Source: Sulfuriroseicoccus oceanibius (GTDB lineage: Bacteria > Verrucomicrobiota > Verrucomicrobiia > Verrucomicrobiales > SLCJ01). From it: a stretch of DNA of 64,000 nucleotides. The notes beneath the pieces were generated by a model. It made no database searches and was not told the DNA's origin. It worked only from the letters and a program-made list of their open reading frames with translations. The DNA lies in NCBI RefSeq assembly GCF_010681825.2, contig NZ_CP066776.1:1054001-1118000 (forward strand), read 5' to 3'. Shown here in pieces: positions 1-64,000 of the stretch; position 1 is the stretch's first letter, and each line of letters starts with the position of its first letter. Both the position numbers and the translations under genes were made by a program.

Positions 1-1
1 G

Positions 2-1597
2 GTGGTACACATTGGTACCGACGAATACTATGGCTCGGCGGAAGATTACCGTGCCTTTGCCGATGCCCTGCTCAAGCATGTGAAGTCGCGTGGGTTCACA
101 CCTCGCCTCTGGGGCAGCTTGCGCGCCAAGCCGGGCAAGACGCCGATCATCAGCGAAGGGGTGCAGATGCACATCTGGTCGCTCTACTGGGCGTCGCCGA
201 TCGATGCGTTGAACCAAGGGTTCGACGTCATCAACATTCTCGATGGTACGTCGTACATCGTGCCGAACGGGACCGGTAATGTCGGTGGCTATGGCGACTA
301 TTTGAACCTCGCCAACCTTTATGCTCCAAGCTGGCAGCCGCACATCATGGGCAACGAGAAGGTGATCCCAGGTCACCCTAAGATGCTTGGTGCGCAGTGG
401 GCGCTGTGGAATGACAACTCGTTCCGCCGTGATACCGGGTTGATCGATTACGATTTGTTCGACCGCATCCAGCAGTCGTGCTCGGTGATGGCGGAGAAGA
501 CGTGGTCGACCGGTAGCGATCGCTCGTTTGATGAGTTCACGCAGTTGGTGAAGCGGGTCGGCGATGCTCCGGCAACGAATCCGCGATACAATGTGGCGAC
601 CAAGAAGCCGCTCGCGCTCGATCTGTCCGCAAAAGATGGCCAGCTAGTCGATGGATCGGGCAATGGTTACAATGCCGTGGCTGCGGAGAATGTCGGGTTT
701 GTCGATGGCGACGGCGGCCAAGTGGTCGAGTTGCGCGGTGGGCGTAGTTTTGTAAAGAACGCGGTGGAGAACATCGCGCCGAATTACGTGGCCGAGTTCC
801 GCGTCAAGCGGACGTCGGACTCGCAGGCTCCGCAGGTTTTGTTCTCTTCGTTTACTGGTGCGTTTTACGCAGTGCAGAAGGAAACCGGGAAGGTTGGAAT
901 CACCCGCGACACGTGGGATTACTCGTTCGATTACACATTGCCAGTGGGCGAGTGGGTCACGCTGAAGTTGGTGGCATCCGGTCGTTCGCTGACGTTGTTT
1001 GCCAATGGTGAGGAGATCGGTGCTCCGGTGCGTCACCAGTTTCCAGAGTCGCACAAGTACAATAGCTTCATCTTCCCGGTCGAATACCTCGGCGCGGAGG
1101 AGGACGCGTTTGTCGGCCAGGTGCGTGACGTGAAAGTGACGGTCGAGATTCCAGCTAACATGGATCTTGCGATTCCATCCGGGGATCTTCAAGCGAAGGC
1201 GAGCAGCGAACATGGCGTTGGTGCCGATGGTGATATCACCAAGGTGCTCGATGGCAAGGCGTCGACCTATTGGCACAGCAAATACAGCCCGAAGGATGAG
1301 CTGCCATTTGAGATCAGCCTCAAGCTGCGCAATCCACAGACAGTCGATATGGTGAGCTTCCTGCCACGTCAGGACCATGCCAACGGAGCGATTCAAGGCG
1401 CCGATCTCTTTGCTCGTAATGGCGACGGCGATTGGGAGAAGGTCGCAACCTATTCCGGTGCCGGAACCAGCCGCGACCGTCAGGTCGTTTCGTTCCCCGC
1501 CCGTGAAGTGAGTGATCTCAAGCTGGTCATCACCAACGCCGTTCAGGGCTTCGGCACCATGGCCGAGTTGAATGTCCACCGCGCCGCCGGCGAATAG
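2..1597 (+). CDS. GH20 beta-N-acetylhexosaminidase, C-terminal part (5' end outside window)
   Basis: The reading frame is already open at the window edge, so the N-terminal part is missing. The first residues carry the GH20 signature H-x-G-x-D-E (HIGTDE), whose Asp and Glu are the substrate-assisted catalytic pair, so the enzyme should release terminal N-acetylhexosamines from glycans. The remaining GH20 barrel runs to about residue 175. A LamG/concanavalin-like module follows (about 205-375), then an F5/8 type C (discoidin-like) carbohydrate-binding module (about 395-528) ending at the stop. Such multi-module enzymes are normally exported, but the signal peptide would lie outside the window. 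A strong terminator follows directly. The family call is firm; the exact substrate (chitobiose, mucin or lacto-N-biose type) is open. Confidence 0.88.
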   Translation: MVHIGTDEYYGSAEDYRAFADALLKHVKSRGFTPRLWGSLRAKPGKTPIISEGVQMHIWSLYWASPIDALNQGFDVINILDGTSYIVPNGTGNVGGYGDYLNLANLYAPSWQPHIMGNEKVIPGHPKMLGAQWALWNDNSFRRDTGLIDYDLFDRIQQSCSVMAEKTWSTGSDRSFDEFTQLVKRVGDAPATNPRYNVATKKPLALDLSAKDGQLVDGSGNGYNAVAAENVGFVDGDGGQVVELRGGRSFVKNAVENIAPNYVAEFRVKRTSDSQAPQVLFSSFTGAFYAVQKETGKVGITRDTWDYSFDYTLPVGEWVTLKLVASGRSLTLFANGEEIGAPVRHQFPESHKYNSFIFPVEYLGAEEDAFVGQVRDVKVTVEIPANMDLAIPSGDLQAKASSEHGVGADGDITKVLDGKASTYWHSKYSPKDELPFEISLKLRNPQTVDMVSFLPRQDHANGAIQGADLFARNGDGDWEKVATYSGAGTSRDRQVVSFPAREVSDLKLVITNAVQGFGTMAELNVHRAAGE

Positions 1598-1623
1598 CAA
1601 GTTCGCTGAAGTTTGAATCCGAA

Positions 1624-1656
1624 GAACGCGCCTCTAACCGGGCGCGTTCTTTTTTT
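1624..1656 (+). terminator. Rho-independent terminator after the GH20 gene
   Basis: A 9-bp perfect stem (GAACGCGCC / GGCGCGTTC) with an 8-nt loop is followed by a run of seven T residues, 26 bases after the GH20 stop codon. Confidence 0.9.
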
Positions 1657-1804
1657 GAGTGACGGTGTCCCCAGCGTCGGGGGGCACCGTGGGACGACAT
1701 ATGAGGGTAGGGGACTGTGGAGAGTGGTCGCTGCGCTCCTTGTGTTGGAGTCGACGGGGACGTCGAGCCTCCAATTGAAATCGCGCCGCTGTGGTGGGCG
1801 GGTA

Positions 1805-2752
1805 TTACCGCACACCCGCCACGGGGCGGACTTGGTAGCGTTGCAGGCCGGCGACGGCGAGCAGGACGAGGATGCCGCCGCCGATGATGCCGGCGCCCGG
1901 GGATTCTCCTGGGATGAAGAGCGTGGAGAGTGTCACGCCTGAGACGGGGATGAAGAAGCGGTAGGCGGCGAGGAGGTTGACCGGGAATTTGGTGGTGAGC
2001 CAGTTCCACACCGAGAAGGCGGTGGCGGAGACGAAGGCCATGTAGAGGGTGACCACGATCATGCCGGGATGGGTGAAGAGCTCAGGGATATGGTGCCACG
2101 CCGGAGCGGCGCATAGCAGCAAGGCGACGCCGCCCCCGAACAGGGAAAGACCGGTGGCGGTGCGCATGGGAAGGTGCGCTTTCAAGGACTGGACGACGAT
2201 GAGTGCGAGCGATCCGCAGAACGAAGCTCCGAGAAAGAGCGCGGCGCCGAGGACTGGGTTGCCGGCTTCGGCCCCGGGAGCGGCGACGGCCCAAACAACA
2301 CCGGCCGCACCGAGTACGAGCATCAACCACTGGATCGGGCGGGGCCAGGGCGAGTGAAGCAGTAGTGGCGCGAGGATGACCCAGAAGAAGTTGCCGCTGA
2401 CGGTGAGCATGGCGCCCAGGGTGCCGCTGGCGACGGTCATGGACGTGTAGAAGAGCAGATACTGGAGGAAGGTTTGGAGGAGACCAAAGGCAATCAGCGG
2501 CTTGAGGGGCGCGCGTTTGGCGGCGGTCCAGGCACCGGGCGTGATGGCGAGCAAAGCCCCGCCTCCGATGGTGAAGCGGATGCCCGCCAGCAAGAGGCAA
2601 ACCCACAGTGTGGTCTCGACGTTGAGTTGGTCGGATGCCGTACGGTAGAGGTATTTGACGCCGGGGAACGCGCTGCCCCACATGACTGCACAGAAGATGG
2701 CACAAACCGGGAGAACCCAGGCGGGTGGGGTGGGGCGTGTGTCGTGGGTCAT
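1805..2752 (-). CDS. EamA/DMT-family transporter
   Basis: A 315-residue protein with about ten hydrophobic helices in two repeated halves, the fold of the drug/metabolite transporter superfamily (EamA domain twice). Typical motifs are visible: WGSAFPGVKY in helix 1, and a second-half stretch with SATAFSVWNW followed by YRFFIPVSG near the last helices. It sits in the inner membrane and probably exports a small metabolite or amino acid; the substrate cannot be told from sequence. It stands alone, convergent with the GH20 gene. Start ATG at 2752; no better upstream start is seen. Confidence 0.85.
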   Translation of the reverse strand: MTHDTRPTPPAWVLPVCAIFCAVMWGSAFPGVKYLYRTASDQLNVETTLWVCLLLAGIRFTIGGGALLAITPGAWTAAKRAPLKPLIAFGLLQTFLQYLLFYTSMTVASGTLGAMLTVSGNFFWVILAPLLLHSPWPRPIQWLMLVLGAAGVVWAVAAPGAEAGNPVLGAALFLGASFCGSLALIVVQSLKAHLPMRTATGLSLFGGGVALLLCAAPAWHHIPELFTHPGMIVVTLYMAFVSATAFSVWNWLTTKFPVNLLAAYRFFIPVSGVTLSTLFIPGESPGAGIIGGGILVLLAVAGLQRYQVRPVAGVR

Positions 2753-2875
2753 CGGCTGCCGGTTGTTTGGAAGAGAGTGGCCAAAGGGGCGCCGTTTGGT
2801 GGCGCACCTCGAGGGGTTATCCTAGCGCAGGATGTGGAATCGGCAGCTGATTATGGTGTGGCGTTGCGGGTCGAC

Positions 2876-3006
2876 GGCCTGCGGGTGGGCGCTGCGCGTT
2901 GGTGGAATCGAAGGCTTGGCCGGATTGGGGGGCGGCGATTAACCCAGGGTGAGGTCGACTGAGGCTCCCTTCAACCTGGGCTGATTTGTGTTTCCCCTGC
3001 AGGGAA
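2876..3006 (+). repeat. Dispersed intergenic repeat, family A, copy 1
   Basis: About 130 bases homologous to copies at 6116, 9103, 9316 and 52076 in the same orientation and at 3075 in reverse. Shared landmarks in order are: a GGCCTGCGGGTGGG-like start, a GGCTTGGCCGG segment, an AACCCAGGGTG / ACCTGGGCTG imperfect inverted pair, and a pyrimidine-rich tail ending in CAGGGA. No gene is credible between 2753 and 3347; this copy and the next fill most of it. Confidence 0.75.
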
Positions 3007-3074
3007 TAACAAATGCGGCGTGGCGGTGTATGGGTGCGAGGGAACGAGCAGCCCTCCCTAACGGGTGTCGTCAG

Positions 3075-3209
3075 TTCCTCGCTGCAAGCGAGTCTCATAA
3101 CAGCCTGGGGTCAGCGAGCCTCAGGCGAGCGCCACCCCAGGGGAAATGGTTGGATCCATCCGGCCGAGCCTATGACGTGACCAGGGAGCCAAACGATCCC
3201 GATGGCCGC
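3075..3209 (-). repeat. Dispersed intergenic repeat, family A, copy 2 (inverted)
   Basis: Read on the minus strand this matches the copy at 6116 best: both start GCGGCCATCGGGA and share a GAGGCTCG(C/T)TGACCCCAGGCTGTTATGA segment split over several shorter identical blocks, ending in GCAGCGAGG-like sequence. With copy 1 it forms an inverted pair inside one intergenic region. Short ORFs across it only reflect the repeat. Confidence 0.72.
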
Positions 3210-3347
3210 AGGAGAACACGGAGATGCACCAGAATTTAGTGCCATTCCGCTCCGGTCATATCTTGATCTCGATCGTGATCGGAGCGGAGTGATTTGGGGC
3301 AATCTCCATCGCTATCGTCCGGGAGGAAGAGTGTCGGCGCCTCACTG

Positions 3348-4343
3348 CTAGGCGGCGGGTTCCTGGCGGCTCGATGGCAAAATGCGTGCCACCGGGCGGC
3401 TGAGGAGGTAGGGGATGCCGACGAAGAAGATCAACAACAGGATGATGTTGTAGGTGAAGGTGAGGCCCATCGCCAACGAGATCACCCAGTGGAAGGCGAT
3501 GAGGGCGATGCCGTAGATCGAGGCGATTCTGCGGCTGAGCAGTGCGAGGAAGCAGAAGGCTTCGAGCAGCATACCGCTGGCGAGCATGGCGCGGCCGATG
3601 TTCGGGTAGTCGACGAAGAACTTCTGGGTGATGACGCGGAAGCGCTCGAGGCCCTCGGGTGTGGGGTCGGTCTGGCCTTCTCCGTTGACGGTGTTGTAGT
3701 AATCTGCCAGGTCGTTTTTGACTAGCTGGATGGGGAAGTTGGCGGACTCCTTCACCCATTTGCCATCGGAGAGGACCATTTTGGAAACCACGCTGACCAT
3801 GTAGGCGGCGCAGAATGTCTGGATCGAGAAGTAGACGGCGAGGGTGGCCCAGCGTTTGGTGGCGGAGACGCGGACGGAGCGGTCCGGGTCGTTGTCGGTG
3901 GCTGGTTTTCCGCGCATGCGGCGGATGATGCCGACGTAGAGCCAAACGGTTTGGACCAAGAGAATCAGCGCGACAGGTTGGGAGTGGTGTGAGACTTCCT
4001 CGGCCTGGGAGTTGGTCAACGTGCCGCTTGCGATCATGAGGAAGGTCATGACGGGCAGAGCCAGCCAGAGCCAGCGGTTGAGAACGTAGAGTGCCAGTGC
4101 GCTGCCGAGCGTCCATTTGCAGACACTCATCGCGGTCGGGTCGTTGAGCCAGGTGAAGTCCGCGCCGAGGCGGGCGAGGCCGTTCGGTGTGGGTTGGGCG
4201 GGGAAGAGCGTCATCGGGAAGATCATCCAGACGACAATTGCCAAGCCGAGACGGATGAAGAACCACTCGGCCGCATCCACCTCGAAGGGGGCGAGCTTTG
4301 CCTTCCACTTGGTGAGGAACTGGACAAATCGGTTAGTTTCCAT
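3348..4343 (-). CDS. Polytopic membrane protein, HTTM/DoxX-like
   Basis: A 331-residue integral membrane protein with about seven hydrophobic segments. The layout recalls HTTM (horizontally transferred transmembrane) or DoxX-like proteins: an N-terminal W-F-F-I-R-L-G segment leading into the first helix, and C-terminal paired helices ending with a short basic tail. The start is set at the ATG at 4343 because the frame upstream is in antisense shadow of the partner gene. It overlaps that gene by 11 bases, which suggests translational coupling and a joint function. No catalytic residues could be named, so the role is unknown; inner-membrane location is the only firm prediction. Confidence 0.65.
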   Translation of the reverse strand: METNRFVQFLTKWKAKLAPFEVDAAEWFFIRLGLAIVVWMIFPMTLFPAQPTPNGLARLGADFTWLNDPTAMSVCKWTLGSALALYVLNRWLWLALPVMTFLMIASGTLTNSQAEEVSHHSQPVALILLVQTVWLYVGIIRRMRGKPATDNDPDRSVRVSATKRWATLAVYFSIQTFCAAYMVSVVSKMVLSDGKWVKESANFPIQLVKNDLADYYNTVNGEGQTDPTPEGLERFRVITQKFFVDYPNIGRAMLASGMLLEAFCFLALLSRRIASIYGIALIAFHWVISLAMGLTFTYNIILLLIFFVGIPYLLSRPVARILPSSRQEPAA

Positions 4344-4878
4344 GGGTGTCGATCTTGAGGCTGGAGATGAATTCGGGCTTGGATTTGACGATGCGTCCCT
4401 TTTCCCTGGTGATGCCGATTTGATAGAGCTGGAGTTCGGTGACTTCGCGTTGGTGGAGTCGGACCATGGCGGCGTTGCGGCTTTGCATGCTGTTCCAAAG
4501 CCAGGCGAGCGCCTCGTCTCCTGCGGGCTTCTTTTGCTCGGACGTGAGGTCTTGTTTGCGAGGGGTGGGTTTTCCGTCGACTTTGAGGCTCTCTCGTACG
4601 TCGTTGATAGACCCGTTGAATTGTTTTTTGAGTCTGGCGGTGCGGGTGCCGGCGCTGACGTGTTCGAGTGGCAGCGGGTCGCCATCCTGATCGGCTACGA
4701 AGACGACGTAGTCGTAGCTGGTGAAGTTTGAGTACATCGGGAAGTGGGAGAATGGGTAGTTCTCCTTGGCGACCCAAAGAAGCGCGATCAGAACGAGAGT
4801 CAGGCGCAGCGGTAGGGCGGCCCAGATACGGGCGGCGAGAGGCTGGTTGCCGTCGGCGGGTGATGGTGGCTCTGGCAT
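4333..4878 (-). CDS. Membrane-anchored protein of unknown function, partner of the HTTM-like gene
   Basis: A 181-residue protein with one N-terminal transmembrane helix (about residues 17-35) followed by a mostly hydrophilic, probably periplasmic region. A conserved-looking SHFPMYSNF motif directly follows the helix, then YDYVVFVADQDG. ATG at 4878 is chosen over the longer frame because the residues before it are not membrane-like. The gene is the first of a two-gene operon whose second gene encodes the polytopic membrane protein (11-base overlap). I do not recognise a named family; a two-component membrane complex is the likely arrangement (inference). Confidence 0.62.
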   Translation of the reverse strand: MPEPPSPADGNQPLAARIWAALPLRLTLVLIALLWVAKENYPFSHFPMYSNFTSYDYVVFVADQDGDPLPLEHVSAGTRTARLKKQFNGSINDVRESLKVDGKPTPRKQDLTSEQKKPAGDEALAWLWNSMQSRNAAMVRLHQREVTELQLYQIGITREKGRIVKSKPEFISSLKIDTHGN

Positions 4879-4917
4879 AATGGGAGGATAGCGGGGAGTG
4901 GCCGATGTGCAACGCAA

Positions 4918-4945
4918 TCAGGCCCGGCTTGTGGGCCGGGCCTGA
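4918..4945 (-). terminator. Strong hairpin between the 85-residue ORF and the two-gene membrane operon
   Basis: An 11-bp perfect stem, TCAGGCCCGGC / GCCGGGCCTGA, with a 6-nt loop. It lies 38 bases past the stop of the small gene at 4984 on the minus strand and 40 bases before the start of the next gene. The T-tract is weak, so efficiency is uncertain. Confidence 0.6.
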
Positions 4946-4983
4946 TAGGAAAGGTTTCAGATATTGGGTTCGCTGAGTGTGGC

Positions 4984-5229
4984 TTACTTGTTGTCTTTGT
5001 AGACGTAGTAGAGCACGGCCACAGCGGCGGCGAGGATGATGAGGTTGTCCAGGCGTCCGAGGAGTCCGCCTTCTTCGGCTTCTGCAGCGGCGCTTTGATC
5101 GGACGATGCGTCGACGCTGAGTTCGGTGACTTCCTGTTGGGTCATTGGCTGAGCATCGACAGGAGCGGCGATTGCTGGGCTGAGGGCGATCGATGCGGCG
5201 GCGATCGCGGCGAGAGATTTCTTAAGCAT
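4984..5229 (-). CDS. Small exported protein with C-terminal membrane helix
   Basis: An 81-residue protein: signal peptide with basic start (MLKKSLAAIA) and Ala-rich core ending near A-I-A-A-P, a short acidic Ser/Gln/Glu-rich middle, and a C-terminal hydrophobic helix (LDNLIILAAAVAVLYYVY) closed by a charged KDNK tail. ATG at 5229 is used; a TTG four codons upstream is also possible. Family unknown. The arrangement resembles small periplasm-facing inner-membrane proteins. The C39-like lipoprotein gene lies 106 bases upstream on the same strand. Confidence 0.6.
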   Translation of the reverse strand: MLKKSLAAIAAASIALSPAIAAPVDAQPMTQQEVTELSVDASSDQSAAAEAEEGGLLGRLDNLIILAAAVAVLYYVYKDNK

Positions 5230-5334
5230 GGCGGGATTCAAGCGGGGATTGGCGGGAAAGAAAAGCGGAAATTTTCGTCACATGTGGGAAATCGGGGGCA
5301 CTCAATGCGGCGGGACTTGGCAAGTGGAGATTTG

Positions 5335-6069
5335 TCACGGCGCAATGAGGAGCATGGCGAAGGAGCCGCCGCGCCAGAACGTGACAAAGTCGCCACGGTC
5401 GACGCTGACGATGCCGTAGGCGGGGTCCATGACGAGCCAGCGCTGAAGGTCATCGCTGAAGCCGATGACGACGACGAAGTGCTTTTTGAGAACGCCTTGC
5501 CAGCCGCGCAATGGGCTGATTGTGCGGCTGTCCAGAGACTCGACTACTGGCAGTTTTTGGAAGTAGCGGCCGAATGGACACTCCCAGGCGACGATGACCG
5601 GGCGGCCTTTGCCAAGGTGGTCACGGAGTTTGGTGGCGGCGGCTTGGCCTTCTTCGCTGCCGATAACGAAGGCGTGGAACCCGGACTTCGCAGCGTGGTC
5701 GCGCAGCTCGCCCAGGTTGTAGCCGGTTGCTTCCGTAGGGGGGGAGGCTGTGAGGATTTTCTGTTCGCTGGTCGATTTCCCCCAGTAGGACATGACGGCC
5801 GCGAGGGATGCTGCGCCGCAGCTGGTTTGGTTGGATTGTTTTACGGCATCGACCCCGCAGTAGGTGAAGTCCGCGTAGCGGGCGGCGAATGCGTCGCCTT
5901 TTGAGGTGCGGGCGACGCTCGAGCATGAGGTTCCAGCGAAGATCAAGGTGAGAGCGAGAAGCAGTGCAGGAGCGATTCGGCTGAGGCGAATTACCCCCTG
6001 GGCTGGTTTGCATTCCGCTGTCGGTGGAGGGGAGGTGCTCCATGTTAGTGAGCAAATCATGTCGATCAT
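5335..6069 (-). CDS. C39-like cysteine peptidase-fold lipoprotein
   Basis: Carries a Leu-rich export signal with lipobox-like L-I-F-A-G-T-S-C, so it is probably a lipoprotein. The mature part has the papain-like C39 pattern: QTSCGAAS with the candidate nucleophile Cys, followed by a helix with SYWGK, then HFVVVIGFSDD with the catalytic His and MDPAYG with the Asp. C39-type domains cleave double-glycine leader peptides or, in soluble form, peptide substrates. No ABC transporter module is attached or nearby. ATG at 6069 is preferred to the longer frame (to 6123) because the latter runs into repeat family A. The signal peptide lies some 35 residues in, so the true start remains doubtful. Confidence 0.68.
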   Translation of the reverse strand: MIDMICSLTWSTSPPPTAECKPAQGVIRLSRIAPALLLALTLIFAGTSCSSVARTSKGDAFAARYADFTYCGVDAVKQSNQTSCGAASLAAVMSYWGKSTSEQKILTASPPTEATGYNLGELRDHAAKSGFHAFVIGSEEGQAAATKLRDHLGKGRPVIVAWECPFGRYFQKLPVVESLDSRTISPLRGWQGVLKKHFVVVIGFSDDLQRWLVMDPAYGIVSVDRGDFVTFWRGGSFAMLLIAP

Positions 6070-6115
6070 GTGAGTCCTGAATGGCTCTGAATTAAGATGT
6101 CTTTCAGTTTTGGGA

Positions 6116-6250
6116 GCGGCCATCGGGAGGGCGCTGCGCTTTGGCGGAGCCGGACGCTCGGCCGAGGATGGGCGGCGGGGTTGCCCGGGGTGGCACTCGC
6201 CGGAGGCTCGTTGACCCCAGGCTGTTATGAAACTCGTCTTCAGCGAGGGA
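6116..6250 (+). repeat. Dispersed intergenic repeat, family A, copy 3
   Basis: Homologous to the copies at 2876, 9103 and 52076 in the same orientation and closest to the inverted copy at 3075. It lies in the 266-base gap between the C39-like lipoprotein and the next gene. The remaining bases to 6335 show no gene. Confidence 0.72.
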
Positions 6251-6335
6251 TTGGCTAGGCCAGTGCTTAAGTTCGAGCCAATTCAGTGAACCATGTCTTA
6301 AGGAATCTGAAGTCTCATCGCACGGGCGCTGCCTA

Positions 6336-6971
6336 TCATTCCGCCAGGATGATCTCGATACGTTCGCGTTCAATCCGGAGCTCTTCGACCCCTTGAATAA
6401 CGAGTTGGGAATCGCGTCCGCCGCCGAACAACTCACGTCCCAGGTCTTTGCCTTTGATGCCGCCGAGCCAGGCGTTGGGGAGGCTGATGCCATAGACGGT
6501 GACGTCGGCGATTTCGAGGCGAGGTCGGGTGAGGCCATTGTCTAGGTCTTCGAGTTCCACTTCGATCCGAGCGCGGGCCTTGAATTGTTTGCCAGGGAGG
6601 ATGGCGGAGTCTTCAGGGATAGGGACGGCGAGGTAGGCGTTGACGGCATCGGGATCGAGTTCGATGCGCAACGTGTCGCCGAGTTCCGTGTGCTCGTTGA
6701 TCAGTCCATTGATCTCGCGTTCGGTGAAGACCATGTTTTTCGAGCCTTCTTCATAGCGGGACTCTGGTTCCTGCAGGTTGGTGAGTTTTTCCTCAACCAC
6801 CTCGGACTCCTTGGCGCTGAGTTCGACTGGTTTGATCGGGCGCTGTAGCCACCACAGAGTGGCGCTGATGCCGAGAACGAAAACGATGGCCGCGCCGATG
6901 ACAGCGAGGACCGCGTAGAAAAAGCATCCGCGCCGGCGGGGAGCCGCAGGGACAGGTGGTGGTGCACTCAT
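6336..6971 (-). CDS. Single-pass membrane protein of unknown function
   Basis: A 211-residue protein: a short Pro-rich cytoplasmic start, one transmembrane helix (about residues 15-38, FFYAVLAVIGAAIVFVLG), then a soluble periplasmic domain. Features of that domain are SAKESEVVEEKL, a conserved-looking FTEREINGLI element and a C-terminal beta-rich half. FTEREINxLI resembles the start of the lipid-binding-like domain seen in conserved verrucomicrobial membrane proteins, but I cannot name the family. ATG at 6971 is chosen because the upstream frame overlaps the queA leader. It is divergent from queA with 79 bases between starts. Confidence 0.65.
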   Translation of the reverse strand: MSAPPPVPAAPRRRGCFFYAVLAVIGAAIVFVLGISATLWWLQRPIKPVELSAKESEVVEEKLTNLQEPESRYEEGSKNMVFTEREINGLINEHTELGDTLRIELDPDAVNAYLAVPIPEDSAILPGKQFKARARIEVELEDLDNGLTRPRLEIADVTVYGISLPNAWLGGIKGKDLGRELFGGGRDSQLVIQGVEELRIERERIEIILAE

Positions 6972-7050
6972 AAGTGATATCGTCGCCCGAGCGGGCGTTG
7001 GGGTCAACCCGCTTGCGCATTGTCCCGTGTGGCGGCATGTTTCGCCCACT

Positions 7051-8046
7051 ATGGCGGAATCCACCTCACTGCGTACCGACGACTTTGACTACGAGTTGCC
7101 TGAAGAACTGATTGCCTCGCGGCCACCCGAGCGGCGTGAAGAGTCGCGCATGCTGGTGGTGAATCGGGCTAAAGGAACCATCGAGCACCGACGGTTTGCC
7201 GAGTTTCCTTCGTTCATCCGTCAGGACGACTTGTGTGTGTTCAACAACACACAGGTGGTGCCGGCGCGCTTCTTCTCCAACGATGGCAAGATCGAGTTGG
7301 TCTGGCTTGAAGACGTGGCGGAGAACACATGGCGCTGCATGGTGCGTCCGGGCAAGAAGATGAAGGTCGGACGCACGGTCGAGATCGGTGACGCGGTTGG
7401 TACTGTGATCGAGGTGCGCGACAACGGTGACCGCATCGTCCGCTTCGACCGCGAAGTGGATTTGAACCGGGGCGAGCTCGCGCTGCCGCACTACATGGGG
7501 CGCGATAGTGATTCCATCGACAGCGAGCGTTATCAGACTGTTTTTGCCAGCGAGCGCGGGGCCATCGCCGCACCAACGGCCGGGCTGCACTTTACACCTG
7601 AAATCCTGGAGCAAGTGCCACACAAGTTTGTGACACTGCATGTGGGGATCGGGACCTTCCGTCCGGTGAAGGCGGAAAACGTGGTCGACCACAAAATGCA
7701 CGCCGAGTGGTACCACATGGGGGGCGAAACCGCCGAAGCGATCCGCAAGGCGGGCCGCGTGGTGGCGGTAGGGACCACCGTGGTGCGGACGCTGGAGTCG
7801 GTCGCCCGCGACACGCCGCGTGACCAGTTCACCGAAGCTTCGGGTGATACGGATATCTTCATCTACCCGCCGTATCAGTTCGGCGCGGTTGACGCGCTGC
7901 TGACCAACTTCCACCTGCCGAAGTCGACATTGCTGATGCTGGTGAGTGCGTTTGCCGGCAAGGAGTTGATGATGGAAGCGTATCGTCAGGCGGTCGAGGA
8001 ACGCTATCGCTTCTTCAGCTACGGCGACTGCATGTTGATCTTGTGA
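7051..8046 (+). CDS. queA: tRNA preQ1(34) S-adenosylmethionine ribosyltransferase-isomerase
   Basis: QueA transfers and rearranges the ribose of S-adenosylmethionine onto preQ1 at wobble position 34 of tRNAs for Asn, Asp, His and Tyr, making epoxyqueuosine. The 331-residue length is close to the family norm (about 340-360). Hallmarks are FDYELPEELIA at the start, CVFNNTQVVPARF, the AAPTAGLHFTPE segment, HVGIGTFRPVK, and FHLPKSTLLMLVSAF near the end. The ATG at 7051 gives the standard N-terminus; upstream residues do not fit. The last 28 bases overlap, tail to tail, the methyltransferase gene on the other strand. No other queuosine gene is in the window. Confidence 0.96.
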   Translation: MAESTSLRTDDFDYELPEELIASRPPERREESRMLVVNRAKGTIEHRRFAEFPSFIRQDDLCVFNNTQVVPARFFSNDGKIELVWLEDVAENTWRCMVRPGKKMKVGRTVEIGDAVGTVIEVRDNGDRIVRFDREVDLNRGELALPHYMGRDSDSIDSERYQTVFASERGAIAAPTAGLHFTPEILEQVPHKFVTLHVGIGTFRPVKAENVVDHKMHAEWYHMGGETAEAIRKAGRVVAVGTTVVRTLESVARDTPRDQFTEASGDTDIFIYPPYQFGAVDALLTNFHLPKSTLLMLVSAFAGKELMMEAYRQAVEERYRFFSYGDCMLIL

Positions 8047-8984
8047 TCCGGTTCAATGCGGCGGGCGAGTGTGAGCAGTCCGCCGTAGGGCGGTTTGCCG
8101 GGGGCATGGAGGCGTTGGTGGCGGAGGATCCGCAGGCCGAATGGCTTGAGGAGTGAGTCGGTGTCGGCGGGAAGGCCGGAGCGGAAAGGCTCGCCGTAGA
8201 ATGCGTTGACCATGAACTTGGTCAGGCGGCCTCCGGTGGTGTGATGGAGCCACTTCTCCGCCAGGTAGTCGAGGGCAAGAATGCTGCCTTGTGGAAGTTG
8301 GGAAAACTGATCGAGCGTGCTCTCGATAGCGGCGCGTTCAAGGTACATGGTGACGCCCTCCCAATGGACGTAGGTGGGGAGCTCCGGGTTGAACCCATGG
8401 TCGGTGAGGGCGTCGAGCCAGCGCTGGGATTCGAAATCACACGGGACGAAGTGGACATGGTCGTGAGGGATGCCTGAGTCTTTGATCGCGCGGCGCTTTA
8501 CTGCCTGGGTCGCGGGGGCATCGACTTCGAATAGGTCGAGTGATGCGTCGGCTTGGTAGGCGCGGGTATCCCAGCCTGCGCCGAGAATGACGAGTTGTTT
8601 GCAGTGGGGGAGGTGCTTTGACAATGAGCGGTCGAGGAACTCACAACGGGCGGAGACCAGGCAGTTCAGTGATGCGTGTTCCGGTGGGGGGAAGCGCAGC
8701 GGTGTTGGGATGAATCCGGAGACTTTACAGATCCAGACCTGGGGGAGGATGAACCATCGGAGCGTGGATGGGCTGCAGGCGGGGAGGTGGCCGGCGAGTT
8801 GTGCGATGAGTGGGTCATCGCGGGTGCCGATGAGGTGCATCAGCAAGCGTGTGGTGAATGGTTCGTATGTGGTGCCCGAGACCTTGCCCCGTTGGCGCCA
8901 TACCGGGACGATGTATAACCACACGCCAACCCACCAGCACGGGAGCAGAAGGAGGGAGAGGAGAGCGAAGACAAGTAAACGCAT
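8019..8984 (-). CDS. Ppm/LCMT-family class I SAM-dependent methyltransferase with membrane anchor
   Basis: A 321-residue protein with an N-terminal hydrophobic helix (residues 1-24) and a class I methyltransferase core. The SAM-binding glycine loop is VILGAGWDTRAY, the pattern of the leucine carboxyl methyltransferase (Ppm1/PF04072-like) group. FEVDAPATQAVKR supplies the acidic ribose-binding residue, and a GVTMYLE motif follows. Substrate unknown; bacterial members often act on polyketides or small acids. It overlaps queA tail to tail by 28 bases. The membrane anchor at the start is unusual for the group. Confidence 0.8.
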   Translation of the reverse strand: MRLLVFALLSLLLLPCWWVGVWLYIVPVWRQRGKVSGTTYEPFTTRLLMHLIGTRDDPLIAQLAGHLPACSPSTLRWFILPQVWICKVSGFIPTPLRFPPPEHASLNCLVSARCEFLDRSLSKHLPHCKQLVILGAGWDTRAYQADASLDLFEVDAPATQAVKRRAIKDSGIPHDHVHFVPCDFESQRWLDALTDHGFNPELPTYVHWEGVTMYLERAAIESTLDQFSQLPQGSILALDYLAEKWLHHTTGGRLTKFMVNAFYGEPFRSGLPADTDSLLKPFGLRILRHQRLHAPGKPPYGGLLTLARRIEPDHKINMQSP

Positions 8985-9102
8985 GGTGGTGGCAGGGGCT
9001 GTACCCTGTAGTTACGTCTGATGGGGTAATAATTCCGCAGGTTGGTGGGAAGGGCGTGTCGCGGAATGGCACTAACATAAGGTGTCTGGTCGTGTAGGGA
9101 GC

Positions 9103-9230
9103 GGCCTGCGGGGGCGTGAGGCGCCTTGGCGGTATCGTAGGCTTGGCCGGATTGGGGCGTCGATTAACCCAGGGTGTGGTCGCCTGAGGCTCCCGTCACC
9201 CTGGGCTGGTTTGCGTCTCCCTTTCAGGGA
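9103..9230 (+). repeat. Dispersed intergenic repeat, family A, copy 4
   Basis: Carries all family landmarks, including ACCCAGGGTGTGGTCGCC, GAGGCTCCCGTCACCCTGGG and CTCCCTTTCAGGGATGGATT in successive short blocks. It is preceded at 9051 by GGGCGTGTCGCGGAATGGC, a block that recurs at 9270, so copies 4 and 5 form a tandem pair with a period of about 219 bases. Confidence 0.82.
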
Positions 9231-9315
9231 TGGATTGACGGCGATGGGTCGTCAGTTAGATGTATTCGGGCGTGTCGCGAATGGTGCTAACCGAGGGTGG
9301 GGCGTCGTGTTGGGA

Positions 9316-9412
9316 GTGGCCGGCGGGTGGGTGATGCGGTTTGGCGGGATCGAAGGCTTGGCCGGGGATTGGTGGGCGTGTTTACCTGGGGTGGATTGCG
9401 TCTCTCTTTCAG
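9316..9412 (+). repeat. Dispersed intergenic repeat, family A, copy 5, left part
   Basis: The copy follows the family through GGCTTGGCCGG, the CCTGGGGTGGATT region and CTCTCTTTCAG, then stops exactly where the IS110 element begins. The rest of the same repeat reappears at 10604, so the element sits inside it. Confidence 0.82.
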
Positions 9413-9423
9413 CAACTCTGTTT

Positions 9424-10374
9424 CTAATTTTGTTTTATCGGCTCGAAATTGGGGTCGGAAAGAAGGCGGTTTACGAGTCTGACAAGCTTTCGGATCACGG
9501 CGGTGATGGCGACATGATGAGGTTTTCCTTTGGCGATCAGACGGCCATAAAATTCCTTCAAAATCGGGTTGTGGTTCGTGGCGCATAGAGCAGGCATGTA
9601 GAGGCTGCGCCGGAGTAAATGCCTTCCTCCGCGGACGTGCCTCTTGCCGCTATGAGTGCCGGTGTCTTTGTTGAATGGCGCAACTCCAACTAAAGCCGAA
9701 GCCTGGTTGTCGGTGATTGCGCCCAGTTCTGGCATTTCAGACAAGAAGACCGTGGATGCAGCCAGACCAAGTCCTTTGATCGACTCGATTTTGCGCTTCT
9801 TCTCACGCAGCACGGCGTCTTTCGCAATGAGTGTGTCGAGTTGCTTTTGGCAACGAGCAATCGCTCGCTCAAGGCTTTGGATTTGGGTCTTGAGCTCCTT
9901 CTTCACAAAGCTGTCGGTGACCTTTTGAAGGGCCGTTTTCTGAGCTGCAGCTTGGCGGGTGAAACGATCCTTAATCCTGGCGATCGCTGACATCTTCTCC
10001 TGCAGAGCTGTAGGTTTTACGCGGGATGCCGGGGTGATCGACTCTCCGAAGCGAGACAAGACCGTGGCATCCATCGCGTCAGTTTTCGCTGAGATTCCCA
10101 TGGCCTCGGCAAATGCTCGTGCTCGCTTTGGATTAACCAGGCTGATGGGAATGTTTAGCTCCAATGCTTGAGCGAGGAGGCACTTTTCATAGCCACCGGT
10201 AGGCTCACAGATGATGTGGATTTCGTCCTGTTGTTTGGATAGCTTGAGGAGCTCCGATTTTACCTTTGATGGAGTGTTGGGAACGGTCCAGGAGCGCTTT
10301 GTTTTGGGGTGATAAAAGTCGAGTTTATCTTTGCTGACATCGACGCCGATATAGTGTTTGTTCTGAGTGTTCAT
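9424..10374 (-). CDS. IS110-family transposase (DEDD recombinase)
   Basis: A 316-residue transposase, full length for the family (about 300-400). The N-terminal RuvC-like DEDD domain is seen in IGVDVSKDKLDF (first Asp), CEPTGGYE (Glu) and KTDAMDA (Asp pair). The C-terminal Transposase_20 domain has the helix-hairpin-helix-like SIKGLGLAAS and the segment ALVGVAPFNKDTGTHSGKR carrying the conserved catalytic Ser, followed by RGGRHLLRRSLY. In this family the two domains join a guide RNA (bridge RNA) to recombine donor and target DNA. ATG at 10374 lies in the 3' arm of the putative donor-loop stem of that RNA. No stop or frameshift is present. Confidence 0.96.
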   Translation of the reverse strand: MNTQNKHYIGVDVSKDKLDFYHPKTKRSWTVPNTPSKVKSELLKLSKQQDEIHIICEPTGGYEKCLLAQALELNIPISLVNPKRARAFAEAMGISAKTDAMDATVLSRFGESITPASRVKPTALQEKMSAIARIKDRFTRQAAAQKTALQKVTDSFVKKELKTQIQSLERAIARCQKQLDTLIAKDAVLREKKRKIESIKGLGLAASTVFLSEMPELGAITDNQASALVGVAPFNKDTGTHSGKRHVRGGRHLLRRSLYMPALCATNHNPILKEFYGRLIAKGKPHHVAITAVIRKLVRLVNRLLSDPNFEPIKQN

Positions 10375-10539
10375 CTGTATTTCAACCTTGGATCTACGAG
10401 CTCTCGGGCTCTTGCAACTCTACGAACTGCAGATGGATTTGAGGGAAACAGGCCTCCTTGCTGAAAGACGAGTTCAAGGACTCGAGGAGGAACGGAGTGA
10501 CTGTTTCAGCGATCGAGGTGGGGGTGGCCACCCCCACCT
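10372..10539 (-). ncRNA. Putative bridge RNA of the IS110 element
   Basis: Read on the minus strand from 10539. First comes a hairpin of 11-bp arms (AGGTGGGGGTG-type, 10516-10539). Next is a target loop closed by GAAACAG (10507-10501) and CTGTTTC (10451-10445). It holds left guide TTCCTCC (10492-10486), an inner hairpin CGAGT/ACTCG, and right guide TCTTTCAG (10468-10461). Then comes a donor loop closed by CATCTG (10435-10430) and CAGATG (10377-10372), with left guide AGAGTTGC (10421-10414) and right guide CCAAG (10391-10387). The target guides match the insertion-site flanks and the donor guides match the element's own ends. The order matches the published IS621 bridge RNA; exact 5' and 3' ends are not known. 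Confidence 0.82.
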
Positions 10540-10603
10540 TGATCAACCTCCGGTTTCGTATGAAACCGATGGAGCTAGGAATAGCTCAAATTGACCAACC
10601 AAG

Positions 10604-10655
10604 GGAGGAATTGACGCCGCCGCAGCTTAAGTTGGTGCCGTCCGGGCGTGTCACT
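10604..10655 (+). repeat. Dispersed intergenic repeat, family A, copy 5, right part
   Basis: Continues the repeat broken at 9412: GGAGGAATTGACGCCG here corresponds to GGATGGATTGACGGCG after copy 4. CGGGCGTGTC at 10641-10650 corresponds to the block at 9270. The remaining bases to 10764 show no gene. Confidence 0.8.
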
Positions 10656-10764
10656 CTTCATTGATGAGGGTTTTTTCGCTTGAGTTTGTGGGGGCGGCGT
10701 AGAATTTTCAAAGGACTGCGCCGTTCGTGTCGTTCATGGGCGGCGTGTTTTGTTGATTCTGATT

Positions 10765-11196
10765 ATGGCTCGTATGTTTTCATCCCCGGTTTTCCGCATG
10801 ACCCTGTGGGTCGTGTTGGTGATGGGATTGGCGTGCCGGCTTTGGGGGGATCAACAACACGAGCGGTTTCTGCTCGATGGGATGGATCACTGCGCCGAGG
10901 TGGTGGAGTGTGAGCCGTGCATGAGTCACGGCTGTTGTGGGGACGTGCCTGTGGCGCCTTCTCATTCGCATGAGGATGGGGATGATCACGCTCATGGGGA
11001 TTGCCCGTTGGGGCATCACCACCATCATCATTCGTCGCATGCGGCGGGGTGTTGCGGAGGTTTGTTTTGGATGATGCGGCATGACGCATCGGTGACTCTG
11101 CGTGCGCCCGGCGAGGTGCGTGTTGGGTTGCAATGGCCGCAGCACACGTCTGATTGCCGGGCTGTGGTGGCTTTGGACAAGCCGCCGATAATCTAA
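10765..11196 (+). CDS. His-rich exported protein at the head of a metal efflux cluster
   Basis: A 143-residue protein with an N-terminal membrane or signal segment (TLWVVLVMGLAC) and a Cys/His-rich middle: MDHCAEVVECEPCMSHGCCG, then H-S-H-E-D-G-D-D-H, and a natural run of six His (GHHHHHHSSH) followed by GCCGG. The composition points to periplasmic binding of soft or borderline metals such as Cu, Zn, Co or Ni. It lies 175 bases upstream of the TolC-like gene in the same direction, so it probably belongs to the efflux cluster. ATG at 10765 is used; an upstream TTG would add five residues. No family name is recognised. Confidence 0.65.
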   Translation: MARMFSSPVFRMTLWVVLVMGLACRLWGDQQHERFLLDGMDHCAEVVECEPCMSHGCCGDVPVAPSHSHEDGDDHAHGDCPLGHHHHHHSSHAAGCCGGLFWMMRHDASVTLRAPGEVRVGLQWPQHTSDCRAVVALDKPPII

Positions 11197-11371
11197 CGGG
11201 ATGCCCCGCGGGTGGATTGTGTCCGTCTGGCGGGAGGTGGAGGTGAGTTCTTTGGACAATCCTCCGGAGGTTTTGGGCCTGTCTAGGTGTTGGGCCCTGA
11301 TTCACCGTCTGTTGCGGTGTGGTTTCCCCTATAACGAGCCGGGGGTGTTGGGCTCGTGATGTGTGATTTTT

Positions 11372-12589
11372 ATGAATCGATTGATCCTTGTTTTAGTTTT
11401 GCTTGCGGGTGGTCTCTGCATGCCTGGTGGCGTGGCGGGAGAACCTGCATTGGTGGTGTCTCCGGGGACGGTGACGGAGTTGGTGCGTCGTGGGAACCCT
11501 GACCTGGTAGTGGCTCGGGCGCGGATTGCCGAAGCGCATGGGCGGTTGACGGGAGCGGGGCGATTGGCCAACCCGGAGCTCGAGTTCGAGATGCGTCATG
11601 ACCCATCGTTTGGCGATGGGGAGGTGGCGATTGAGTTGTCGCAGCGGATTCCGTTGACGCGGAGGTTGGCACTGGAGAAAGCGGTGGGTGCGGGTGACCT
11701 GGAAGTGGCGCGGGCCGAGGTAGCGGCGTTGGAGCGGGAGCTTGTGGCGGAGGCGCGCGGGTTGTTGGTCGACGTGATCATCCTGCGTGACCAGCGCGCG
11801 TTGCGTGAGGATCAGGCGAAGGTTTCGCGTAGTCTGGCGGAGTTTGTGCGGCGGGTGGCGGAGCGAGGCGAGGGCTCGGTGATTGATGCGGGGCAGGCAC
11901 GGCTTGATGCGACGCAGCTTGCCAGTGAAATCCGGCAATTGGATGCGGAAGAAGTGGCGGCGCTCGGGCGACTCAAGCGCTTGTTGGGCGTGGCTGCCGA
12001 GGCGTCGCTGCGGGTGGGGGGGGCGTTGCCTGCGCTTGATGAGGTGCCCGTCACAGCCGGGGAATCGACGCATCCCGACCTGCGGGTGGCGGAGCTGGAG
12101 GCGGATGTGGCCGGGCGTGGTGTGGAGTTGGAGAAAGCCCGACGGCTCGATGACGTGGAGGTTGGTTTGATCGGCGGGGTTGAACGGATTTCAGGCGGCT
12201 CGGATGAAGCGCTGCTCGGTTTGCGCGTGAGTCTGCCTTTGCCCTGGTGGAACCGAAACGAAGGCGCGATCGAGGAAGCTGCCGCCCGTCACCAGCGTGC
12301 GCTGCATGAGGTGGATGCGCTTGAGGCCACGATCTCCGGCGAAGTAGCGACGGCCCGTGCCGAGATGCGCGAATGGAAGGCATTGGCGGATGAGATCGGT
12401 GGCACGCTTTTGCCGATGGCCGACGAACAAACCCGGCTGGCGGACGCAGCCTTCCGCAATGGCCAGGGAGATCTGCAAGCGGTGCTGCGTGCCCGCAAAC
12501 AATTGATCCAACTCTCAGTGACGCGGCTCGACGCGGTGCGCCAGTTCCATCATGCGCGGGTGCGGCTGATGGCAGCGATTGGTCGCTAG
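11372..12589 (+). CDS. TolC-family outer-membrane efflux protein (CzcC/CusC-like)
   Basis: A 405-residue outer-membrane channel subunit for a tripartite metal efflux pump. The signal peptide is M-N-R-L-I-L-V-L-V-L-L-A-G-G-L. The mature part is mostly long amphipathic helices in two repeats, as in TolC: AEARGLLVDVIILRDQ in repeat one and ARAEMREWKALADEI in repeat two. The repeat-boundary motif SLPLPWWNRNEGAIEEA is typical of CzcC-type proteins. ATG at 11372 fits the signal peptide better than a GTG three codons upstream. The adaptor gene follows after 32 bases, so the two are surely cotranscribed. Confidence 0.88.
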   Translation: MNRLILVLVLLAGGLCMPGGVAGEPALVVSPGTVTELVRRGNPDLVVARARIAEAHGRLTGAGRLANPELEFEMRHDPSFGDGEVAIELSQRIPLTRRLALEKAVGAGDLEVARAEVAALERELVAEARGLLVDVIILRDQRALREDQAKVSRSLAEFVRRVAERGEGSVIDAGQARLDATQLASEIRQLDAEEVAALGRLKRLLGVAAEASLRVGGALPALDEVPVTAGESTHPDLRVAELEADVAGRGVELEKARRLDDVEVGLIGGVERISGGSDEALLGLRVSLPLPWWNRNEGAIEEAAARHQRALHEVDALEATISGEVATARAEMREWKALADEIGGTLLPMADEQTRLADAAFRNGQGDLQAVLRARKQLIQLSVTRLDAVRQFHHARVRLMAAIGR

Positions 12590-12621
12590 GAGTGAATAGG
12601 GAATTTTTTTCAGAACTTAAG

Positions 12622-13749
12622 ATGAAGTTATTTAATAAGATCTTTTCCGTCGCGGTTTGTGCGGCGGTGGTTGGCTTTGCACAAGGTGCGGAGGAAGCGT
12701 TGCCTCCGGGCTCGGTGATGTTGTCGGACATGGGGGCGGAGAACATCGGCCTGCAGACGGTGGAAGCGGATGAGGTGTCGTTTGAAACGACAGCGTTTGC
12801 GATCGGCCGGATCGAGGAAGTGCCGTCCAACCATGCGGTGGTGAGCAGCCGGATTGCCGGGCGCGTGATCGAGGTGCTGGCCTTGCCGGGTGACCAGGTG
12901 GAGAAGGGGCAGGTCATGTTGCAAGTGGAGAGCCGCCAGCCAGGCGATCCGCCGCCGGTGATCCCGTTGAAGGCACCGATCTCCGGGATGGTGACCCAGT
13001 CGCACACGCGTCTTGGCGAACCGATCGACCCGTCTGCGGAGGTTTTTGATGTGGTTGATTTGAGTGAAGTGTGGGCGGTGGCCCGGGTGCCCGAGCATTT
13101 GGCGGCGCAGCTGCAGGTGGGGGCACAGGCGAGGATCCGAGTTAGTGCCGTGGGCGGGACGGTGTTTGTCGGTGAGTTGTTACGTTTTGGAACGCAGGCG
13201 AACCTGGAGAGCGGAACGATTGATGCCGTGTTCCGCGTGCCGAACCCAGAGTTCAAGATGCGTCCGGGGATGCGTGCCGAGTTTTCCATTGTGCTCGATG
13301 CGCGCGACGATGTGCTGGCGGTGCCGCGCGATGCCTTGCAGGGCACGCCGACCGACCGCTTTGTGTTCATCCGTCATATCGATGCGCCGAATGTGTATGT
13401 GAAGACGCCGATTGTGGTGGGGGAGATGAACGATGAACTGGTGGAGGTGGTGAGCGGATTGTTCCTTGGAGACGAGGTGGTGACCCGCGGGTCTTATCCG
13501 CTGAGCTATGCCGGTGGCGGCGGGGTTTCGCTCAAGGAGGCACTCGATGCGGCCCACGGTCACGAGCACAACGAAGACGGCTCCGAGATGACCGCCGAGC
13601 AGAAGAAAGCCAAAGATGCGGCCAAGCAAGCGGCGGCTGGCAATGGAGGTGGGGGCAATCCGTTGCTCACCCGGTTCCTGATGATCGCCTGTGGCGTGCT
13701 CTTGGTTTTGTTGGTGGTGAGTGTGGCGACGCGCAAGCCACGTGACTAG
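12622..13749 (+). CDS. Efflux RND periplasmic adaptor (CzcB/CusB-like) with unusual His patch and C-terminal membrane helix
   Basis: A 375-residue membrane-fusion protein linking the RND pump and the TolC-like channel. Signal peptide MKLFNKIFSVAVCAAVVGFA. The barrel-sandwich halves are visible as SRIAGRVIEVLALPGDQVEKGQ and LKAPISGMVTQSHTRLGE; beta-barrel and membrane-proximal domains follow. After the normal end of the family fold it adds a His-rich stretch (AAHGHEHNED), a Lys/Ala/Gly linker and a hydrophobic helix of about 20 residues near the C-terminus. That would anchor the adaptor in the inner membrane at its C-terminal end, which is not usual. ATG at 12622 chosen for the signal peptide. 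Confidence 0.87.
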   Translation: MKLFNKIFSVAVCAAVVGFAQGAEEALPPGSVMLSDMGAENIGLQTVEADEVSFETTAFAIGRIEEVPSNHAVVSSRIAGRVIEVLALPGDQVEKGQVMLQVESRQPGDPPPVIPLKAPISGMVTQSHTRLGEPIDPSAEVFDVVDLSEVWAVARVPEHLAAQLQVGAQARIRVSAVGGTVFVGELLRFGTQANLESGTIDAVFRVPNPEFKMRPGMRAEFSIVLDARDDVLAVPRDALQGTPTDRFVFIRHIDAPNVYVKTPIVVGEMNDELVEVVSGLFLGDEVVTRGSYPLSYAGGGGVSLKEALDAAHGHEHNEDGSEMTAEQKKAKDAAKQAAAGNGGGGNPLLTRFLMIACGVLLVLLVVSVATRKPRD

Positions 13750-13785
13750 TGCCCGGATGGGTGAAACTTTACTTTTGATAGAACG

Positions 13786-16700
13786 ATGTTGAATCATTTG
13801 ATTCGGTTCTCGCTCGGCCACCGCATGATCATTGTGGTCATCGCGTTGCTGGTGCTGGTGACGGGAACCCGGACTGCAACCAACCTTCCTGTGGAGGTGT
13901 TGCCTGACCTTACCAAGCCTACGGTGACGCTGCTCACCGAGGCTCCGGGTTACGCCCCGGAAGAGGTGGAGACGCTGGTTACGGTGCCGTTGGAAAACGA
14001 ATTGATGGGCGTCAGCGGGGTGACGCGGGTGCGCTCCAAGTCGGACGCCGGGTTGTCGCTGATCTATGTCGAGTTCGACTGGGACGCGGACATTTACCAA
14101 GCGCGGCAGTTTGTTTGGGAGCGGTTGCAATTGGCCACGGAAACGTTGCCCGAAGGGGTGACTCCCTTCATGACCCCGGTGGCGTCGCTGATGGGTGAGA
14201 TCATGTTGATCGGGATCAGTTGTCCGGATGGAAGCGTGAGCCCGAGCGATCTGCGGACCGAGGCGGACTGGACGGTGCGCCAGCGCTTGAAGGGGATCCC
14301 CGGAGTGGCGGAGGTGTTGTCGATGGGGGGCGGGGTGAAGCAATTGCAGATCCAGCCGGATCCCAACAAGATGCTCGCGCACGACGTGACCTTTGATGAG
14401 GTGATGACCGCGGCGGAGGCGGCGGCGAAGAACACAACCGGCGGCTTCCTGACCACGCGTGCGCAGGAGATCATGGTGCGCAACCTGGGCATGACAACCA
14501 AGCCTGCGGACATTGGGCGCACGGTGGTAAAGTACGTAAACGACCGCCCGGTGACGTTGTCGGACGTGGGTGAGGTGGCCTGGGACCTTGAGCCGATGCG
14601 CGGAGACGCGGCGATCAATGGCGTGCCCGGCGTGATCGTGAGTGTCACCAAGTCCCCTGGGTTCGACACGTTGAAAATGACCGACAAAGTGAACGCGGCG
14701 ATCGAGGAGTTGCAGGATGCATTGCCCGCCGGGGTGGTGATCGAGCCGTTGTTTCAGCAGTCGGATTTCATCAACCACGCGATTGATAACCTGCTTGAGG
14801 CGTTGCGCGACGGGGCGCTGATGGTGTTGCTCGTGTTGTTTCTGTTTTTGCTGAATGTGCGCACGACGTTCATCACACTGATGGCGATTCCGCTTTCCTT
14901 CGGGGTGACGGTTTTGGTGTTCCGCTGGTTTGGGATCACTGTGAACTCGATGACGCTGGGTGGCGCTGCGGTGGCGATTGGAATGGTGGTGGACGACGCG
15001 ATTGTCGATGTGGAGAATGTGTTCCGGCGGTTGCGAGAGAATGCGATGTTAGCCGAGCCGAAGCCGAAGTTGCAGGTGATTGCGTCGGCGTCCGGCGAAG
15101 TGCGGAGTTCGATTTTCTATGCGACCACGCTGATCATTCTGGTGTTCGTGCCGTTGCTTGGGTTGAGTGGCGTGGAAGGGCGGTTGTTCACGCCGATTGC
15201 GATCGCCACGATGGTGAGCATGGCGGCGTCGTTTGTCGTCTCGCTGACGGTGATTCCGGTGTTGTGCTCGTTTTTGCTCAACCCGAAACCGGGGAAAGAA
15301 CACCGGGACGGCTTGGTGGTGCGCGTGCTCAAGGCTGGGTTCCGCAAGACCTGGCTGAAGCTGGCGTTGGATCATCCGGTGGTCGCCATTACCATTGCCG
15401 GGCTTTTGTTTGCTTTTGCCGCGGCGGTTTACCCGACGATGGGCAAGGACTTCCTGCCATCGTTCAAGGAAGAGACCGCGGTGGTGGCAACGACCGCAGC
15501 GCCGGGGACGTCGCTCAAGCAAACGACCGAGTTGTCGATGATTGGGGCGAAGATGCTGATGCAGATCGAGGGTGTGCGCAATGTGGGCTATCGCGTGGGG
15601 CGCGCCGAGCGGGGCGACCACGTGGTGCCGGTGTCGACGGTGGAGTTTGATATCGACTTCGAGCAGGGAGAGGACGCGCGGCCGCGGCAGGAGGTGTTGG
15701 ATGAGATCCGTGAAACGATGCGGGGCATTCCCGGGACGTTCAGTGTGCTGAGCGGACCGCTGGGAGATCGGATCGGCCACATGTTAAGCGGGGTGCCGGC
15801 GAAGGTGGCGATCAAGGTGTTTGGTCCCGATTTGGATGAGATCCATCGGATTGGCGAGCAGATTCAAAAGATTGCCAAAGAGATTCCGGGGCTGGAAGAG
15901 GCGAAGCTTGAGCAACAGGCGCCGATCCCCCAGTTGCGTATCGAGCCCGACCGCGAACGGGCCGAGGCCTACGGGATCAATGTGGGCGACCTCAACGACC
16001 AGCTTTCCGTATTGGTGGGGGGCGAGAATGTGGCGGAGCTTTACGAAGGGCAACGTACCATCGATCTGGTAGTGCGCCTTCCCGAGGCGTGGCGCGAGTC
16101 GCCGGAGAAGCTTCGTACCATGCAGATCCGCACGGCAAGTGGGGCCAGTGTGCCGCTCTATCAACTGGCTGATATCCGCGAGGCGACTGGACCGAATGTG
16201 ATCATGCGCGAAGACACCCAGCGCCGCTTCGTGGTGAGTATCAACCCGACCGCCCGCGATCTGACCGGGTTGATCAAGAAGCTCGAGCAACGGGTGGCTG
16301 CGGAAGTCGAGATTCCGCCCGGCTATTTCCTCAGCTACGAGGGGGAATTCATCGCTCAGCGCGATGCCGCGAACCGCATTCTGATCTCGGCGGTGGTGGT
16401 GCTGGTGGTGGTCGCGTTGCTACTTTACAGCTACTTCGGGACGCCGATTTTCGCGGTCCAAGTGCTGGCGGATATTCCTCTGGCGTTGATCGGTGGCGTG
16501 CTTTTCACTTGGCGCGAAATCGATAACATCAGCATTGCAACACTGGTGGGCTTCATTGCCGTGACTGGGATTGCCGCACGCAACAGTATCATGATGATCT
16601 CTCATTACCTCCATCTCATGCGCCATGAAGGGGAAGGGTTTACGCGGGAAATGATTGAACGCGGAACCTTGGAACGACTGGTGCCGGTGCTGATGACTGC

Positions 16701-16908
16701 GGTTTCCGCAGGCTTGGCGCTGGTGCCGTTGGTGATGGCGGCGGACCAGCCAGGGAAGGAGATCCTCCACCCGGTGGCGGTGGTGATTGTGGGTGGTCTG
16801 GTGACCTCGACGGTTCTAGGCTTGGGGGTGACGCCTGCGGTCTTCCGCTTGATTGGAAGAAAGGCGGCGTTGCGGGCGGTTGAGACCAACGCTCCTGCGA
16901 CCCAGTAA
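13786..16908 (+). CDS. Heavy-metal efflux RND permease (CzcA/CusA-like)
   Basis: The inner-membrane proton-driven pump of the tripartite system, 1040 residues, the family's usual size. It has two homologous halves with six helices each plus two large periplasmic loops. Diagnostic features are the N-terminal LIRFSLGHRMIIVVIALL, loop motif PEEVETLVTVPLENEL, and TM4 segment GMVVDDAIVDVENVFRRL, whose acidic residues carry proton relay. The HME-RND subfamily moves Cu/Ag, Zn, Co, Cd or Ni; the Met triad of CusA was not resolved by eye, so the metal is open. It lies 36 bases after the adaptor. No sensor or MerR/ArsR-type regulator is seen next to the cluster. Confidence 0.93.
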   Translation: MLNHLIRFSLGHRMIIVVIALLVLVTGTRTATNLPVEVLPDLTKPTVTLLTEAPGYAPEEVETLVTVPLENELMGVSGVTRVRSKSDAGLSLIYVEFDWDADIYQARQFVWERLQLATETLPEGVTPFMTPVASLMGEIMLIGISCPDGSVSPSDLRTEADWTVRQRLKGIPGVAEVLSMGGGVKQLQIQPDPNKMLAHDVTFDEVMTAAEAAAKNTTGGFLTTRAQEIMVRNLGMTTKPADIGRTVVKYVNDRPVTLSDVGEVAWDLEPMRGDAAINGVPGVIVSVTKSPGFDTLKMTDKVNAAIEELQDALPAGVVIEPLFQQSDFINHAIDNLLEALRDGALMVLLVLFLFLLNVRTTFITLMAIPLSFGVTVLVFRWFGITVNSMTLGGAAVAIGMVVDDAIVDVENVFRRLRENAMLAEPKPKLQVIASASGEVRSSIFYATTLIILVFVPLLGLSGVEGRLFTPIAIATMVSMAASFVVSLTVIPVLCSFLLNPKPGKEHRDGLVVRVLKAGFRKTWLKLALDHPVVAITIAGLLFAFAAAVYPTMGKDFLPSFKEETAVVATTAAPGTSLKQTTELSMIGAKMLMQIEGVRNVGYRVGRAERGDHVVPVSTVEFDIDFEQGEDARPRQEVLDEIRETMRGIPGTFSVLSGPLGDRIGHMLSGVPAKVAIKVFGPDLDEIHRIGEQIQKIAKEIPGLEEAKLEQQAPIPQLRIEPDRERAEAYGINVGDLNDQLSVLVGGENVAELYEGQRTIDLVVRLPEAWRESPEKLRTMQIRTASGASVPLYQLADIREATGPNVIMREDTQRRFVVSINPTARDLTGLIKKLEQRVAAEVEIPPGYFLSYEGEFIAQRDAANRILISAVVVLVVVALLLYSYFGTPIFAVQVLADIPLALIGGVLFTWREIDNISIATLVGFIAVTGIAARNSIMMISHYLHLMRHEGEGFTREMIERGTLERLVPVLMTAVSAGLALVPLVMAADQPGKEILHPVAVVIVGGLVTSTVLGLGVTPAVFRLIGRKAALRAVETNAPATQ

Positions 16909-16957
16909 TGGCCACGAGTGGCCGAACTTTGATATTAGCAATTCGTTGATAACAATT

Positions 16958-17542
16958 ATGAAAAACAAATTGATGACAAGTTGTGCTGCAGTGGCCGTCG
17001 CGATGGCGGTCTGTGGCGGTAAAGTAATGGCTGATAGCCAAGTGTTGTGTGCTGGCGATGATCACCATGCGCACGCCGATCACGGACATGATCACGGCGA
17101 CCACGGTCACGCCCATGGCGATGACCATGGAGACCATAAAGGGCACGACCACGGGCATGCGCACGTGCAGGCCGGGCCGAATGGCGGACGGATGTTGGAA
17201 AAGGTGTCGACCCCTACCGAGTTCTTCGTGACGGCCGAGCGCAAGGTGCAGATTACGTTCCTGGATGACGAGGGCAAAGTCATTGCCCCGACGACGCAGA
17301 AGGTGGTGGTGATTTGTGGTGAGCGCACCAACCCGACCCGCCTGGAGTTTGAGAAGGTGGGCGATGTGCTCGTTTCGACCGAGCCTCTGCCCGAAGGCGA
17401 TGCCGTGCCGGCCATTGTGCGGGTGAAGGCGAGTCCGGATGCCAAAAATGGGACCGACCGCTTTACCGTGAAGATGGGCGAATGCGGAAAGTGCGGCAAC
17501 GGTGCCTATGCATGCACCTGCTGTGAGGGGCACGATCACTGA
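16958..17542 (+). CDS. His/Asp-rich periplasmic metal-binding protein
   Basis: A 194-residue exported protein (signal peptide MKNKLMTSCAAVAVAMAV). After the signal comes a stretch of about 50 residues built of alternating His, Asp and Gly (DHHAHADHGHDHGDH), then a globular domain with QAGPNGGRMLE and RKVQITFLDDEGKV. Similar NGGRxLE domains occur in proteins next to CzcCBA pumps. The tail has Cys pairs and His: GECGKCGNGAYACTCCEGHDH. A role in binding or handing over Zn, Ni or Cu to the pump is likely (inference). It follows the pump gene by 49 bases. Confidence 0.72.
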   Translation: MKNKLMTSCAAVAVAMAVCGGKVMADSQVLCAGDDHHAHADHGHDHGDHGHAHGDDHGDHKGHDHGHAHVQAGPNGGRMLEKVSTPTEFFVTAERKVQITFLDDEGKVIAPTTQKVVVICGERTNPTRLEFEKVGDVLVSTEPLPEGDAVPAIVRVKASPDAKNGTDRFTVKMGECGKCGNGAYACTCCEGHDH

Positions 17543-17645
17543 TAGGAAAAAATGCGATTAGCCACCCTCTGTGGGCCCGCTGTTGAGGTCTGGAGAGGGG
17601 GGCGGCGTGCGCGTGTTGTTGGCGCGCGAATCAACTAATCCCATT

Positions 17646-18014
17646 ATGTTGGTAGCTGTTAAAATTCTGACGTCGGCGGTGTTGATCTACATCGTGAACG
17701 AGATTGTGGTGAAGCACAGCAAGCCGTTGGTAGGCAGTTTGATTGCCTCGTTGCCGCTGGTGTCGTTGCTGACGTTTTTCTGGATCTACTTCGACCTGCG
17801 GGCAAAACCTGACGAGGCGATTGAAAAGCTCGCCAGCCACTCGGTTGGGGTCTTTTGGTTTGTGATCCCGTCCCTGCCTGCGTTTTTGCTGATCCCGTAT
17901 CTGCTGAAAAAGGGGATTGGCTTCTGGCCGTCGATGGTGGCGGGATGCGTGCTGACGGTGACTTTGTACTACGTCATGAGCCGCATCCTCGCGCGCTTCG
18001 GGATGGTGATGTGA
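17646..18014 (+). CDS. DUF3147-type small membrane protein
   Basis: A 122-residue protein of four transmembrane helices beginning MLVAVKILTSAVLIYIVNE and containing KHSKPLVGSLIASLPLVS, a pattern of the DUF3147 family. Such genes are often found beside heavy-metal efflux operons, as here, where it ends the cluster 103 bases after the His-rich protein. Function unknown. ATG at 17646; upstream in-frame residues are not membrane-like. Confidence 0.75.
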   Translation: MLVAVKILTSAVLIYIVNEIVVKHSKPLVGSLIASLPLVSLLTFFWIYFDLRAKPDEAIEKLASHSVGVFWFVIPSLPAFLLIPYLLKKGIGFWPSMVAGCVLTVTLYYVMSRILARFGMVM

Positions 18015-18045
18015 CGAGGGTTGCCGAGGTTCATTCTCGCAGCTT

Positions 18046-18600
18046 TCAGCGCCCGTCGATTGGTGATCGCAGGCGTTGGATCTGCGTCCTGAGGTCGGCT
18101 TTGCGCCTCTCGTGATAGAACTTGGCTGCTTGGTATTCCTTGCGCTTGTTGTTGGATGAAATGGTGGAGGCGACGGCGGCCGCCACTGCGATCAAGAGGA
18201 ACAAGAAGCCGATTTCGCCGGCCATGGAAATTGCGACGATGCCGAAAATCAGCGCGAAGGGGATCATCAAGATTCCGCCTGCAGCTGACTTTTCGTCAGG
18301 GAGGTAGGGTCGGCCATTTTTTGGATGGATCATGAATTGCTCTTGCATCTGATCCCAGCGTTGATCGAGCCGGAGGATCTGGTTTTCGAGCTCTAGAATG
18401 CGCACCCGGTTGTCCGTTTCGTCCTGACGTTCTTTGATCTCGGCAACGACCTCGGAGAAGACAGCGCCCCCGCTGCGGTGGACTTTGAGCTGGGAATTGC
18501 AGTAGCTGCAGTGGGCGAAGTTTGTGTTCTCCGCGACCTTCAGTGATGCTCCGCATTGGTTGCAGAGCAGAGGGATGGTGGAAATCTCCGATCCTGGCAT
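18046..18600 (-). CDS. Zinc-ribbon and coiled-coil membrane protein
   Basis: A 184-residue protein. An N-terminal zinc ribbon is made of CNQCG (about residue 13) and CSYCN (about residue 32). A coiled-coil segment follows (about 50-90, RVRILELENQILRLDQRWDQM), then two adjacent transmembrane helices (about 115-155) and a basic C-terminal helix. The cysteine ribbon is presumably cytoplasmic and structural. No enzymatic motif is seen. It is convergent with the metal cluster and may be unrelated to it. Confidence 0.68.
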   Translation of the reverse strand: MPGSEISTIPLLCNQCGASLKVAENTNFAHCSYCNSQLKVHRSGGAVFSEVVAEIKERQDETDNRVRILELENQILRLDQRWDQMQEQFMIHPKNGRPYLPDEKSAAGGILMIPFALIFGIVAISMAGEIGFLFLLIAVAAAVASTISSNNKRKEYQAAKFYHERRKADLRTQIQRLRSPIDGR

Positions 18601-18645
18601 GGCGGGGAGATGTTAGGCATGCCGAGCCGGGGATGTCACCACAAA

Positions 18646-20235
18646 TCAGGGGGCTGCTGGTGTGGTGGGCTGGGTCCAGCGGATGCGGTAGAACGCGCGA
18701 TCGGTCGGTGGTGCGGGGTCGGTGAACGTGGCGGAGAAACGTTCGCCCGCTGGTAGAGAGCCAACTGTGGTCCAAGACGGAGACTCTAGGGATGTGCTGC
18801 GCTCGACGGTGTAGCCGGCTGCTGGATCGAGGTTGGAGAAGTTGATGGTGCCTGGTTGGCCGGCGGTTGTGGATTGTTGAGGGCCTGCGCCCAGTTCCGC
18901 GCGCCAGGCGAGGGCGTACTCGAAGCCGCGGGTTCGTCTTCGCAATGTGTAGCTGACTTCGGGAACCTCGATGAGGTAGTCGCCGGGCTCCAGATTGCGG
19001 CGGAAGATATGTTGGACGTTGTCGACCGGGCTTTGGCAGCGGTCGATTTCGGTCAGTGTGCCTTGGGTGTCGCGGGAATAGAGGATGACGTGGAGGTCGT
19101 CGCGCTCGCTGGTGCCGGTTCCTGTGTCGCGTCCGTCTTGTCGGCGGAACCAGGAAAGTGTGATGGCGAGTTCGTCTGCGTAGGAGCCTTCAGGAATGCG
19201 GATCAGGAACTGTTGTGTGGCTACCGAGTTTGGTTTGGCCCAGCCTTTGAGGGCAGCGGGTGTGGTTTCCGATGGGGGCTGTTCGCCGCCGGTCAGGACG
19301 TGGTAGCTGTTGTAGACATTGACCTGGCCCGCACCGAAGACCGTGTCGTAGGGTTTGGATTGGTCGGCGCGGTTCCACTGGGGGAGGCCGCTCTTGCTGG
19401 CGCCTGTCAGGAGGATCGCGCGGATGACGTTTGGGTCGTTGGCGTTGCTCAGCGAGCTGTTTTTGTCGACTGTTTCAAACAGTAACGCCGCGCAGCCGGC
19501 GACTTCCGGGGTGGTGTTACTCGATGTGGTCGAGGCACCGGTGAGGTCGGGCTTCATGCGGCCGGGACCAGGGTAGTCGGCGCCGGTGGTGCCGTAGCTA
19601 TGATTGCCGTCTTTTTTGCCGACTGAGAGGTTGTTGTAACCGTGGGTGTTGAGGATGGGGACGGAGACGGTGCTGTTGTTGATGCCGACGCAATGGAGGG
19701 CTCCTTGATTGATAGCGGAAGCGTCCAATGCGTTGATGAGCGTGATGTTGTCAGCGGTTTCTTGGGCGGCGCCGATCCACGAGCTGTTGTGGACGCGTCC
19801 GGTGTCAACGATCGGGTTTCCGGCGGCGTTGTTTTGAGCCCACACGAGGTAGTCGTTGGCGGTGAAGAGCAAAACTTCCGTGATGCCGGGGGCAATGCCG
19901 GACGACCGGTCGAAGAAGCGGCTGGCAACACCGGCTGCATGGCTGCTGTAGGCCTGGGCTCCGGATTGCGGCAGAAATGTGATACCGAGATAGTTGTCGG
20001 CTCCGGTGCCGGCGAAGTTGTCCGGTCCGCCGGATTGAGGATAATAGCCGCCTCCGACTGGGGCTTCCGCCATTGAAACGCGTACGCCTTCGCCGGTAGG
20101 AGTAGAGGAACCGAGTTCAGATCGGAGTTGGGTGAGTCCGGATTCGTCCTCCCAGGCGCTGGCCGCGTGGGCCTGCGTGGGCAGGAGCGTCGCGATCAGG
20201 GCGAGGGACGAGGCGATGAGGCTGCTGGCGCGCAT
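18646..20235 (-). CDS. Exported S8 (subtilisin-like) protein with doubtful catalytic Asp
   Basis: A 529-residue secreted protein with signal peptide ending near THAHA/AQAHAAS. A subtilase core is visible: SSHAAGVASRF with the catalytic His, GRVHNSSW with the oxyanion Asn, and SSNTTPEVAGCAALL with a Ser where GTSxATPxxAG normally sits. The usual Asp region (normally VAVLDTG) reads GVRVSMAEAPVGG and has no clear Asp, so the protein may be inactive or use another acidic residue. After about residue 330 it has a beta-rich P-domain-like region and a fibronectin-like end. ATG at 20235 chosen for the signal peptide. Single gene, same strand as the cupin gene upstream. Confidence 0.74.
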   Translation of the reverse strand: MRASSLIASSLALIATLLPTQAHAASAWEDESGLTQLRSELGSSTPTGEGVRVSMAEAPVGGGYYPQSGGPDNFAGTGADNYLGITFLPQSGAQAYSSHAAGVASRFFDRSSGIAPGITEVLLFTANDYLVWAQNNAAGNPIVDTGRVHNSSWIGAAQETADNITLINALDASAINQGALHCVGINNSTVSVPILNTHGYNNLSVGKKDGNHSYGTTGADYPGPGRMKPDLTGASTTSSNTTPEVAGCAALLFETVDKNSSLSNANDPNVIRAILLTGASKSGLPQWNRADQSKPYDTVFGAGQVNVYNSYHVLTGGEQPPSETTPAALKGWAKPNSVATQQFLIRIPEGSYADELAITLSWFRRQDGRDTGTGTSERDDLHVILYSRDTQGTLTEIDRCQSPVDNVQHIFRRNLEPGDYLIEVPEVSYTLRRRTRGFEYALAWRAELGAGPQQSTTAGQPGTINFSNLDPAAGYTVERSTSLESPSWTTVGSLPAGERFSATFTDPAPPTDRAFYRIRWTQPTTPAAP

Positions 20236-20381
20236 GATGGGCGGGGTTGGATCAGGGCGTGGGGAGTGGAGCGCGCAGGGTATCTCCTGAAACCGGGGTG
20301 GACTACAAGTTTTTAAACGTTGATCGGTTCGCAGATTCGAGAGACGAGTGCAACTTTGATGGGAGGCCTGAAGTCCCCGAG

Positions 20382-20735
20382 TTATTCGAAATAGGTGTCG
20401 TCGTGGGAATAGGGCGGCGCGCAGCAGCAGAGGAATCGCAGTGATTCTGTGGCGGTGATCTGGTGCCATGCTCCGGCGGGGATGAGAATGGCATCGCCCG
20501 GGCCGACCTCACGTTCAACTTCATCGATCTCCATGGTGCCGGTGCCTTCGAGGATGAAGTAGAACTCTTCTGAAAGCTTGTGGTAATGCCGGTCGGTGGA
20601 GGTGCCGGCGGGCACGGTGGCCTCGGCGAGGCTTTGGTTGGCCACCGGTGCGTTGGTGGAATCCAGGATGCTGCGGATGGTCGAGCCGTCTTTGGTGATG
20701 AAGGGAGACTGGTCGGCCAGGTTTTGGATATGCAT
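20382..20735 (-). CDS. Single-domain cupin protein
   Basis: A 117-residue cupin_2 fold protein. Motif one: RHYHKLSEEFYFILEGTG, whose His, His and Glu bind a metal. Motif two: GDAILIPAGAWHQI with the last His ligand. Small cupins of this kind act as isomerases, dioxygenases or sugar-binding sensors; no substrate can be inferred. It stands between the subtilase-like gene and the RNase P RNA gene. Confidence 0.85.
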   Translation of the reverse strand: MHIQNLADQSPFITKDGSTIRSILDSTNAPVANQSLAEATVPAGTSTDRHYHKLSEEFYFILEGTGTMEIDEVEREVGPGDAILIPAGAWHQITATESLRFLCCCAPPYSHDDTYFE

Positions 20736-20841
20736 GGGGGCACCCTAGAAGAGGGGGCTCGTGGCTCCAAGTGAAAGTGAGGAGGCTCCAGGCCGAGGTG
20801 TGCCGAGGACCTTCGCAGCCGGGCGAACGGGAGGAAGAGGT

Positions 20842-21285
20842 GCCACGCCCCTGTAAGCCGGATTTTGTCCACGCGGGCGGCGAACCGACCGCGATGGGCG
20901 ACCATTTATCTATCACAGCCGCAGGGGCGGTGATCCCAACCGTGTGAAGGGCTGGGTGCGACGAGAACCCGAGAGCATCCGCGCAGCCGAAGCGTTGCGG
21001 TCCGGGCAGGTGACCCGTTTCCTCTGTTATGTCTTGCTCCGCGTGGGGTTTACCGTGCCCCGCCGGTTACCCGGACGGGCGGTGGGCTCTTACTCCACCA
21101 TTTCAACCTTACCTGTGACGGGCTGGGCCCATCCATCGGCGGTATATTTTCTGCGGCACTTTCCGTCGCGTCGGTTTTGAGGCCGGCGCTCCCTTGCTTT
21201 CACAAGGCACGCTACCTTGCGGAGTCCGGACTTTCCTCACGGCGGACGACCGAAGTCTCCACCGCGCGACCGCCCGGGGCGTGGC
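20842..21285 (-). ncRNA. rnpB: RNase P RNA (class A)
   Basis: On the minus strand the hallmark GAGGAAAGTCCGGACTCCGC (conserved region I, pairs in P4) occurs near the 5' end, and GACAAAATCCGGCTTACAG near the 3' end. The ends pair as P1: GCCACGCCCC (21285-21276) with GGGGCGTGGC (20851-20842), which fixes the boundaries to about 444 nt. RNase P removes 5' leaders from tRNA precursors. Codon-like ORFs across it on both strands are accidental. Confidence 0.95.
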
Positions 21286-21643
21286 AGCGGGAGTATAACG
21301 CGGAATCCGCGGGTGCGTGTGGATTTCTGCAACTGATTTTCAAGTTGCTTGTGATCAGCGTTTCAATTTGTGGCGGCGGGGTGGGGAATCGGCATACGAA
21401 TGTCTTGACCCGTAGGTGCTGAGGCCTAGGTTACCGGAACCAAATCAACCAACCCGTTTTACCGCGGAAGCCATTCGGGCCGATAGGGCCGGCAGCGGAA
21501 TCGAGGTGGAAGTTTCCCGATTCCGGACGCATCTGCATCACTGAGGTCTCGCGTTTAATCAGATTCACCCTCAGTCCTGTTTTGAACCGCAAAGTCCGCG
21601 GTCTGGTTGACCAAACCCTAATCCTTCAGATATCCAAAAACCT
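21286..21643 (+). other. Intergenic region and leader of acnB
   Basis: No gene is seen. The right part likely holds the acnB promoter and leader. A hairpin GGAATCG / CGATTCC (about 21499-21530) and a shorter CCGC / GCGG pair near 21588-21602 are visible. They resemble no riboswitch or IRE I know. Confidence 0.4.
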
Positions 21644-24415
21644 ATGAGCATCTATCTCGATTACCTTCAGGAGATTGAAGAACGAAAAAAAGAGGGCCTG
21701 AGCCCAAAGCCGATTGATGGCGCTGAGTTGCTGTCTGCCATCATCGAGCAGATCAAGGACGTTGATAACGAGTACCGCAAGGGCTCGCTGGTATTCTTTA
21801 TTTACAACACGCTGCCAGGTACCACTCCTGCGGCAGGCGTGAAGGCAAAGTTCCTCAAGGAGATCATCCTTGGGGAGTCGGTGGTTGAGGAGATCACGCC
21901 AGCATTCGCGTTTGAGCTGCTTTCGCACATGAAGGGCGGACCATCGGTGGAAGTGCTGCTCGATTTGGCATTGGGCGACGAGCCGACGATCGCCAAGCAA
22001 GCGGTGGAAGTGCTCAAGACCCAGGTCTATCTCTACGATGCGGACACCGATCGCCTTAAGGCGGCTTACGAGGCGGGCAATGCAAATGCCAAGGAGTTGC
22101 TTGAGAGCTACGCCCAGGCGGAGTTCTTCACCAAGCTTCCTGAGGTGCCGGAGAAGATCGAAGTGGTGACCTACATCGCAGGTGAGGGCGACATTTCGAC
22201 CGACCTGCTTTCCCCAGGGAACCAGGCACACTCGCGTTCCGACCGCGAGCTGCACGGTAAGTGCATGATCTCGGAGAAGGCGCAGAAAGAGATTCAAGCG
22301 CTGCAGGAAGCGCATCCGGGCAAGAGCGTGATGCTTATTGCGGAAAAGGGCACCATGGGGGTGGGGTCGTCGCGCATGTCCGGCGTCAACAACGTGGCGT
22401 TGTGGACCGGTAAGCAGGCGAGCCAGTACGTTCCATTCGTGAACATTTTCCCAATCGTGGCGGGAACCAATGGCATTTCGCCAATCTTCCTCACCACTGT
22501 GAGTGTGACCGGTGGCATCGGAATCGACCTCAAGAACTGGACCAAGAAGCTCGATGCGGACGGCAAGCCAGTGCTCGACGAGAGCGGCGAGCCGGTGCTC
22601 GAGCAGGTCTATTCTGTGGCAACCGGTACTGAGCTCACCATCAATACGAAGACCAAGAAGCTCTACAATGGCGAGCAGGAGTTGACGGATATTTCGTCGG
22701 CACTGACACCGCAGAAGATGGAGTTCATCCGTGCTGGTGGGTCGTACGCGATTGTCTTCGGCAAGAAGATCCAGACCTTCGCTGCCGAGACCTTGGGGAT
22801 TGAGATTCCAACCGTGTACGCGCCGTCGAAGGAGATTTCCCACGAGGGGCAGGGCCTCACCGCGGTGGAAAAGATTTTCAACAAGAACGCGGTGGGAACG
22901 ACTCCTGGTCTGACCTTGCACGCGGGATCCGACGTGCGAGTCAAAGTGAACATCGTCGGTTCGCAGGACACCACCGGCTTGATGACCTCGCAGGAGCTTG
23001 AGGCGATGGCGGCAACTGTGATCTCCCCGACCGTGGATGCCGGTTACCAGTCCGGATGCCACACGGCATCGGTGTGGGACAAGAAGGCGCAGGCGAACAT
23101 TCCGCGCTTGATGAAGTTCATGCACGACTTTGGTCTGATCACCGCACGTGACCCGCAGGGTGAATACCACGCGATGACCGACGTGATCCACAAAGTCCTC
23201 AACGACCTGACCGTCGATGAGTGGGCGATTATCATCGGTGGTGACTCGCACACCCGTATGTCCAAGGGTGTGGCCTTTGGTGCCGACTCCGGGACCGTGG
23301 CGCTCGCGCTGGCGACCGGTGAGGCTTCGATGCCAATCCCTGAGTCGGTGAAGGTGACCTTCAAGGGTGACTTGAAGCCGCACGTTGATTTCCGTGATGT
23401 GGTGCACTCCACCCAGGCTCAGATGCTGAAGAAGTTCGGTGAGAACGTGTTCCAAGGGCGTGTGATCGAAGTGCACATCGGTACGCTTCCGGCTGACCAG
23501 GCATTCACGTTTACCGACTGGACCGCAGAGATGAAAGCCAAGGCATCGATCTGCATCTCGCAGGACGAGACCTTGATCGAGTCGCTGGAGATCGCCAAAG
23601 GGCGTATCCAGATCATGATCGACAAGGGAATGGACAACGAGAACAAGGTGCTGCAGGGATTGATCGATCGTGCCAACAAGCGCATCGCCGAGATCCGTTC
23701 CGGTGAGAAGCCGGCGCTGACTCCGGATTCCAATGCCAAGTACCACGCTGAGTTCGAGGTGGACCTCGATATCATCGACGAGCCGATGATTGCCGACCCT
23801 GACGTGAACAACGAAGATGTGTCCAAGCGTTACACCCACGATGTGATCCGTCCGCTCTCCTACTACGGTGGCGAGAAAGTGGTAGACCTCGGGTTCGTCG
23901 GGTCGTGCATGGTCCACAAAGGAGACCTGAAGATTGTCTCGCAGATGCTTCGTAACCTCGAAGCCCAGCAGGGTGAGGTGAAGTTCCAAGCTCCATTGGT
24001 GGTGGCTGCTCCAACATATAACATCATCGATGAACTCAAGGAGGAAGGTGACTGGGATATGTTGCAGAAGTACTCCGGCTTCGAGTTCGACGACAATGCG
24101 CCTAAGAGCGAAGCGCGTACCGAGTACGAGAACATGATGTACCTCGAGCGTCCGGGCTGTAACCTTTGCATGGGTAACCAGGAGAAGGCAGCCAAGGGCG
24201 ACACGGTGATGGCGACGTCGACACGTCTTTTCCAAGGCCGCGTGGTGGAAGATTCCGAGCGCAAGAAGGGGGAGTCGCTGTTGTCGTCGACACCAGTGGT
24301 CATTCTCTCGGCGATCCTTGGCCGCACGCCGACTCTTGAAGAGTACAAGGATGCGGTTCAGGGGATTGACCTGACCAAGTTCGCTCCACCTGTGGAAGAT
24401 CTGATCAGCAAGTAA
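21644..24415 (+). CDS. acnB: Bifunctional aconitate hydratase 2 / 2-methylisocitrate dehydratase
   Basis: AcnB interconverts citrate and isocitrate in the TCA cycle, using a [4Fe-4S] cluster. The 923-residue length and domain order (N-terminal HEAT-like domain, swivel, then catalytic domains) are those of AcnB rather than AcnA. Cluster and active-site motifs are visible: GFVGSCMVHKGD with the first Cys ligand, RPGCNLCMGNQ with the other two, plus GGDSHTRMSKGVAFGADSG and SGCHTASVWDKKAQ. N-terminal residues YRKGSLVFFIYNTLPGTTPAA belong to the HEAT-like domain. It has its own leader and a strong terminator, so it is probably monocistronic. Confidence 0.96.
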   Translation: MSIYLDYLQEIEERKKEGLSPKPIDGAELLSAIIEQIKDVDNEYRKGSLVFFIYNTLPGTTPAAGVKAKFLKEIILGESVVEEITPAFAFELLSHMKGGPSVEVLLDLALGDEPTIAKQAVEVLKTQVYLYDADTDRLKAAYEAGNANAKELLESYAQAEFFTKLPEVPEKIEVVTYIAGEGDISTDLLSPGNQAHSRSDRELHGKCMISEKAQKEIQALQEAHPGKSVMLIAEKGTMGVGSSRMSGVNNVALWTGKQASQYVPFVNIFPIVAGTNGISPIFLTTVSVTGGIGIDLKNWTKKLDADGKPVLDESGEPVLEQVYSVATGTELTINTKTKKLYNGEQELTDISSALTPQKMEFIRAGGSYAIVFGKKIQTFAAETLGIEIPTVYAPSKEISHEGQGLTAVEKIFNKNAVGTTPGLTLHAGSDVRVKVNIVGSQDTTGLMTSQELEAMAATVISPTVDAGYQSGCHTASVWDKKAQANIPRLMKFMHDFGLITARDPQGEYHAMTDVIHKVLNDLTVDEWAIIIGGDSHTRMSKGVAFGADSGTVALALATGEASMPIPESVKVTFKGDLKPHVDFRDVVHSTQAQMLKKFGENVFQGRVIEVHIGTLPADQAFTFTDWTAEMKAKASICISQDETLIESLEIAKGRIQIMIDKGMDNENKVLQGLIDRANKRIAEIRSGEKPALTPDSNAKYHAEFEVDLDIIDEPMIADPDVNNEDVSKRYTHDVIRPLSYYGGEKVVDLGFVGSCMVHKGDLKIVSQMLRNLEAQQGEVKFQAPLVVAAPTYNIIDELKEEGDWDMLQKYSGFEFDDNAPKSEARTEYENMMYLERPGCNLCMGNQEKAAKGDTVMATSTRLFQGRVVEDSERKKGESLLSSTPVVILSAILGRTPTLEEYKDAVQGIDLTKFAPPVEDLISK

Positions 24416-24491
24416 TTGGTGGTCGGGCTTTATCTTCAGTTTGGCCGCCGCTTCGGTGACGGGGCGGCGGGCTGACGATGAGCTCTCAATT

Positions 24492-24531
24492 AGGCGCGAC
24501 GCTGGAGATATCCGGCGTCGCGCCTTTTTTT
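24492..24531 (+). terminator. Rho-independent terminator after acnB
   Basis: An 11-bp perfect stem (AGGCGCGACGC / GCGTCGCGCCT) is followed by a run of seven T residues, 76 bases past the acnB stop. Confidence 0.92.
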
Positions 24532-24613
24532 GAGCGCCGTGCGGTGGAGGTGTGATGGAAATTTGCCGGATGCTGGGCTAGGGTGAGTTTCAAACGAACG
24601 ACCTTTCCTGCCT

Positions 24614-25243
24614 ATGTCTCGCATCCGCCCATTGAAAACGAGCAACGACCGTATCTGGATCCCGGAAGATTATTTTGCCCGGGCTGAGATCGGGGAGATC
24701 TTTCCGGATGCGGACGGGCGCGTGATTGAATTTGATATGGGCTGCGGGGACGGCGGCTTCCTTGTGCAGATGGCGCAACATCACCCGGAACATCGATTTC
24801 TCGGAGTTGAGCGGCTGTTGGGACGAGTGCGCAAGGTGAGCCGCAAGTTGAAGGCGGCTAATGCTCAGAACGCGCGTTTGTTGCGCCTGGAGTCCCAGTA
24901 CGCGCTCGACTATTTGTTGCCGGAGTCGTCGGTGGATCGGATGCACTTCTTGTTCCCGGACCCATGGCCGAAGGAGAAGCATGCGCGCCGTCGTTTGTTC
25001 TCCGAGCCGTTTTTGATGGCGATCAAGCGAGTGCTCAAGCCGGGTGGTGAGCTTTTGTTCAAGACCGACCACGACGACTACTTCGAGCTGGCGCAAGAGG
25101 TGGTCAAAGAGTGCGGCGATAAAGTGGGCTTCGAGCGCTTGGAATGGCCTGAGGATGCGTTCTTCTACCCGATTACTGATTTTGAACAGCAGTGGCTGGA
25201 TATGGGGAAGACGATCGATCGGATGCGTCTGCGCTTTGATTGA
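24614..25243 (+). CDS. trmB: tRNA (guanine-N7-)-methyltransferase
   Basis: TrmB adds the N7-methyl group to G46 of tRNAs using SAM. 209 residues, typical length. The SAM loop is DMGCGDGGFLVQMA, followed by FLGVERLLGRVRK. The family hallmark PDPWPKEKHARRRL is present (Asp and Pro-Trp-Pro of the active site), with KTDHDDYFE later. Its last 71 bases overlap the 3' end of comEC on the opposite strand, an unusually deep tail-to-tail overlap. Confidence 0.95.
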   Translation: MSRIRPLKTSNDRIWIPEDYFARAEIGEIFPDADGRVIEFDMGCGDGGFLVQMAQHHPEHRFLGVERLLGRVRKVSRKLKAANAQNARLLRLESQYALDYLLPESSVDRMHFLFPDPWPKEKHARRRLFSEPFLMAIKRVLKPGGELLFKTDHDDYFELAQEVVKECGDKVGFERLEWPEDAFFYPITDFEQQWLDMGKTIDRMRLRFD

Positions 25244-27440
25244 ACTCCCAATGGTGGCCTGAGACGTGACCGGTGACTCTGAGTGACTGTCCGTCGATTT
25301 CAATGATCGCCGCGCCGTGATCGCGAAGGCGGATGATTGTCGCACCGGATTGCTCCAACAGTTGATTGAGTTTCCGTTGTCTGGCGTGAGGGATGGAAAT
25401 TGGTGGTGATCGGAGGATGATCGCCTTTGGCTTGATGTAATGGAGTAGCGCCGAGGTAAGGGGAACGTCGTGGTTTGGCCAGCCGCCGACGACGATATCG
25501 GCGCGGAGTGTTTCTGGTGCGTGTGCCAGCACTGTGGCGCACGGCAGGAACCCGGCAGCGTCGAGAAGGAGGATGCGCCAGTTTCCACAGTGGACTCTGG
25601 TGATGAGTTGGCGGTCGTCCTGACGGGCGGCGGAAAATCCAGCCGGAGGGAATAGGATCTCGAGCGAGGTGTTGGGTGTCAGTGGAATGTGGTGGCCGCG
25701 GGCGAGGGGATGAGCGTCGGGCAGGGTGAGTTGTGCGATGGTGGATGCCTCGCTGACATATGTTGTCGAGCCGTCAGGTTTGGCAGGATGGGTCAATGCG
25801 TAGCCATTGTGGGTGACGCTGTCGTGGTGGACGATCCAGTTGGCGGGGGTGTTGTGACTGATCTGGGTGAGATGGCGTTGGATGGTGTAGCGCCACATGT
25901 CGGTGCGGCCGGAGCCGACCGCGAGCGGACGCTGGTCTGGTAGTTCTAGCAATGTGGAGCAGGCCGCATCGTCCAGATCATAGATGGTGAGGCGTGCGGT
26001 CTCGGGCGGATCGTGGGTGATCGTGAGGGAACCTCCAGGAAGCTGGGCGCATTGGGTTGCGACGCGTTCGGCCAGCCCGCCTAGCATGAGGTTCAGCGAT
26101 GTGAGTCCGGCTGCGATGAAATGGAGGTGGGCGATGGATGCCAGGACGGTGGCGAGCCCGCAGCTGATGATTGCGAGGGTGAGGGGCCAGAGTAAAAGGT
26201 TGCCGACGATGGATGCCGGGGTCACGAGGTTGAAGTAGTGGATGGAGAATGGCGCTGTGGCGGCGATTGCTCCAAGGGAGGCGCAGGCATTTCCTGCCAG
26301 GAATTTACTGGTAACCGTGGTTGCCCGTTGCGTGCGGGTCAGGAGCCGTTTCGGGATGAAGGGATCGTGATCAAGCGTGGAGTCGAGCTTTTGGTAAAGC
26401 GAGCTGCCTACGATCACGAGACCAAGTAGGGCGGAGAAGCTGAATTGGAATGCGGGCTGGAAAAGCAAATAGCTGTCGTTGATCAAAAGGAGCAAGGCTG
26501 CGATGCAGATGAGGTTGGTGACTCGGACCTTGCGGTCGATGAGGAAAATTGTGATGCCGATCGTTCCCATCCATGCTGCGCGCATTGCCGACGGCGGGGA
26601 GCCTACTGCCAGTGCGTAGATGAACATGGCCGGTGGTGCCAGGATCAACGAGAGCTTGAGCGGGGCTTTGAGCAGTCGGGCCGCGGTTGTGACGAGTACC
26701 CCGAGTAGGCCGACGTGGAGGCCGCTGACGGCAAACAGGTGGAACACACCCGCGTGTCTAAAGGTGGTGAGTTGGTCTGGAGTGAGGCTGGATCGGTCGC
26801 CGAGCAGCGTCGCACGCACGACTGCCGCCGCTGGTGATTGTGGGTTGCCGTGTAAGACGAGATCCTTGGTGTGGTCTCTCCAGCTTGGGGGCTTGGGTGT
26901 TGTGGGATGCAGGTTGCGGAGGTGGTGTGGAACAAGGAGTTCTGCGCGGATGCCGCGGGATCGCAGGAAGGTGCGGTGGTCGAACTCGCCGGGGTTGCGC
27001 GCAGCGGCGGGGCTCGTGAGTGTTCCCTCCAAGGTGATCGGTGATCCGTTGGCGGGGAAAGGAGACGTGCTTGTTGTGATCAGTCGCAGCGGGGCGTTGA
27101 TCGGGGCGGTGGATTCGATTTCCGAAACATCGATAACCGCCTCCGAGCGCCAGGAGTAGGTTTTACTGGAGGCGATGGTTCCGTGAATCGTCACGTGGTG
27201 CGGGTGTGCCGGCGCCTCACCGTGGACGTGGATGCGGTGGCTGTGCCAAAGGTGGGCGGCAACAACCATCAGTGCGGCGAGAGCGACGCGATGGGTGACC
27301 TTCCTCGGGCGCCGTGCGTTTCTGATTGATGGTAAATAGCAAGCTGCCAGCACTGCGAGGGTGGCCAATACAACGCCTACGGTAGGTGTGTTTGTTTGGC
27401 TGGCCGTGATGCCTGCTACTGCCGCCAGAGTGGGCAGCAA
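25173..27440 (-). CDS. comEC: ComEC/Rec2-family DNA-uptake channel protein
   Basis: A 755-residue polytopic protein of the natural-competence DNA translocation channel. It has the DUF4131-like N-terminal domain (about 50-200), then the Competence domain with the signature HLFAVSGLHVGLLG, and several helices (PPSAMRAAWMGTIG; NLLLWPLTLAII). The C-terminal beta-lactamase-like domain (from about 500) lacks a clear HxHxDH metal site and looks degenerate. The start is a TTG at 27440, inside the T-tract of an upstream terminator, so the true start may be an internal GTG about 25 codons later. A 71-base tail overlap with trmB is present. No other competence gene is in the window. Confidence 0.86.
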   Translation of the reverse strand: MLPTLAAVAGITASQTNTPTVGVVLATLAVLAACYLPSIRNARRPRKVTHRVALAALMVVAAHLWHSHRIHVHGEAPAHPHHVTIHGTIASSKTYSWRSEAVIDVSEIESTAPINAPLRLITTSTSPFPANGSPITLEGTLTSPAAARNPGEFDHRTFLRSRGIRAELLVPHHLRNLHPTTPKPPSWRDHTKDLVLHGNPQSPAAAVVRATLLGDRSSLTPDQLTTFRHAGVFHLFAVSGLHVGLLGVLVTTAARLLKAPLKLSLILAPPAMFIYALAVGSPPSAMRAAWMGTIGITIFLIDRKVRVTNLICIAALLLLINDSYLLFQPAFQFSFSALLGLVIVGSSLYQKLDSTLDHDPFIPKRLLTRTQRATTVTSKFLAGNACASLGAIAATAPFSIHYFNLVTPASIVGNLLLWPLTLAIISCGLATVLASIAHLHFIAAGLTSLNLMLGGLAERVATQCAQLPGGSLTITHDPPETARLTIYDLDDAACSTLLELPDQRPLAVGSGRTDMWRYTIQRHLTQISHNTPANWIVHHDSVTHNGYALTHPAKPDGSTTYVSEASTIAQLTLPDAHPLARGHHIPLTPNTSLEILFPPAGFSAARQDDRQLITRVHCGNWRILLLDAAGFLPCATVLAHAPETLRADIVVGGWPNHDVPLTSALLHYIKPKAIILRSPPISIPHARQRKLNQLLEQSGATIIRLRDHGAAIIEIDGQSLRVTGHVSGHHWEFNQSADASDRSSSPYPATAVQNQ

Positions 27441-27485
27441 AAAAGGAGCGCGATCCGACTGCGTGGTGAGTTGGCGTCGCGCTCC
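27439..27485 (-). terminator. Rho-independent terminator between the TPR-like gene and comEC
   Basis: On the minus strand, GGAGCGCGA (27485-27477) pairs with TCGCGCTCC (27453-27445), followed by six T residues (27444-27439). It ends transcription of the gene at 27636-28217 just before comEC, so comEC must rely on its own promoter or on read-through. Confidence 0.85.
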
Positions 27486-27635
27486 GTGGGTGATAGCGGA
27501 TCTAATGGATTGGATCCGTGTTAGAGAGGTGTGGGGAATGACCTGTGTTCAGTTGGCCGGAGGGTGACGGGGTTGTCGTCAGATGCGGTCGTTCCGGTGG
27601 ACGAAATGGAGGGCTTCGCGAGTGCGATGTGCTGG

Positions 27636-28217
27636 TTAGCTGGCGAGTTCGCGCAGCATGTGGCTGGCATTTGCGCTGTTGCGGGTCTCTGGGAACTTAT
27701 CGATGATGGACTGGAGGGTGTCTGCGGCGAGCATGCGGTTATCGAGTTCGTCTTTGGCGATCTCCACAATGCGGAAGCGGAAGTAGGCTTCGTCGTCCAT
27801 TTCCCATTCATGAGCGGCGAGAGCTGACTGGCAGGTGGCGAGTGCTCCGGAGGGATCATTGAGCTTTTCACGCTGCAGTCTGATCGCTTCCACCCATGGG
27901 GTCCTGTCGGTTGGGTCGTGGTCGGCGAGCTTGATGAATTCTTGGACCGCGGCCTTGTAATCTCCCTGCGCGACCTTGGCTCGGGCGGCGGAACCTGGGT
28001 CGGGCTCGGCTTTTTCGGGAGCGTTGTAGAACATATCGCTCACTTTTTCGCCGATTGCCGGGGCTAGCAAAAGTGCCCCGATGATCCCCATGATAGCGCC
28101 ACCGGCGATGAAAATGAGCACGCTGTAGGCATCGTTGTCCTGGTTGGTTGCAAGTGAGTAGGTGCCAAGTCCTACCAGCGCGAAGAGCGTCAGTTTGATC
28201 AAGAGGGAGGAGTTCAT
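27636..28217 (-). CDS. Membrane-anchored TPR-like protein
   Basis: A 193-residue protein with two N-terminal transmembrane helices (about 5-22 and 30-55) and a C-terminal helical domain with TPR-like pairs: AARAKVAQGDYKAAVQEFIKL, then RLQREKLNDPSGALATCQSAL and LAADTLQSIIDKFPET. TPR proteins are scaffolds; no partner is known here. A strong terminator follows on the same strand. Confidence 0.72.
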   Translation of the reverse strand: MNSSLLIKLTLFALVGLGTYSLATNQDNDAYSVLIFIAGGAIMGIIGALLLAPAIGEKVSDMFYNAPEKAEPDPGSAARAKVAQGDYKAAVQEFIKLADHDPTDRTPWVEAIRLQREKLNDPSGALATCQSALAAHEWEMDDEAYFRFRIVEIAKDELDNRMLAADTLQSIIDKFPETRNSANASHMLRELAS

Positions 28218-28450
28218 GAGGGTGGGGGTAATGGGTTGATCCTCAGAATCTAGTGTGCGCCTCAGGAGTCGTTTGGGTGGTGGTTTAATGCACGTTCTTG
28301 ATGCTGGGATGGCAAGGAAGGTAACAAAGTGGGTGCAGGTGTGGCAATCATTCCTTGAGGCGGAAATTGCAGGGATTGCCGCGAGCTTGGTGGTGCATTG
28401 CGGTGGGCTGCGTGGCCGCAGAATAATCTCGGATTTTTACAAATTTCGAC

Positions 28451-28480
28451 TTGCTTGAAGTGCGATATGGATACTATATC
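28451..28480 (+). promoter_or_regulatory. Candidate sigma70-type promoter of tRNA-Gly
   Basis: TTGCTT (28451-28456) and TATATC (28475-28480), 18 bases apart, lie 29 bases upstream of the tRNA. An alternative -10, TACTAT, starts three bases earlier. The rest of 28218-28508 shows no gene. Confidence 0.4.
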
Positions 28481-28508
28481 TAGCGTGCGCCGAAACCGAG
28501 AGGTTAAC

Positions 28509-28579
28509 GCGGGTATAGCTTAATGGTAAAGCTCCAGCCTTCCAAGCTGATTATACGGGTTCGATTCCCGTTACCCGCT
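28509..28579 (+). tRNA. tRNA-Gly (anticodon TCC)
   Basis: Acceptor stem GCGGGTA (28509-28515) pairs with TACCCGC (28572-28578), followed by discriminator T. A genomically encoded CCA follows at 28580-28582. The anticodon loop CTTCCAA gives anticodon TCC, and the T arm GGGTTCGATTCCC is canonical. The tRNA reads Gly GGA and GGG codons. Confidence 0.96.
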
Positions 28580-28621
28580 CCATTTCTGTTCCCGGGTTTG
28601 GTGTGATACCCCAAACGAATT

Positions 28622-29233
28622 ATGAAAAACTCTCGAATTTTTCTGTTGGTGGGCGCACTAATGACCGCCCCGGTAGCGCACGCTGCAAGTGCATCTGATA
28701 TCCAAGCCGCGGCTCAGGCCGACCCATCTGGCGCTGCGATGATCACGAGCGAGGCTGTGTCGAAAGAGCCGAAGAAGGCAGCAGCATTTGTTAAGGCTGC
28801 CATTGTTGGTGCGGGTCTTCAGAACAAACCAAAGTCGGTGGCGATTGTGGTGCAGGCTGCGATTGCCGCAGCGGGTGGTCAGGCCGCTGAAATCATCGCG
28901 GCTGCGTTGCAGGTCGCTCCAGGTGCTGCGGATGAGTTGAACAAATTTGTCGCCCAGGGTGGAGGCAGCCAGCAGCCTGCTAATGTTGGCGGTGGCGGCG
29001 GATCTCAGGGCGGGGGGCAAGGTGGTCCTTATATGAAGCCTAAAGGTGCTGGAACCAATGCTGTCGGTGGAGGTAACACGTTTGTGATCCCGCCTGCAAC
29101 TTCGAGCACCTCGGTGGTGGTTGAAGAAGATGGTGGTGCTGGTGATGAGGGCGGCGGATCCACTGGTGGCGGCGGAAGCTCGTCCGGTGGTGGAGGACGT
29201 CCTCCTGTTGGGACCAACGGAGGTACTCGCTAA
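28622..29233 (+). CDS. Secreted Ala/Gly-rich low-complexity protein
   Basis: A 203-residue protein with signal peptide ending THE A-H-A-A-S region (MKNSRIFLLVGALMTAPVAHA). The first half is helical and Ala-rich with repeated 'KAAAFVKAAIVGAG' and 'AAIAAAGGQAAEI' elements. The second half is Gly/Ser/Pro-rich and unordered (GGGGGSQGGGQGG). No family recognised. It may be a surface or matrix component. It stands between tRNA-Gly and the PEP-CTERM gene, with its own terminator. Confidence 0.65.
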   Translation: MKNSRIFLLVGALMTAPVAHAASASDIQAAAQADPSGAAMITSEAVSKEPKKAAAFVKAAIVGAGLQNKPKSVAIVVQAAIAAAGGQAAEIIAAALQVAPGAADELNKFVAQGGGSQQPANVGGGGGSQGGGQGGPYMKPKGAGTNAVGGGNTFVIPPATSSTSVVVEEDGGAGDEGGGSTGGGGSSSGGGGRPPVGTNGGTR

Positions 29234-29260
29234 GCGTTTCCGTTAGATAATGAATTTTAG

Positions 29261-29292
29261 ACCTGCCCGTGATTTTCGCTGGCAGGTTTTTT
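29261..29292 (+). terminator. Rho-independent terminator
   Basis: ACCTGCC / GGCAGGT stem (29261-29267, 29281-29287) with T-rich tail, 28 bases past the Gly-rich protein gene. Confidence 0.85.
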
Positions 29293-29431
29293 GTGTCCTT
29301 GGGAAGTCGGGGTGAGTGTGCGGATTTCTAAGTTTTTTCTTCCGTTGAGTCTTGATGTGGGATGCGTGGGGAGGTAGCTTTTGTTTGGCGCTCCAGCGTG
29401 GGCGCATGGCTAAACAAACAAGACATAGCAT

Positions 29432-30169
29432 ATGAAAACACTAGTATTTGCGGCGCTCGGCGCAGTGGCCGCGGCATCCGTGGCGCAGGCTGCGGTGACT
29501 CAGAATAACGAGGCGAACGATCAGATCTGGACTCAGCCTGGTTTCTCGGCTGGCGGAACCGAGCTCTATGACCAGCGCTCGCTCACCATTACCGGCAGTC
29601 AGGGTTTGACCATTGATTCGGTGCGAGTGCTTTTGGACACCTCGGGTACCTTCGATGATAGTTTGGCGATCGATATTGACGCGGACGGTACGATCGATTT
29701 CGTCGCTTCTCAGTCAGACGCTTACGCGACTACTGGCGTAAATAACTATTCGCCATGGGTCGGGGCATCTCCATACACGTTGGATATGACCATTACATCC
29801 ACCGGCACCACCATTAAAGCGTTTTGGGGCGGGGTTGAGATCAATGTTGGTGCTGTGAATGGCTTCAACAATGCATCCTCGTTCACCTTGCTCGACTGGG
29901 GGTTGATCGGAGCGGGCTCGAATGAGATTCCTACCGACAATTTCACCTCGACGTCCATGCGTCTTGGTAGCGTGAACGAGAGCGGTCCATCTGGGAACAA
30001 CATGAGCTTCAATATTGATGCAGTTGTGATCAAGGATACCTCCGGTGGTACTACCGTGTATGATCCAGATGGTGATGGCGTCCCAGCGCAGGCTGTTCCT
30101 GAGCCTGGTTCCTCGTTGTTAGTGGGTATTTCCGGTGCGATGGCATTGTTGCGTCGTCGCCGTGCCTAG
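29432..30169 (+). CDS. PEP-CTERM sorting-domain protein
   Basis: A 245-residue exported protein. Signal peptide ends at AAASVAQA. The C-terminus has the PEP-CTERM tripartite signal: VPEPGSS, then a hydrophobic helix (LLVGISGAMALL) and the basic cluster RRRRA. Exosortase (not in this window) would cleave and link it to the extracellular polysaccharide matrix. The middle is beta-rich. It precedes the surface-polysaccharide genes and has its own terminator. Confidence 0.85.
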   Translation: MKTLVFAALGAVAAASVAQAAVTQNNEANDQIWTQPGFSAGGTELYDQRSLTITGSQGLTIDSVRVLLDTSGTFDDSLAIDIDADGTIDFVASQSDAYATTGVNNYSPWVGASPYTLDMTITSTGTTIKAFWGGVEINVGAVNGFNNASSFTLLDWGLIGAGSNEIPTDNFTSTSMRLGSVNESGPSGNNMSFNIDAVVIKDTSGGTTVYDPDGDGVPAQAVPEPGSSLLVGISGAMALLRRRRA

Positions 30170-30200
30170 GCTTCTTCTTGAAGAACCCTGTTTTTGTTTG

Positions 30201-30237
30201 GCCGCTGTGTCGCGCGAGCGACGCAGCGGCTTTCTTT
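30201..30237 (+). terminator. Rho-independent terminator
   Basis: GCCGCTGTGTCGC pairs with GCGACGCAGCGGC (one G-T type mismatch inside) around a GCGA tetraloop, followed by TTTCTTT, 31 bases after the PEP-CTERM stop. Confidence 0.82.
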
Positions 30238-30343
30238 GGTCTTCAGGGGAAGTAACGGCGCGCTTTGACTTTTTTTGCTTGTCATTGGTCAGTGAATCGC
30301 CCAAAACCGCCAATCATTTACCCTCTCTACCGAGAAACACGAT

Positions 30344-31525
30344 ATGAAGAAGAACACACTAGTTATTCCGTCCCTTGTGGCACTTGCTGCGACCGCGTCG
30401 TCGGCATCGGCTCAAGGTTTGCTTGACGTTTCGCCAACCTCCGGTGAGACCGGATCGCTTCCATTGACTTTCACTGCAGGTGTTGAAACCGGCTGGGACA
30501 GCAACGTGAACAACAGCAGCAACAACGAGGTGGACTCGTTGTTCACCGCCGGCAACCTCGGCATGGAGTACTCGAGTGTTACCGAGCGCACCAGTGTTGC
30601 GTTGGGTGTGAAGGGTGGCGTGTTCTACTACTTCGACCAGGCTCCTGGTATTGACGACACGCTTTACAATGCTCGTGTGAACTTTGCGTTCAGCCACGCT
30701 GTTTCGGATCGCTTGCGTATCTCGAACCGTTCGTACTACTCGTACGAGTTTGAGCCGGACTACGTCATTGGTGAGTCGCTTTCGCGCCGCGCCGACCAGT
30801 ACAACTACGGTTACACCTCGTTCAATGTGGGCTACTCGCTGACCGAGCGTGTGTACTCGAGCACCGACCTTACCGTCAGCGGAATCACCTACGATCAGTC
30901 ATTGGTTTCGTTTTCCGAGGATCGTCTGACCTACGGTGTGGGTGAAAGCCTGCGTTATGCGGTGGACGAGAACTTCGGTCTCGACGCGACTTACCGTTGG
31001 AGCCTCACCGACTACGACAACGGTGCGGAGACCCAGTCGCACTACGCGCTGGTCGGTTTTGACTATGCGGCCGATGAGAATACAGACATCGTGGCTCGCG
31101 TGGGTGCTCAGTTCCGTCTCTCCGACGACTACGGTGACAAGACCTCGCCGTACTTCGAGGGGGCGCTTACTCACGACGTGAGCGAGGTGACCACCTTCAG
31201 CTGGCTCCACCGTTTGGGCTACGAGGAGTCCGACCTCAATGCGCTGACCACCAGCCGTTACGCTTACCGCACCAGCGCCTCGTTGAGCCGTTCGCTGACC
31301 GAGAAGCTGACTGGTAGCACTGGTCTCGTGTACTCGTACGCTGACTTTGATGGTGCGGCCTCCCGTACCGACAACTTGGTTTCCGCTCGCTTCGGTGTGA
31401 ACTACGCTCTTACCCAGGCGTTCACCGTTGGTGCGAACTACTCGTTCAACATGGTGGACTCCGACGACGCGCTGCGTGACTACGACCGTCACCGCGTGAG
31501 CCTGAACCTTGGTGCTACTTTCTAA
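30344..31525 (+). CDS. Outer-membrane beta-barrel protein next to polysaccharide genes
   Basis: A 393-residue protein with signal peptide (ends near SSASAQG) and about 16 alternating beta strands, ending in the aromatic-type C-terminal strand (R-V-S-L-N-L-G-A-T-F) expected for outer-membrane barrels. The first strand carries AGVETGWDSNVNNSSNNEVDS, seen in BBP2/'outer membrane beta-barrel' proteins in exopolysaccharide clusters (EpsL-like). It probably forms the outer-membrane channel for the polysaccharide (inference). It has its own terminator and lies just before the Wzc-like kinase. Confidence 0.78.
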   Translation: MKKNTLVIPSLVALAATASSASAQGLLDVSPTSGETGSLPLTFTAGVETGWDSNVNNSSNNEVDSLFTAGNLGMEYSSVTERTSVALGVKGGVFYYFDQAPGIDDTLYNARVNFAFSHAVSDRLRISNRSYYSYEFEPDYVIGESLSRRADQYNYGYTSFNVGYSLTERVYSSTDLTVSGITYDQSLVSFSEDRLTYGVGESLRYAVDENFGLDATYRWSLTDYDNGAETQSHYALVGFDYAADENTDIVARVGAQFRLSDDYGDKTSPYFEGALTHDVSEVTTFSWLHRLGYEESDLNALTTSRYAYRTSASLSRSLTEKLTGSTGLVYSYADFDGAASRTDNLVSARFGVNYALTQAFTVGANYSFNMVDSDDALRDYDRHRVSLNLGATF

Positions 31526-31584
31526 AGTGCTGAGATTCAGGATGATTGGCCGGCCATCATGGTGCGGTTGATTGCTTGATTTCA

Positions 31585-31620
31585 ACGCCCCTCGAACCGC
31601 TTGTTCGAGGGGCGTTTTTA
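31585..31620 (+). terminator. Rho-independent terminator
   Basis: ACGCCCCTCGAA / TTCGAGGGGCGT stem (12 bp, 31585-31596 and 31604-31615) with T-tail, 59 bases past the beta-barrel gene. Confidence 0.88.
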
Positions 31621-31743
31621 TTTGCTTTGTGGAGGGCTGAATGGGAGTGAATTTCCCCTCCGTTTTAGTTGAGATTTTTCCTCGCGCTCGTTTGGCATCT
31701 GTCGATAATCTGCGCGACTACGACCATCCCGTGACCCTTTCCT

Positions 31744-33939
31744 ATGGCGAACCCTCCTTACTTTAATCCCAACCGTTTTCAGCAGAATAGCCAAGAGTCC
31801 GGCCCTCAAGTCGGGGATTACTGGCAGGTGATAAGGAACCGCTATGAGGTGATTCTGCTGTCGCTGCTGCTGGTGTTGATCACCGCAGGCTTCATCACTG
31901 TAATGATGGAGGAGAAGTACGAGTCGACGGTGGTGGTTCAGTTGACGGATATCTCGCAGATGGGCGGGGATCTGACGAATACGTTGACCGAAGGTCAGAA
32001 GATGTTCGCATCGCGCAACTTCATCGCCAACCAGTTTGAGCGGATGACCTCGCAGCAGGTGTTGCAGCGTGTGGTGCGCGACGAGGATCTGGTGCAGAAG
32101 TGGGCGCTGACCGATGAGAATCAGGCGATCGCGAAACTGCGGGATTCGGTCGAGACGGAGAACCGCCGAGGAACCGACATCGTGGAGATCCGGGTGCGCG
32201 ACACTGATGCGGATCTGGCGGCTCAAATAGCCAACTCGCTCTACCGTGCGTATGCCGAGGCGTTGGACGACGAGGTGAATTTGATCAACGCGCAGTCTAC
32301 TGGTGACTTGGACGCGCAGTTGGACGAGCAATCAGAGAAGGTGAGCGAGGCGCGCATCAAGATGCACAATGCGATGCGTGAGCTCAAGGTGATCGATGTG
32401 GGTAAGGGCTTCTATTACTCGGATGAAGTGGTGACTCCGGAGGACCGCATCATCCAGACGGGTCAGGAGCGCTTGGCCACTCTGGAGTATGAGATTTCCG
32501 GTATGAAGTCGCAGCTCGAAGGGTTGCAGGGCTTGGAAGGTACCGATTTGATCCGTAAAGCGGCGATGCTGGGGATCGAGGATCAGACGATCCAGCGATA
32601 CTATCCGATGTTCAACGACCTCCTGCTTGAGGAGCAGCAGGCCTTGGAGAGTGGCTTGGGAGCGAACCATCCGACGGTGCGTGCAATCCGTACCCAGCTT
32701 GACAGCTTGCGTGGATTGTTGATGGAAGCGGTGAGCGACGTGCGGGGGGCTCTTGAGATTCAGATCACCCAGCTGGAGAAGCGCCTTGCCGAGGCAGAGG
32801 AGAGCGAGGATGAGAAGGTGGAAGAGTACATTGCCGGTGCGTTGGACAATGCGGAGTACGAGCACTATCGCGAGGAGTACCGTACCGAGAAGGAGCTTCT
32901 CAAGGCGCTCACCATGAGCACCTACACCAAGAAGATTGAGGAGAACAAAGCGTTGCGCCCGGTGTCGGTGCTCGACAAGGCGGTAGCAGGGGACTTCCCG
33001 GTGACGCCGAACAAACCTCTTAACCTGATTTTGGGCTCGGTGCTCGGACTGGCGTTTGGTCTGGGTATTGCGTTTGCGCTGGAGTTCATGGACACCAGTG
33101 TGAAGACGATCGATGACGTTGAGCGCTATCTCAACGTGCCTGTGTTGGCAGTGATTCCGAAGGACGTGGGTGTGCTGCACCGCGAAGGGGGAATGAGCCC
33201 GGATGCGGAGGCATACCGGATCTTGCGGACCAATATTGAGTTCAACCGTCGCTCGGCGGACGCGAACTCGATCACGATGGTTTCAGGAGGCGCGGGTGAG
33301 GGCAAATCGACCACGCTGGTGAACCTGGCTTATGTGTGTGCCCAGGGCGGGTACAATACATTGATCATCGATGGTGACTTGCGCCGCCCGACTTTGCACG
33401 GGCACTTTGACACCTCGAACTCGGTGGGGCTGACCAACTATCTGACGACCAACATGCCGTTGGAAGAGGTGATCCTTCAGACGCCGATCGAGAACTTGTA
33501 CTTCATGCCGAGTGGAATCCTGCCGGCGGATGCTGCTGGAATTTTGAACTCACGCCGCATGTCCGAGTTGATCCAGGATGTGAAGAGCCGCTTCGATTTG
33601 GTCTTGGTTGACTCGCCACCGATTCTTGGTGTGAGTGACGCGTCGGTGCTTTGTTCCGAGGTGGATATGACGGTGGTGGTGATCCAACACCGCAAGTTGC
33701 CGCGCAACATGCTGCAGCGGGTGAAGAAGGCTGTGGAGTCGGTTGGTGGGACCTTGCTCGGTGTGGTGCTCAACAACGTGGATGTACGCTCGGATAGTCA
33801 GTATCAGTACTACACCAGCTACTACACATACTATGCGAGTGGCGACGACCAGGCGGCGAAGCCGAAGAAGCGAGGGAAGAAGGAAGTTTCCTCGTCTGTC
33901 GGTGGTGGCGATGTTAAGCTCGGCGACGACGTGTACTAA
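31744..33939 (+). CDS. Polysaccharide co-polymerase / tyrosine autokinase (Wzc-like BY-kinase)
   Basis: A 731-residue inner-membrane protein controlling chain length and export of surface polysaccharide. Wzz domain with first helix near residues 38-56 (VILLSLLLVLITAGFI), long periplasmic coiled coil, then GNVR-like region and second helix (LILGSVLGLAFGLGIAFALE, about 425-445). The cytoplasmic BY-kinase has Walker A GGAGEGKSTT (about 515), A' DGDLRRPTLHG, and Walker B LVLVDSPP (about 620). The C-terminal tail is a Tyr cluster (SQYQYYTSYYTYY) that is autophosphorylated in this family, so regulation by tyrosine phosphorylation is likely. It is followed 35 bases later by the SLBB export protein. 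Confidence 0.92.
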   Translation: MANPPYFNPNRFQQNSQESGPQVGDYWQVIRNRYEVILLSLLLVLITAGFITVMMEEKYESTVVVQLTDISQMGGDLTNTLTEGQKMFASRNFIANQFERMTSQQVLQRVVRDEDLVQKWALTDENQAIAKLRDSVETENRRGTDIVEIRVRDTDADLAAQIANSLYRAYAEALDDEVNLINAQSTGDLDAQLDEQSEKVSEARIKMHNAMRELKVIDVGKGFYYSDEVVTPEDRIIQTGQERLATLEYEISGMKSQLEGLQGLEGTDLIRKAAMLGIEDQTIQRYYPMFNDLLLEEQQALESGLGANHPTVRAIRTQLDSLRGLLMEAVSDVRGALEIQITQLEKRLAEAEESEDEKVEEYIAGALDNAEYEHYREEYRTEKELLKALTMSTYTKKIEENKALRPVSVLDKAVAGDFPVTPNKPLNLILGSVLGLAFGLGIAFALEFMDTSVKTIDDVERYLNVPVLAVIPKDVGVLHREGGMSPDAEAYRILRTNIEFNRRSADANSITMVSGGAGEGKSTTLVNLAYVCAQGGYNTLIIDGDLRRPTLHGHFDTSNSVGLTNYLTTNMPLEEVILQTPIENLYFMPSGILPADAAGILNSRRMSELIQDVKSRFDLVLVDSPPILGVSDASVLCSEVDMTVVVIQHRKLPRNMLQRVKKAVESVGGTLLGVVLNNVDVRSDSQYQYYTSYYTYYASGDDQAAKPKKRGKKEVSSSVGGGDVKLGDDVY

Positions 33940-33974
33940 TTGGCGGGATCGATTGATCCGCTGGAACCCTTTTG

Positions 33975-34562
33975 ATGAAATTTGATATGAAGAAGAGGAC
34001 GTGGATGATGGCGGCCATCGCGATGCTGGTCACTGTGATGGGAGCATTTGCGCAGGCGCCGACGGTGCGGGTTGGTGATGCGGTGACCATCACGATCCGG
34101 GGGGTGCCCGAGACCGAGAGCGCACGGGTGAGCGGTGTTTACAAAGTGGACCAGAACGGTGAGCTCGTTGGGTTGCCTTATCTTGACGGGCATCGCATCA
34201 ATGCGGCGGGGATGACGGAAGGTCAGCTCTCGCGCAAGATTGCCAACGCCTACCGGAGTGCCCAGATTTACACCAAGGCAACCATTACCGCATTGGTGGA
34301 CCAGCCGAAGCAGGTGCGTACGGTGACGGTCGGTGGCAAGGTGACCAACCCTGGACCGGTGGCGTACAGTGAGGGGATGACTTTGTACGAGGCGGTGATG
34401 GCAGCCAAGGGGCCGACCCGCTTCGGCAGTATGAAGAAGGTGGTGCTGATGCGCGGAGGTGGTAAGACGGTGTTCAACCTTGAGAACGATCAAGCCAAGC
34501 AGGTCACCGTCCTTCCGGGAGATACCATTTTGATCGAGAAGAAAGGGGCTTTCGAGCTCTAA
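33975..34562 (+). CDS. Polysaccharide export protein with SLBB domain (short Wza-like)
   Basis: A 195-residue protein with signal peptide ending near GAFAQA and a Poly_export domain: APTVRVGDAVTITIRGVPE, then an SLBB domain (TVTVGGKVTNPGPVAYSEG). Wza proteins form the outer-membrane export channel, but this one is much shorter (Wza about 380), has no lipobox Cys and lacks the C-terminal helix that makes the alpha-barrel. It may act as a periplasmic partner of the beta-barrel protein. It forms an operon with the kinase and ends in a strong terminator. Confidence 0.84.
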   Translation: MKFDMKKRTWMMAAIAMLVTVMGAFAQAPTVRVGDAVTITIRGVPETESARVSGVYKVDQNGELVGLPYLDGHRINAAGMTEGQLSRKIANAYRSAQIYTKATITALVDQPKQVRTVTVGGKVTNPGPVAYSEGMTLYEAVMAAKGPTRFGSMKKVVLMRGGGKTVFNLENDQAKQVTVLPGDTILIEKKGAFEL

Positions 34563-34597
34563 TCGAACTGCCGTATTTGACTCGAATTTCTTTGTTA

Positions 34598-34632
34598 GTC
34601 TCCACTCCGCGCAGGGGTGGAGACTTTTTTTT
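34598..34632 (+). terminator. Rho-independent terminator after the export gene
   Basis: GTCTCCAC / GTGGAGAC stem followed by eight T residues, 36 bases past the stop. Confidence 0.9.
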
Positions 34633-34676
34633 ATTGGTGGTTGTCGAGGGGTGCCCGCTGGGCTACAAGGTTCCCC

Positions 34677-35189
34677 ATGGCAAATGTAAACAAAGTGATT
34701 TTGATCGGGAACGTGACGCGCGATCCTGAAGTGCGCCACACCCCGAAGGGAACCGCAGTGTGTGATTTGGGCTTGGCTGTGAACCGCGTCAGTTCATCGG
34801 ACGGCGGGGATCGCCGTGAGGAGACAACTTTCGTGGACGTGACCATGTGGGGCCGCCAGGCGGAACTCGCAGGCCAGTATCTCGCCAAAGGCCGTCCGGT
34901 TTACATCGAAGGACGTTTGCAGATGGACACCTGGCAGGACAAGAACACCGGTCAGAACCGCAGCAAGCTGAAGGTGGTTGGTGAGAACATGCAGTTCATC
35001 GGCAGTCGTGGTGACTCCGCTGGTGGCGGCGGCGGCTACAGTGGTGGCGGCGGCGGAGGTGGCTACAGCAGTGGTGGCAGTGGCGGTGGTGGAAACTACG
35101 GTGGTGGCGGTGGCCGCAGTTCCGGCGGTAACTACGGAGATTCCGGCGGATCGTCCTCGATGGACGACGATGGCGACATTCCGTTTTAA
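34677..35189 (+). CDS. ssb: Single-stranded DNA-binding protein
   Basis: A 170-residue SSB: OB-fold (residues 1-110; NKVILIGNVTRDPEVR, FVDVTMWGRQAELAGQYLAKG, VYIEGRLQMDTWQDKN), a Gly/Ser-rich linker (about 115-160, low complexity), and the acidic tip DDDGDIPF that recruits replication and repair proteins. ATG at 34677 gives the standard MANVNKV start; upstream residues lie in a terminator and are rejected. Single gene. Confidence 0.97.
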   Translation: MANVNKVILIGNVTRDPEVRHTPKGTAVCDLGLAVNRVSSSDGGDRREETTFVDVTMWGRQAELAGQYLAKGRPVYIEGRLQMDTWQDKNTGQNRSKLKVVGENMQFIGSRGDSAGGGGGYSGGGGGGGYSSGGSGGGGNYGGGGGRSSGGNYGDSGGSSSMDDDGDIPF

Positions 35190-35216
35190 GCCCAGCTGAA
35201 CGATTTTTGGAATTAG

Positions 35217-35255
35217 CGCCTCTGGCATTCCCTCGGAAGTGTCAGAGGCGTTTTT
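35217..35255 (+). terminator. Rho-independent terminator after ssb
   Basis: CGCCTCTG / CAGAGGCG stem (35217-35224, 35243-35250) with TTTTT, 27 bases past ssb. Confidence 0.85.
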
Positions 35256-35268
35256 ATGTCTAGAGGTT

Positions 35269-35541
35269 ATGATTGCGAGACAAGTGTATTACGAAGGCCG
35301 GGTGCAGGGAGTGGGGTTCCGCTTCTCGACCAAGGAGATTGCAAAAGGCTTTGATGTCGTTGGCTGGGTGATGAACCTGCCAGACGGTCGGGTGGAACTG
35401 CAAGTGGCGGGGGAGGGCGAGGAAGTCGCTGCATTCCTTGAGGAGATGACCGAGGGCGACTTGTCCGGGTTCATCCGTGGGGTGGATGTCCACGAGATTG
35501 CGGTGCCCGACGACTTGTCGGGCTTTGAGATCCGCCGCTAG
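35269..35541 (+). CDS. acyP: Acylphosphatase
   Basis: A 90-residue enzyme that hydrolyses acyl phosphates. The active-site motif GRVQGVGFRFST holds the catalytic Arg and substrate loop; GWVMNLPDGRVELQVAGE carries the conserved Asn. Length matches the family (about 90-98). ATG at 35269 is preceded by TAGAGG. It stands between ssb and the convergent U32 gene. Confidence 0.95.
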   Translation: MIARQVYYEGRVQGVGFRFSTKEIAKGFDVVGWVMNLPDGRVELQVAGEGEEVAAFLEEMTEGDLSGFIRGVDVHEIAVPDDLSGFEIRR

Positions 35542-35548
35542 AAAAAGA

Positions 35549-35573
35549 GAGGCACCTCGTGATGAGGTGCCTC
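35549..35573. terminator. Bidirectional terminator between acyP and the U32 gene
   Basis: A 10-bp perfect stem, GAGGCACCTC / GAGGTGCCTC. On the minus strand it is followed by CTTTTTC, so it mainly ends the U32 gene; on the plus strand by a short T-rich stretch after acyP. Confidence 0.8.
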
Positions 35574-35591
35574 AGCTTTGTTCAAATGGTA

Positions 35592-38087
35592 TTAATGAAG
35601 CACGGTGAGCGTGCCCTCGGTGACGCCGAGTTGTTCGGTGGCGCCGAGGTCTTGCCACAGTGATTCACCGTTGGCGCTGCGTTCGAGCAGGGCTTGGTAG
35701 GCGGCAATGGTGTCGGCCGCTTCTACTTGGGACTCTGTCAGGAGTTCGATGCGGTAGTTGCGTAGCCCGAGGCGGTGGAACTGATTGAAGTAGCGCGCTC
35801 CGGTTTGGGCTCTGCCGTTGAAGAGTGTGTTGCGGCAACCAACGTCTGCCTGAAGTGTGTGCAGTTGGCCCACGCGGTCGCGCAATTGCACCACGTGCTT
35901 TTCACACGGGCGGCCGCAGTCTTTATAACTGGTGCCTTCGCTGAGGAAGGTGCAGAACGCGCAGTGCTCCATATGGAACATGGGCATGTGCTGGTGAAGT
36001 GTCATTTCAAACCACTCGGGCGGTGCCGATGCGATGAGCTGGGAGCTTTGATCCGCATTGAGGTCATATGACACGGTGACCCGGTCGAGCCCGGCGGACT
36101 CGATGAGAAGTTTCGCTGTCAGTTGGTTGGCGACGTTGAGTGAGAAATCGCCAACGGTATCGAGATCTGCTGTGTCGCTTTGCTTGGTGAAGTATTCGAT
36201 CCCGCCGAGGTTGCGAACGAGAATGCCGTCAGGCTCCGCGCGGTGGAGGGTTTTGAAGTATCCTTGCTCGCCGCTTTTTTGGATGCGTGGTGTGGCGAGC
36301 CAGATGCGTGCGCCTGTGTTGGCGCTGCGGACTTGGGCCACGGCGTCCTTCATCCGGCGGATGTCTTCGTAGTCGACGTAGATGCGTTCGACGCCGGCTT
36401 CGAGAGCCGCATCGATCTGCCACGGGTGGCGGCAGAGCACGGAGAGTTCGCTTGGCTGGTCTGTGACCGGTGGATGAACCTCAGGGGAGAGGGCGGCGAT
36501 GGCGTCGAGAGGAGTCGCTGCGGCTTTTTGCGGTGCGTCTTCCGGGGTGTGCTCTTCGAGCTTGGTGACCATCGTGCGGCGCATGCGGTTGAGGGCACTG
36601 ACCGGTAATGCGAGCTCACCCTCGAGCTTGGTGTCGAGTTTGCGCAGCGTGAATGGTGTGTTGCCCAGGCGCTCGAACTGAGCGTGGAGAACGTCGTGAT
36701 CGAGTGGGCGGTTGCGGGCGGCCTCCAATGGCTGATCGCTTTCCACGGACAGTCCGGTGGCGGAGTCCGTCAGTTTGAGCGGTGCTCCTGCCGTGCCGCT
36801 GACGGTCCAATCCAGTGGTGTGCGGGTGCGTTGTTGGTCTAGAACTTTGTCGTTCCAGGTTTTGCGGATGTCTTGTTCCAGTGATGGGTCACTGGTCTTC
36901 CAGATCAGTTGGCCGGGCTTGACTCGCTTCCAGACGATCTTGTTGTGCTTTTTGCCAAAGAGAATGCGGTCGCCTTCGGTTTTCCAGATGCGGCCTCCCT
37001 GTTCTTCGTTGCGATCCTCACCGGCGTCGAAAACGACGCCGTCTCCCGATTGAAGGGGGATCTCTTGCTGGCCAGGGGCGCGTTGGATGCGAACCCAACC
37101 AGGGCCCGTGGCGGCGACCGATCCGATCAGGACACCGCGCTTTTTGCCGAATTTCCCGTGGGTGAGGCGTGGGTGGTTGGTTCCCTCGAGCCAGCCGGTG
37201 GAGAGTCCACGCGAGAAGGTCATCTCGAGAGAATAACGATCGGTGGCATCAGGGCGTGGGGTGCGCGCATCGAGATGGGCGTCGATGGCCTTGCGGTAGA
37301 CGCGGGTCACCGCGGCGACGTATTCTGGGCTTTTGAGTCGGCCTTCGATTTTGAAGCTGATGACTCCGGCATCGATGAGCTCAGGGATGAGATCGACGGC
37401 GGCGAGATCCTGCGGGCTGAGCAGGTAGCGGCGCTCTCCGAGGTCCAGCGGCTTGCCATCGACGACCATCTCGTAGGGGAGTCGGCAGGCCTGGGCGCAT
37501 TCGCCGCGGTTGGCGCTGCGTTGTCCGAGACTTTCGGAGGTGAGGCATTGGCCTGAATAGGCAACGCAAAGCGCGCCGTGAACAAAGATCTCGAGTGGGG
37601 TGTGGCCTTGGACCTTGGTGAAGCGGCGGATCTCGTCGAGGGAGAGTTCACGGGCGAGCACCGCACGGTCCAGGTTGAGCAGGCCGGTGGCAAAATCGAG
37701 TCCCTCTGGCGAGGTGATGCTCATCTGGGTGGACGCGTGTAGTTCGACGCTTGGGGCGACCTTGCGGGCGAGATCGGCCAGTCCCAGATCCTGAATGATG
37801 GCGCCGTCCACGCCGCTGGCTTCGAGCAATGCGAGTTGTTCAGCGGCGCCTTCGAGCTCCGCTGGGAAGATCAAGGTGTTCATTGTAATGAACCCTTTGG
37901 CGCCGTGCTCGTGGAGGAACTTCATCAGTTCCGGCAGATCCTCTTCAGTGAAGTTGTCCGCCCTCAACCGTGCGTTGTGCTTGGGAAGACCAAAGAAAAT
38001 GGCGTCGGCTCCGTTGGCGATGGCGGCGCGGGCGCACTCCCAGCTTCCGGCGGGAGCGAGTAGTTCGAGGTCAGAGCGGTGGATCAT
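35592..38087 (-). CDS. U32 peptidase-like protein, RlhA (23S rRNA hydroxylation) type
   Basis: An 831-residue protein of the U32 'peptidase' family with DUF3656-like C-terminal extension. The N-terminal barrel begins LELLAPAGSWECARAAIANGAD. The U32 signature is seen as SVELHASTQMSIT, and Cys motifs RGECAQACRLPYEM and CAFCTFLSEGTSYKDCGRPCEKH supply cysteines for an Fe-S cluster. In E. coli RlhA (YdcP) acts with prephenate to hydroxylate C2501 of 23S rRNA, and TrhP acts on tRNA. The length and double-domain layout fit RlhA better. ATG at 38087. Confidence 0.82.
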   Translation of the reverse strand: MIHRSDLELLAPAGSWECARAAIANGADAIFFGLPKHNARLRADNFTEEDLPELMKFLHEHGAKGFITMNTLIFPAELEGAAEQLALLEASGVDGAIIQDLGLADLARKVAPSVELHASTQMSITSPEGLDFATGLLNLDRAVLARELSLDEIRRFTKVQGHTPLEIFVHGALCVAYSGQCLTSESLGQRSANRGECAQACRLPYEMVVDGKPLDLGERRYLLSPQDLAAVDLIPELIDAGVISFKIEGRLKSPEYVAAVTRVYRKAIDAHLDARTPRPDATDRYSLEMTFSRGLSTGWLEGTNHPRLTHGKFGKKRGVLIGSVAATGPGWVRIQRAPGQQEIPLQSGDGVVFDAGEDRNEEQGGRIWKTEGDRILFGKKHNKIVWKRVKPGQLIWKTSDPSLEQDIRKTWNDKVLDQQRTRTPLDWTVSGTAGAPLKLTDSATGLSVESDQPLEAARNRPLDHDVLHAQFERLGNTPFTLRKLDTKLEGELALPVSALNRMRRTMVTKLEEHTPEDAPQKAAATPLDAIAALSPEVHPPVTDQPSELSVLCRHPWQIDAALEAGVERIYVDYEDIRRMKDAVAQVRSANTGARIWLATPRIQKSGEQGYFKTLHRAEPDGILVRNLGGIEYFTKQSDTADLDTVGDFSLNVANQLTAKLLIESAGLDRVTVSYDLNADQSSQLIASAPPEWFEMTLHQHMPMFHMEHCAFCTFLSEGTSYKDCGRPCEKHVVQLRDRVGQLHTLQADVGCRNTLFNGRAQTGARYFNQFHRLGLRNYRIELLTESQVEAADTIAAYQALLERSANGESLWQDLGATEQLGVTEGTLTVLH

Positions 38088-38160
38088 GGTGCGATGGATG
38101 GCGAGGTTCCGCGGGCGGATGCTGCGGCGTTGGCCAACTTACGTGCATCCCTGAAACGAA

Positions 38161-38195
38161 GCAACCCGCCTCCGGTTGAGCGGACGGCGGGTTGC
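38161..38195 (-). terminator. Hairpin terminator after the prepilin-like gene
   Basis: GCAACCCGCC / GGCGGGTTGC perfect 10-bp stem (38161-38170, 38186-38195). On the minus strand it is followed by TTCGTTTC. Confidence 0.72.
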
Positions 38196-38227
38196 CTCAG
38201 TAAATTAATTGGTGGGCCGTGAATGGC

Positions 38228-38623
38228 TTACCACTCTCCGTGGTTGGATGGCTCGTGGTCGCGGGCGTCTGCGTATTCGCAGGTAAATGCCAAGGTGCCG
38301 ATTTCAGGAATGGTGTCGACGAGGGTGTAGATCCCTCCAGCTGGGCATTCGGGTTGAGTTGCGAGGAAGGCCGTCTCACCAAAAATATCGGATGGATCCA
38401 AATCATCGCCAATGTTCAAGTCCCACATGTTCTGGTAAGAGCGAACGTAAGTTTGGACGTTGCGCTGATTGAGAATGCAGGATGCGCGGTCAGTGCCTTC
38501 CTTGTAGGCCGCGGTGCCGATGAAGAGCACGCTAATCATGGTGAGAAGCGTGATGATGATGACGGTGAGCTCGATAAGAGTCATCCCCCTCCGGGAATAT
38601 TTTGTAGGTGTCGGTACGTTCAC
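38228..38623 (-). CDS. Prepilin-like protein (type II/IV pseudopilin)
   Basis: A 131-residue protein with the prepilin peptidase signal: basic leader SRRG, cleavage before M, then TLIEL and a long hydrophobic helix (TVIIITLLTMISVLFIG). The rest is a small soluble domain with two or more Cys. It would be a minor pilin or pseudopilin of a type II secretion or type IV pilus system. None of the machinery is in the window. The start is GTG at 38623. Confidence 0.83.
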   Translation of the reverse strand: MNVPTPTKYSRRGMTLIELTVIIITLLTMISVLFIGTAAYKEGTDRASCILNQRNVQTYVRSYQNMWDLNIGDDLDPSDIFGETAFLATQPECPAGGIYTLVDTIPEIGTLAFTCEYADARDHEPSNHGEW

Positions 38624-38820
38624 TGGAATTCTTGGTTAAGTGGGCCGTGACCACCGTTGGTACCGGGGGAGGGGGAATAAATCTCGGTAGCACGTGTTTG
38701 TGAGCTTTCTATTGTAGCTCATTGAGCCACAGCTTGTCACGACGAAGGGATGATCGGGAGGGAATTTGTTGTGTCAAAGCCAGAATTGAAAAAAGTGATC
38801 AATGTTTCAAAATGAGTTGA

Positions 38821-40656
38821 TCACTCTTCGATCACGAGACTGATCAATTTTCCTTCGTCCGGCAGTTTGGCGTCATCGGTGTGGATCGAGATGTTGCCTT
38901 TGTCATCGACGGCGAAGAGAATGATTGCGTCTTCTCCGTAACGGGCGCGGAAGTCCGAGATCTGGAATGTGTCTGTGATGGCGGACTTTTTGATCACGGC
39001 CCCTTTGGCGCAGAGCGCGTTGAGTTGGGATACCGATGGGGCGCCGGAGAACGGGTTGCGGCCGCGCAGGTGGCTTGATGCCGACACCCTCTCGGGAGAG
39101 GCGCTGTCTTGTGGGGTGAGTTGGAATACATTGCCCGATCCGTAGTGGTGGCGGAATTCCTGGACTGCCAGGGAGTTGACCTCGTCGTTCGGTGTGGCGG
39201 CGATCAGGCGGCCGATGCCCGCCAGGTCCATTTCCTCGACGATGTATTCGGAGACGATGCTGGCTCGCTGGGTGGAAATTCCAGCCATGCGTGCCGGGGC
39301 GAGCTTTTCGTAGTTGGTGTCGATGACCAGTACTTGGCAGCCTTCTTCGATGAGAGCCTTTCCAGCTTGGACGACCCAGTCATTGACTCCAGCGATGAGG
39401 ATTCCTTGAGGGTTGTGCACGGCCAGTCCTGTTTTCCGGGCGATGATGCCGGCAGCGAAGCCGTAGAAAGTGACGGTTCCGATGATGACGGTGAAGATGA
39501 GTGGGACCAGGCTCTCTGCCTGTGGGGCCAGACTTTCTGGCAAAATGCCCTGTTCGGTGGCTCGGACCAAGTCGATGGCAAACAGTGACGTCACTGCGGC
39601 AGCGACGATCCCCCGCGGTGCAAGGCCTGCTAGAAATGTACGTTCCTTGCGGTTGAGGCGGGTGCCGATGGTGGAGGCAGCGACGGCGATCGGGCGGATG
39701 AGGACGATCAGAACGCCTACGAACAAGACCGCGGGTAGGCCGAGCGTCTGGAAGTCTGCGATGTCGATGCGGGCGGCCAGTACGATGAAGAGCCCTGAGA
39801 TGAGAAGCACGCGCAGGTTCTCTTTGAACTCGATGACGTGTTTGACGGAGAGCTGCTTGCGGTTGGCGAGAAACACACCGAGCGCCGTGACTGTGACGAG
39901 GCCGGACTCGTGCTGGATGACATTGGAGAGCGTGAACGAAACGGCGGCGACCCCGAGGAATACCGTGCCGTGGAGGAAGTCCGGGATCAGGTGGCGGCGC
40001 AGGGCAAACTCGAGCAGTTTGCCGAAGGCGAATGCGAGACCGAGTCCGACTCCGATGGTGATGAGCAATCCGGTAACGGCTTCGTGGATGGCTTCTGCTG
40101 CGTTGGCGGCGAGTACCGCCTGGAGCACGAGCACGGCGAGCACGGCTCCAACAGGGTCGATGACGATTCCTTCCCACTTGGCGACCGAGTCGACGCGCTT
40201 GCGTGGTTTGATGTGGCGCAGCAAGGGGATGACCACCGTGGGGCCGGTCACAGTGAGGATGGACCCGAGGATCAGCGCGATACGAATATCGAAGTCGAGA
40301 ATGAAGTAGGCGGCGATGGTGGCGAGGAACCAGGTGACGAGAACGCCGATGGTGCATAGGTTGACCACCGATCTGCCGGCTTCCTTGAATTCTTTGAGTC
40401 GCAGCGAGAGACCGCCCTCGAAAAGGATGATTCCGACCGCCAGCGAGACTGATGGGAACAGCAGCTCATTTGGGATGAAGTCGTCCGGGGAGAAGATGCG
40501 TCCCGCGCCGATGCCAAATGCGAGCAAAAGCAGGATCGATGGCAGTTCGAGTCTCCAGGCAAGCCATTGGGCGATGACTCCGAGCGCGAGGATGGCGGCG
40601 AGGAAGACGGCTGGGTTTTGGGCGAGCTGCGTGAGTTCGAGTGATGCGATTGGCAT
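38821..40656 (-). CDS. CPA1-family cation:proton antiporter with TrkA-N domain
   Basis: A 611-residue Na+(K+)/H+ antiporter. The first about 400 residues hold roughly 12 transmembrane helices with GPTVVIPLLRHIKP, the Asp-bearing VIDPVGAVLAVL and the RGIVAAAV motif. A RCK/TrkA-N-like NAD-binding domain follows (about 415-520, ILIAGVNDWVVQAGKALI), and a TrkA-C-like end. The domain order suggests nucleotide-regulated NhaP-type antiport. ATG at 40656. Convergent with the prepilin-like gene's terminator region; the 165 bases to tex are divergent promoter space. Confidence 0.87.
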   Translation of the reverse strand: MPIASLELTQLAQNPAVFLAAILALGVIAQWLAWRLELPSILLLLAFGIGAGRIFSPDDFIPNELLFPSVSLAVGIILFEGGLSLRLKEFKEAGRSVVNLCTIGVLVTWFLATIAAYFILDFDIRIALILGSILTVTGPTVVIPLLRHIKPRKRVDSVAKWEGIVIDPVGAVLAVLVLQAVLAANAAEAIHEAVTGLLITIGVGLGLAFAFGKLLEFALRRHLIPDFLHGTVFLGVAAVSFTLSNVIQHESGLVTVTALGVFLANRKQLSVKHVIEFKENLRVLLISGLFIVLAARIDIADFQTLGLPAVLFVGVLIVLIRPIAVAASTIGTRLNRKERTFLAGLAPRGIVAAAVTSLFAIDLVRATEQGILPESLAPQAESLVPLIFTVIIGTVTFYGFAAGIIARKTGLAVHNPQGILIAGVNDWVVQAGKALIEEGCQVLVIDTNYEKLAPARMAGISTQRASIVSEYIVEEMDLAGIGRLIAATPNDEVNSLAVQEFRHHYGSGNVFQLTPQDSASPERVSASSHLRGRNPFSGAPSVSQLNALCAKGAVIKKSAITDTFQISDFRARYGEDAIILFAVDDKGNISIHTDDAKLPDEGKLISLVIEE

Positions 40657-40867
40657 GAATCGGAAGGATGGGATCGATGGTGGGTGGCCCGGCGGGCGGC
40701 GGATGTATCATCCCAGCGGCGGCGATTGAGCGCGAGTTCTAAATTTGTTGCGCGGATTCGGTGGGGATGGGTTCACCGCATCGGTGCGAATCGTTGAGAA
40801 GGTGGTAGATTTGGCTGGAGTGCGTCTGATTCCGCGCTATGTGATCAGACTCGAATTTTTGATCTTT

Positions 40868-43252
40868 ATGGAAGCTGCAAGCCGCCACGTCGCCGCCATC
40901 GCCGGTGAACTGAATATTCCGGACCGCCAGGTGAGCGCGGTCGTCGCGCTCCTCGCCGAAGGAGCAACCGTTCCATTCATCGCTCGTTACCGCAAGGAAG
41001 TGACAGGCAGCTTGGATGAAGTGCAGATCACCGCAGTGCGTGACAAGTTGCAGTTGGCTGTGGAACTCGATGCCCGCCGTGAAGCGATCCTCAAGTCGCT
41101 CGACGAGCGCAAGCTTCTCACCGACGAACTGAAGAAGCAGGTGGCGGAGGCTCCGACCATGGCTCGATTGGAGGACGTGTTCGCTCCATACCGACCGAAG
41201 CGCCGCACCCGTGCGATGGCTGCGGATGAGAAGGGGCTGACCCCGCTCGCCGACTGGCTGGTGGAGAATCTGGGCAATGCATCGGCAGACCCTGAGGACG
41301 AGGCTAAAAAGTTCCTCTCCGACAAGAAGGATCTCGAAGTGCCGGACACCGCCGCGGCATTGCATGGCGCCCGCGACATCATCGCCGAGCGAGTCAGCGA
41401 CAATGCCGAGCTGCGTGGTGCCGTGCGTTCGCTCTACGAAGCGGAGGCCGTGGCGTCGTCGCGCGTGCTGACCGGCAAGGAAGAGAGCGAGGAAGCAGCC
41501 AAGTTCCGCGATTACTTTGACTGGAGTGCTCCGCTTAAGTCGGTGCCATCGCATCAGATGATGGCGGTGCGCCGTGGCGAGAAGGAAGGCGTGCTCATGT
41601 TGCGCATTCAGATCGACGCCGACCAGGGGATTGCTTTGGCGCGTCGTCACTTCCTAGAGAACCCACAAGCTGCCAGCACACCGGCGCTCGAGCAGGTGGA
41701 ACTGGCAATTGCTGATGGTTGCAAACGTTTGCTCTTCCCGTCGATGGAGACCGAGATGCGCCTGAATTCCAAGAAGTCCGCTGATGAAGTGGCGATTGGT
41801 GTGTTTGCCGACAACTTGCGCGAGCTCTTGATGGGCTCGCCGCTCGGTCAGAAGAAGGTGCTCGCGATTGACCCGGGATACCGCACCGGCTGCAAGGTCG
41901 TGTGCCTCGATGCCCAGGGCAAGTTGCTGCACAACGACTTGATCTTTGTGGTGGGGAACAAAACCCAGCTCGCCGATAGTGCTGCCAAGCTCCAGGCTTT
42001 GGTTGATCAGTTCCAGCCGGAAGCGATCGCCATTGGAAATGGCACCGCCAGCCGCGAGACCGAGACGTTTGTGCGCAAGCTCAAGCTGCCTAAGAGCATC
42101 ACCGTGGTGGTGGTGAACGAGAGCGGGGCGTCCGTGTACTCCGCGTCGGAGGCGGCCCGTGAAGAATTCCCAGATTACGACATCACCGTGCGTGGCAGTG
42201 TTTCGATCGGGCGCCGCCTGATGGACCCGCTTGCGGAGTTGGTCAAGATCGATCCGAAGTCCATCGGTGTCGGCCAGTACCAGCATGACGTGAACCAGAC
42301 CCTTTTGCGCAAGAGCCTGGACGATACCGTCGTCAGCTGCGTGAACGCCGTTGGTGTGGAAGTTAACACAGCGAGCAAGCAGTTGCTCAGCTATGTGTCG
42401 GGCTTGAACAAGACTCTGGCGGAGAACATTGTGAGCTTCCGCGACGCAAACGGAGCGTTCACATCGCGCGCCCAGCTCAAAGAGGTTTCGCGTTTTGGTG
42501 ACAAAGCATTCGAACAGGCTGCCGGCTTCCTTCGTGTGCGCGGCGGTGAGCACCCGCTCGACGCGAGTGCCGTCCACCCGGAGCGCTATGCATTGGTTGA
42601 GAAAATGGCCGCGGACCTCGGGGTTGGTCTGGCTGATCTGATCGGTAACTCAGAGCTCTGCGGGCGGATCAAGCTGGCGGACTACGTTAGCGACGAAGTG
42701 GGCTTGCCGACCTTGGAAGACATCGTGGCAGAACTGGCGAAGCCGGGCCGCGACCCGCGTGCTCAGTTTGAGGCGTTCTCCTTCACCGAAGGTGTGGAGA
42801 AGATCACTGACCTGACCGTCGGGATGAAACTGCCGGGCATCGTGACCAACGTTACCGCCTTTGGTGCGTTCGTGGACATCGGTGTGCATCAGGACGGCTT
42901 GGTTCACATCAGCCAGCTTGCGGACAAGTTCGTTAGCGATCCGGCCGAGGTGGTCAAGGTTCAGCAGAAGGTTCAAGTGACCGTGATGGAAGTGGATGTG
43001 GAGCGCAAGCGCATCGGGCTTTCCATGAAGGCCAATCCGGAAGGTGACGGAGGTCAGCGCCGTGAGCGTGGCCAGCGTCGTGGAGAAGGAGGCGAACGCC
43101 GTGGTGGCGGTCAGCGTCGTGGCGGAGATCGCCGTGGCGGAGGTCAGCGCCGTGGTGGTGACCGTCGGGGCAACGCGCCACGTGGTGGTGTCGGTGGCTT
43201 GACCGGTGACTGGTTCAGCGAAGCGGTAGCCAAAGGCAAGAAGGGCAAGTAA
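40868..43252 (+). CDS. tex: Tex-family RNA-binding transcription accessory protein
   Basis: A 794-residue Tex/YhgF protein: N-terminal helical region (VPFIARYRKEVTGSLDE), YqgF-like domain (LAIDPGYRTGCKVV), helix-hairpin-helix and a C-terminal S1 RNA-binding domain (LPGIVTNVTAFGAFVDIGVHQDGLVHIS). It has an extra RGG-rich basic tail (GGQRRERGQRRGEGGERRG...) that should aid RNA binding and is longer than in most Tex proteins. Role: transcript processing or elongation-linked RNA binding. ATG at 40868 by alignment to the usual Tex start. Followed by a strong terminator. Confidence 0.93.
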   Translation: MEAASRHVAAIAGELNIPDRQVSAVVALLAEGATVPFIARYRKEVTGSLDEVQITAVRDKLQLAVELDARREAILKSLDERKLLTDELKKQVAEAPTMARLEDVFAPYRPKRRTRAMAADEKGLTPLADWLVENLGNASADPEDEAKKFLSDKKDLEVPDTAAALHGARDIIAERVSDNAELRGAVRSLYEAEAVASSRVLTGKEESEEAAKFRDYFDWSAPLKSVPSHQMMAVRRGEKEGVLMLRIQIDADQGIALARRHFLENPQAASTPALEQVELAIADGCKRLLFPSMETEMRLNSKKSADEVAIGVFADNLRELLMGSPLGQKKVLAIDPGYRTGCKVVCLDAQGKLLHNDLIFVVGNKTQLADSAAKLQALVDQFQPEAIAIGNGTASRETETFVRKLKLPKSITVVVVNESGASVYSASEAAREEFPDYDITVRGSVSIGRRLMDPLAELVKIDPKSIGVGQYQHDVNQTLLRKSLDDTVVSCVNAVGVEVNTASKQLLSYVSGLNKTLAENIVSFRDANGAFTSRAQLKEVSRFGDKAFEQAAGFLRVRGGEHPLDASAVHPERYALVEKMAADLGVGLADLIGNSELCGRIKLADYVSDEVGLPTLEDIVAELAKPGRDPRAQFEAFSFTEGVEKITDLTVGMKLPGIVTNVTAFGAFVDIGVHQDGLVHISQLADKFVSDPAEVVKVQQKVQVTVMEVDVERKRIGLSMKANPEGDGGQRRERGQRRGEGGERRGGGQRRGGDRRGGGQRRGGDRRGNAPRGGVGGLTGDWFSEAVAKGKKGK

Positions 43253-43278
43253 GCCCAGCCAGTGAGCTGATAAGATTT

Positions 43279-43328
43279 TCGCCTGACGGGCGGCGCGTGA
43301 TGCGTTGCCTGTCAGGCGATTTTTTTTT
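43279..43328 (+). terminator. Rho-independent terminator after tex
   Basis: TCGCCTGAC / GTCAGGCGA stem (43279-43287, 43311-43319) followed by nine T residues. Confidence 0.9.
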
Positions 43329-43346
43329 GATGGAATTGGGGCGGTA

Positions 43347-43823
43347 TTATTGCTCCAGCACCGGCTCGTGTTTGCTTTGGACTTCCTTGGCGCCGTGTTC
43401 AATGAACTTTGTGACGATGTGGGCGTGGTTCTGGGCGACCTTTACGGCCTCAGGCGACTCGCCTGTGATGGTGACGCGGATGCCGTTTTCGAGAGGTTCG
43501 ACTTCGGTGGTGAGTTGAGCGAAATAGCGCCCCATTTCGCGGTAGGCGGGATCCCATTGACGGACGCGTCCCCCGCCTTCCACCCGCTTGAGCATGTATT
43601 TGATGTGGCTCTGGAGGAGCTTGGCGACTTTCGGGTCGGTCGATGTCGTGGTGGCGGTGTAACCTTTCTCGGTGAGGGTGACCTCGCGGCTGATGGTGGT
43701 GTGATGCGCGGCGAGTTGGTGGATGGTATCGCGTTGTTCTTTGGGGAGCGGGCCACGGGTTGGGCCGGCGAGTAGAGGTGCGCAGGTGAGGGCGGTAGCC
43801 AGTAGGAAAGTGAGCGTTTTCAT
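43347..43823 (-). CDS. Small exported protein of unknown function
   Basis: A 158-residue protein with signal peptide (MKTLTFLLATALTCAPLLA). The mature part begins GPTRGPLPKEQRD and has two halves: EVTLTEKGYTATTTSTDPKVA with KLLQSHIKYMLKR, then NGIRVTITGESPEAV with KVAQNHAHIVTKFI. The paired 'SHIKYM' and 'NHAHIV' elements look like an internal duplication. The Lys/His-rich helices resemble proteins of unknown function in Verrucomicrobiota. ATG at 43823 chosen over a longer frame because of the signal peptide. Confidence 0.65.
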   Translation of the reverse strand: MKTLTFLLATALTCAPLLAGPTRGPLPKEQRDTIHQLAAHHTTISREVTLTEKGYTATTTSTDPKVAKLLQSHIKYMLKRVEGGGRVRQWDPAYREMGRYFAQLTTEVEPLENGIRVTITGESPEAVKVAQNHAHIVTKFIEHGAKEVQSKHEPVLEQ

Positions 43824-43933
43824 ATTGTGAAATGAGGTGGGTTCAAATGGCAGAAACCGCGGTGGGTCCCGGGAGTTGCGGGTGATCTCAAACGACCTCG
43901 AACTTTTGCTTGTCTGATCGGCATTCGTCCTTA

Positions 43934-45862
43934 ATGAATCAGGCTTTGTCGGTGCCTGATGCGCCGCGCTCATTCCCTGTTACTATGTCTTCCTCTAGTT
44001 CATCTGATCCTTGCCGTACTCTGTTAGTGGATGGTGATTTCGATTCACCGGCCAAGTTCAGCAAAGTGATGGCTGACGTTGGGTTTGATGTGGATCGTTG
44101 TGGCATGCCGGCGGACGGAGTGGCGGCTTTTGATCGTCACGAGTTGGTTGTGTTGATGATCAAGGAGGAGTCGGTGGCGCGCTCGGCACAGCATTTCATG
44201 ACCTGGTTGCGCAACCATGAGGACACGGAGCGCGAGCCGATGGTGGTAGCCGTGGGCGCCAAGGAGGTGATCCGGCCATTTGCGAAGTTGGGGGCGCGTG
44301 TTCTTGATGCGGATTTGGATCCATCGGTGATTCGGATCCAGCTTGAGGGGATTCGGGAGGCTGTGCAGTCGTCTCGTGGCGGATCTCGGCGTGGTGGGTT
44401 TTGGTCGCGCTGGTTTTCCAAGTCGGAGGAGCCGGCTCCTCTGGCCGAGGCCGAAGAAGAGAGCGAGAAAGAAAGAGAGGTGGCTAGTCTGCGACCAAGC
44501 AAGGCTGGGAGTGCCAAGTCTGCGGCCAAACTGCCTGACCTGAAGCGGGCGTCCGAGGCTGTGGCGAAGTCTGGTGAACCGGAGCGCAAGGTTTCGAAGA
44601 CGGAGGGTGCGGCCAATGAGGCGGTCAAACCCGTGGATGCCAAAGTGACGAGTCCGGCTGAGAGACCAGCGGCACCAACGGTTGCCAAACCGCTCGCCAA
44701 ACCTGGGGCTCCGGTTTTTAACAAACCTCTGGTTGCGGGCGAAGATGCAGTTGCGGAGAAGTCTGCGGAGCCGGTTGCGACGAAAGGCGATGAGGGGGCG
44801 GCGAAGGCTGCTGAAAAGCCAGCCAAGGTGAACGGTGATCCATTCCTTGAGCAGTTGGCAAAAGCGGATCGCCAAATGCACCAGACGGCTGCCCCAGTGA
44901 AGCCGGAAGGTAAGGGCGTTGCTGTTGATAAGTCTGGTGCGACGGAGAAGGGTGCGACGGAAAAGAAGTCGGTGGCAGCTGATGCGAAGAACAAAGCACA
45001 GGCGCCGGCAAAGCCAGCAGGAGCGAAGTCTCCTCCGGTCATCAAGGGGAGCTCGATTATGGGTAGCCGCACCGCGGCTAAAGAGGCGAAGAAAGATGTT
45101 AATCTTTCCAAGGCCAGCGCCGCTCCGGCTAAGGGAAAGACCTCGCGTTTGGGGGAGCTTGAGATGGCTCTGGACTCTGAAATTGTCGCGCGCAAGAAGG
45201 CGGAAGATCGCGCCAAGGGACTGGAGCAGCAGTTGGAGCGCAAGACCAAGGAGCTGGTCGGTTTGGTCGATTCGCTTTCTACCGTCGCCGTTGCGGGTTC
45301 GCCAATGGCACCTCCGCCGAAGCCGGGAGACTCCGCTGAGGTCGCGAAGCATTCCAGTTATCCAATGCCGGTCGATGCGTTGTTGGAGGATGTGCTGAAA
45401 TCCACCGTGGATGGTGATGGGAGCCTTGATTTGTCTGCTTTGCTCGAGCGTCAGCTTGAGCGCTACCTGAAGACTTGCCCGGAGGCTGCGCGCAGTGCGG
45501 TCGAGTTTGATCTGCCGGATGAGCCTATGCTCGTCGACGTGCGTGCGGGCTTCCCGTTGCTCGAGGTGATGAGCGAGTGCTTGGCGAATGCTGCGGAGCA
45601 CGGCCTGAAGATGGGTGAGAAGGAAGGTGTCGTGCGCGTTCAGTTCACGGTCTTGCCCGATGAGGGGATCGTGGAGATTTGCGACACCGGTGAAGCGCTG
45701 CCGAAGGGGTTTGACCTGGACAAAGTGAAGCACGGTGGCTTGTCCCGCGTGAAAGCGCTGGTTGCGGGGATGGGCGGAAAGATCACGATGAGCGCCAATT
45801 CCGAGACCCGTTGCCAAATCAACCTGCCAGGCTCGACACTTCGCCGACCGAAGCGAGGATGA
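43934..45862 (+). CDS. Receiver-like domain, long Ala/Lys/Pro linker, and histidine-kinase-type ATPase
   Basis: A 642-residue protein (start uncertain; ATG at 43985 gives 625). Three parts. A receiver-like domain (about 20-140): CRTLLVDGDFDSPAKF, then LVVLMIKEESVARS where the phospho-Asp would be expected; the usual DxxMP is not seen, so it may be a pseudo-receiver. A 300-residue Ala/Lys/Pro/Glu-rich linker follows (about 170-430), of low complexity. Last come a coiled coil (GELEMALDSEIVARKKAEDR) and an HATPase_c domain: ECLANAAEHGLKMGE (N box), ICDTGEALPKGF (G1), and a late G2-like GLSRVKALVAGMGG. No dimerisation His box is evident. It overlaps the next gene by ATGA, so the two are coupled. 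Confidence 0.68.
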   Translation: MNQALSVPDAPRSFPVTMSSSSSSDPCRTLLVDGDFDSPAKFSKVMADVGFDVDRCGMPADGVAAFDRHELVVLMIKEESVARSAQHFMTWLRNHEDTEREPMVVAVGAKEVIRPFAKLGARVLDADLDPSVIRIQLEGIREAVQSSRGGSRRGGFWSRWFSKSEEPAPLAEAEEESEKEREVASLRPSKAGSAKSAAKLPDLKRASEAVAKSGEPERKVSKTEGAANEAVKPVDAKVTSPAERPAAPTVAKPLAKPGAPVFNKPLVAGEDAVAEKSAEPVATKGDEGAAKAAEKPAKVNGDPFLEQLAKADRQMHQTAAPVKPEGKGVAVDKSGATEKGATEKKSVAADAKNKAQAPAKPAGAKSPPVIKGSSIMGSRTAAKEAKKDVNLSKASAAPAKGKTSRLGELEMALDSEIVARKKAEDRAKGLEQQLERKTKELVGLVDSLSTVAVAGSPMAPPPKPGDSAEVAKHSSYPMPVDALLEDVLKSTVDGDGSLDLSALLERQLERYLKTCPEAARSAVEFDLPDEPMLVDVRAGFPLLEVMSECLANAAEHGLKMGEKEGVVRVQFTVLPDEGIVEICDTGEALPKGFDLDKVKHGGLSRVKALVAGMGGKITMSANSETRCQINLPGSTLRRPKRG

Positions 45863-46611
45863 TTGCGTCGGTTCTTGGCTGGGCGTCGTTTTTGCTCGCT
45901 CTGGGGCTGGCGCTGTGGGTTGTGTGGATCCACCGGCGCGGGCGTCAGGATCCGTGGCTGCGCGTGGTCAATTGTCCCGTCCGACGTACGCTGGCTCCTG
46001 CCACCCCTGATACGGAGTGGCGAGCGGTGGTGGGCTCTGCGCTGACCGCAGGGATGCGCGTCGATGCGATCGAATGGAGTCTTGCGCATGATCAGGGAGC
46101 TGAGGTGCGGGTGGCCGATGGTTTCGATGCTCCGGATGGTTGGCGGACGATTCGCCACGATGAGGGACAAGCGCTGCGGGTGACTATGCCCGGCGACGGC
46201 TGGGCCGATGCGCTCGAGCGAGTGGGCGGTGCCGTCGGGCTGCGGAACGATTCGCCAGTCGCGGATTGGATCGAGTGGTCGGCCGCTGCACTGCCGTCTG
46301 GCAATGATCTGATGTGGGAACGTGCGCGGCTTGTGCTGCGCGCGCCACAGGTCACCATCGAGGTGCCATTGCGAGAGGCTTGGGCCGGGCCGGTGTCCGG
46401 TCAGTGGCGAGAGCGGGTGCGTGACATGGATGCCACCGGACTATTGGTCGCGTTGGCATTGCTTGGCTCGGTCGGCTTGGTGGTGACGGGTTCGCTGGTG
46501 GCGATGGCGGCGGGTGTGATTGGTCTGGTCGCGCTCTCCGGGGCGTGCAAGTTTGTCTTCATGTCGCGTCGGTCGGACCCTACGCGTGAGCAATTTTTGC
46601 AGAACTATTAA
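45859..46611 (+). CDS. Membrane protein coupled to the receiver/ATPase gene
   Basis: A 250-residue protein with an N-terminal helix (about 5-22, LGWASFLLALGLALWVVW), a soluble middle region of about 170 residues and two C-terminal helices (LLVALALLGSVGLVV; GVIGLVALSGACKFVF). ATG overlaps the upstream stop (ATGA), so translation is coupled and the product probably works with the ATPase. No family recognised. The middle has DGFDAPDGWRTIRHDEG and WIEWSAAALPSGNDL. Confidence 0.6.
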   Translation: MIASVLGWASFLLALGLALWVVWIHRRGRQDPWLRVVNCPVRRTLAPATPDTEWRAVVGSALTAGMRVDAIEWSLAHDQGAEVRVADGFDAPDGWRTIRHDEGQALRVTMPGDGWADALERVGGAVGLRNDSPVADWIEWSAAALPSGNDLMWERARLVLRAPQVTIEVPLREAWAGPVSGQWRERVRDMDATGLLVALALLGSVGLVVTGSLVAMAAGVIGLVALSGACKFVFMSRRSDPTREQFLQNY

Positions 46612-46626
46612 CCCGCCAGTGATCTG

Positions 46627-47286
46627 ATGGCCGACACCGTTCCTCTTCAATTTTCCCGCCTCTCCGATGACGAGATGCGTTCCCGTGCCAGTGAGTTTTC
46701 AGACCATCTGCGTCAGCGCCGAACGGTTCGTGACTTTTCGGCGGATCCGATTCCAGACGGGGTGCTTGATGCGTGCTTGTTGGCAGCAGGCAGCGCGCCA
46801 AATGGAGCCAACTTACAACCGTGGCACTTCGCTGTGGTGCGGAGTCCGGATGTGAAGCGTCGCATCCGCGAGGCGGCCGAGGAAGAGGAGCGTGAGTTCT
46901 ACGGTGGCCGTGCACCTCAGGAGTGGCTCGATACGCTGGCGCATCTCGGAACCAATGCCGAGAAACCATTTTTGGAGACGGCCCCGGCATTGATCGCGGT
47001 TTTCCAGCAAAGCAAGACCACCGATGAGCAGGGGAGGGAGAGCAAGACCTATTACCCCAAGGAGTCTGTTGGTTTGGCGACAGGCTTTCTCATAGCCGCG
47101 CTCCACCAGGCTGGACTCGCAACGCTCACTCACACGCCCAGCCCGATGAACTTTCTCAACGAAATCCTCAAGCGTCCAGCTACAGAGAAGCCGTTCTTAC
47201 TCCTCGTTGTTGGCTATCCGGCGGAGAACTGCCGCGTGCCGGACATCAAGAAGAAGCCTCTCGATGAGATTCGTTCGGTGCATTGA
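46627..47286 (+). CDS. Nitroreductase-family flavoprotein, iodotyrosine-deiodinase-like
   Basis: A 219-residue FMN-dependent oxidoreductase. Typical start: RRTVRDFSADPIPDGVLDACLLAAGSAPNGANLQPWHFAVV (FMN-binding Arg and Asn/Gln). The later motif GLATLTHTPSPMNFLNEI with LLLVVGYPAE is characteristic of IYD/BluB-like members, which act on halogenated aromatics or flavin itself; bacterial members often reduce quinones or dehalogenate. Substrate unknown. Fifteen bases after the membrane protein gene, so probably cotranscribed. Confidence 0.85.
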   Translation: MADTVPLQFSRLSDDEMRSRASEFSDHLRQRRTVRDFSADPIPDGVLDACLLAAGSAPNGANLQPWHFAVVRSPDVKRRIREAAEEEEREFYGGRAPQEWLDTLAHLGTNAEKPFLETAPALIAVFQQSKTTDEQGRESKTYYPKESVGLATGFLIAALHQAGLATLTHTPSPMNFLNEILKRPATEKPFLLLVVGYPAENCRVPDIKKKPLDEIRSVH

Positions 47287-47312
47287 ATGAGGGGGAGGAT
47301 AGCTGCGCTGAT

Positions 47313-47537
47313 GTGCGCCCTTTTGGGAGTGCTGTGAGAATCACTGCCTTTGATTGCAGGCGGAGCCGAGGGCGAGACCTGCGGGGAGGGCAGCGAAGCG
47401 GGCGGTGTTCGTTTTGAGCGAAATGCATGGAAATGCGGAACGCTGCGTTCAACCTCAAGAGTGAGGTTGCTCCATCGAATCCCGTGAAACGATGCGAAGC
47501 GCTTGAGGGACGGCATTCCAGCCGTCTGAGCGGTGTG
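47313..47537 (+). repeat. Dispersed repeat, family B, copy 1
   Basis: About 225 bases strongly similar to 51147-51360, same orientation. Identical blocks include TGAGAATCACTGC, AACCTCAAGAGTGAGGTTGC, CCCGTGAAACGATGCGAAGC and GAGGGACGGCATTCC. AACCTCA-AGAG-TGAGGTT forms a hairpin inside. Small ORFs here are repeat shadows, not genes. The region 47538-47720 shows no gene. Confidence 0.82.
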
Positions 47538-47720
47538 GTATGTTTGCATCGCCACGAGAAATACAAGAAGCCACTCAGAGTGAGCAGTGCTCGCTGCGCT
47601 CGGAGCGGAGATTGTCGACAGGAATGTCGCCCCACCTGCGAGTGCCCGTTTTAGTTCATTGAAAACTGAACACTAGCAAGCCAGCAGACTTCCTCAGGCT
47701 TCGCCAGGACAATGAATGCA

Positions 47721-47814
47721 CTGAACGCGCGGTGGCAGCCGAACTACATTCTCATCCAGTAGGAACCGCGTGCTAATCATGCCGGGATCCGGTAGATGCA
47801 CGCCCTACTGGATT
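47721..47814 (-). repeat. Tandem duplicate next to tRNA-Arg, distal copy
   Basis: A 94-base segment similar to 47858-47933: CTGAACGCGC, GTGGCAG, TTCTCATCCAGTAGGAACCG and TAGATGCACGCCCTACTGGA are shared. The last block is identical to the 3' end of the tRNA-Arg gene. Confidence 0.75.
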
Positions 47815-47857
47815 GCCTGCGGCTCTGCAGAGAGGCTTCGCGATGTGAAGGGGCGCG

Positions 47858-47917
47858 CTGAACGCGCAGTGGCAGTCGAACAGCGTTCTCATCCAGTAGG
47901 AACCGCGTGCATAGATG

Positions 47918-47933
<16 letters not shown>
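47858..47933 (-). repeat. Tandem duplicate next to tRNA-Arg, proximal copy, overlapping the tRNA 3' end
   Basis: Copy of 47721-47814 whose last 16 bases are the real 3' end of the tRNA. It contains the inverted pair ATCCAGTAGG (47891-47900) and CCTACTGGAT (47923-47932), nested with GCGTGCAT / ATGCACGC, a strong hairpin immediately downstream of the mature tRNA. Confidence 0.75.
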
Positions 47934-47991
<58 letters not shown>

Positions 47992-48131
47992 GTCTGATGA
48001 GGCTTGCAACAAGGCTTGCAATACCGGCATGAGGTTCACCGAAAATCGGCCGATCGCAAGTCAAAAGGCGGAATCGGGGAGGATGGTAGTGGCTTGGGTG
48101 GTCAACTGGCGGTCGTTGGCCGGGGCGTAGG

Positions 48132-48899
48132 TCAATACTTGATGGTGGCTTCGTGATCCACGCTCGCTCCATTGGAGACTCGTGCGACATGGGTGACGCC
48201 CCAAGTCACCACGTTGCGAAGTTTTGCGCGGCTTCCTTTTGAGGTGAGCTTTACCAGCGAGGTGCCGTTTGTCGCGCGCACGTTGTGTAACTCTATTTCG
48301 AATGGTGTGCGTTGGTAGCGGCGCATTCCGTTGCCTCGCACGCCTCTGCCAAAGTCTTCTAAGACCAGGTTGCGGCCGATGAACGGTCCTTGGTGGTTCA
48401 TCTGGACGACCTTGTCTTCCGCATTGCGGGCACCTCCATGTTGCCACGTCACCCGCGGGCCTTTCACTGTTACAGCATCTTCTCCTACGTCCTCGAAAAC
48501 CACATTTTCGAGTGTGTTGTCGCCGTAGCAGTGGATCCCATCGGCGCCGGGGGCGGCAATGATGACATTGCTCACTGAAGCGCCGCTTGCTAGTTCGATC
48601 ACCGGACGTTGGTCTTCTCTTTGGCTGCCGTCGCCAAGGTCCATCGGGATGAGCCGTATCCCTTGGAAGTCCACGTGGCGGCCGCGATTGATGAATATCG
48701 TGTCGGTGACGACGACGTCGCGGGTGGCTTCGGGGACGTGTAGTGCAGCAGGGGGAGGGGCGTCGCCAGTGTGGTTGGAGAATCCACCACCGGTCGAGCT
48801 GATGTGGGCGAGGGCGTAGACTGCAGCCGCTCCCGCGACAACGGCGAGGGCGGTCCGGCGGGCTGTAAGTTTGCTGAATTGTTTGGGCGATGGAGGCAC
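48132..48899 (-). CDS. PL3-family pectate lyase-like protein, paralogue 1
   Basis: A 255-residue exported protein. N-terminal hydrophobic signal/anchor (ALAVVAGAAAVYALA), then a beta-helix domain with PL3 hallmarks: GDGSQREDQRPVIELASGASV, APGADGIHCYGDNTLENVVFEDVGEDAVTVKG and PFIGRNLVLEDFG. PL3 enzymes cleave polygalacturonate by beta-elimination using Ca2+. Catalytic Lys/Arg were not assigned. Start GTG at 48899. About 50% identical by eye to the next gene, with 75 bases between them. Confidence 0.82.
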   Translation of the reverse strand: MPPSPKQFSKLTARRTALAVVAGAAAVYALAHISSTGGGFSNHTGDAPPPAALHVPEATRDVVVTDTIFINRGRHVDFQGIRLIPMDLGDGSQREDQRPVIELASGASVSNVIIAAPGADGIHCYGDNTLENVVFEDVGEDAVTVKGPRVTWQHGGARNAEDKVVQMNHQGPFIGRNLVLEDFGRGVRGNGMRRYQRTPFEIELHNVRATNGTSLVKLTSKGSRAKLRNVVTWGVTHVARVSNGASVDHEATIKY

Positions 48900-48974
48900 C
48901 GTCTAAGGAGGCGGCTGAGGCTGCTGCGTCAAGTGAGAAGAGTCGCGCTCTCCATCTGATTGGCAGTCATCATC

Positions 48975-49781
48975 TCAGTACTTGTAGACCTCGCCCTGGT
49001 CGGATTTGGCACCGTTGGATTTGCTAACCAAGTTGCGGACGTCCCACGTGACGACGTCATCCAATTTTGCGCGGCTGCCTTTCGAGGTGATCTTGACCAA
49101 CGAGCCGCCGTTCACTGCGCGGACGTGGTAGAGCTCGATCTTGAAGGGTGTGTTGCGGTGCTTTTTCGCGCCGTTGCCGCGCACAGCTCTGCCGAAGTCT
49201 TCGAAGATCAGGTTGCGTCCGATGAATGGTCCTTTGTGGTTCATTTGGACGATCTTGTCTTCGGCTTTGCGGGCGCCGCCACCGTCCCAGATGACGGGGC
49301 CGCCTTTGATGGTGAGGGCGTCTTCTCCGACGTCTTCGAAGTAGACGTTCTTGAGCAGGTTGTCGCCGACGCAGTAGATCCCATCGGCGCCGGGTTTGCC
49401 GATGATGAGGTTGCTGACCGAAGCCCCGCGCAGCAAGGCAAGCACAGGGCGCTGGCCCTCGCGTTGGCTGCCGTCGCCGAGCCCTTTGGCGATCAGTCGT
49501 GCGCCTTCGAAGTCGCGGTGTTCGCCTTTGCCAATGATGATCGGCTTGGTGACGATGATGTCGCGGGTGGGTTTGGGGATGCTCAGTTTGACCGGATGTT
49601 CGCGCTTGGTGGACATCCGTGGGCCATCGTGTTCGTCGGCGGCCTCAATGGCCAGCGATCCGGAGATCAGAGTGAGCAATGCGGCGAGACTGAGATGGCG
49701 GAGGTTGATGGATGGGATGCGCAAGATTTTGGTCTGGTCTGAATTGGTAAAGTGAAACCTTTGGAATACGCACCATAACAC
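48975..49781 (-). CDS. PL3-family pectate lyase-like protein, paralogue 2
   Basis: A 268-residue exported protein closely related to the neighbour: GDGSQREGQRPVLALLRGASV, GKPGADGIYCVGDNLLKNVYFEDVGEDALTIKG, PFIGRNLIFEDFGRAVRGNG. A GTG at 49781 starts the frame, but TTG at 49724 gives a cleaner signal peptide (MRIPSINLRHLSLAALLTLI). A tandem duplication has produced the pair; they differ at the His/Tyr of the DGIxC motif. Function as for the first copy; substrate likely pectin or a related uronate polysaccharide. Confidence 0.8.
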   Translation of the reverse strand: MLWCVFQRFHFTNSDQTKILRIPSINLRHLSLAALLTLISGSLAIEAADEHDGPRMSTKREHPVKLSIPKPTRDIIVTKPIIIGKGEHRDFEGARLIAKGLGDGSQREGQRPVLALLRGASVSNLIIGKPGADGIYCVGDNLLKNVYFEDVGEDALTIKGGPVIWDGGGARKAEDKIVQMNHKGPFIGRNLIFEDFGRAVRGNGAKKHRNTPFKIELYHVRAVNGGSLVKITSKGSRAKLDDVVTWDVRNLVSKSNGAKSDQGEVYKY

Positions 49782-49978
49782 AGATATGGCGCGTCGCGAC
49801 CAGTCACCCGCCGTCCGGCAAATCGCTGAGGATCAATCCAGCATCTCTTCAGGGGAGACTGGCGAACCAACCGAATTTGTCGTCGTGGTTGATCTTTTGG
49901 TGTCACCACGGCATGTTCCCTCCAGCGGGCGCGACGATCGGTCCGCACCCGAAAATAAACAACATCTCTCTCTTTCTT

Positions 49979-50971
49979 ATGAACGTTCTTGTCGTCGGCG
50001 GTGCCGGCTATATCGGAAGTCACTGTGTGGTCCAGTTGGTGGAAGCCGGGCATCGTCCTGTGGTGGTGGACAACCTCGCCTTTGGTCACCGCGGAGCAGT
50101 CAAGGACGGCGTTCCATTCTACGAGGCGGATCTGGGCGATCGCGAGGCCATGGCCAAGATCCTCAAGGACGAGCAAATCGACATCGTCATGCACTTCGCC
50201 GCGTTCACCTACGTTGGTGAGTCCGTGACCGAGCCGCTCAAGTACTACCGCAACAACGTCGGTGCCACGCTGGAGCTGATCCAGGCAATGGTCGACACCG
50301 GCGTCAACAAGTTCATTTTCTCGTCCACCTGCGCGACCTTCGGTGTGGTGGAATCGCTGCCAATCGTTGAGACGCTGCCGCAAAGCCCGATCAACCCATA
50401 CGGCCAGACCAAGCTCGATCTGGAAAACGCACTGCGCGCGATCACCAAGACCAGCGACTTCTCCGCTGCGATCTTCCGTTACTTCAATGCAGCCGGTGCC
50501 GCCGAGGATGGCTCGATCGGTGAAGACCACCAGCCTGAGACGCACCTCATCCCACTCTGCTTCGACGCCGCCACCGGCCGTCGCGGTGCGCTCAAGGTCT
50601 TCGGAAGCGATTACCCGACGCCGGATGGCACCTGCCTGCGCGACTACGTTCACGTCGACGACCTCTCTCGCGCGCACATCGCCGTCTTCGACAAGCTCGG
50701 CACGCCGGGCACCTGCGTCGACTACAACCTGGGAACCGGCAACCCGTCGTCGGTGCTCGAAGTGATCAACGCGGTGAAGGAAGTCACCGGCCTCGACGTG
50801 CCATACGAAATGGACGACCGCCGCGAAGGCGACCCGCCAGCGCTCTACGCCGACAGTAAAAAGGCGAATGAAGAACTCGGCTGGGTGCCGAAGTACAACG
50901 ACATCACCAGCCTCGTCGCCTCCGCCTGGAAGTGGCACAAAGACCACCCAAAGGGCTACGACGACAAGTAA
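49979..50971 (+). CDS. galE: UDP-glucose 4-epimerase
   Basis: A 330-residue NAD-dependent SDR that interconverts UDP-glucose and UDP-galactose, feeding exopolysaccharide and LPS synthesis. GGAGYIGSH binds NAD; FSSTCATFG with catalytic Ser/Thr and NPYGQTKLDLE with Tyr-x-x-x-Lys form the active site. RDYVHVDDLSRAHI and the C-terminal Trp-rich end are typical. ATG at 49979 is fixed by the MNVLVVGGAGY start. Strong terminator follows. Confidence 0.96.
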   Translation: MNVLVVGGAGYIGSHCVVQLVEAGHRPVVVDNLAFGHRGAVKDGVPFYEADLGDREAMAKILKDEQIDIVMHFAAFTYVGESVTEPLKYYRNNVGATLELIQAMVDTGVNKFIFSSTCATFGVVESLPIVETLPQSPINPYGQTKLDLENALRAITKTSDFSAAIFRYFNAAGAAEDGSIGEDHQPETHLIPLCFDAATGRRGALKVFGSDYPTPDGTCLRDYVHVDDLSRAHIAVFDKLGTPGTCVDYNLGTGNPSSVLEVINAVKEVTGLDVPYEMDDRREGDPPALYADSKKANEELGWVPKYNDITSLVASAWKWHKDHPKGYDDK

Positions 50972-51009
50972 GCAGCATTCGGTAACGCACCACGCGCTTT
51001 AACTCACGA

Positions 51010-51049
51010 CGCCGCACCTGGATTCTCTCCGGGTGCGGCGTTGTTTTTT
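51010..51049 (+). terminator. Rho-independent terminator after galE
   Basis: CGCCGCACC / GGTGCGGCG stem (51010-51018, 51032-51040) followed by TTGTTTTTT. Confidence 0.88.
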
Positions 51050-51146
51050 CGTAGACCCAGGGCGGTGGGCGGAACCGGTGCCTGTTTCAGTTTGTCTTTT
51101 TAGACAGGATTCACATGAGCGACAGGATTTGGCGCAAGCGTCGGAG

Positions 51147-51360
51147 GTGCGCGTTCTTTTGGGAGTGCAGTGAGAATCACTGCTTTGGATTGCAGGCCGA
51201 GCCGGGGGCGATGCTTGCGAAGTGAGCGGTGTCCGTTTTGAGCGAAGTGGATGGAAATGCGGAGCGCTGCGCTCAACCTCAAGAGTGAGGTTGCTCCATC
51301 GACTCCCGTGAAACGATGCGAAGCGCTGGAGGGACGGCATTCCTGCCGTCTGTGCGGTGC
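51147..51360 (+). repeat. Dispersed repeat, family B, copy 2
   Basis: Same orientation as the copy at 47313, with the same hairpin AACCTCA-AGAG-TGAGGTT and the GAGGGACGGCATTCC block. The two copies flank the tRNA-Arg, pectate lyase and galE block, about 3.8 kb apart. Confidence 0.82.
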
Positions 51361-51555
51361 GGCTTGTTCGCAAACGTGGGCGAGCGGAAAGGGCTCCTGA
51401 ACGACGGCCACAGAGATCAAAAAAAGCCACGCAAAGGAGGCTGTGCTGAGTCTAATCCTTCTCCGCACCTGAGCGTGAGGACAGAAACCGGAATTGGCGG
51501 GGATTCTGACCACGCCAAACTTGACTAAGCCTGTCGTGTTTCGTGAGCTTTTGGC

Positions 51556-52032
51556 ATGGCGGACGAAATGACACGACGAGAGTGGATGAAGAAGGCGGCT
51601 TGTTCGGTGGCCGGTGTGGTGGCGTTGAGCTCTTGTGGGACGCTGATTTACCCGGAACGACGCGGGCGAACTGGCGGTAGGATTGATCCTGAAGTGGTGA
51701 TTATGGATGGACTGCTTTGTGTGTTGTTTGTCCTGCCCGGGGTGATTGCATTCGCGGTGGATTTTGCGACCGGAGCGATCTACACCAATGAGTATGCGGG
51801 GGTGAAGCAGCATCCCGTGCCGGGCCGTAGTGAAGAGGATTACAACCGCGTGGTTGCCGAGGCGACCGGGCGGGAAATCGCATTGAGTGATCAATCATTG
51901 CGTGTGAGTACTCTCGAGGGGGTGTTGACTGCAGAGGCTCTCGAGCAGGAAGTGCGCGGCGATGTTCTCAGGCCGCGGTTGGTCAAAGACGACGCGGGAC
52001 GGATCCTGCGGTGTGAGCGAAGTAGTGTGTAG
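51556..52032 (+). CDS. Lipoprotein-like small protein with one membrane helix
   Basis: A 158-residue protein with Tat-like RREWMKK start and lipobox-like LSSCG (SVAGVVALSSC). Then CGTLIYPERRGRTGGRIDP and a hydrophobic segment LLCVLFVLPGVIAFAVDF ending GAIYTNEY. The PERRG...TGGRIDP...PGVIAFAVDF...GxIY pattern is shared by short conserved Gram-negative lipoproteins of unknown function. A soluble tail of about 75 residues follows. Start ATG at 51556. Confidence 0.68.
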   Translation: MADEMTRREWMKKAACSVAGVVALSSCGTLIYPERRGRTGGRIDPEVVIMDGLLCVLFVLPGVIAFAVDFATGAIYTNEYAGVKQHPVPGRSEEDYNRVVAEATGREIALSDQSLRVSTLEGVLTAEALEQEVRGDVLRPRLVKDDAGRILRCERSSV

Positions 52033-52075
52033 CAAGTAGGGAGTAGCGAAGGGAAGGGGCGTCGGCGTGTGCAGT

Positions 52076-52209
52076 GTGGCCTGCGGGTGGGGGATGCAGT
52101 TTGGCGGCGTCGCTGGCTTGGCCAAAGGTTTGTGTGCGTGGGGATCCCAGGGGGTGGTCGCCTGAGGCTCCCGTCACCCTGGGCTGGGTTGCGACTCCCT
52201 TCCAGGGAG
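52076..52209 (+). repeat. Dispersed intergenic repeat, family A, copy 6
   Basis: Contains GGCCTGCGGGTGGGG, GGCTTGGCC, CCCAGGG and GTGGTCGCCTGAGGCTCC, CACCCTGGGCTGG and the CTCCCTTCCAGGGAGG end. It lies between the small lipoprotein and the convergent sulfatase; 52210-52429 carries no gene. Confidence 0.78.
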
Positions 52210-52338
52210 GGTTAGAAAATCTGGGCGGGAGGTCTGGAGGCGATCTTTGGGATCTTTGCGTGACATCCTAGGGCAGTTGGAGATTTGAAATGAGACGCCA
52301 GAATGGAGTCAGCGGCTGCGCAGGGAGGCGGCTTGCCG

Positions 52339-52356
52339 ATCCCGCGGCCGCGGGAT
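52339..52356. other. 18-base perfect palindrome
   Basis: ATCCCGCGGCCGCGGGAT, a perfect self-complementary sequence 74 bases downstream of the sulfatase stop. Without a T-tract on either strand it is a poor terminator; it may be a protein-binding site or a 3' stabilising hairpin. Confidence 0.6.
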
Positions 52357-52429
52357 GAATTCCAGGATTCAAATCTGCGGATCACTAAAAGCCTTTACGG
52401 GGGATGGACGAAGCTCTTGGCTCTTCCCT

Positions 52430-55414
52430 CTATTCCCTCACTCCGTTGCCATTGATGATGGCGCTGAGTTGTTGGGCCATGGCCTGGGTGAGGTCGGGGT
52501 GTTGGGCTGAGATGTCGGTGGTTTCGGTGAGGTCTTTGGAGAGGTCGTAGAGTCTGCCTTGGACGTATTTCATGTGACCGACGCGGAGGGCTTTGACGGC
52601 TCCGGTGTTGTCTTGTTCCACGGTGAAGGCCTGACCGACGGGGTCGCTGCCAAGTAGTGCGGCGAGCGTGCTGCGGGAGTCAACGGCCGAGCCGTCCGGG
52701 AGTGGGTGGTCGAGTAGTTCGGCGATGGATGCCATCAGATCGACCTGGCTGACCAGAGCATCGGACGTGCCCGGGGTGATCTTGGCCGGCCATTTGACGA
52801 TGAATGGGACGCGGGTGCCGCCTTCCTCGATATCGTATTTTTCGCCTCGGAGCGGGCCATTGGCGTCGTGGCCTTGCTGGAAGTCATCGGCCGAGCCGTC
52901 GGTGTATCCGTCGCCATAGACGGGGCCATTGTCACTGGAGAAGATGACGATGGTGTTTTCCTCCAGGCCGGCGTCCTTGATGGCTTGAAGGATCTGGCCG
53001 GTGGTCCAATCAAACTGCACCATGGCGTCGCCGCGCCAGCCGAGGTTGGTCGCGCCTTGGAACATTTCATGTGGTGCTCGCGGGACGTGGATGTCCTGGG
53101 AGGCAAAGAAGAGGAAGAAGGGCGTCTCTCCGTCCTGGGATTTGATGTAGTCGACCGCCTTGCGGGTGAAGAGCGGGCCGAGGTCTTCGTCGCGCCAGAG
53201 GGCATCGGCACCGCCGGAGAAGAATCCGATTCTGCCGATGTTGTTGATGAAGGTGTTGCTGTGTTGGCCGTCGCTCGGATAGAGCGGGGTGGCAGAGCTG
53301 CGTGGGTGGATCGTGCTGCCGGGTTGGTTGACGGCATTGAAGTCGCGGTTGTGGACGTGGACGGGATCGTCTCCGCTGAGTGGCTTGACCGTGACCGAGC
53401 CAAGTCCGGACTGGGCGTCGTGGTGGTAATCGGCGTCGACCAGGTTGCGGTCCTGCATGAGGATGCTTGGGACGCGGTCATTGGTGGTGGGGATGACGAG
53501 GCAGTGGTCGAACCCGAGCTCGAGTGGTCCGGGTTTGATCTCGCCGTTCCATTGGATGGAGTCGTCTCCGTAGCCGAGGCCGAGGTGCCATTTTCCGATC
53601 ACCGCGGTGTGGTAGCCGTTGTCCTTGAGCATGTCCGGCAGGGTGTACATGTCCTCGGGGATGGCGAGTGGGCCTGTGGGCGGGATGATGTTCACTCCGT
53701 GGCGGAATGCGAAGATTCCGGTGAGGAGCGAGAAGCGCGATGGCGAGCAAGTGGAGGCGGTGCAATGGCCGTCGGTGAAGCGGAGGCCTTCCGCGCTGAG
53801 TTTGTCGATGTGGGGGGTGGGGATTTTGCTTTGTGGGTTGTAGGCGCGGACGTCACCGTAGCCGACGTCGTCGCCGTAGATGAAGACGATGTTCGGGCGT
53901 TTCTCACGCACCGGTCCGCGGCCGGTGACCTGGACGCGGTAGAACTGGCCTCTGTTGGGGATGAAGGGTTCGGTGAATGAGAGCGGACCGTGGTAGTCGG
54001 GGGTGATGGGATCCCCGACATTGGTCCACGATGGGGCGTCGAGTGATGCGCTGTGCTGGAGTTGGTAGGTGCGGCTGGCGAGTGCGTCGAACGTGATGCG
54101 GACCGTGCCACTGGCGGCATCGATTTCGGTGCGGCTTGGGGCGATACCCTGGGTGGGCGTGGTCCAATCCGAGCCGGCGACCATTTCCGTGAAGTCGCTG
54201 AGTGTGTCGCGGTCGAAATCCCCCTGGGACTGGTAGAGTTGCTGGATGCTGACGAGGTCGAGAAGGCTGTGGTAGATGCGGACGTCGTCGAGAGCTCCGA
54301 TGAATGGGCTGGTCCCGCCGCTGAGTGCGCCCAAGGTCAGAGGGAGCGTGGTGTCGCGCTGTCCAGGTTCGGCGATGGATTCGGCTTCAAGGACTCCGTT
54401 GACGAAGAGTCTGAGGGTTCCGCTCAGAGCGTGGCGTTGGGCGCAGATGAAGTGCCACTCGCCAGTGGAAAGGAACGAATTACTGAACGTGGCGTTGGTT
54501 GGGCCTGCGGTGAGTTTGATACGGGATCCGGATTGGTGGATGCCGATGCCATTGGCGGATGTGCCTGCGGCGTCGAGGATGCCCTTGATGCCGGTGCTTG
54601 AGTCGGACTTCATCCAGAAGCAGAGGGTGAAGTCATTGCCGAGCAGGTGCTCGAGCGTGGCGGACTGTGATCCGTTGAAGGCTGCTGCCTGTTGGTCGAT
54701 GATGCCGTCAGTGAACCCTCCGCCTGTGGTCCAGTTGGCGTCGAAGCTAGGGGACTGGAGGTTGTAGTCGAGCAGGTCGCCGTTGAGCGGAAGGTAGGCG
54801 GCGAGGTGCTCGGGTGCGTGGGCGACGTATTGCGGTGTCGGATCCGAGGTGACGGAGAGTTGGACGTTGTCGACGCGGGCGAACTCGCTGGTGGACGAGT
54901 TGCCGCGGATGAACTGAAGCCAGACCGATTTTCCCTGGTGGGCGGAAGTCACTCCAGAAATGCCTGTAATCGTGGCGCTCTGGTAGCCGGCGCCTTCTCC
55001 GAACCCGGAGACCGTGCCGCTGGCGATCTCTGCAACGGTGCCGGTGTTGGTGTTGTCGGAGGTGGTGATGAGTCTCCAGCGGATTTCGTCGTCGGCGTCC
55101 CAACCGAACTTGGGCAGCCAGTCGAAGCTGAGGTCGAAGCGGTCTCCGGAGGCAGCGCTGTGGCCGGTGGAGCAGGCTGCGCCAAGGTTGGGGTCTCCCG
55201 GGCTTTGGCCAATGACGAGTGACCATGCGCCATTGGATGCGTTGTTTTGCAAACGTTGGGTTTCGCCGCTGCCAAACCCGGTTTGCCAGTTGGTCACCGA
55301 GGTTTGGCTGTCTCCTTGCTCGAAGCTGCCGTTGAGGGAATTCGAGTTGATCAATGGGGAGGCGGAAAGAGCCGCCGTAGAAAAGAGGGCGAACGCGAAC
55401 GGTCGGAAAGTCAT
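52430..55414 (-). CDS. Exported sulfatase (S1, formylglycine-type) with two N-terminal modules
   Basis: A 994-residue protein. Signal peptide MTFRPFAFALFSTAALSAS. Module one (about 22-205) is homologous to the whole mature part of the adjacent PEP-CTERM protein (GDRFDLSFDWLPKFGWD, FARVDNVQLSV). Module two (about 215-420) is LamG-like. A short FDRDTLSDFTEMV element follows, then the S1 sulfatase (about 505-990): RPNIVFIYGDDVGYGD with two metal Asp, and CSPSR with Cys556 to be converted to formylglycine, GKWHLGLGY and NGPVYGDG. It would remove sulfate from polysaccharides such as algal or animal glycans. No formylglycine-generating enzyme is nearby. Confidence 0.92.
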   Translation of the reverse strand: MTFRPFAFALFSTAALSASPLINSNSLNGSFEQGDSQTSVTNWQTGFGSGETQRLQNNASNGAWSLVIGQSPGDPNLGAACSTGHSAASGDRFDLSFDWLPKFGWDADDEIRWRLITTSDNTNTGTVAEIASGTVSGFGEGAGYQSATITGISGVTSAHQGKSVWLQFIRGNSSTSEFARVDNVQLSVTSDPTPQYVAHAPEHLAAYLPLNGDLLDYNLQSPSFDANWTTGGGFTDGIIDQQAAAFNGSQSATLEHLLGNDFTLCFWMKSDSSTGIKGILDAAGTSANGIGIHQSGSRIKLTAGPTNATFSNSFLSTGEWHFICAQRHALSGTLRLFVNGVLEAESIAEPGQRDTTLPLTLGALSGGTSPFIGALDDVRIYHSLLDLVSIQQLYQSQGDFDRDTLSDFTEMVAGSDWTTPTQGIAPSRTEIDAASGTVRITFDALASRTYQLQHSASLDAPSWTNVGDPITPDYHGPLSFTEPFIPNRGQFYRVQVTGRGPVREKRPNIVFIYGDDVGYGDVRAYNPQSKIPTPHIDKLSAEGLRFTDGHCTASTCSPSRFSLLTGIFAFRHGVNIIPPTGPLAIPEDMYTLPDMLKDNGYHTAVIGKWHLGLGYGDDSIQWNGEIKPGPLELGFDHCLVIPTTNDRVPSILMQDRNLVDADYHHDAQSGLGSVTVKPLSGDDPVHVHNRDFNAVNQPGSTIHPRSSATPLYPSDGQHSNTFINNIGRIGFFSGGADALWRDEDLGPLFTRKAVDYIKSQDGETPFFLFFASQDIHVPRAPHEMFQGATNLGWRGDAMVQFDWTTGQILQAIKDAGLEENTIVIFSSDNGPVYGDGYTDGSADDFQQGHDANGPLRGEKYDIEEGGTRVPFIVKWPAKITPGTSDALVSQVDLMASIAELLDHPLPDGSAVDSRSTLAALLGSDPVGQAFTVEQDNTGAVKALRVGHMKYVQGRLYDLSKDLTETTDISAQHPDLTQAMAQQLSAIINGNGVRE

Positions 55415-55451
55415 CAGTCGTGAGGCAGAGGCCGGGGCAAGGGGAGGGTGT

Positions 55452-55487
55452 GCCGGCCGACTGCGCCGGTGGGCGCAATCGGCCGGC
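55452..55487 (-). terminator. Long GC hairpin between the PEP-CTERM gene and the sulfatase gene
   Basis: A 15-bp near-perfect stem, GCCGGCCGA-TGCGCC with GGCGCA-TCGGCCGGC, one C-A mismatch, no T-tract on the minus strand. It could attenuate read-through or protect the upstream transcript end. Confidence 0.65.
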
Positions 55488-55503
55488 TTGGGGTTGGGTC
55501 GGA

Positions 55504-56175
55504 TTACTTACGGCGGCGGAGGATCAATGTGAGTCCTCCGAGTCCGAGGAGTGCCGCGGAGGTCGGTTCAGGTACGGCTGCCACAGTAGTCACTGAGAGG
55601 GAGACGTCGTCGAGGCGGGCGAAGGAGCCTTGAGCGTTGTTGGAGCCGTCCAAGTCTATGGTATTGCCGGTGAACGAGATGAAGAGAGTTCTTCCCGCAG
55701 CGTTGATGTCGGCGCCGGTGGTCATAGCGAAGGTTTCGGTTTCCCAGGTCACGTCGGTAACTTCACTGCCGCTGTTGAAGGTGAAGAGACTGGTGCGGGC
55801 GCCGTCGATCGCATCGGTGTCGGTGTAGAACAACGTCATGTCGATGCTTTCGCCGGTATCCCAGCCGAAGGCGTCGCGCCAAGCGAACGATCCGCTGAAG
55901 CGGTCTCCCAAAGCGATGGTGTAGCCTGTGTTCTGGGCCAAAGAGATGTTCGGGTTTCCGTTGATTTCGGAGCCGATGACTGCGTTTCGCCCGCCGCTGC
56001 CAGGTGAATTGAGATTGGTATTGAACTGGGTAGTTTCGCCGGCGTTGGCAGCGGTCCAAAGGGAGGTGTCGGTGAAGTCACCGCCGCGAATAGCGCCGTC
56101 GATGATGGTGGTGGCGGCTTGTGCGGATGCCGCGAGGGCGAGTGCACCTGCCGTGATGAGCATGTTTTTTTTCAT
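55504..56175 (-). CDS. PEP-CTERM sorting-domain protein sharing its fold with the sulfatase N-terminus
   Basis: A 223-residue exported protein. Signal peptide MKKNMLITAGALALAASAQA. The mature domain (about 25-195) has GETTQFNTN, IALGDRFSGSFAWRDAFGWD and FARLDDVSLSV, matching module one of the sulfatase. C-terminal PEP-CTERM signal: VPEPTSA, hydrophobic GLGGLTLIL and RRRK. It lies 89 bases upstream of the sulfatase on the same strand, so the two may be cotranscribed. The shared domain may be a carbohydrate-binding module (inference). Confidence 0.86.
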   Translation of the reverse strand: MKKNMLITAGALALAASAQAATTIIDGAIRGGDFTDTSLWTAANAGETTQFNTNLNSPGSGGRNAVIGSEINGNPNISLAQNTGYTIALGDRFSGSFAWRDAFGWDTGESIDMTLFYTDTDAIDGARTSLFTFNSGSEVTDVTWETETFAMTTGADINAAGRTLFISFTGNTIDLDGSNNAQGSFARLDDVSLSVTTVAAVPEPTSAALLGLGGLTLILRRRK

Positions 56176-56413
56176 GTGTTGATCTGTGTTGGATCGGGTT
56201 TTCTAGGAGCAGTCGGCGTGATTGCCGCGGTCTGGAGTGTCCAGTGCGCGGGGGCCGCTGCGGTTATGGTGTGTGGTTGAGCCGGTGCCCGGGCGTGCCG
56301 GGGCGCGGGCGCAGTTTCACACGGTGCGCAGGCTAGAAGATGCCGCGACGAGGCGTCTACTACACGACCATGTAGTCAGGGCGTCCCGGGCGGCTGACGA
56401 TCCAGTGGGTGGG

Positions 56414-57070
56414 TCAGATCAGACCATTTCGCAGGGCCTTGCCGACGGCTCCTGCTTGTGAGTTGACATGCAACTTTTTGTAAATGTTGCGCAGGTGGTA
56501 ATCCACGGTGACTGGGGCGATCCCAAGTTGGTAGGCGATTTCCTTTTTGATTTCTCCGTCGGCCAGGAGGTTGAGGATTTTGATCTCTTTTTCGCTGAGG
56601 CTTTGGTCCTCCGCTGCCGGTGGGGCTTTCTTAAAGAGCTCGAGTACCATCGATGCGATGGCACCGCTGAGCGGGGATCCGCCATCGGCGACCATGTGGA
56701 TGCCGTCGACGATGTCTGAGAAGTCGTCGTTCTTGAGTAGGTAGCCGGATGCGCCGGCGCAGATTGCGCTGACGACGGTTTGGCGGTTCTCGGAGATGGT
56801 GAGGACGATGGTGCAGAGTGCGGGGTGCGAGGCGTTGACCTGGCGGATGAGCTCGATCCCATTGGCGCCCGGGAGTTGAATGTCGACCAGCATGACATCC
56901 GGGGCGGGATTGGTCGCCAGCGCTGCCAGAGCGTCTTCCGCGGTGCTGAAGCTTTGCTGGCAGGTGATGGTGGGTTCGTCGTCGAGCAGCTCGGTCAGCT
57001 CAAGGCGGAAGGCGTCGGAATCTTCTACGACCCAGACGTTGGTGGTGGCGCGTGGCGGGTGTGGGGTCAT
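56414..57070 (-). CDS. NarL/LuxR-family response regulator
   Basis: A 218-residue response regulator. Receiver domain: VVEDSDAFRLELTELL (acidic pocket), VMLVDIQLPGANG with phospho-Asp about 58, and GYLLKNDD with the conserved Lys. The LuxR-type HTH (about 150-215) has LSEKEIKILNLLADGEIKKEIA and VDYHLRNIYKKL. It is 10 bases downstream of the kinase gene on the same strand, so they form one operon. Likely target: the neighbouring PEP-CTERM and sulfatase genes (inference). Confidence 0.94.
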   Translation of the reverse strand: MTPHPPRATTNVWVVEDSDAFRLELTELLDDEPTITCQQSFSTAEDALAALATNPAPDVMLVDIQLPGANGIELIRQVNASHPALCTIVLTISENRQTVVSAICAGASGYLLKNDDFSDIVDGIHMVADGGSPLSGAIASMVLELFKKAPPAAEDQSLSEKEIKILNLLADGEIKKEIAYQLGIAPVTVDYHLRNIYKKLHVNSQAGAVGKALRNGLI

Positions 57071-57080
57071 AGGTTTGGGG

Positions 57081-59156
57081 TCAATGGATTGGGACTTGCA
57101 GGGACACCGTGGTGCCTTGGCCTTCGGCGCTCTTCACGTCATAGGATGCCTTCAATCTGATGGCACGGTCGCGCATGTTGCGCAAGCCGTGGTGCTGGGA
57201 CACCGAGCGCGGCTGGCAGTCGTTGGCTGTGGGGGTGAAGCCTGATCCGTTGTCTGAGATGGTGATGCGGAGTGATTTTGCAACCCAGGAAATCTCGACT
57301 TTGATCACCGACGCGTTTGCGTGGGAGGATGCGTTGTGGAGCGCTTCGCGGAAGAACTGCAAGATGTCGCGTTTGGTTCCGACGCTGATGGTGCGCTTCG
57401 GCAGTTGGCTGAGCGAAGGGATCTGGAGTTCCAGCGTCTCGCTGGGGATGCGTCTCTGGGCGGTGTAGGAGAGCTTCTCGACGAGTTCAGTCAGGGTGTC
57501 GGTGTCTTTGTCGGTGAGCCAGAGGACGTCGCGTAAGCTTTGATGCATGTCGTGCGCTATGTCGTGGATTCGTTCCCCTCGTTCGCGGACCCTTGGCTCG
57601 GTCGCGTGCTTCTTCACATAGGTGGAGGCGAGGCTAATGGCGGCGACTTTGCTGCCCACGTCGTCGTGAAGGTCTGAGCTGATCTGCTTCCTGAGTTTCA
57701 GGTTCTGCCGCCTTTTGCTGAGCGCGAGGATGATAATGGTCGCGATAACAGCGATCGCGACCGCCGCGGACGTTATGCCCTTGATCCATGTGATGAAGTT
57801 CTGCCAACGGGTTTCGGTCGCTTCCAGCTGGGTTTGCAGGGTGCGTAATTCGGCGTCGATCTGTTTGGCCGTTGCCAGTTGCTGTAGCCAGTCGACGAGG
57901 TCGATCACTTGTCTGCCTTGTGCGTGGCCGTCTACCAGCAGCGCACCGGCTGATTCGAGCTGGTGCCCTCCAATTGAGAGGGTCACCGGGCGCTGGTTGC
58001 TGAGCGGAGCGTCTTGCTGGCTGACCACGATCTCGCCCATAGAAAATACCGCGGTCTCTTGGTGGATAGGGAAGTGGTTGCAGTGGATGCGCACAAAGCG
58101 GCCGAACGCATGGAGGCCGGGGATGTGGACGATGTTGTTGTCCGGGTTTTCGAAGAGGGATTGCTTGAGAACCGTGCTCGTTTCTCCGCGTTGCCCGTTT
58201 GGGAGGGAGCGGGCGATGTCGATTTTGATAGAGCCGGGGAACCCGTAGCCCGGGACTGCGATGGTCTCCGGGCTCTGTGCGGGGAGTAGGTCGATCCATC
58301 CGATGTGGGTGTTCCGCCCGAGGTCGATTTCGATGATGAGCGGGGCATCGGTCACGGAGGTGTCCATCGGGAGGACGAGATCGGGCGCGCATTCTGCCAA
58401 TTCGCCAAGCGGGAGACCCAGCACGCCGGATTCGTGGTTAATGTAATCCGTGCTCCAATAGGGTTTCGCCTCGAAACTGGATGATGCTTTTGCTGCGCTG
58501 ATCTTGCGGACCTCATTGCTGACGATCATGTGCGCGCGGGCGAGAGCGAAGAACTCCCGATCTCCTTCCTGCTGGCCTCGGTACACTTCCATCCGTGGCT
58601 GCTGAGAAGTAAACGATGGCGAATGGAAGTACACCGGGTGCAGACCGGGGTCGGGGAAATCTTGCTGGGTCCAGTCAGCGATGATTGTTTCTTTGTTTGC
58701 GGGGCCGGTGACGATCCGGAACCTTTTTGGGAAGCCGTAGCTCTTTTCTTCGCTCAGATTGCGGTGGTCATGAGCGGGGACCAGTACGAGGTCGAGCGGG
58801 CCATTGAGGAATGGGGTTTGGAATTCCATTACCCAGCGGGGCTTGCTGGGCAGGGGCTCTTCAGTTGGCAGGTATGAGCTGTGGTAGCCAAAAGAGCTGG
58901 CAAGTTGCGGGGTACGGAGGGGCTGCATCTTGTCCAGCTCTATGCGCAGGTCTGTGATGCGTGCGTTCAGATCGCGGATGTGGCCTGGGATCTTATAGAG
59001 CGGAAGGTGGTCGGGGCTGAGGTCGCTGGCGTAGGGCCTGTGTTCCAATGGGGATCGGGGATCTCCCACGCGTGCTTCCTCTTCGGGCTGGGTGCTCCCG
59101 TGGGTAATCGAAAGGGCGTAGCAGAGGGCGGCGATGGTTCTAGCGAGTGTGCGCAT
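57081..59156 (-). CDS. HisKA_3 sensor kinase with discoidin-like periplasmic sensor
   Basis: A 691-residue sensor. N-terminal signal/anchor (TIAALCYALSITHGS). A large periplasmic region contains an F5/8-type C (discoidin-like) fold around residues 225-400: DAPLIIEIDLGRNTHIGWIDLLP, VRIHCNHFPI and the closing GEIVV. One transmembrane helix follows near 455-475 (SAAVAIAVIATIIILAL). The HisKA_3 box QISSDLHDDVGSKVAAISLA has its phospho-His at about residue 498, then HATPase: REALHNASSHANAS (N box), ISDNGSGFTPTA (G1), HGLRNMRDRAIRL. It probably senses a carbohydrate ligand and phosphorylates the LuxR regulator 10 bases downstream. Confidence 0.88.
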   Translation of the reverse strand: MRTLARTIAALCYALSITHGSTQPEEEARVGDPRSPLEHRPYASDLSPDHLPLYKIPGHIRDLNARITDLRIELDKMQPLRTPQLASSFGYHSSYLPTEEPLPSKPRWVMEFQTPFLNGPLDLVLVPAHDHRNLSEEKSYGFPKRFRIVTGPANKETIIADWTQQDFPDPGLHPVYFHSPSFTSQQPRMEVYRGQQEGDREFFALARAHMIVSNEVRKISAAKASSSFEAKPYWSTDYINHESGVLGLPLGELAECAPDLVLPMDTSVTDAPLIIEIDLGRNTHIGWIDLLPAQSPETIAVPGYGFPGSIKIDIARSLPNGQRGETSTVLKQSLFENPDNNIVHIPGLHAFGRFVRIHCNHFPIHQETAVFSMGEIVVSQQDAPLSNQRPVTLSIGGHQLESAGALLVDGHAQGRQVIDLVDWLQQLATAKQIDAELRTLQTQLEATETRWQNFITWIKGITSAAVAIAVIATIIILALSKRRQNLKLRKQISSDLHDDVGSKVAAISLASTYVKKHATEPRVRERGERIHDIAHDMHQSLRDVLWLTDKDTDTLTELVEKLSYTAQRRIPSETLELQIPSLSQLPKRTISVGTKRDILQFFREALHNASSHANASVIKVEISWVAKSLRITISDNGSGFTPTANDCQPRSVSQHHGLRNMRDRAIRLKASYDVKSAEGQGTTVSLQVPIH

Positions 59157-59412
59157 CAGAGGGGCGGTGCAGGGAGAGGGTGTCCGGCTTATCAGGTCGG
59201 CGACGCGTTGTCGATCTGGGATTGCTCGGGCTGGCCTCCGTCAGGGAGGCTAGGAATGGAGCGATTGGTTCGCACCGCCATAGGTGCCGCGGTGTGTTGA
59301 ACTCTGATCGCTTATTGTGATTCTGGCTGAGGGTAATGAGAGATCGCTGCAAACACTTTGGAAATGAGGGGCTTGGGCGTGCGATAAATTGCAGGAGCAT
59401 ACGAAATAAATC

Positions 59413-59440
59413 TTGCTACGTGCTTGGGGCGTACTATAGT
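59413..59440 (+). promoter_or_regulatory. Candidate sigma70-type promoter of the ribosomal protein operon
   Basis: TTGCTA (-35, 59413-59418), 16-base spacer, TATAGT (-10, 59435-59440). If used, the transcript starts near 59447 and has a leader of about 250 bases before rpsL. That leader holds a short GCTCTTGAG-AAAGAGC hairpin near 59473-59489 and a direct GGATC tandem repeat near 59563-59577. No gene is seen from 59157 to 59698. Confidence 0.5.
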
Positions 59441-59698
59441 CCCGTCCCGCTCTGTTGAGTGGGGAAGGCTCATGCTCTTGAGAAAGAGCGATGAATCAAG
59501 CAGTTACGAGAGATCGTGACTGATCAACCTATCGGGTGCGGCTCCGGAAAAGAGGCTGCAGAATGGATCGGATCGGATCGATTCGCGGTTCCGGCTGCGC
59601 ACCTGAAATGAAAAAATTTCCCTTGTGGGAGAGCGAGAAAAACGAGGCTCAAGCACAAGGAAACGCAGTCAATCAAAGGAACCCGAATCCGAAATCAC

Positions 59699-60073
59699 AT
59701 GCCGACCATTAACCAACTTGTTCGAAAAGGGCGCAAAGTGCCGGTGGAGAAGTCGAAGTCTCCGGCTCTCAAGAATTGTCCTCAGCGCCGCGGTGTCTGC
59801 CTCCAGGTCATGACCCGTACCCCAAAGAAGCCGAACTCCGCACTTCGTAAAGTAGCGAAGGTGCGTTTGACCAACGGCTTTGAAGTGATCGCCTACATCG
59901 GTGGTGAAGGTCACAACTTGCAGGAGCACTCGATCGTGCTCGTGCGTGGTGGTCGTGTGAAGGACTTGCCAGGTGTGCGTTACCACATCGTGCGTGGTGC
60001 TCTTGACACCCTGGGTGTCGATAAGCGCCGTCAGGCTCGTTCGAAGTACGGTGCCAAGCGTCCTAAGGCGTAG
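59699..60073 (+). CDS. rpsL: 30S ribosomal protein S12
   Basis: A 124-residue S12, standard length. Start [13 protein letters not shown]; decoding-site motif [11 protein letters not shown] (Lys conserved, so the protein looks streptomycin-sensitive by sequence) and [14 protein letters not shown] loop. S12 lies at the decoding centre of the 30S subunit. First gene of the str-type operon with rpsG 45 bases on. Confidence 0.98.
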
Positions 60074-60118
60074 TGCCCGTTCTCGTAAGAATTTTCATCA
60101 CTTTAATCAGCTAAGAAT

Positions 60119-60592
60119 ATGGCCCGTAGAAAACGAGTTTACGAAAAGCCGGAAACCCGCGACGCACGTTACGACAGTGCATTGGTCGGGGCGATCGTCG
60201 CCAAGATCATGCTCAAGGGTAAGAAGTCGCTTGCCGAGCGCATCGTGTACGCAGCAATCGACCGTGCGAACGAGGGATCTGAGAGCGTTGATCCGCTTGA
60301 GCTCCTCAACCGTGCAATCGAAAATGCAAAGCCTCGCGTTGAGGTGAAGAGCCGTCGTGTGGGTGGTGCTACCTACCAGGTGCCACTCGAAGTGAGCCCT
60401 GAGCGTCAGCGCTCGTTGGCGATCCGCTGGATCGTTGATTCCGCTCGTAAGCGCCGCGGTACTCCAATGCACGTCGCTCTCTCCAACGAGATCAAGGACG
60501 CTGCAGCCAACCAGGGTGCGGCCGTGCGTAAGCGCGACGACGTCCACAAGATGGCGCAGGCCAACCGTGCCTTCGCTCACTTCCGTTGGTGA
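60119..60592 (+). CDS. rpsG: 30S ribosomal protein S7
   Basis: A 157-residue S7 with typical MARRKRV start, YDSALVGAIVAKIMLKGKKS and the C-terminal HKMAQANRAFAHFRW. S7 starts assembly of the 30S head and may act as translational repressor of its operon. It lies between rpsL and fusA, the classical order. Confidence 0.98.
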   Translation: MARRKRVYEKPETRDARYDSALVGAIVAKIMLKGKKSLAERIVYAAIDRANEGSESVDPLELLNRAIENAKPRVEVKSRRVGGATYQVPLEVSPERQRSLAIRWIVDSARKRRGTPMHVALSNEIKDAAANQGAAVRKRDDVHKMAQANRAFAHFRW

Positions 60593-60703
60593 TATCCGAT
60601 TGATTGACTGACTTTGTTGGCGAGCCCGCGGTGCTGATATTCCAGCGCCGCGGGCCGACCGCCCCCAAGAGGTAACTAATTTACGACCGACTTCTTTTTC
60701 ATC

Positions 60704-62869
<2,166 letters not shown>

Positions 62870-62943
62870 GAGCAGCCGAGTCCCAACCAACCAGTCTCTA
62901 ATACCCCTTATAGAAACCAAGACCATTTCAACTGAATCCAGCC

Positions 62944-63252
62944 ATGTCTAACCAAACCATCCGTATCCGTCTCCGCGCGTTTGATAACCGTGCCGTTGAT
63001 CGCTCCGCCAAGGACATTGTCGAAACCGCAAAGCGCACCGGCGCCAAAGTGGCAGGACCAATTCCTCTTCCGACCCGCATCGAGAAGTTCTCCGTGAACC
63101 GTTCGGTGAACCAGAACAAGAAGTCGGCCGAGCAGTTTGAAATCCGTACCCACAAGCGTTTGCTCGACATCGTCGACCCAACCGCACACACCGTGGACGA
63201 GCTCAAGAAGCTCAACCTTCCAGCAGGTGTGGACATCACCATCAAGATCTAA
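62944..63252 (+). CDS. rpsJ: 30S ribosomal protein S10
   Basis: A 102-residue S10 with [29 protein letters not shown] split between the N-terminal strand and helix, and loop [22 protein letters not shown]10 is in the 30S head and doubles as NusE in transcription antitermination. First gene of the S10 block, here fused to the str block. Confidence 0.98.
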
Positions 63253-63338
63253 TTTCCGACCAGCAGGTCGTGGGATGTGCAAGGGTGCACCGCTGTACGA
63301 GCCTGCTGAACCACCAACACACACAACGATCCAGTAAT

Positions 63339-63992
63339 ATGAGCATTGGACTTTTAGGCAAGAAAATCGGCATGACCCGTGTCTTCGACAAGGAGAGCGG
63401 CAACATGATCCCTGTCACCGTCGTCGACGTCGCTGACAACCGCTACATCCAGGTCAAGACCCAGGAAACCGACGGCTACTCGGCGGTTCAGGTGGGCTAC
63501 GACACCAAGAAAGAGTCGCGTGTGAACGCACCTGCTCTTGGTCACTTCAAGAAGCACGGCGCCGAGCCAGCTTACTTCGTGAGTGAGTTCCGCGTGGAGT
63601 CGGACGACCAGCTTCCAAACATCGAAGAACCTCATCCAGGTGCCGAGCTTTTCGCTGCCGACCAGTGGGTCGACGTGATCGGAACCACCAAGGGTAAAGG
63701 ATTCCAGGGCGTGATGCGCCGTCACAACTTCAGCGGTCAGCCAATGTCGCACGGTCACATGATGCACCGTCGTCCGGGTGCCGTGGGTGCCGGTTCGACA
63801 CCAGCACGCATTTGGAAGAATCAGGCGATGCCTGGTCATCAGGGTGTGGTGCAGCGCACCGTGCAGAACCTGAAAGTGGTGGCAGTTCGTCCGGAAGACA
63901 ACGTCATCCTGATCAGCGGATCGGTTCCAGGTCACAACGGCGCGTACGTTGTGGTTCGCCCGGCCAAGAAGAAGGACGCACCAAAGGGCTAA
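63339..63992 (+). CDS. rplC: 50S ribosomal protein L3
   Basis: A 217-residue L3: start MSIGLLGKKIGMTRVFDKE, GVMRRHNFSGQPMSHGHMMHRRPGAVGAGSTPARIWK region with the peptidyl-transferase-near loop, and C-terminal GSVPGHNGAYVVVRPAKK. ATG at 63339 is chosen because upstream residues are not part of L3. Complete within the window, eight bases from its end. Confidence 0.98.
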   Translation: MSIGLLGKKIGMTRVFDKESGNMIPVTVVDVADNRYIQVKTQETDGYSAVQVGYDTKKESRVNAPALGHFKKHGAEPAYFVSEFRVESDDQLPNIEEPHPGAELFAADQWVDVIGTTKGKGFQGVMRRHNFSGQPMSHGHMMHRRPGAVGAGSTPARIWKNQAMPGHQGVVQRTVQNLKVVAVRPEDNVILISGSVPGHNGAYVVVRPAKKKDAPKG

Positions 63993-64000
63993 GCCCCGCG

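Follow-up and report, generated by a model that had tools for sequence, protein, structure and literature searches.

Pseudo-histidine kinases are reportedly the subject of a paper by Collins and Childers, which PMC12632262 cites. Among the closest described cases to the locus considered here is DivL, which is described as a pseudokinase that carries PAS domains, has Tyr in place of the His, and can act on the CckA hybrid-kinase pathway without kinase activity (PMC4211667). ChrS, once turned into a pseudokinase, is described as forming heterodimers with HrrS (PMC9491836). Among the literature matches listed, no title or abstract opening describes the Verrucomicrobiales module that we report here.

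The window, i.e., the whole stretch of DNA analyzed, covers 64,000 nucleotides of the genome of Sulfuriroseicoccus oceanibius. It contains gene 1 (43985..45862, + strand), which encodes a pseudo-receiver/linker/HATPase protein of 625 amino acids, and gene 2 (45859..46611, + strand), which encodes a membrane protein of 250 amino acids with three helices, as judged from the open reading frame, hydrophobicity, and a model. We think it rather probable that gene 1 belongs, as a reduced and orphaned member, to a Verrucomicrobiales kinase-like family that includes many pseudo-histidine kinases. Of greater interest is a finding from outside the window, namely, the kinase-like family itself, in which catalytic sites have been lost repeatedly beside a hybrid kinase that keeps its own.

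Gene 1 and Its Surroundings

Gene 1 has two possible starts, of which ATG 43985 fits the relatives better than ATG 43934 (642 amino acids), because the receiver domain begins 11–12 residues after the start in the relatives G002, G008, G064, and G053, and 10 residues after ATG 43985 in the window. Upstream, the tex gene (named by Pfam) is followed on its 3′ side by a terminator-like hairpin of 19 pairs and a T run (43279..43319, + strand). The hairpin scan found five such sites against 5.2 expected by shuffling, with by far the most pairs at this one, which suggests that the tex transcript does not read through into gene 1. A small divergent gene on the 5′ side of gene 1 probably starts at 43823. 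Because of this divergent gene and the hairpin after tex, gene 1 is probably the first gene of its own transcript; no sigma-70-type promoter was found. A nitroreductase gene (46627-47286) begins 15 bases 3′ of gene 2, and PADLOC gave no match for gene 1 or gene 2.

The N-terminal part of gene 1 had no match in Pfam at E ≤ 1, Response_reg included. It is alignable with the same part of the relatives, and the AlphaFold model, made from a 25-row alignment, has a (βα)5 fold with a pLDDT of 87.3. Foldseek with this model gave 60 matches at E ≤ 0.001, and receiver domains made up most of the 50 matches listed (best E 2.5e-5). The N-terminal end is thus predicted to have a receiver fold (residues 9–135; 44009..44389, + strand), and the column of the phospho-Asp is occupied by Met. 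Both hallmarks of a pseudo-receiver (PsR/ALR), a predicted receiver fold and a missing phosphorylation site, are therefore found in gene 1, which lacks the phospho-Asp-bearing receiver of a canonical hybrid kinase. A short motif, FWSRWFSKS (residues 139–147; 44399..44425, + strand), reads FWSRLFGRS in the orthologue of G002.

The linker (residues 148–395; 44426..45169, + strand) is a low-complexity stretch rich in Ala, Lys, Glu, and Pro. Ala accounts for 21%, Lys for 14%, Glu for 10%, and Pro for 9% of residues 136–395; A, K, P, E, G, S, T, D, Q, and R together account for 82%, and hydrophobic residues for 15%, as compared with 33% in the two flanking domains. The Ala/Lys/Pro-rich character given in an earlier note on this DNA was borne out, but not the length of 300 residues, since the linker proper has approximately 250–260 residues and is followed by a short coiled-coil-like stretch. 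Homology of this stretch (residues 396–475) with the coil of G002 looked promising by eye and was dropped at a blastp E of 7.4.

The C-terminal end is an HATPase domain (residues 490–617; 45452..45835, + strand), identified by Pfam and alignment, in which E531, N535, and H539 of the N box and D567 and G569 of the D box are kept. Pfam HATPase_c matched residues 525–615 (E 1.2e-6; 29.3 bits vs. the curated cut-off of 26.4), and no other Pfam domain in gene 1 scored above its cut-off. In the D box the second Gly is absent, and the G box has an unusual form. The closest solved structures belong to the HisKA_2/HWE class (4r39, E 3.8e-4). Gene 1 thus has the HATPase with N and D boxes (E531, N535, D567, and G569) of a canonical hybrid kinase and lacks the phosphorylatable His in a HisKA-class domain, as neither Pfam nor our own HisKA_2 profile found such a domain. 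Pfam found no PAS domains in gene 1 either, which are present in the relatives. The description of the first gene as a receiver-like domain without phospho-Asp joined to an HATPase without a His box was therefore confirmed by Pfam, the HisKA_2 profile, alignment, and the AlphaFold model.

A Verrucomicrobiales Family with Losses of Catalytic Residues

We searched 239 genomes of the order Verrucomicrobiales with a receiver profile, and 101 of them had a match at E ≤ 0.001. There were 49 places at E ≤ 5.6e-8, of which 48 were taken in (G091:C709 was left out); weaker matches, including those of three genomes with gene 2 (G090, G153, and G542), were treated as ordinary receivers. Eight places were excluded as another class (G565, G163:C240, G026:C19, G103:C45, G120:C211, G146:C17, G186:C18, and G561), whose proteins have 657–717 amino acids, keep the Asp, and do not match our HATPase profile. 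The gene 1 class with a pseudo-receiver comprises 40 genes from 40 genomes.

In this class, which was collected with a profile built mostly from Asp-less sequences, the phospho-Asp is gone in 36 of the 40 upstream proteins and present in four. Among the 33 upstream proteins with an HATPase, the HisKA_2 His is lacking in 18, lies one place off (HQR) in three, and is kept in 12; in 12 of the 18 His-less members the letters of the box were read directly, with no His at its position. Other losses take other forms. Members of the f4 group with an HATPase match (G031, G023, G027, G012, and G039) keep the His and have no Asn in the N-box column, while G011, G030, and G183 encode upstream proteins in which PAS domains are present and the HATPase is absent. 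Judging from these residues and domains, the upstream protein appears to decay in several ways, but the catalytic core of the adjoining kinase does not. The term pseudokinase does not hold for the whole family, because the phospho-Asp persists in four of 40 members and the His in 12 of 33.

Descent of Gene 1

The orthologue in G002, a genome of the same genus, has 881 amino acids; both ends of gene 1 are matched, with PAS domains between them. The identity is 30–31% over the receiver part (155 residues) and 37% over the HATPase part (151 residues). Near the gene 1 locus, both genomes carry galE (79%) and pectate-lyase genes (53–63%), in a block that is inverted between them. In our tree of the 40 pseudo-receivers, those of the window and G002 form one clade (support 99/97), both on long branches, which leaves the deeper forks unsure.

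Because Pfam finds HisKA_2 in eight relatives (G053, G107, G016, G018, G031, G008, G064, and G540), the HATPase of gene 1 probably stems from the HisKA_2 kinase class. The HisKA_2 His is present in G053, G107, G016, and G031, while the upstream proteins of G008 and G064, which are more distant from gene 1 than that of G002, carry PAS domains and match HisKA_2 (E 7e-5 and 3e-5, respectively), with other residues in place of the HxRxKN stretch that bears the His. The window protein may thus be regarded as the most reduced form in a series. If the other members had instead gained their PAS domains separately, more events would be needed than for a loss in the window. From these comparisons, gene 1 appears to descend from PAS-bearing HisKA_2 sensor kinases that usually adjoin a hybrid kinase. 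Histidine kinase descent with loss of the phospho-His site, as in the DivL type, is accordingly seen in gene 1 by comparison with G002, G008, and the HisKA_2-bearing relatives. Gene 1 is the most reduced family member seen, and the PAS domains, HisKA_2, and partner are all lost together in one genome only. A whole-length alignment of gene 1 was not tight enough in the linker to serve as the basis of a model; another, in which N- and C-terminal fragments were placed together on gene 1, came out misaligned and was set aside.

The Adjoining Hybrid Kinase

A hybrid kinase is encoded by the next downstream gene in 28 of the 40 family genes, or 28 of the 36 that could be assessed, four being cut by contig ends. 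Eight of the 40 have no adjacent hybrid kinase, namely, those of the window, six f4 genomes, and G120; because the f4 genomes and G120 also do without one, an adjacent partner would not be essential. For the window, this rests on its own open reading frames and Pfam, by which the next genes are gene 2 and the nitroreductase gene.

The His, the N-box Asn, the D-box Asp, and the Asp of the C-terminal receiver are kept in all 28 full-length partners, which comprise 26 beside pseudo-receiver genes and two, in G107 and G016, beside upstream genes without a pseudo-receiver; fragments cut by contig ends (G064 and G555) were excluded from this residue count. At the N-terminal receiver the Asp is kept in 20 of the 28, replaced by Asn in five, and unaligned in three. 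The architecture was determined by Pfam in eight partners (G002, G008, G053, G011, G123, G046, G571, and G186) and by our own profile in the others. All eight have PAS, HATPase_c, and a C-terminal receiver, as well as HisKA, mostly just under the cut-off, and seven have a second receiver match; G011 has a single receiver match, at the C end.

The window genome (G000; one contig, completeness 95.5) was searched with the G002 partner, and the best match, over residues 272–598, scored 82 bits. Because G008 and G064 reached 189 and 174 bits, respectively, with the same partner, we regard the orthologue as absent from G000, where none was found.

Gene 2 and the Question of a Pair

The start of gene 2 at 45859 agrees with the starts of its homologues. 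The protein has a single hydrophobic helix at the N terminus, a two-helix hairpin at the C terminus, and a soluble part between them, in keeping with the helices at both ends described previously. It also carries a conserved C-terminal motif, LSGACKFVF...LQNY (residues 226–250; 46534..46608, + strand), seen in the alignment with relatives. That the second protein could be given no family name still holds, as Pfam gave nothing at E ≤ 1, and the best NCBIfam match had an E of 0.31.

The soluble domain (residues about 31–162; 45949..46344, + strand) likely has a SOUL/GyrI fold, as judged from predicted structure and profile comparison. Foldseek and VIA-align with a model of this part (pLDDT 66) matched structures of GyrI, BrlR, BmrR, and SOUL. 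The best Foldseek E was 6.7e-3, and VIA gave Z values of at most 6.9, in a ranking where unrelated helical entries were mixed in; a Z under 8 can reflect merely a common arrangement. In hhalign, the gene 2 family profile matched SOUL with P of 1.9e-5 to 2.3e-4, over only 45–46 columns and with a probability of 44–78%; the GyrI profile gave P of 0.0018–0.018, as compared with 0.11–0.52 for control profiles (HATPase, hybrid kinase, and receiver). At the curated Pfam cut-offs, neither SOUL nor GyrI matched gene 2 or the five relatives scanned. Part of the soluble region found in relatives is missing from gene 2 of the window. Relatives of gene 2 occur in 10 of the 239 genomes of the order (two broken or split), in three of 387 in a phylum sample, and at 13 named loci, e.g., in Roseibacillus.

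The earlier note took the ATPase and the membrane protein as a possible undescribed regulatory pair. The second gene indeed begins inside the stop codon of the first, with an ATGA overlap (45859..45862, + strand), and because this is the sole four-base overlap among the 12 close same-strand pairs of open reading frames in the window (a crude gene set), the coupling may matter here. One could accordingly suppose a dedicated, lineage-specific pair, in which a cytoplasmic SOUL/GyrI-like ligand sensor would signal to an ATP-binding partner, replacing the PAS domains and the hybrid kinase. The soluble part of gene 2 has a probable ligand-binding fold, and the positive-inside rule would place it in the cytoplasm, given the charges after the first transmembrane helix (HRRGR) and at the C end; gene 1, for its part, has no sensors of its own. 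However, four-base gene overlaps are frequent in bacteria, and none of the 14 distinct gene 2 loci (20 with repeats merged; flanks of 0.5 to about 6 kb) matched the receiver, HATPase, HisKA_2, or hybrid-kinase profiles at E ≤ 0.001. The reverse search, with the gene 2 profile against the kinase loci, gave no clear match (best E 0.045). Relatives of gene 2 adjoin unrelated genes in other genomes, and of the 10 genomes with gene 2, only that of the window also has one of the 40 family members, so that both genes occur together in one of 239 genomes; in G002, which has the gene 1 orthologue, gene 2 had no match. Conservation of the gene neighborhood thus gave no support to the regulatory pair. 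By these comparisons a conserved gene 1/gene 2 pair is not supported, a lineage-specific coupling of the two genes is possible, and we consider the dedicated pair with its sensor role unlikely.

Proposed Explanation and Other Readings of Gene 1

Returning to gene 1 as a reduced, orphaned family member, we propose that the ancestor had a pseudo-receiver, PAS sensors, HisKA_2, and an HATPase, and was encoded directly 5′ of a complete hybrid kinase. In the window lineage, comparison with the relatives suggests that a disordered linker took the place of the PAS domains and the HisKA_2 dimerization/phosphotransfer domain and that the hybrid kinase was lost, in an order of events that we infer. The resulting protein would be incapable of His autophosphorylation or of receiver phosphorylation, and it would bind ATP via its HATPase domain. 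Its two folded ends, tethered by the linker, may act by protein contacts, probably with a kinase or receiver that the cell still has. Gene 2 would code for a membrane protein in its own right, probably with a ligand-binding domain of SOUL/GyrI fold, and its translation is apparently tied to that of gene 1 in this lineage.

The gene 1 protein may be decaying. It is quite improbable, in our judgment, that it is already a functionless remnant with drifting low-complexity sequence as its linker, as might be thought from the loss of the sensors, dimerization domain, and partner, from the long unalignable low-complexity stretch, and from the lower GC3 of the linker, 0.60 as against 0.75 for the HATPase. 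The 625 codons are open, both folded ends are still 31–37% identical to those of G002, the N- and D-box residues are kept, and gene 2 overlaps the end of the gene, all of which argue for a retained protein. An RsbW-like serine kinase/anti-sigma factor with an attached receiver appears very unlikely: the N box has the form E..NA..HG and RsbW models match weakly over it (E 0.0096), but the 15.4 bits are far under the NCBIfam cut-off of 155 bits, the ancestry lies in HisKA_2 kinases, and no STAS or PP2C was found among the scanned neighbors (tex, the small unnamed gene, the nitroreductase gene, two pectate-lyase genes, and galE). That gene 1 is an ordinary hybrid histidine kinase with an overlooked His box or phospho-Asp, which its HATPase_c match could suggest, is hardly credible, since the canonical His box and phospho-Asp, named beforehand as the results that would refute the earlier description, were sought and neither was found (no HisKA-class domain by Pfam or our own profile; Met in the phospho-Asp column).

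Comparison with Known Systems

For gene 2, the likeness to SOUL/GyrI-like proteins lies in the predicted fold of the soluble part; unlike them, it has three membrane helices and no Pfam SOUL or GyrI match. For gene 1, the Asp-less receivers or pseudo-receivers of FrzS and HP1043, which we take to be atypical, are alike in having a receiver fold without a usable Asp, and both are among the Foldseek matches listed; they differ in that the pseudo-receiver of gene 1 sits at the N terminus of a kinase-like protein, not in a response regulator. HisKA_2/HWE kinases (blue-light histidine kinase and PhyK) share the HATPase with gene 1 and HisKA_2 with its relatives, but the window protein has no HisKA_2.

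The relatives resemble the alphaproteobacterial DivL/CckA system in that a PAS-bearing kinase-like protein, often without a phospho-His, is found beside an intact hybrid kinase. CckA is the best NCBIfam model of the G053 hybrid kinase, the only one scanned, but because the score is 235 bits vs. a cut-off of 1000, we do not regard this kinase as CckA. DivL also differs from the Verrucomicrobiales protein, which has a pseudo-receiver and a HisKA_2-type core, and from the window copy, which has neither PAS domains nor a partner, and is described as bearing Tyr at the His site (PMC4211667). By analogy, a DivL-like working is supported for the family by its architecture and neighborhood, and only in part for the window protein, whose PAS domains and partner are gone. 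A more far-reaching view would be that of a DivL/CckA-like module of separate origin in Verrucomicrobiales, in which an upstream protein, its catalytic parts decaying repeatedly and in differing ways, would govern an intact hybrid kinase; the window pseudokinase would then have lost its sensors and kinase and become connected, through coupled translation, to a SOUL/GyrI-like ligand sensor in the membrane; we hold this to be speculative and rather doubtful.

The family may be regarded as a natural series for asking what kinase-like proteins do after catalysis ends, with the window gene, two folded ends and a linker, as its extreme. According to a 2025 analysis, 0.9% of HisKA domains lack the His and 2.0% of receiver domains lack the Asp (PMC12632262). 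Within this one family, whose members are related so that the losses are not independent events, 36 of 40 proteins have lost the Asp and at least 18 of 33 the His, beside a partner with its catalytic residues in 28 of 28.

Relatives of the two genes

Many genomes of family f3 of the Verrucomicrobiales (loci L096, L099, L139-L162, and others) carry a kinase-like gene with pseudo-receiver, PAS, and HisKA_2 domains, which is followed by an intact hybrid kinase gene, and both f5 genomes examined (L097 and L098) have a module of kinase-like gene and hybrid kinase without the receiver. A gene that we take to be rlmH-like adjoins this module in L096-L098. At three loci (L091, L092, and L093; genomes G011, G183, and G030), the family member retains the pseudo-receiver and PAS domains and lacks the HATPase; because these members still immediately precede a hybrid kinase, a protein in this upstream position can serve solely as a sensor.

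Five f4 members (L095, L134, L135, L145, and L152), in which the HisKA_2 His is retained and the N-box column of the HATPase has no Asn, represent the reverse kind of decay. The adjacent hybrid kinase is absent from four of the five loci (L134, L135, L145, and L152), and L095 is truncated by the end of its contig.

Split or stop-interrupted relatives of the membrane protein gene (45859-46611, + strand) were found at L060 (5290-6147), G570:C14, and G165:C10, suggesting that this family is dispensable in some genomes.

Other genes in the window

A HisKA_3-class histidine kinase gene (57081-59156) may be followed by a putative response-regulator gene. Two pectate-lyase-family genes (PF03211) lie side by side at 48132-49781, whereas the corresponding locus of the same-genus genome G002 shows one, a difference reflecting either duplication or loss.

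Follow-up and report, generated by a model that had tools for sequence, protein, structure and literature searches.

Gene Organization of the Locus

The window, i.e., the whole stretch of 64,000 nucleotides of the Sulfuriroseicoccus oceanibius genome analyzed here, contains two adjacent genes on the same strand. The first encodes a small PEP-CTERM protein and the second a multidomain secreted sulfatase (Table 1). The sulfatase is composed of a signal peptide, a module shared with the PEP-CTERM protein, a LamG-like domain, a TSP3-like and beta region, and an S1 sulfatase domain; the Pfam search found no PEP-CTERM motif in it. Two regulatory genes upstream are tied to the pair solely by their position. 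A pectate lyase (PF03211, 2e-39) is encoded near the gene pair at window positions 48975-49781 (-).

Table 1. Features of the gene pair and its upstream genes (window positions)
Feature	Position	Strand	Remarks
Multidomain secreted sulfatase gene	52430..55414	(-)	994 aa; 89 bp downstream of the PEP-CTERM gene
S1 sulfatase catalytic domain	52709..53896	(-)	Residues 507-902; PF00884, 6.2e-50
Laminin_G_3 (ConA-like) domain	54257..54652	(-)	Residues 255-386; PF13385, 3.3e-20
Shared CBM-like module, sulfatase	54842..55357	(-)	Residues ~20-191, directly behind the signal peptide
Hairpin between the two genes	55452..55487	(-)	16 pairs (one G-U); -40.8 kcal/mol, z -5
PEP-CTERM protein gene	55504..56175	(-)	223 aa; 5'-most gene of the pair
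PEP-CTERM sorting motif	55510..55578	(-)	Residues 200-222; PF07589, TIGR02595
Shared CBM-like module, PEP-CTERM protein	55585..56109	(-)	Residues ~23-197, the whole mature protein
LuxR-type response regulator	56414..57070	(-)	PF00072, PF00196; upstream, same strand
Sensor histidine kinase	57081..59156	(-)	PF07730, PF02518; upstream, same strand

The C-terminus of the PEP-CTERM protein comprises the PEP motif, a hydrophobic stretch and a basic end, and scores above the cut-offs of both PF07589 (22.8 vs. 20.7 bits) and TIGR02595 (26.3 vs. 16). The genome encodes two exosortases (PF09721, above cut-off), and the protein is presumably anchored at the cell surface. Elsewhere in this genome, PEP-CTERM genes also occur in tandem arrays of three to five (L133-L136).

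Neither a U-run nor a terminator match was found at the hairpin between the two genes. It is unlikely to be a terminator and perhaps acts as an attenuator or mRNA stabilizer. Under a strict rule, a hairpin plus U-run follows 23 of the 32 other PEP-CTERM genes of the genome, and the deviating hairpin thus makes read-through from the PEP-CTERM gene into the sulfatase gene plausible; the pair may then be co-transcribed. The hairpin between another PEP-CTERM gene of this genome (L130:6041-6790) and its sulfatase gene likewise lacks a clear U-run.

The Two Copies Are Homologous Along the Entire Domain

The sequence-only reading proposed that the sulfatase carries the same N-terminal domain as its PEP-CTERM neighbor, and this is borne out. 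BLASTP aligns sulfatase residues 27-206 with residues 25-207 of the PEP-CTERM protein (58 bits, E 6e-14, 29% identity over 192 aa), and the sulfatase ranks second (1.8e-13) when the whole genome is searched with the PEP-CTERM protein. The pair scores 177 by Smith-Waterman, with shuffled sequences averaging 42 +/- 7 (Z 18), and a profile-profile comparison of the two subfamilies yields a probability of 99.5 and an E-value of 1.8e-22 over 171 columns. The signal also extends beyond the short motifs named in the proposal, which thereby withstands its own refuting condition of no significant profile score outside them: after masking of GDRF...FGWD and FAR...LSV, Z is still 5.4, with 1 of 2000 shuffles being equally good. 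A profile of 35 relatives, from which the window proteins were excluded, matches the two proteins both at full length (1.8e-17 and 3.8e-32) and with the motifs masked (1.3e-5 and 6e-17). Since there is signal both inside and outside the masked motifs, the homology of the two copies is real along the entire domain. As first described, the domain takes up nearly all of the mature PEP-CTERM protein, but in the sulfatase it ends near residue 191 and not at residue 205.

Predicted Fold of the Module

Searches of Pfam and NCBIfam returned no family for the shared segment, either in the two window proteins or in 37 aligned relatives. A broad alignment of relatives gave no conserved stretch, while a closer subset gave one; W, G and T positions of the module are conserved across phyla, and the conserved Trp residues lie at module positions 24, 80 and 86. 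AlphaFold2 models built on the 37-sequence alignment reach a pLDDT of 84.9 for the sulfatase module and 85.1 for the module of the PEP-CTERM protein, each with a pTM of 0.85. Foldseek searches against the PDB matched the former to CBM4/16/22/61 and Stig cyclases and the latter to CBM16/22 and HpiC1-type cyclases, with E-values of 1e-4 to 1e-6 (best 8e-6 and 2.5e-6 for the two models) and TM-scores mostly of 0.55-0.74. By Foldseek, both predicted models have a beta-sandwich CBM fold and match the same PDB neighbors.

At the sequence level, none of the 37 members matches a CBM family profile up to E = 1, neither window copy matches PF22825 (HpiC1-like), and querying PDB sequences with a profile of the module returned a chance antibody match alone. 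In an open-access library, we found no paper on the module. From the predicted models, we read the shared segment as an unnamed and undescribed family of about 175 residues within the CBM-type beta-sandwich fold.

Distribution and Architectures

A domain search through the S. oceanibius genome, as the sequence-only reading had suggested, finds strong copies of the module in the two neighbors only (E 4.7e-58 and 2.2e-53). The next match (1.2e-5) is the N-terminal HpiC1-like domain of a sialidase, a weak relative that does pass PF22825 (31.5 vs. a cut-off of 27 bits). This sialidase is 1961 aa long and contains two BNR sialidase units in addition (G000:C1 ~863800-869700; L093:5316-11201). The module as a generic PEP-CTERM trait was considered and rejected: neither the family profile nor the sulfatase module had a match in any further PEP-CTERM protein of this genome.

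A first scan of genome contigs with the single sulfatase module as query returned nothing. The module is present in 16 of the 388 genomes of the phylum sample and at 25 loci, some of them on the same contigs, from named records of Verrucomicrobiota, Kiritimatiellota and Planctomycetota. It stands alone with a PEP-CTERM motif in six cases (L052, L053, L060, L108, L115, L118), and module plus PEP-CTERM motif end a larger protein in L107. Sulfatases carry it at the N-terminus (L098, L099, L102) or, in Akkermansiaceae, in the C-terminal half (L116, L120-L122, L124, L125). It is N-terminal in PhoD-type phosphatases (L054-L056, L119-L124) and C-terminal in GH16 proteins (L097, L098). A Pontiellaceae protein (L051) combines a C-terminal module with a CBM6 domain; we take it to be a GH5-like glycosidase, a tentative call from the sequence, as that part has no Pfam match. 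In L059, one protein has three tandem module copies. At L100:4230-6706, module and sulfatase lie in two overlapping frames that form one gene in the relative L099; the split is a frameshift or sequencing error.

The module might act in surface proteins as a generic beta-sandwich spacer with no common ligand, its presence in two neighbors being incidental. Such a spacer would agree with the commonness of the fold, with the divergence of the copies to about 30% identity, and with PEP-CTERM proteins often being beta-rich and poorly conserved outside the cell. However, in a comparison of about 40 PEP-CTERM proteins and long sulfatases from the same genome, these two were the sole pair with a match through the module. 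Together with the repeated fusion to secreted enzymes and the W, G and T positions kept across phyla, this renders the spacer rather unlikely.

Origin of the Copies

In a tree of 51 sequences, the sulfatase module does not group with its neighbor but with two PEP-CTERM proteins (L053, L052) and a 966-aa protein (L050), with supports of 98/80 and 98/87. Accordingly, it shares 40-43% identity with stand-alone PEP-CTERM proteins from other families and about 30% with its neighbor. Forcing the window pair to be sisters costs 34 log units (p-AU 0.0136). The earlier suggestion of a duplication between the two genes is, as a recent local event, therefore disfavored on two counts: sisterhood is rejected, and the sulfatase copy falls in with PEP-CTERM proteins from different families (98/87). 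Although the genes are adjacent and the genome has no further strong copy, we regard this origin as very improbable.

Forcing all sulfatase modules into one clade is far more costly (203 log units, p-AU ~1e-63), and the sulfatase label changes at least five times on the tree. Sulfatases have thus acquired the module on several independent occasions; some branches are long (L102, L101, L058, L050), which makes the exact count uncertain. In Akkermansiaceae, the sulfatase modules nest inside a clade of PhoD-type phosphatase modules, and the simplest reading is that the module was copied between neighboring genes. There, sulfatases bearing the module in the C-terminal half are repeatedly encoded near a PhoD-type phosphatase that has it close to the N-terminus (L116, L120-L122, L124, L125, L127). 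The distance between the two genes is 5 bp, on one strand, in L121, L122 and L124; in L116, L120 and L125 it is about 2.3 kb.

The Sulfatases and Their PEP-CTERM Neighbors

The catalytic domain of the window sulfatase contains C-S-P-S-R at about residue 556 (read in the translation), corresponding to the formylglycine motif C-x-P-S-R. Its nearest solved structures are S1_15B and S1_15A sulfatases and a GalNAc-6-O-sulfatase (E 1e-118 to 1e-113, best 3.6e-118), and by these closest solved relatives it would be an S1_15-like enzyme. Other sulfatases that bear or adjoin the module have their nearest solved structures in the S1_19 type (iota- and kappa-carrageenan sulfatases) and the S1_16 type. 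All these nearest structures are named for GalNAc-6-sulfate or carrageenan, and sulfatases of the S1_15, S1_19 and S1_16 types act on galactose-configured sugars. On this analogy, sulfated galactans or GalNAc glycans would be the candidate ligand class of the module.

The gene order of the window recurs in another lineage (L060/L113 and L111, 64 bp apart), where a stand-alone PEP-CTERM copy lies directly 5' of an S1_15-like sulfatase gene, but that sulfatase lacks the module. The module protein of L050 is followed by two sulfatases, one of them S1_16-like, and two sulfatases are encoded close to that of L059, in a genome (G402) with four detected. Other genomes have 57 to over 78 scored sulfatases in 3-6 Mb, and in several genomes proximity is therefore weak evidence. 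In the genome of S. oceanibius, 18 sulfatases were counted, with about 40 matches including PEP-CTERM tails. Here, PEP-CTERM genes also lie directly 5' of two other multidomain sulfatase genes, at ~3,255,500 and ~1,161,500 (L130:3012-9685 and L129:3946-9276); none of the other long sulfatases of this genome was found to share modules with its PEP-CTERM neighbor. By a rough estimate of our own, three such neighbors exceed chance, as about 0.25 are expected (41 x 18 / ~3000 genes).

Proposed Function

We consider it fairly probable that the two genes encode copies of a CBM4/16/22-fold module absent from Pfam and NCBIfam, common to an exosortase-anchored protein and a secreted S1_15-like sulfatase, both intended for the same glycan class. 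Via the exosortase system, the PEP-CTERM protein would expose the module by itself, either at the cell surface or within the exopolysaccharide, while in the sulfatase it would serve as an N-terminal accessory domain. Both copies would recognize the same, probably sulfated and galactose-type, class of glycans: the anchored copy would tether the glycan to the cell surface, and the enzyme copy would hold the sulfatase on it. Ligand binding by the module, like the identity of its ligand, is presumed here from fold and context. The CBM-like fold and the fusion partners make the earlier suggestion that both copies bind the same polysaccharide plausible.

In favor of this common-glycan function are the adjacent same-strand genes and the fusion partners (sulfatases, PhoD-type phosphatases, GH16, a CBM6-domain protein). 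It is further supported by the homology within and beyond the motifs, the two confident models with common PDB neighbors, the PF22825 match of the weak relative in the sialidase, the repeated gains by sulfatases, the stand-alone copy 5' of an S1_15-like sulfatase in another lineage, the structural types of the sulfatases bearing or adjoining the module, the two exosortases, and a hairpin that is compatible with read-through. Against it count the occurrence of the CBM fold in non-binding and enzymatic proteins (Stig cyclases) and the fact that the gene pair was not found in the one same-genus and the one same-family genome sampled. As the copies are just about 30% identical, their ligands may also differ. 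Given its repeated and separate fusion to sulfatases in relatives, the module probably serves bacteria of the superphylum as a means of keeping such enzymes attached to sulfated sugars.

The module could instead target the producer's own matrix or dock to like modules, the enzyme copy sitting on the same exopolysaccharide or on the anchored copy, so that the sulfatase is kept at the cell. An anchored and a free copy in adjacent genes would suit such an arrangement, as would the Akkermansiaceae sulfatase and PhoD neighbors that both bear the module and the link between PEP-CTERM proteins and loci for exopolysaccharides (Haft et al., 2006, as cited in PMC4960237). Yet many module-bearing enzymes have no module-bearing PEP-CTERM neighbor, and the three tandem copies of L059 speak against simple pairing; we hold it to be quite unlikely.

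Returning to a common glycan, a wider reading is possible but doubtful: an undescribed, superphylum-wide carbohydrate-binding family that links exosortase-anchored receptors with secreted sulfatases and phosphatases. The anchored copy would capture a sulfated glycan and the adjacently encoded, module-bearing enzyme would desulfate it there, as an exosortase-based counterpart of the glycan-capture systems of Bacteroidota.

The extracellular role of PEP-CTERM proteins is largely unknown. Here, the whole mature part of such a protein corresponds to the accessory domain of an adjacent sulfatase, and the pair offers a direct, testable hypothesis (glycan binding) along with a candidate ligand class. 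A defined module family would also aid the annotation of accessory regions in sulfatases, PhoD-type phosphatases and GH16 enzymes of sulfatase-rich bacteria of the superphylum.

Comparison With Known Systems

The module resembles CBM4, CBM16 and CBM22 in its predicted beta-sandwich fold, in its accessory position in secreted enzymes and in the order of its elements (NGxF at the N-terminus, F-x-R-x-D-N/D-V-x-L at the C-terminus). Unlike these, it has no Pfam CBM sequence match, its TM-scores stay within the range given above, and its partners are sulfatases, PhoD-type phosphatases and PEP-CTERM proteins. The fold is likewise that of the HpiC1-like or Stig cyclases, and weak relatives of the module match PF22825, whereas the window copies do not; the cyclases are enzymes of cyanobacterial alkaloid pathways.

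With other PEP-CTERM/exosortase surface proteins the smaller window protein has in common the PEP-CTERM motif, the signal peptide and the exosortases of its genome, but its mature part is a module that also serves as an enzyme accessory domain. The sulfatase is close to solved S1_15 enzymes (Gal/GalNAc-6-O-sulfatases) in its catalytic domain and its C-S-P-S-R motif, and differs from them by about 500 extra N-terminal residues, which comprise the shared module and the LamG-like, TSP3-like and beta region. Agar and carrageenan support the growth of Pontiella agarivorans, a bacterium with 165 sulfatases, and in its genome sulfatases occur near glycoside hydrolases and sometimes near histidine kinases and response regulators (PMC10880615); the window pair, too, has a kinase and a LuxR-type regulator upstream.
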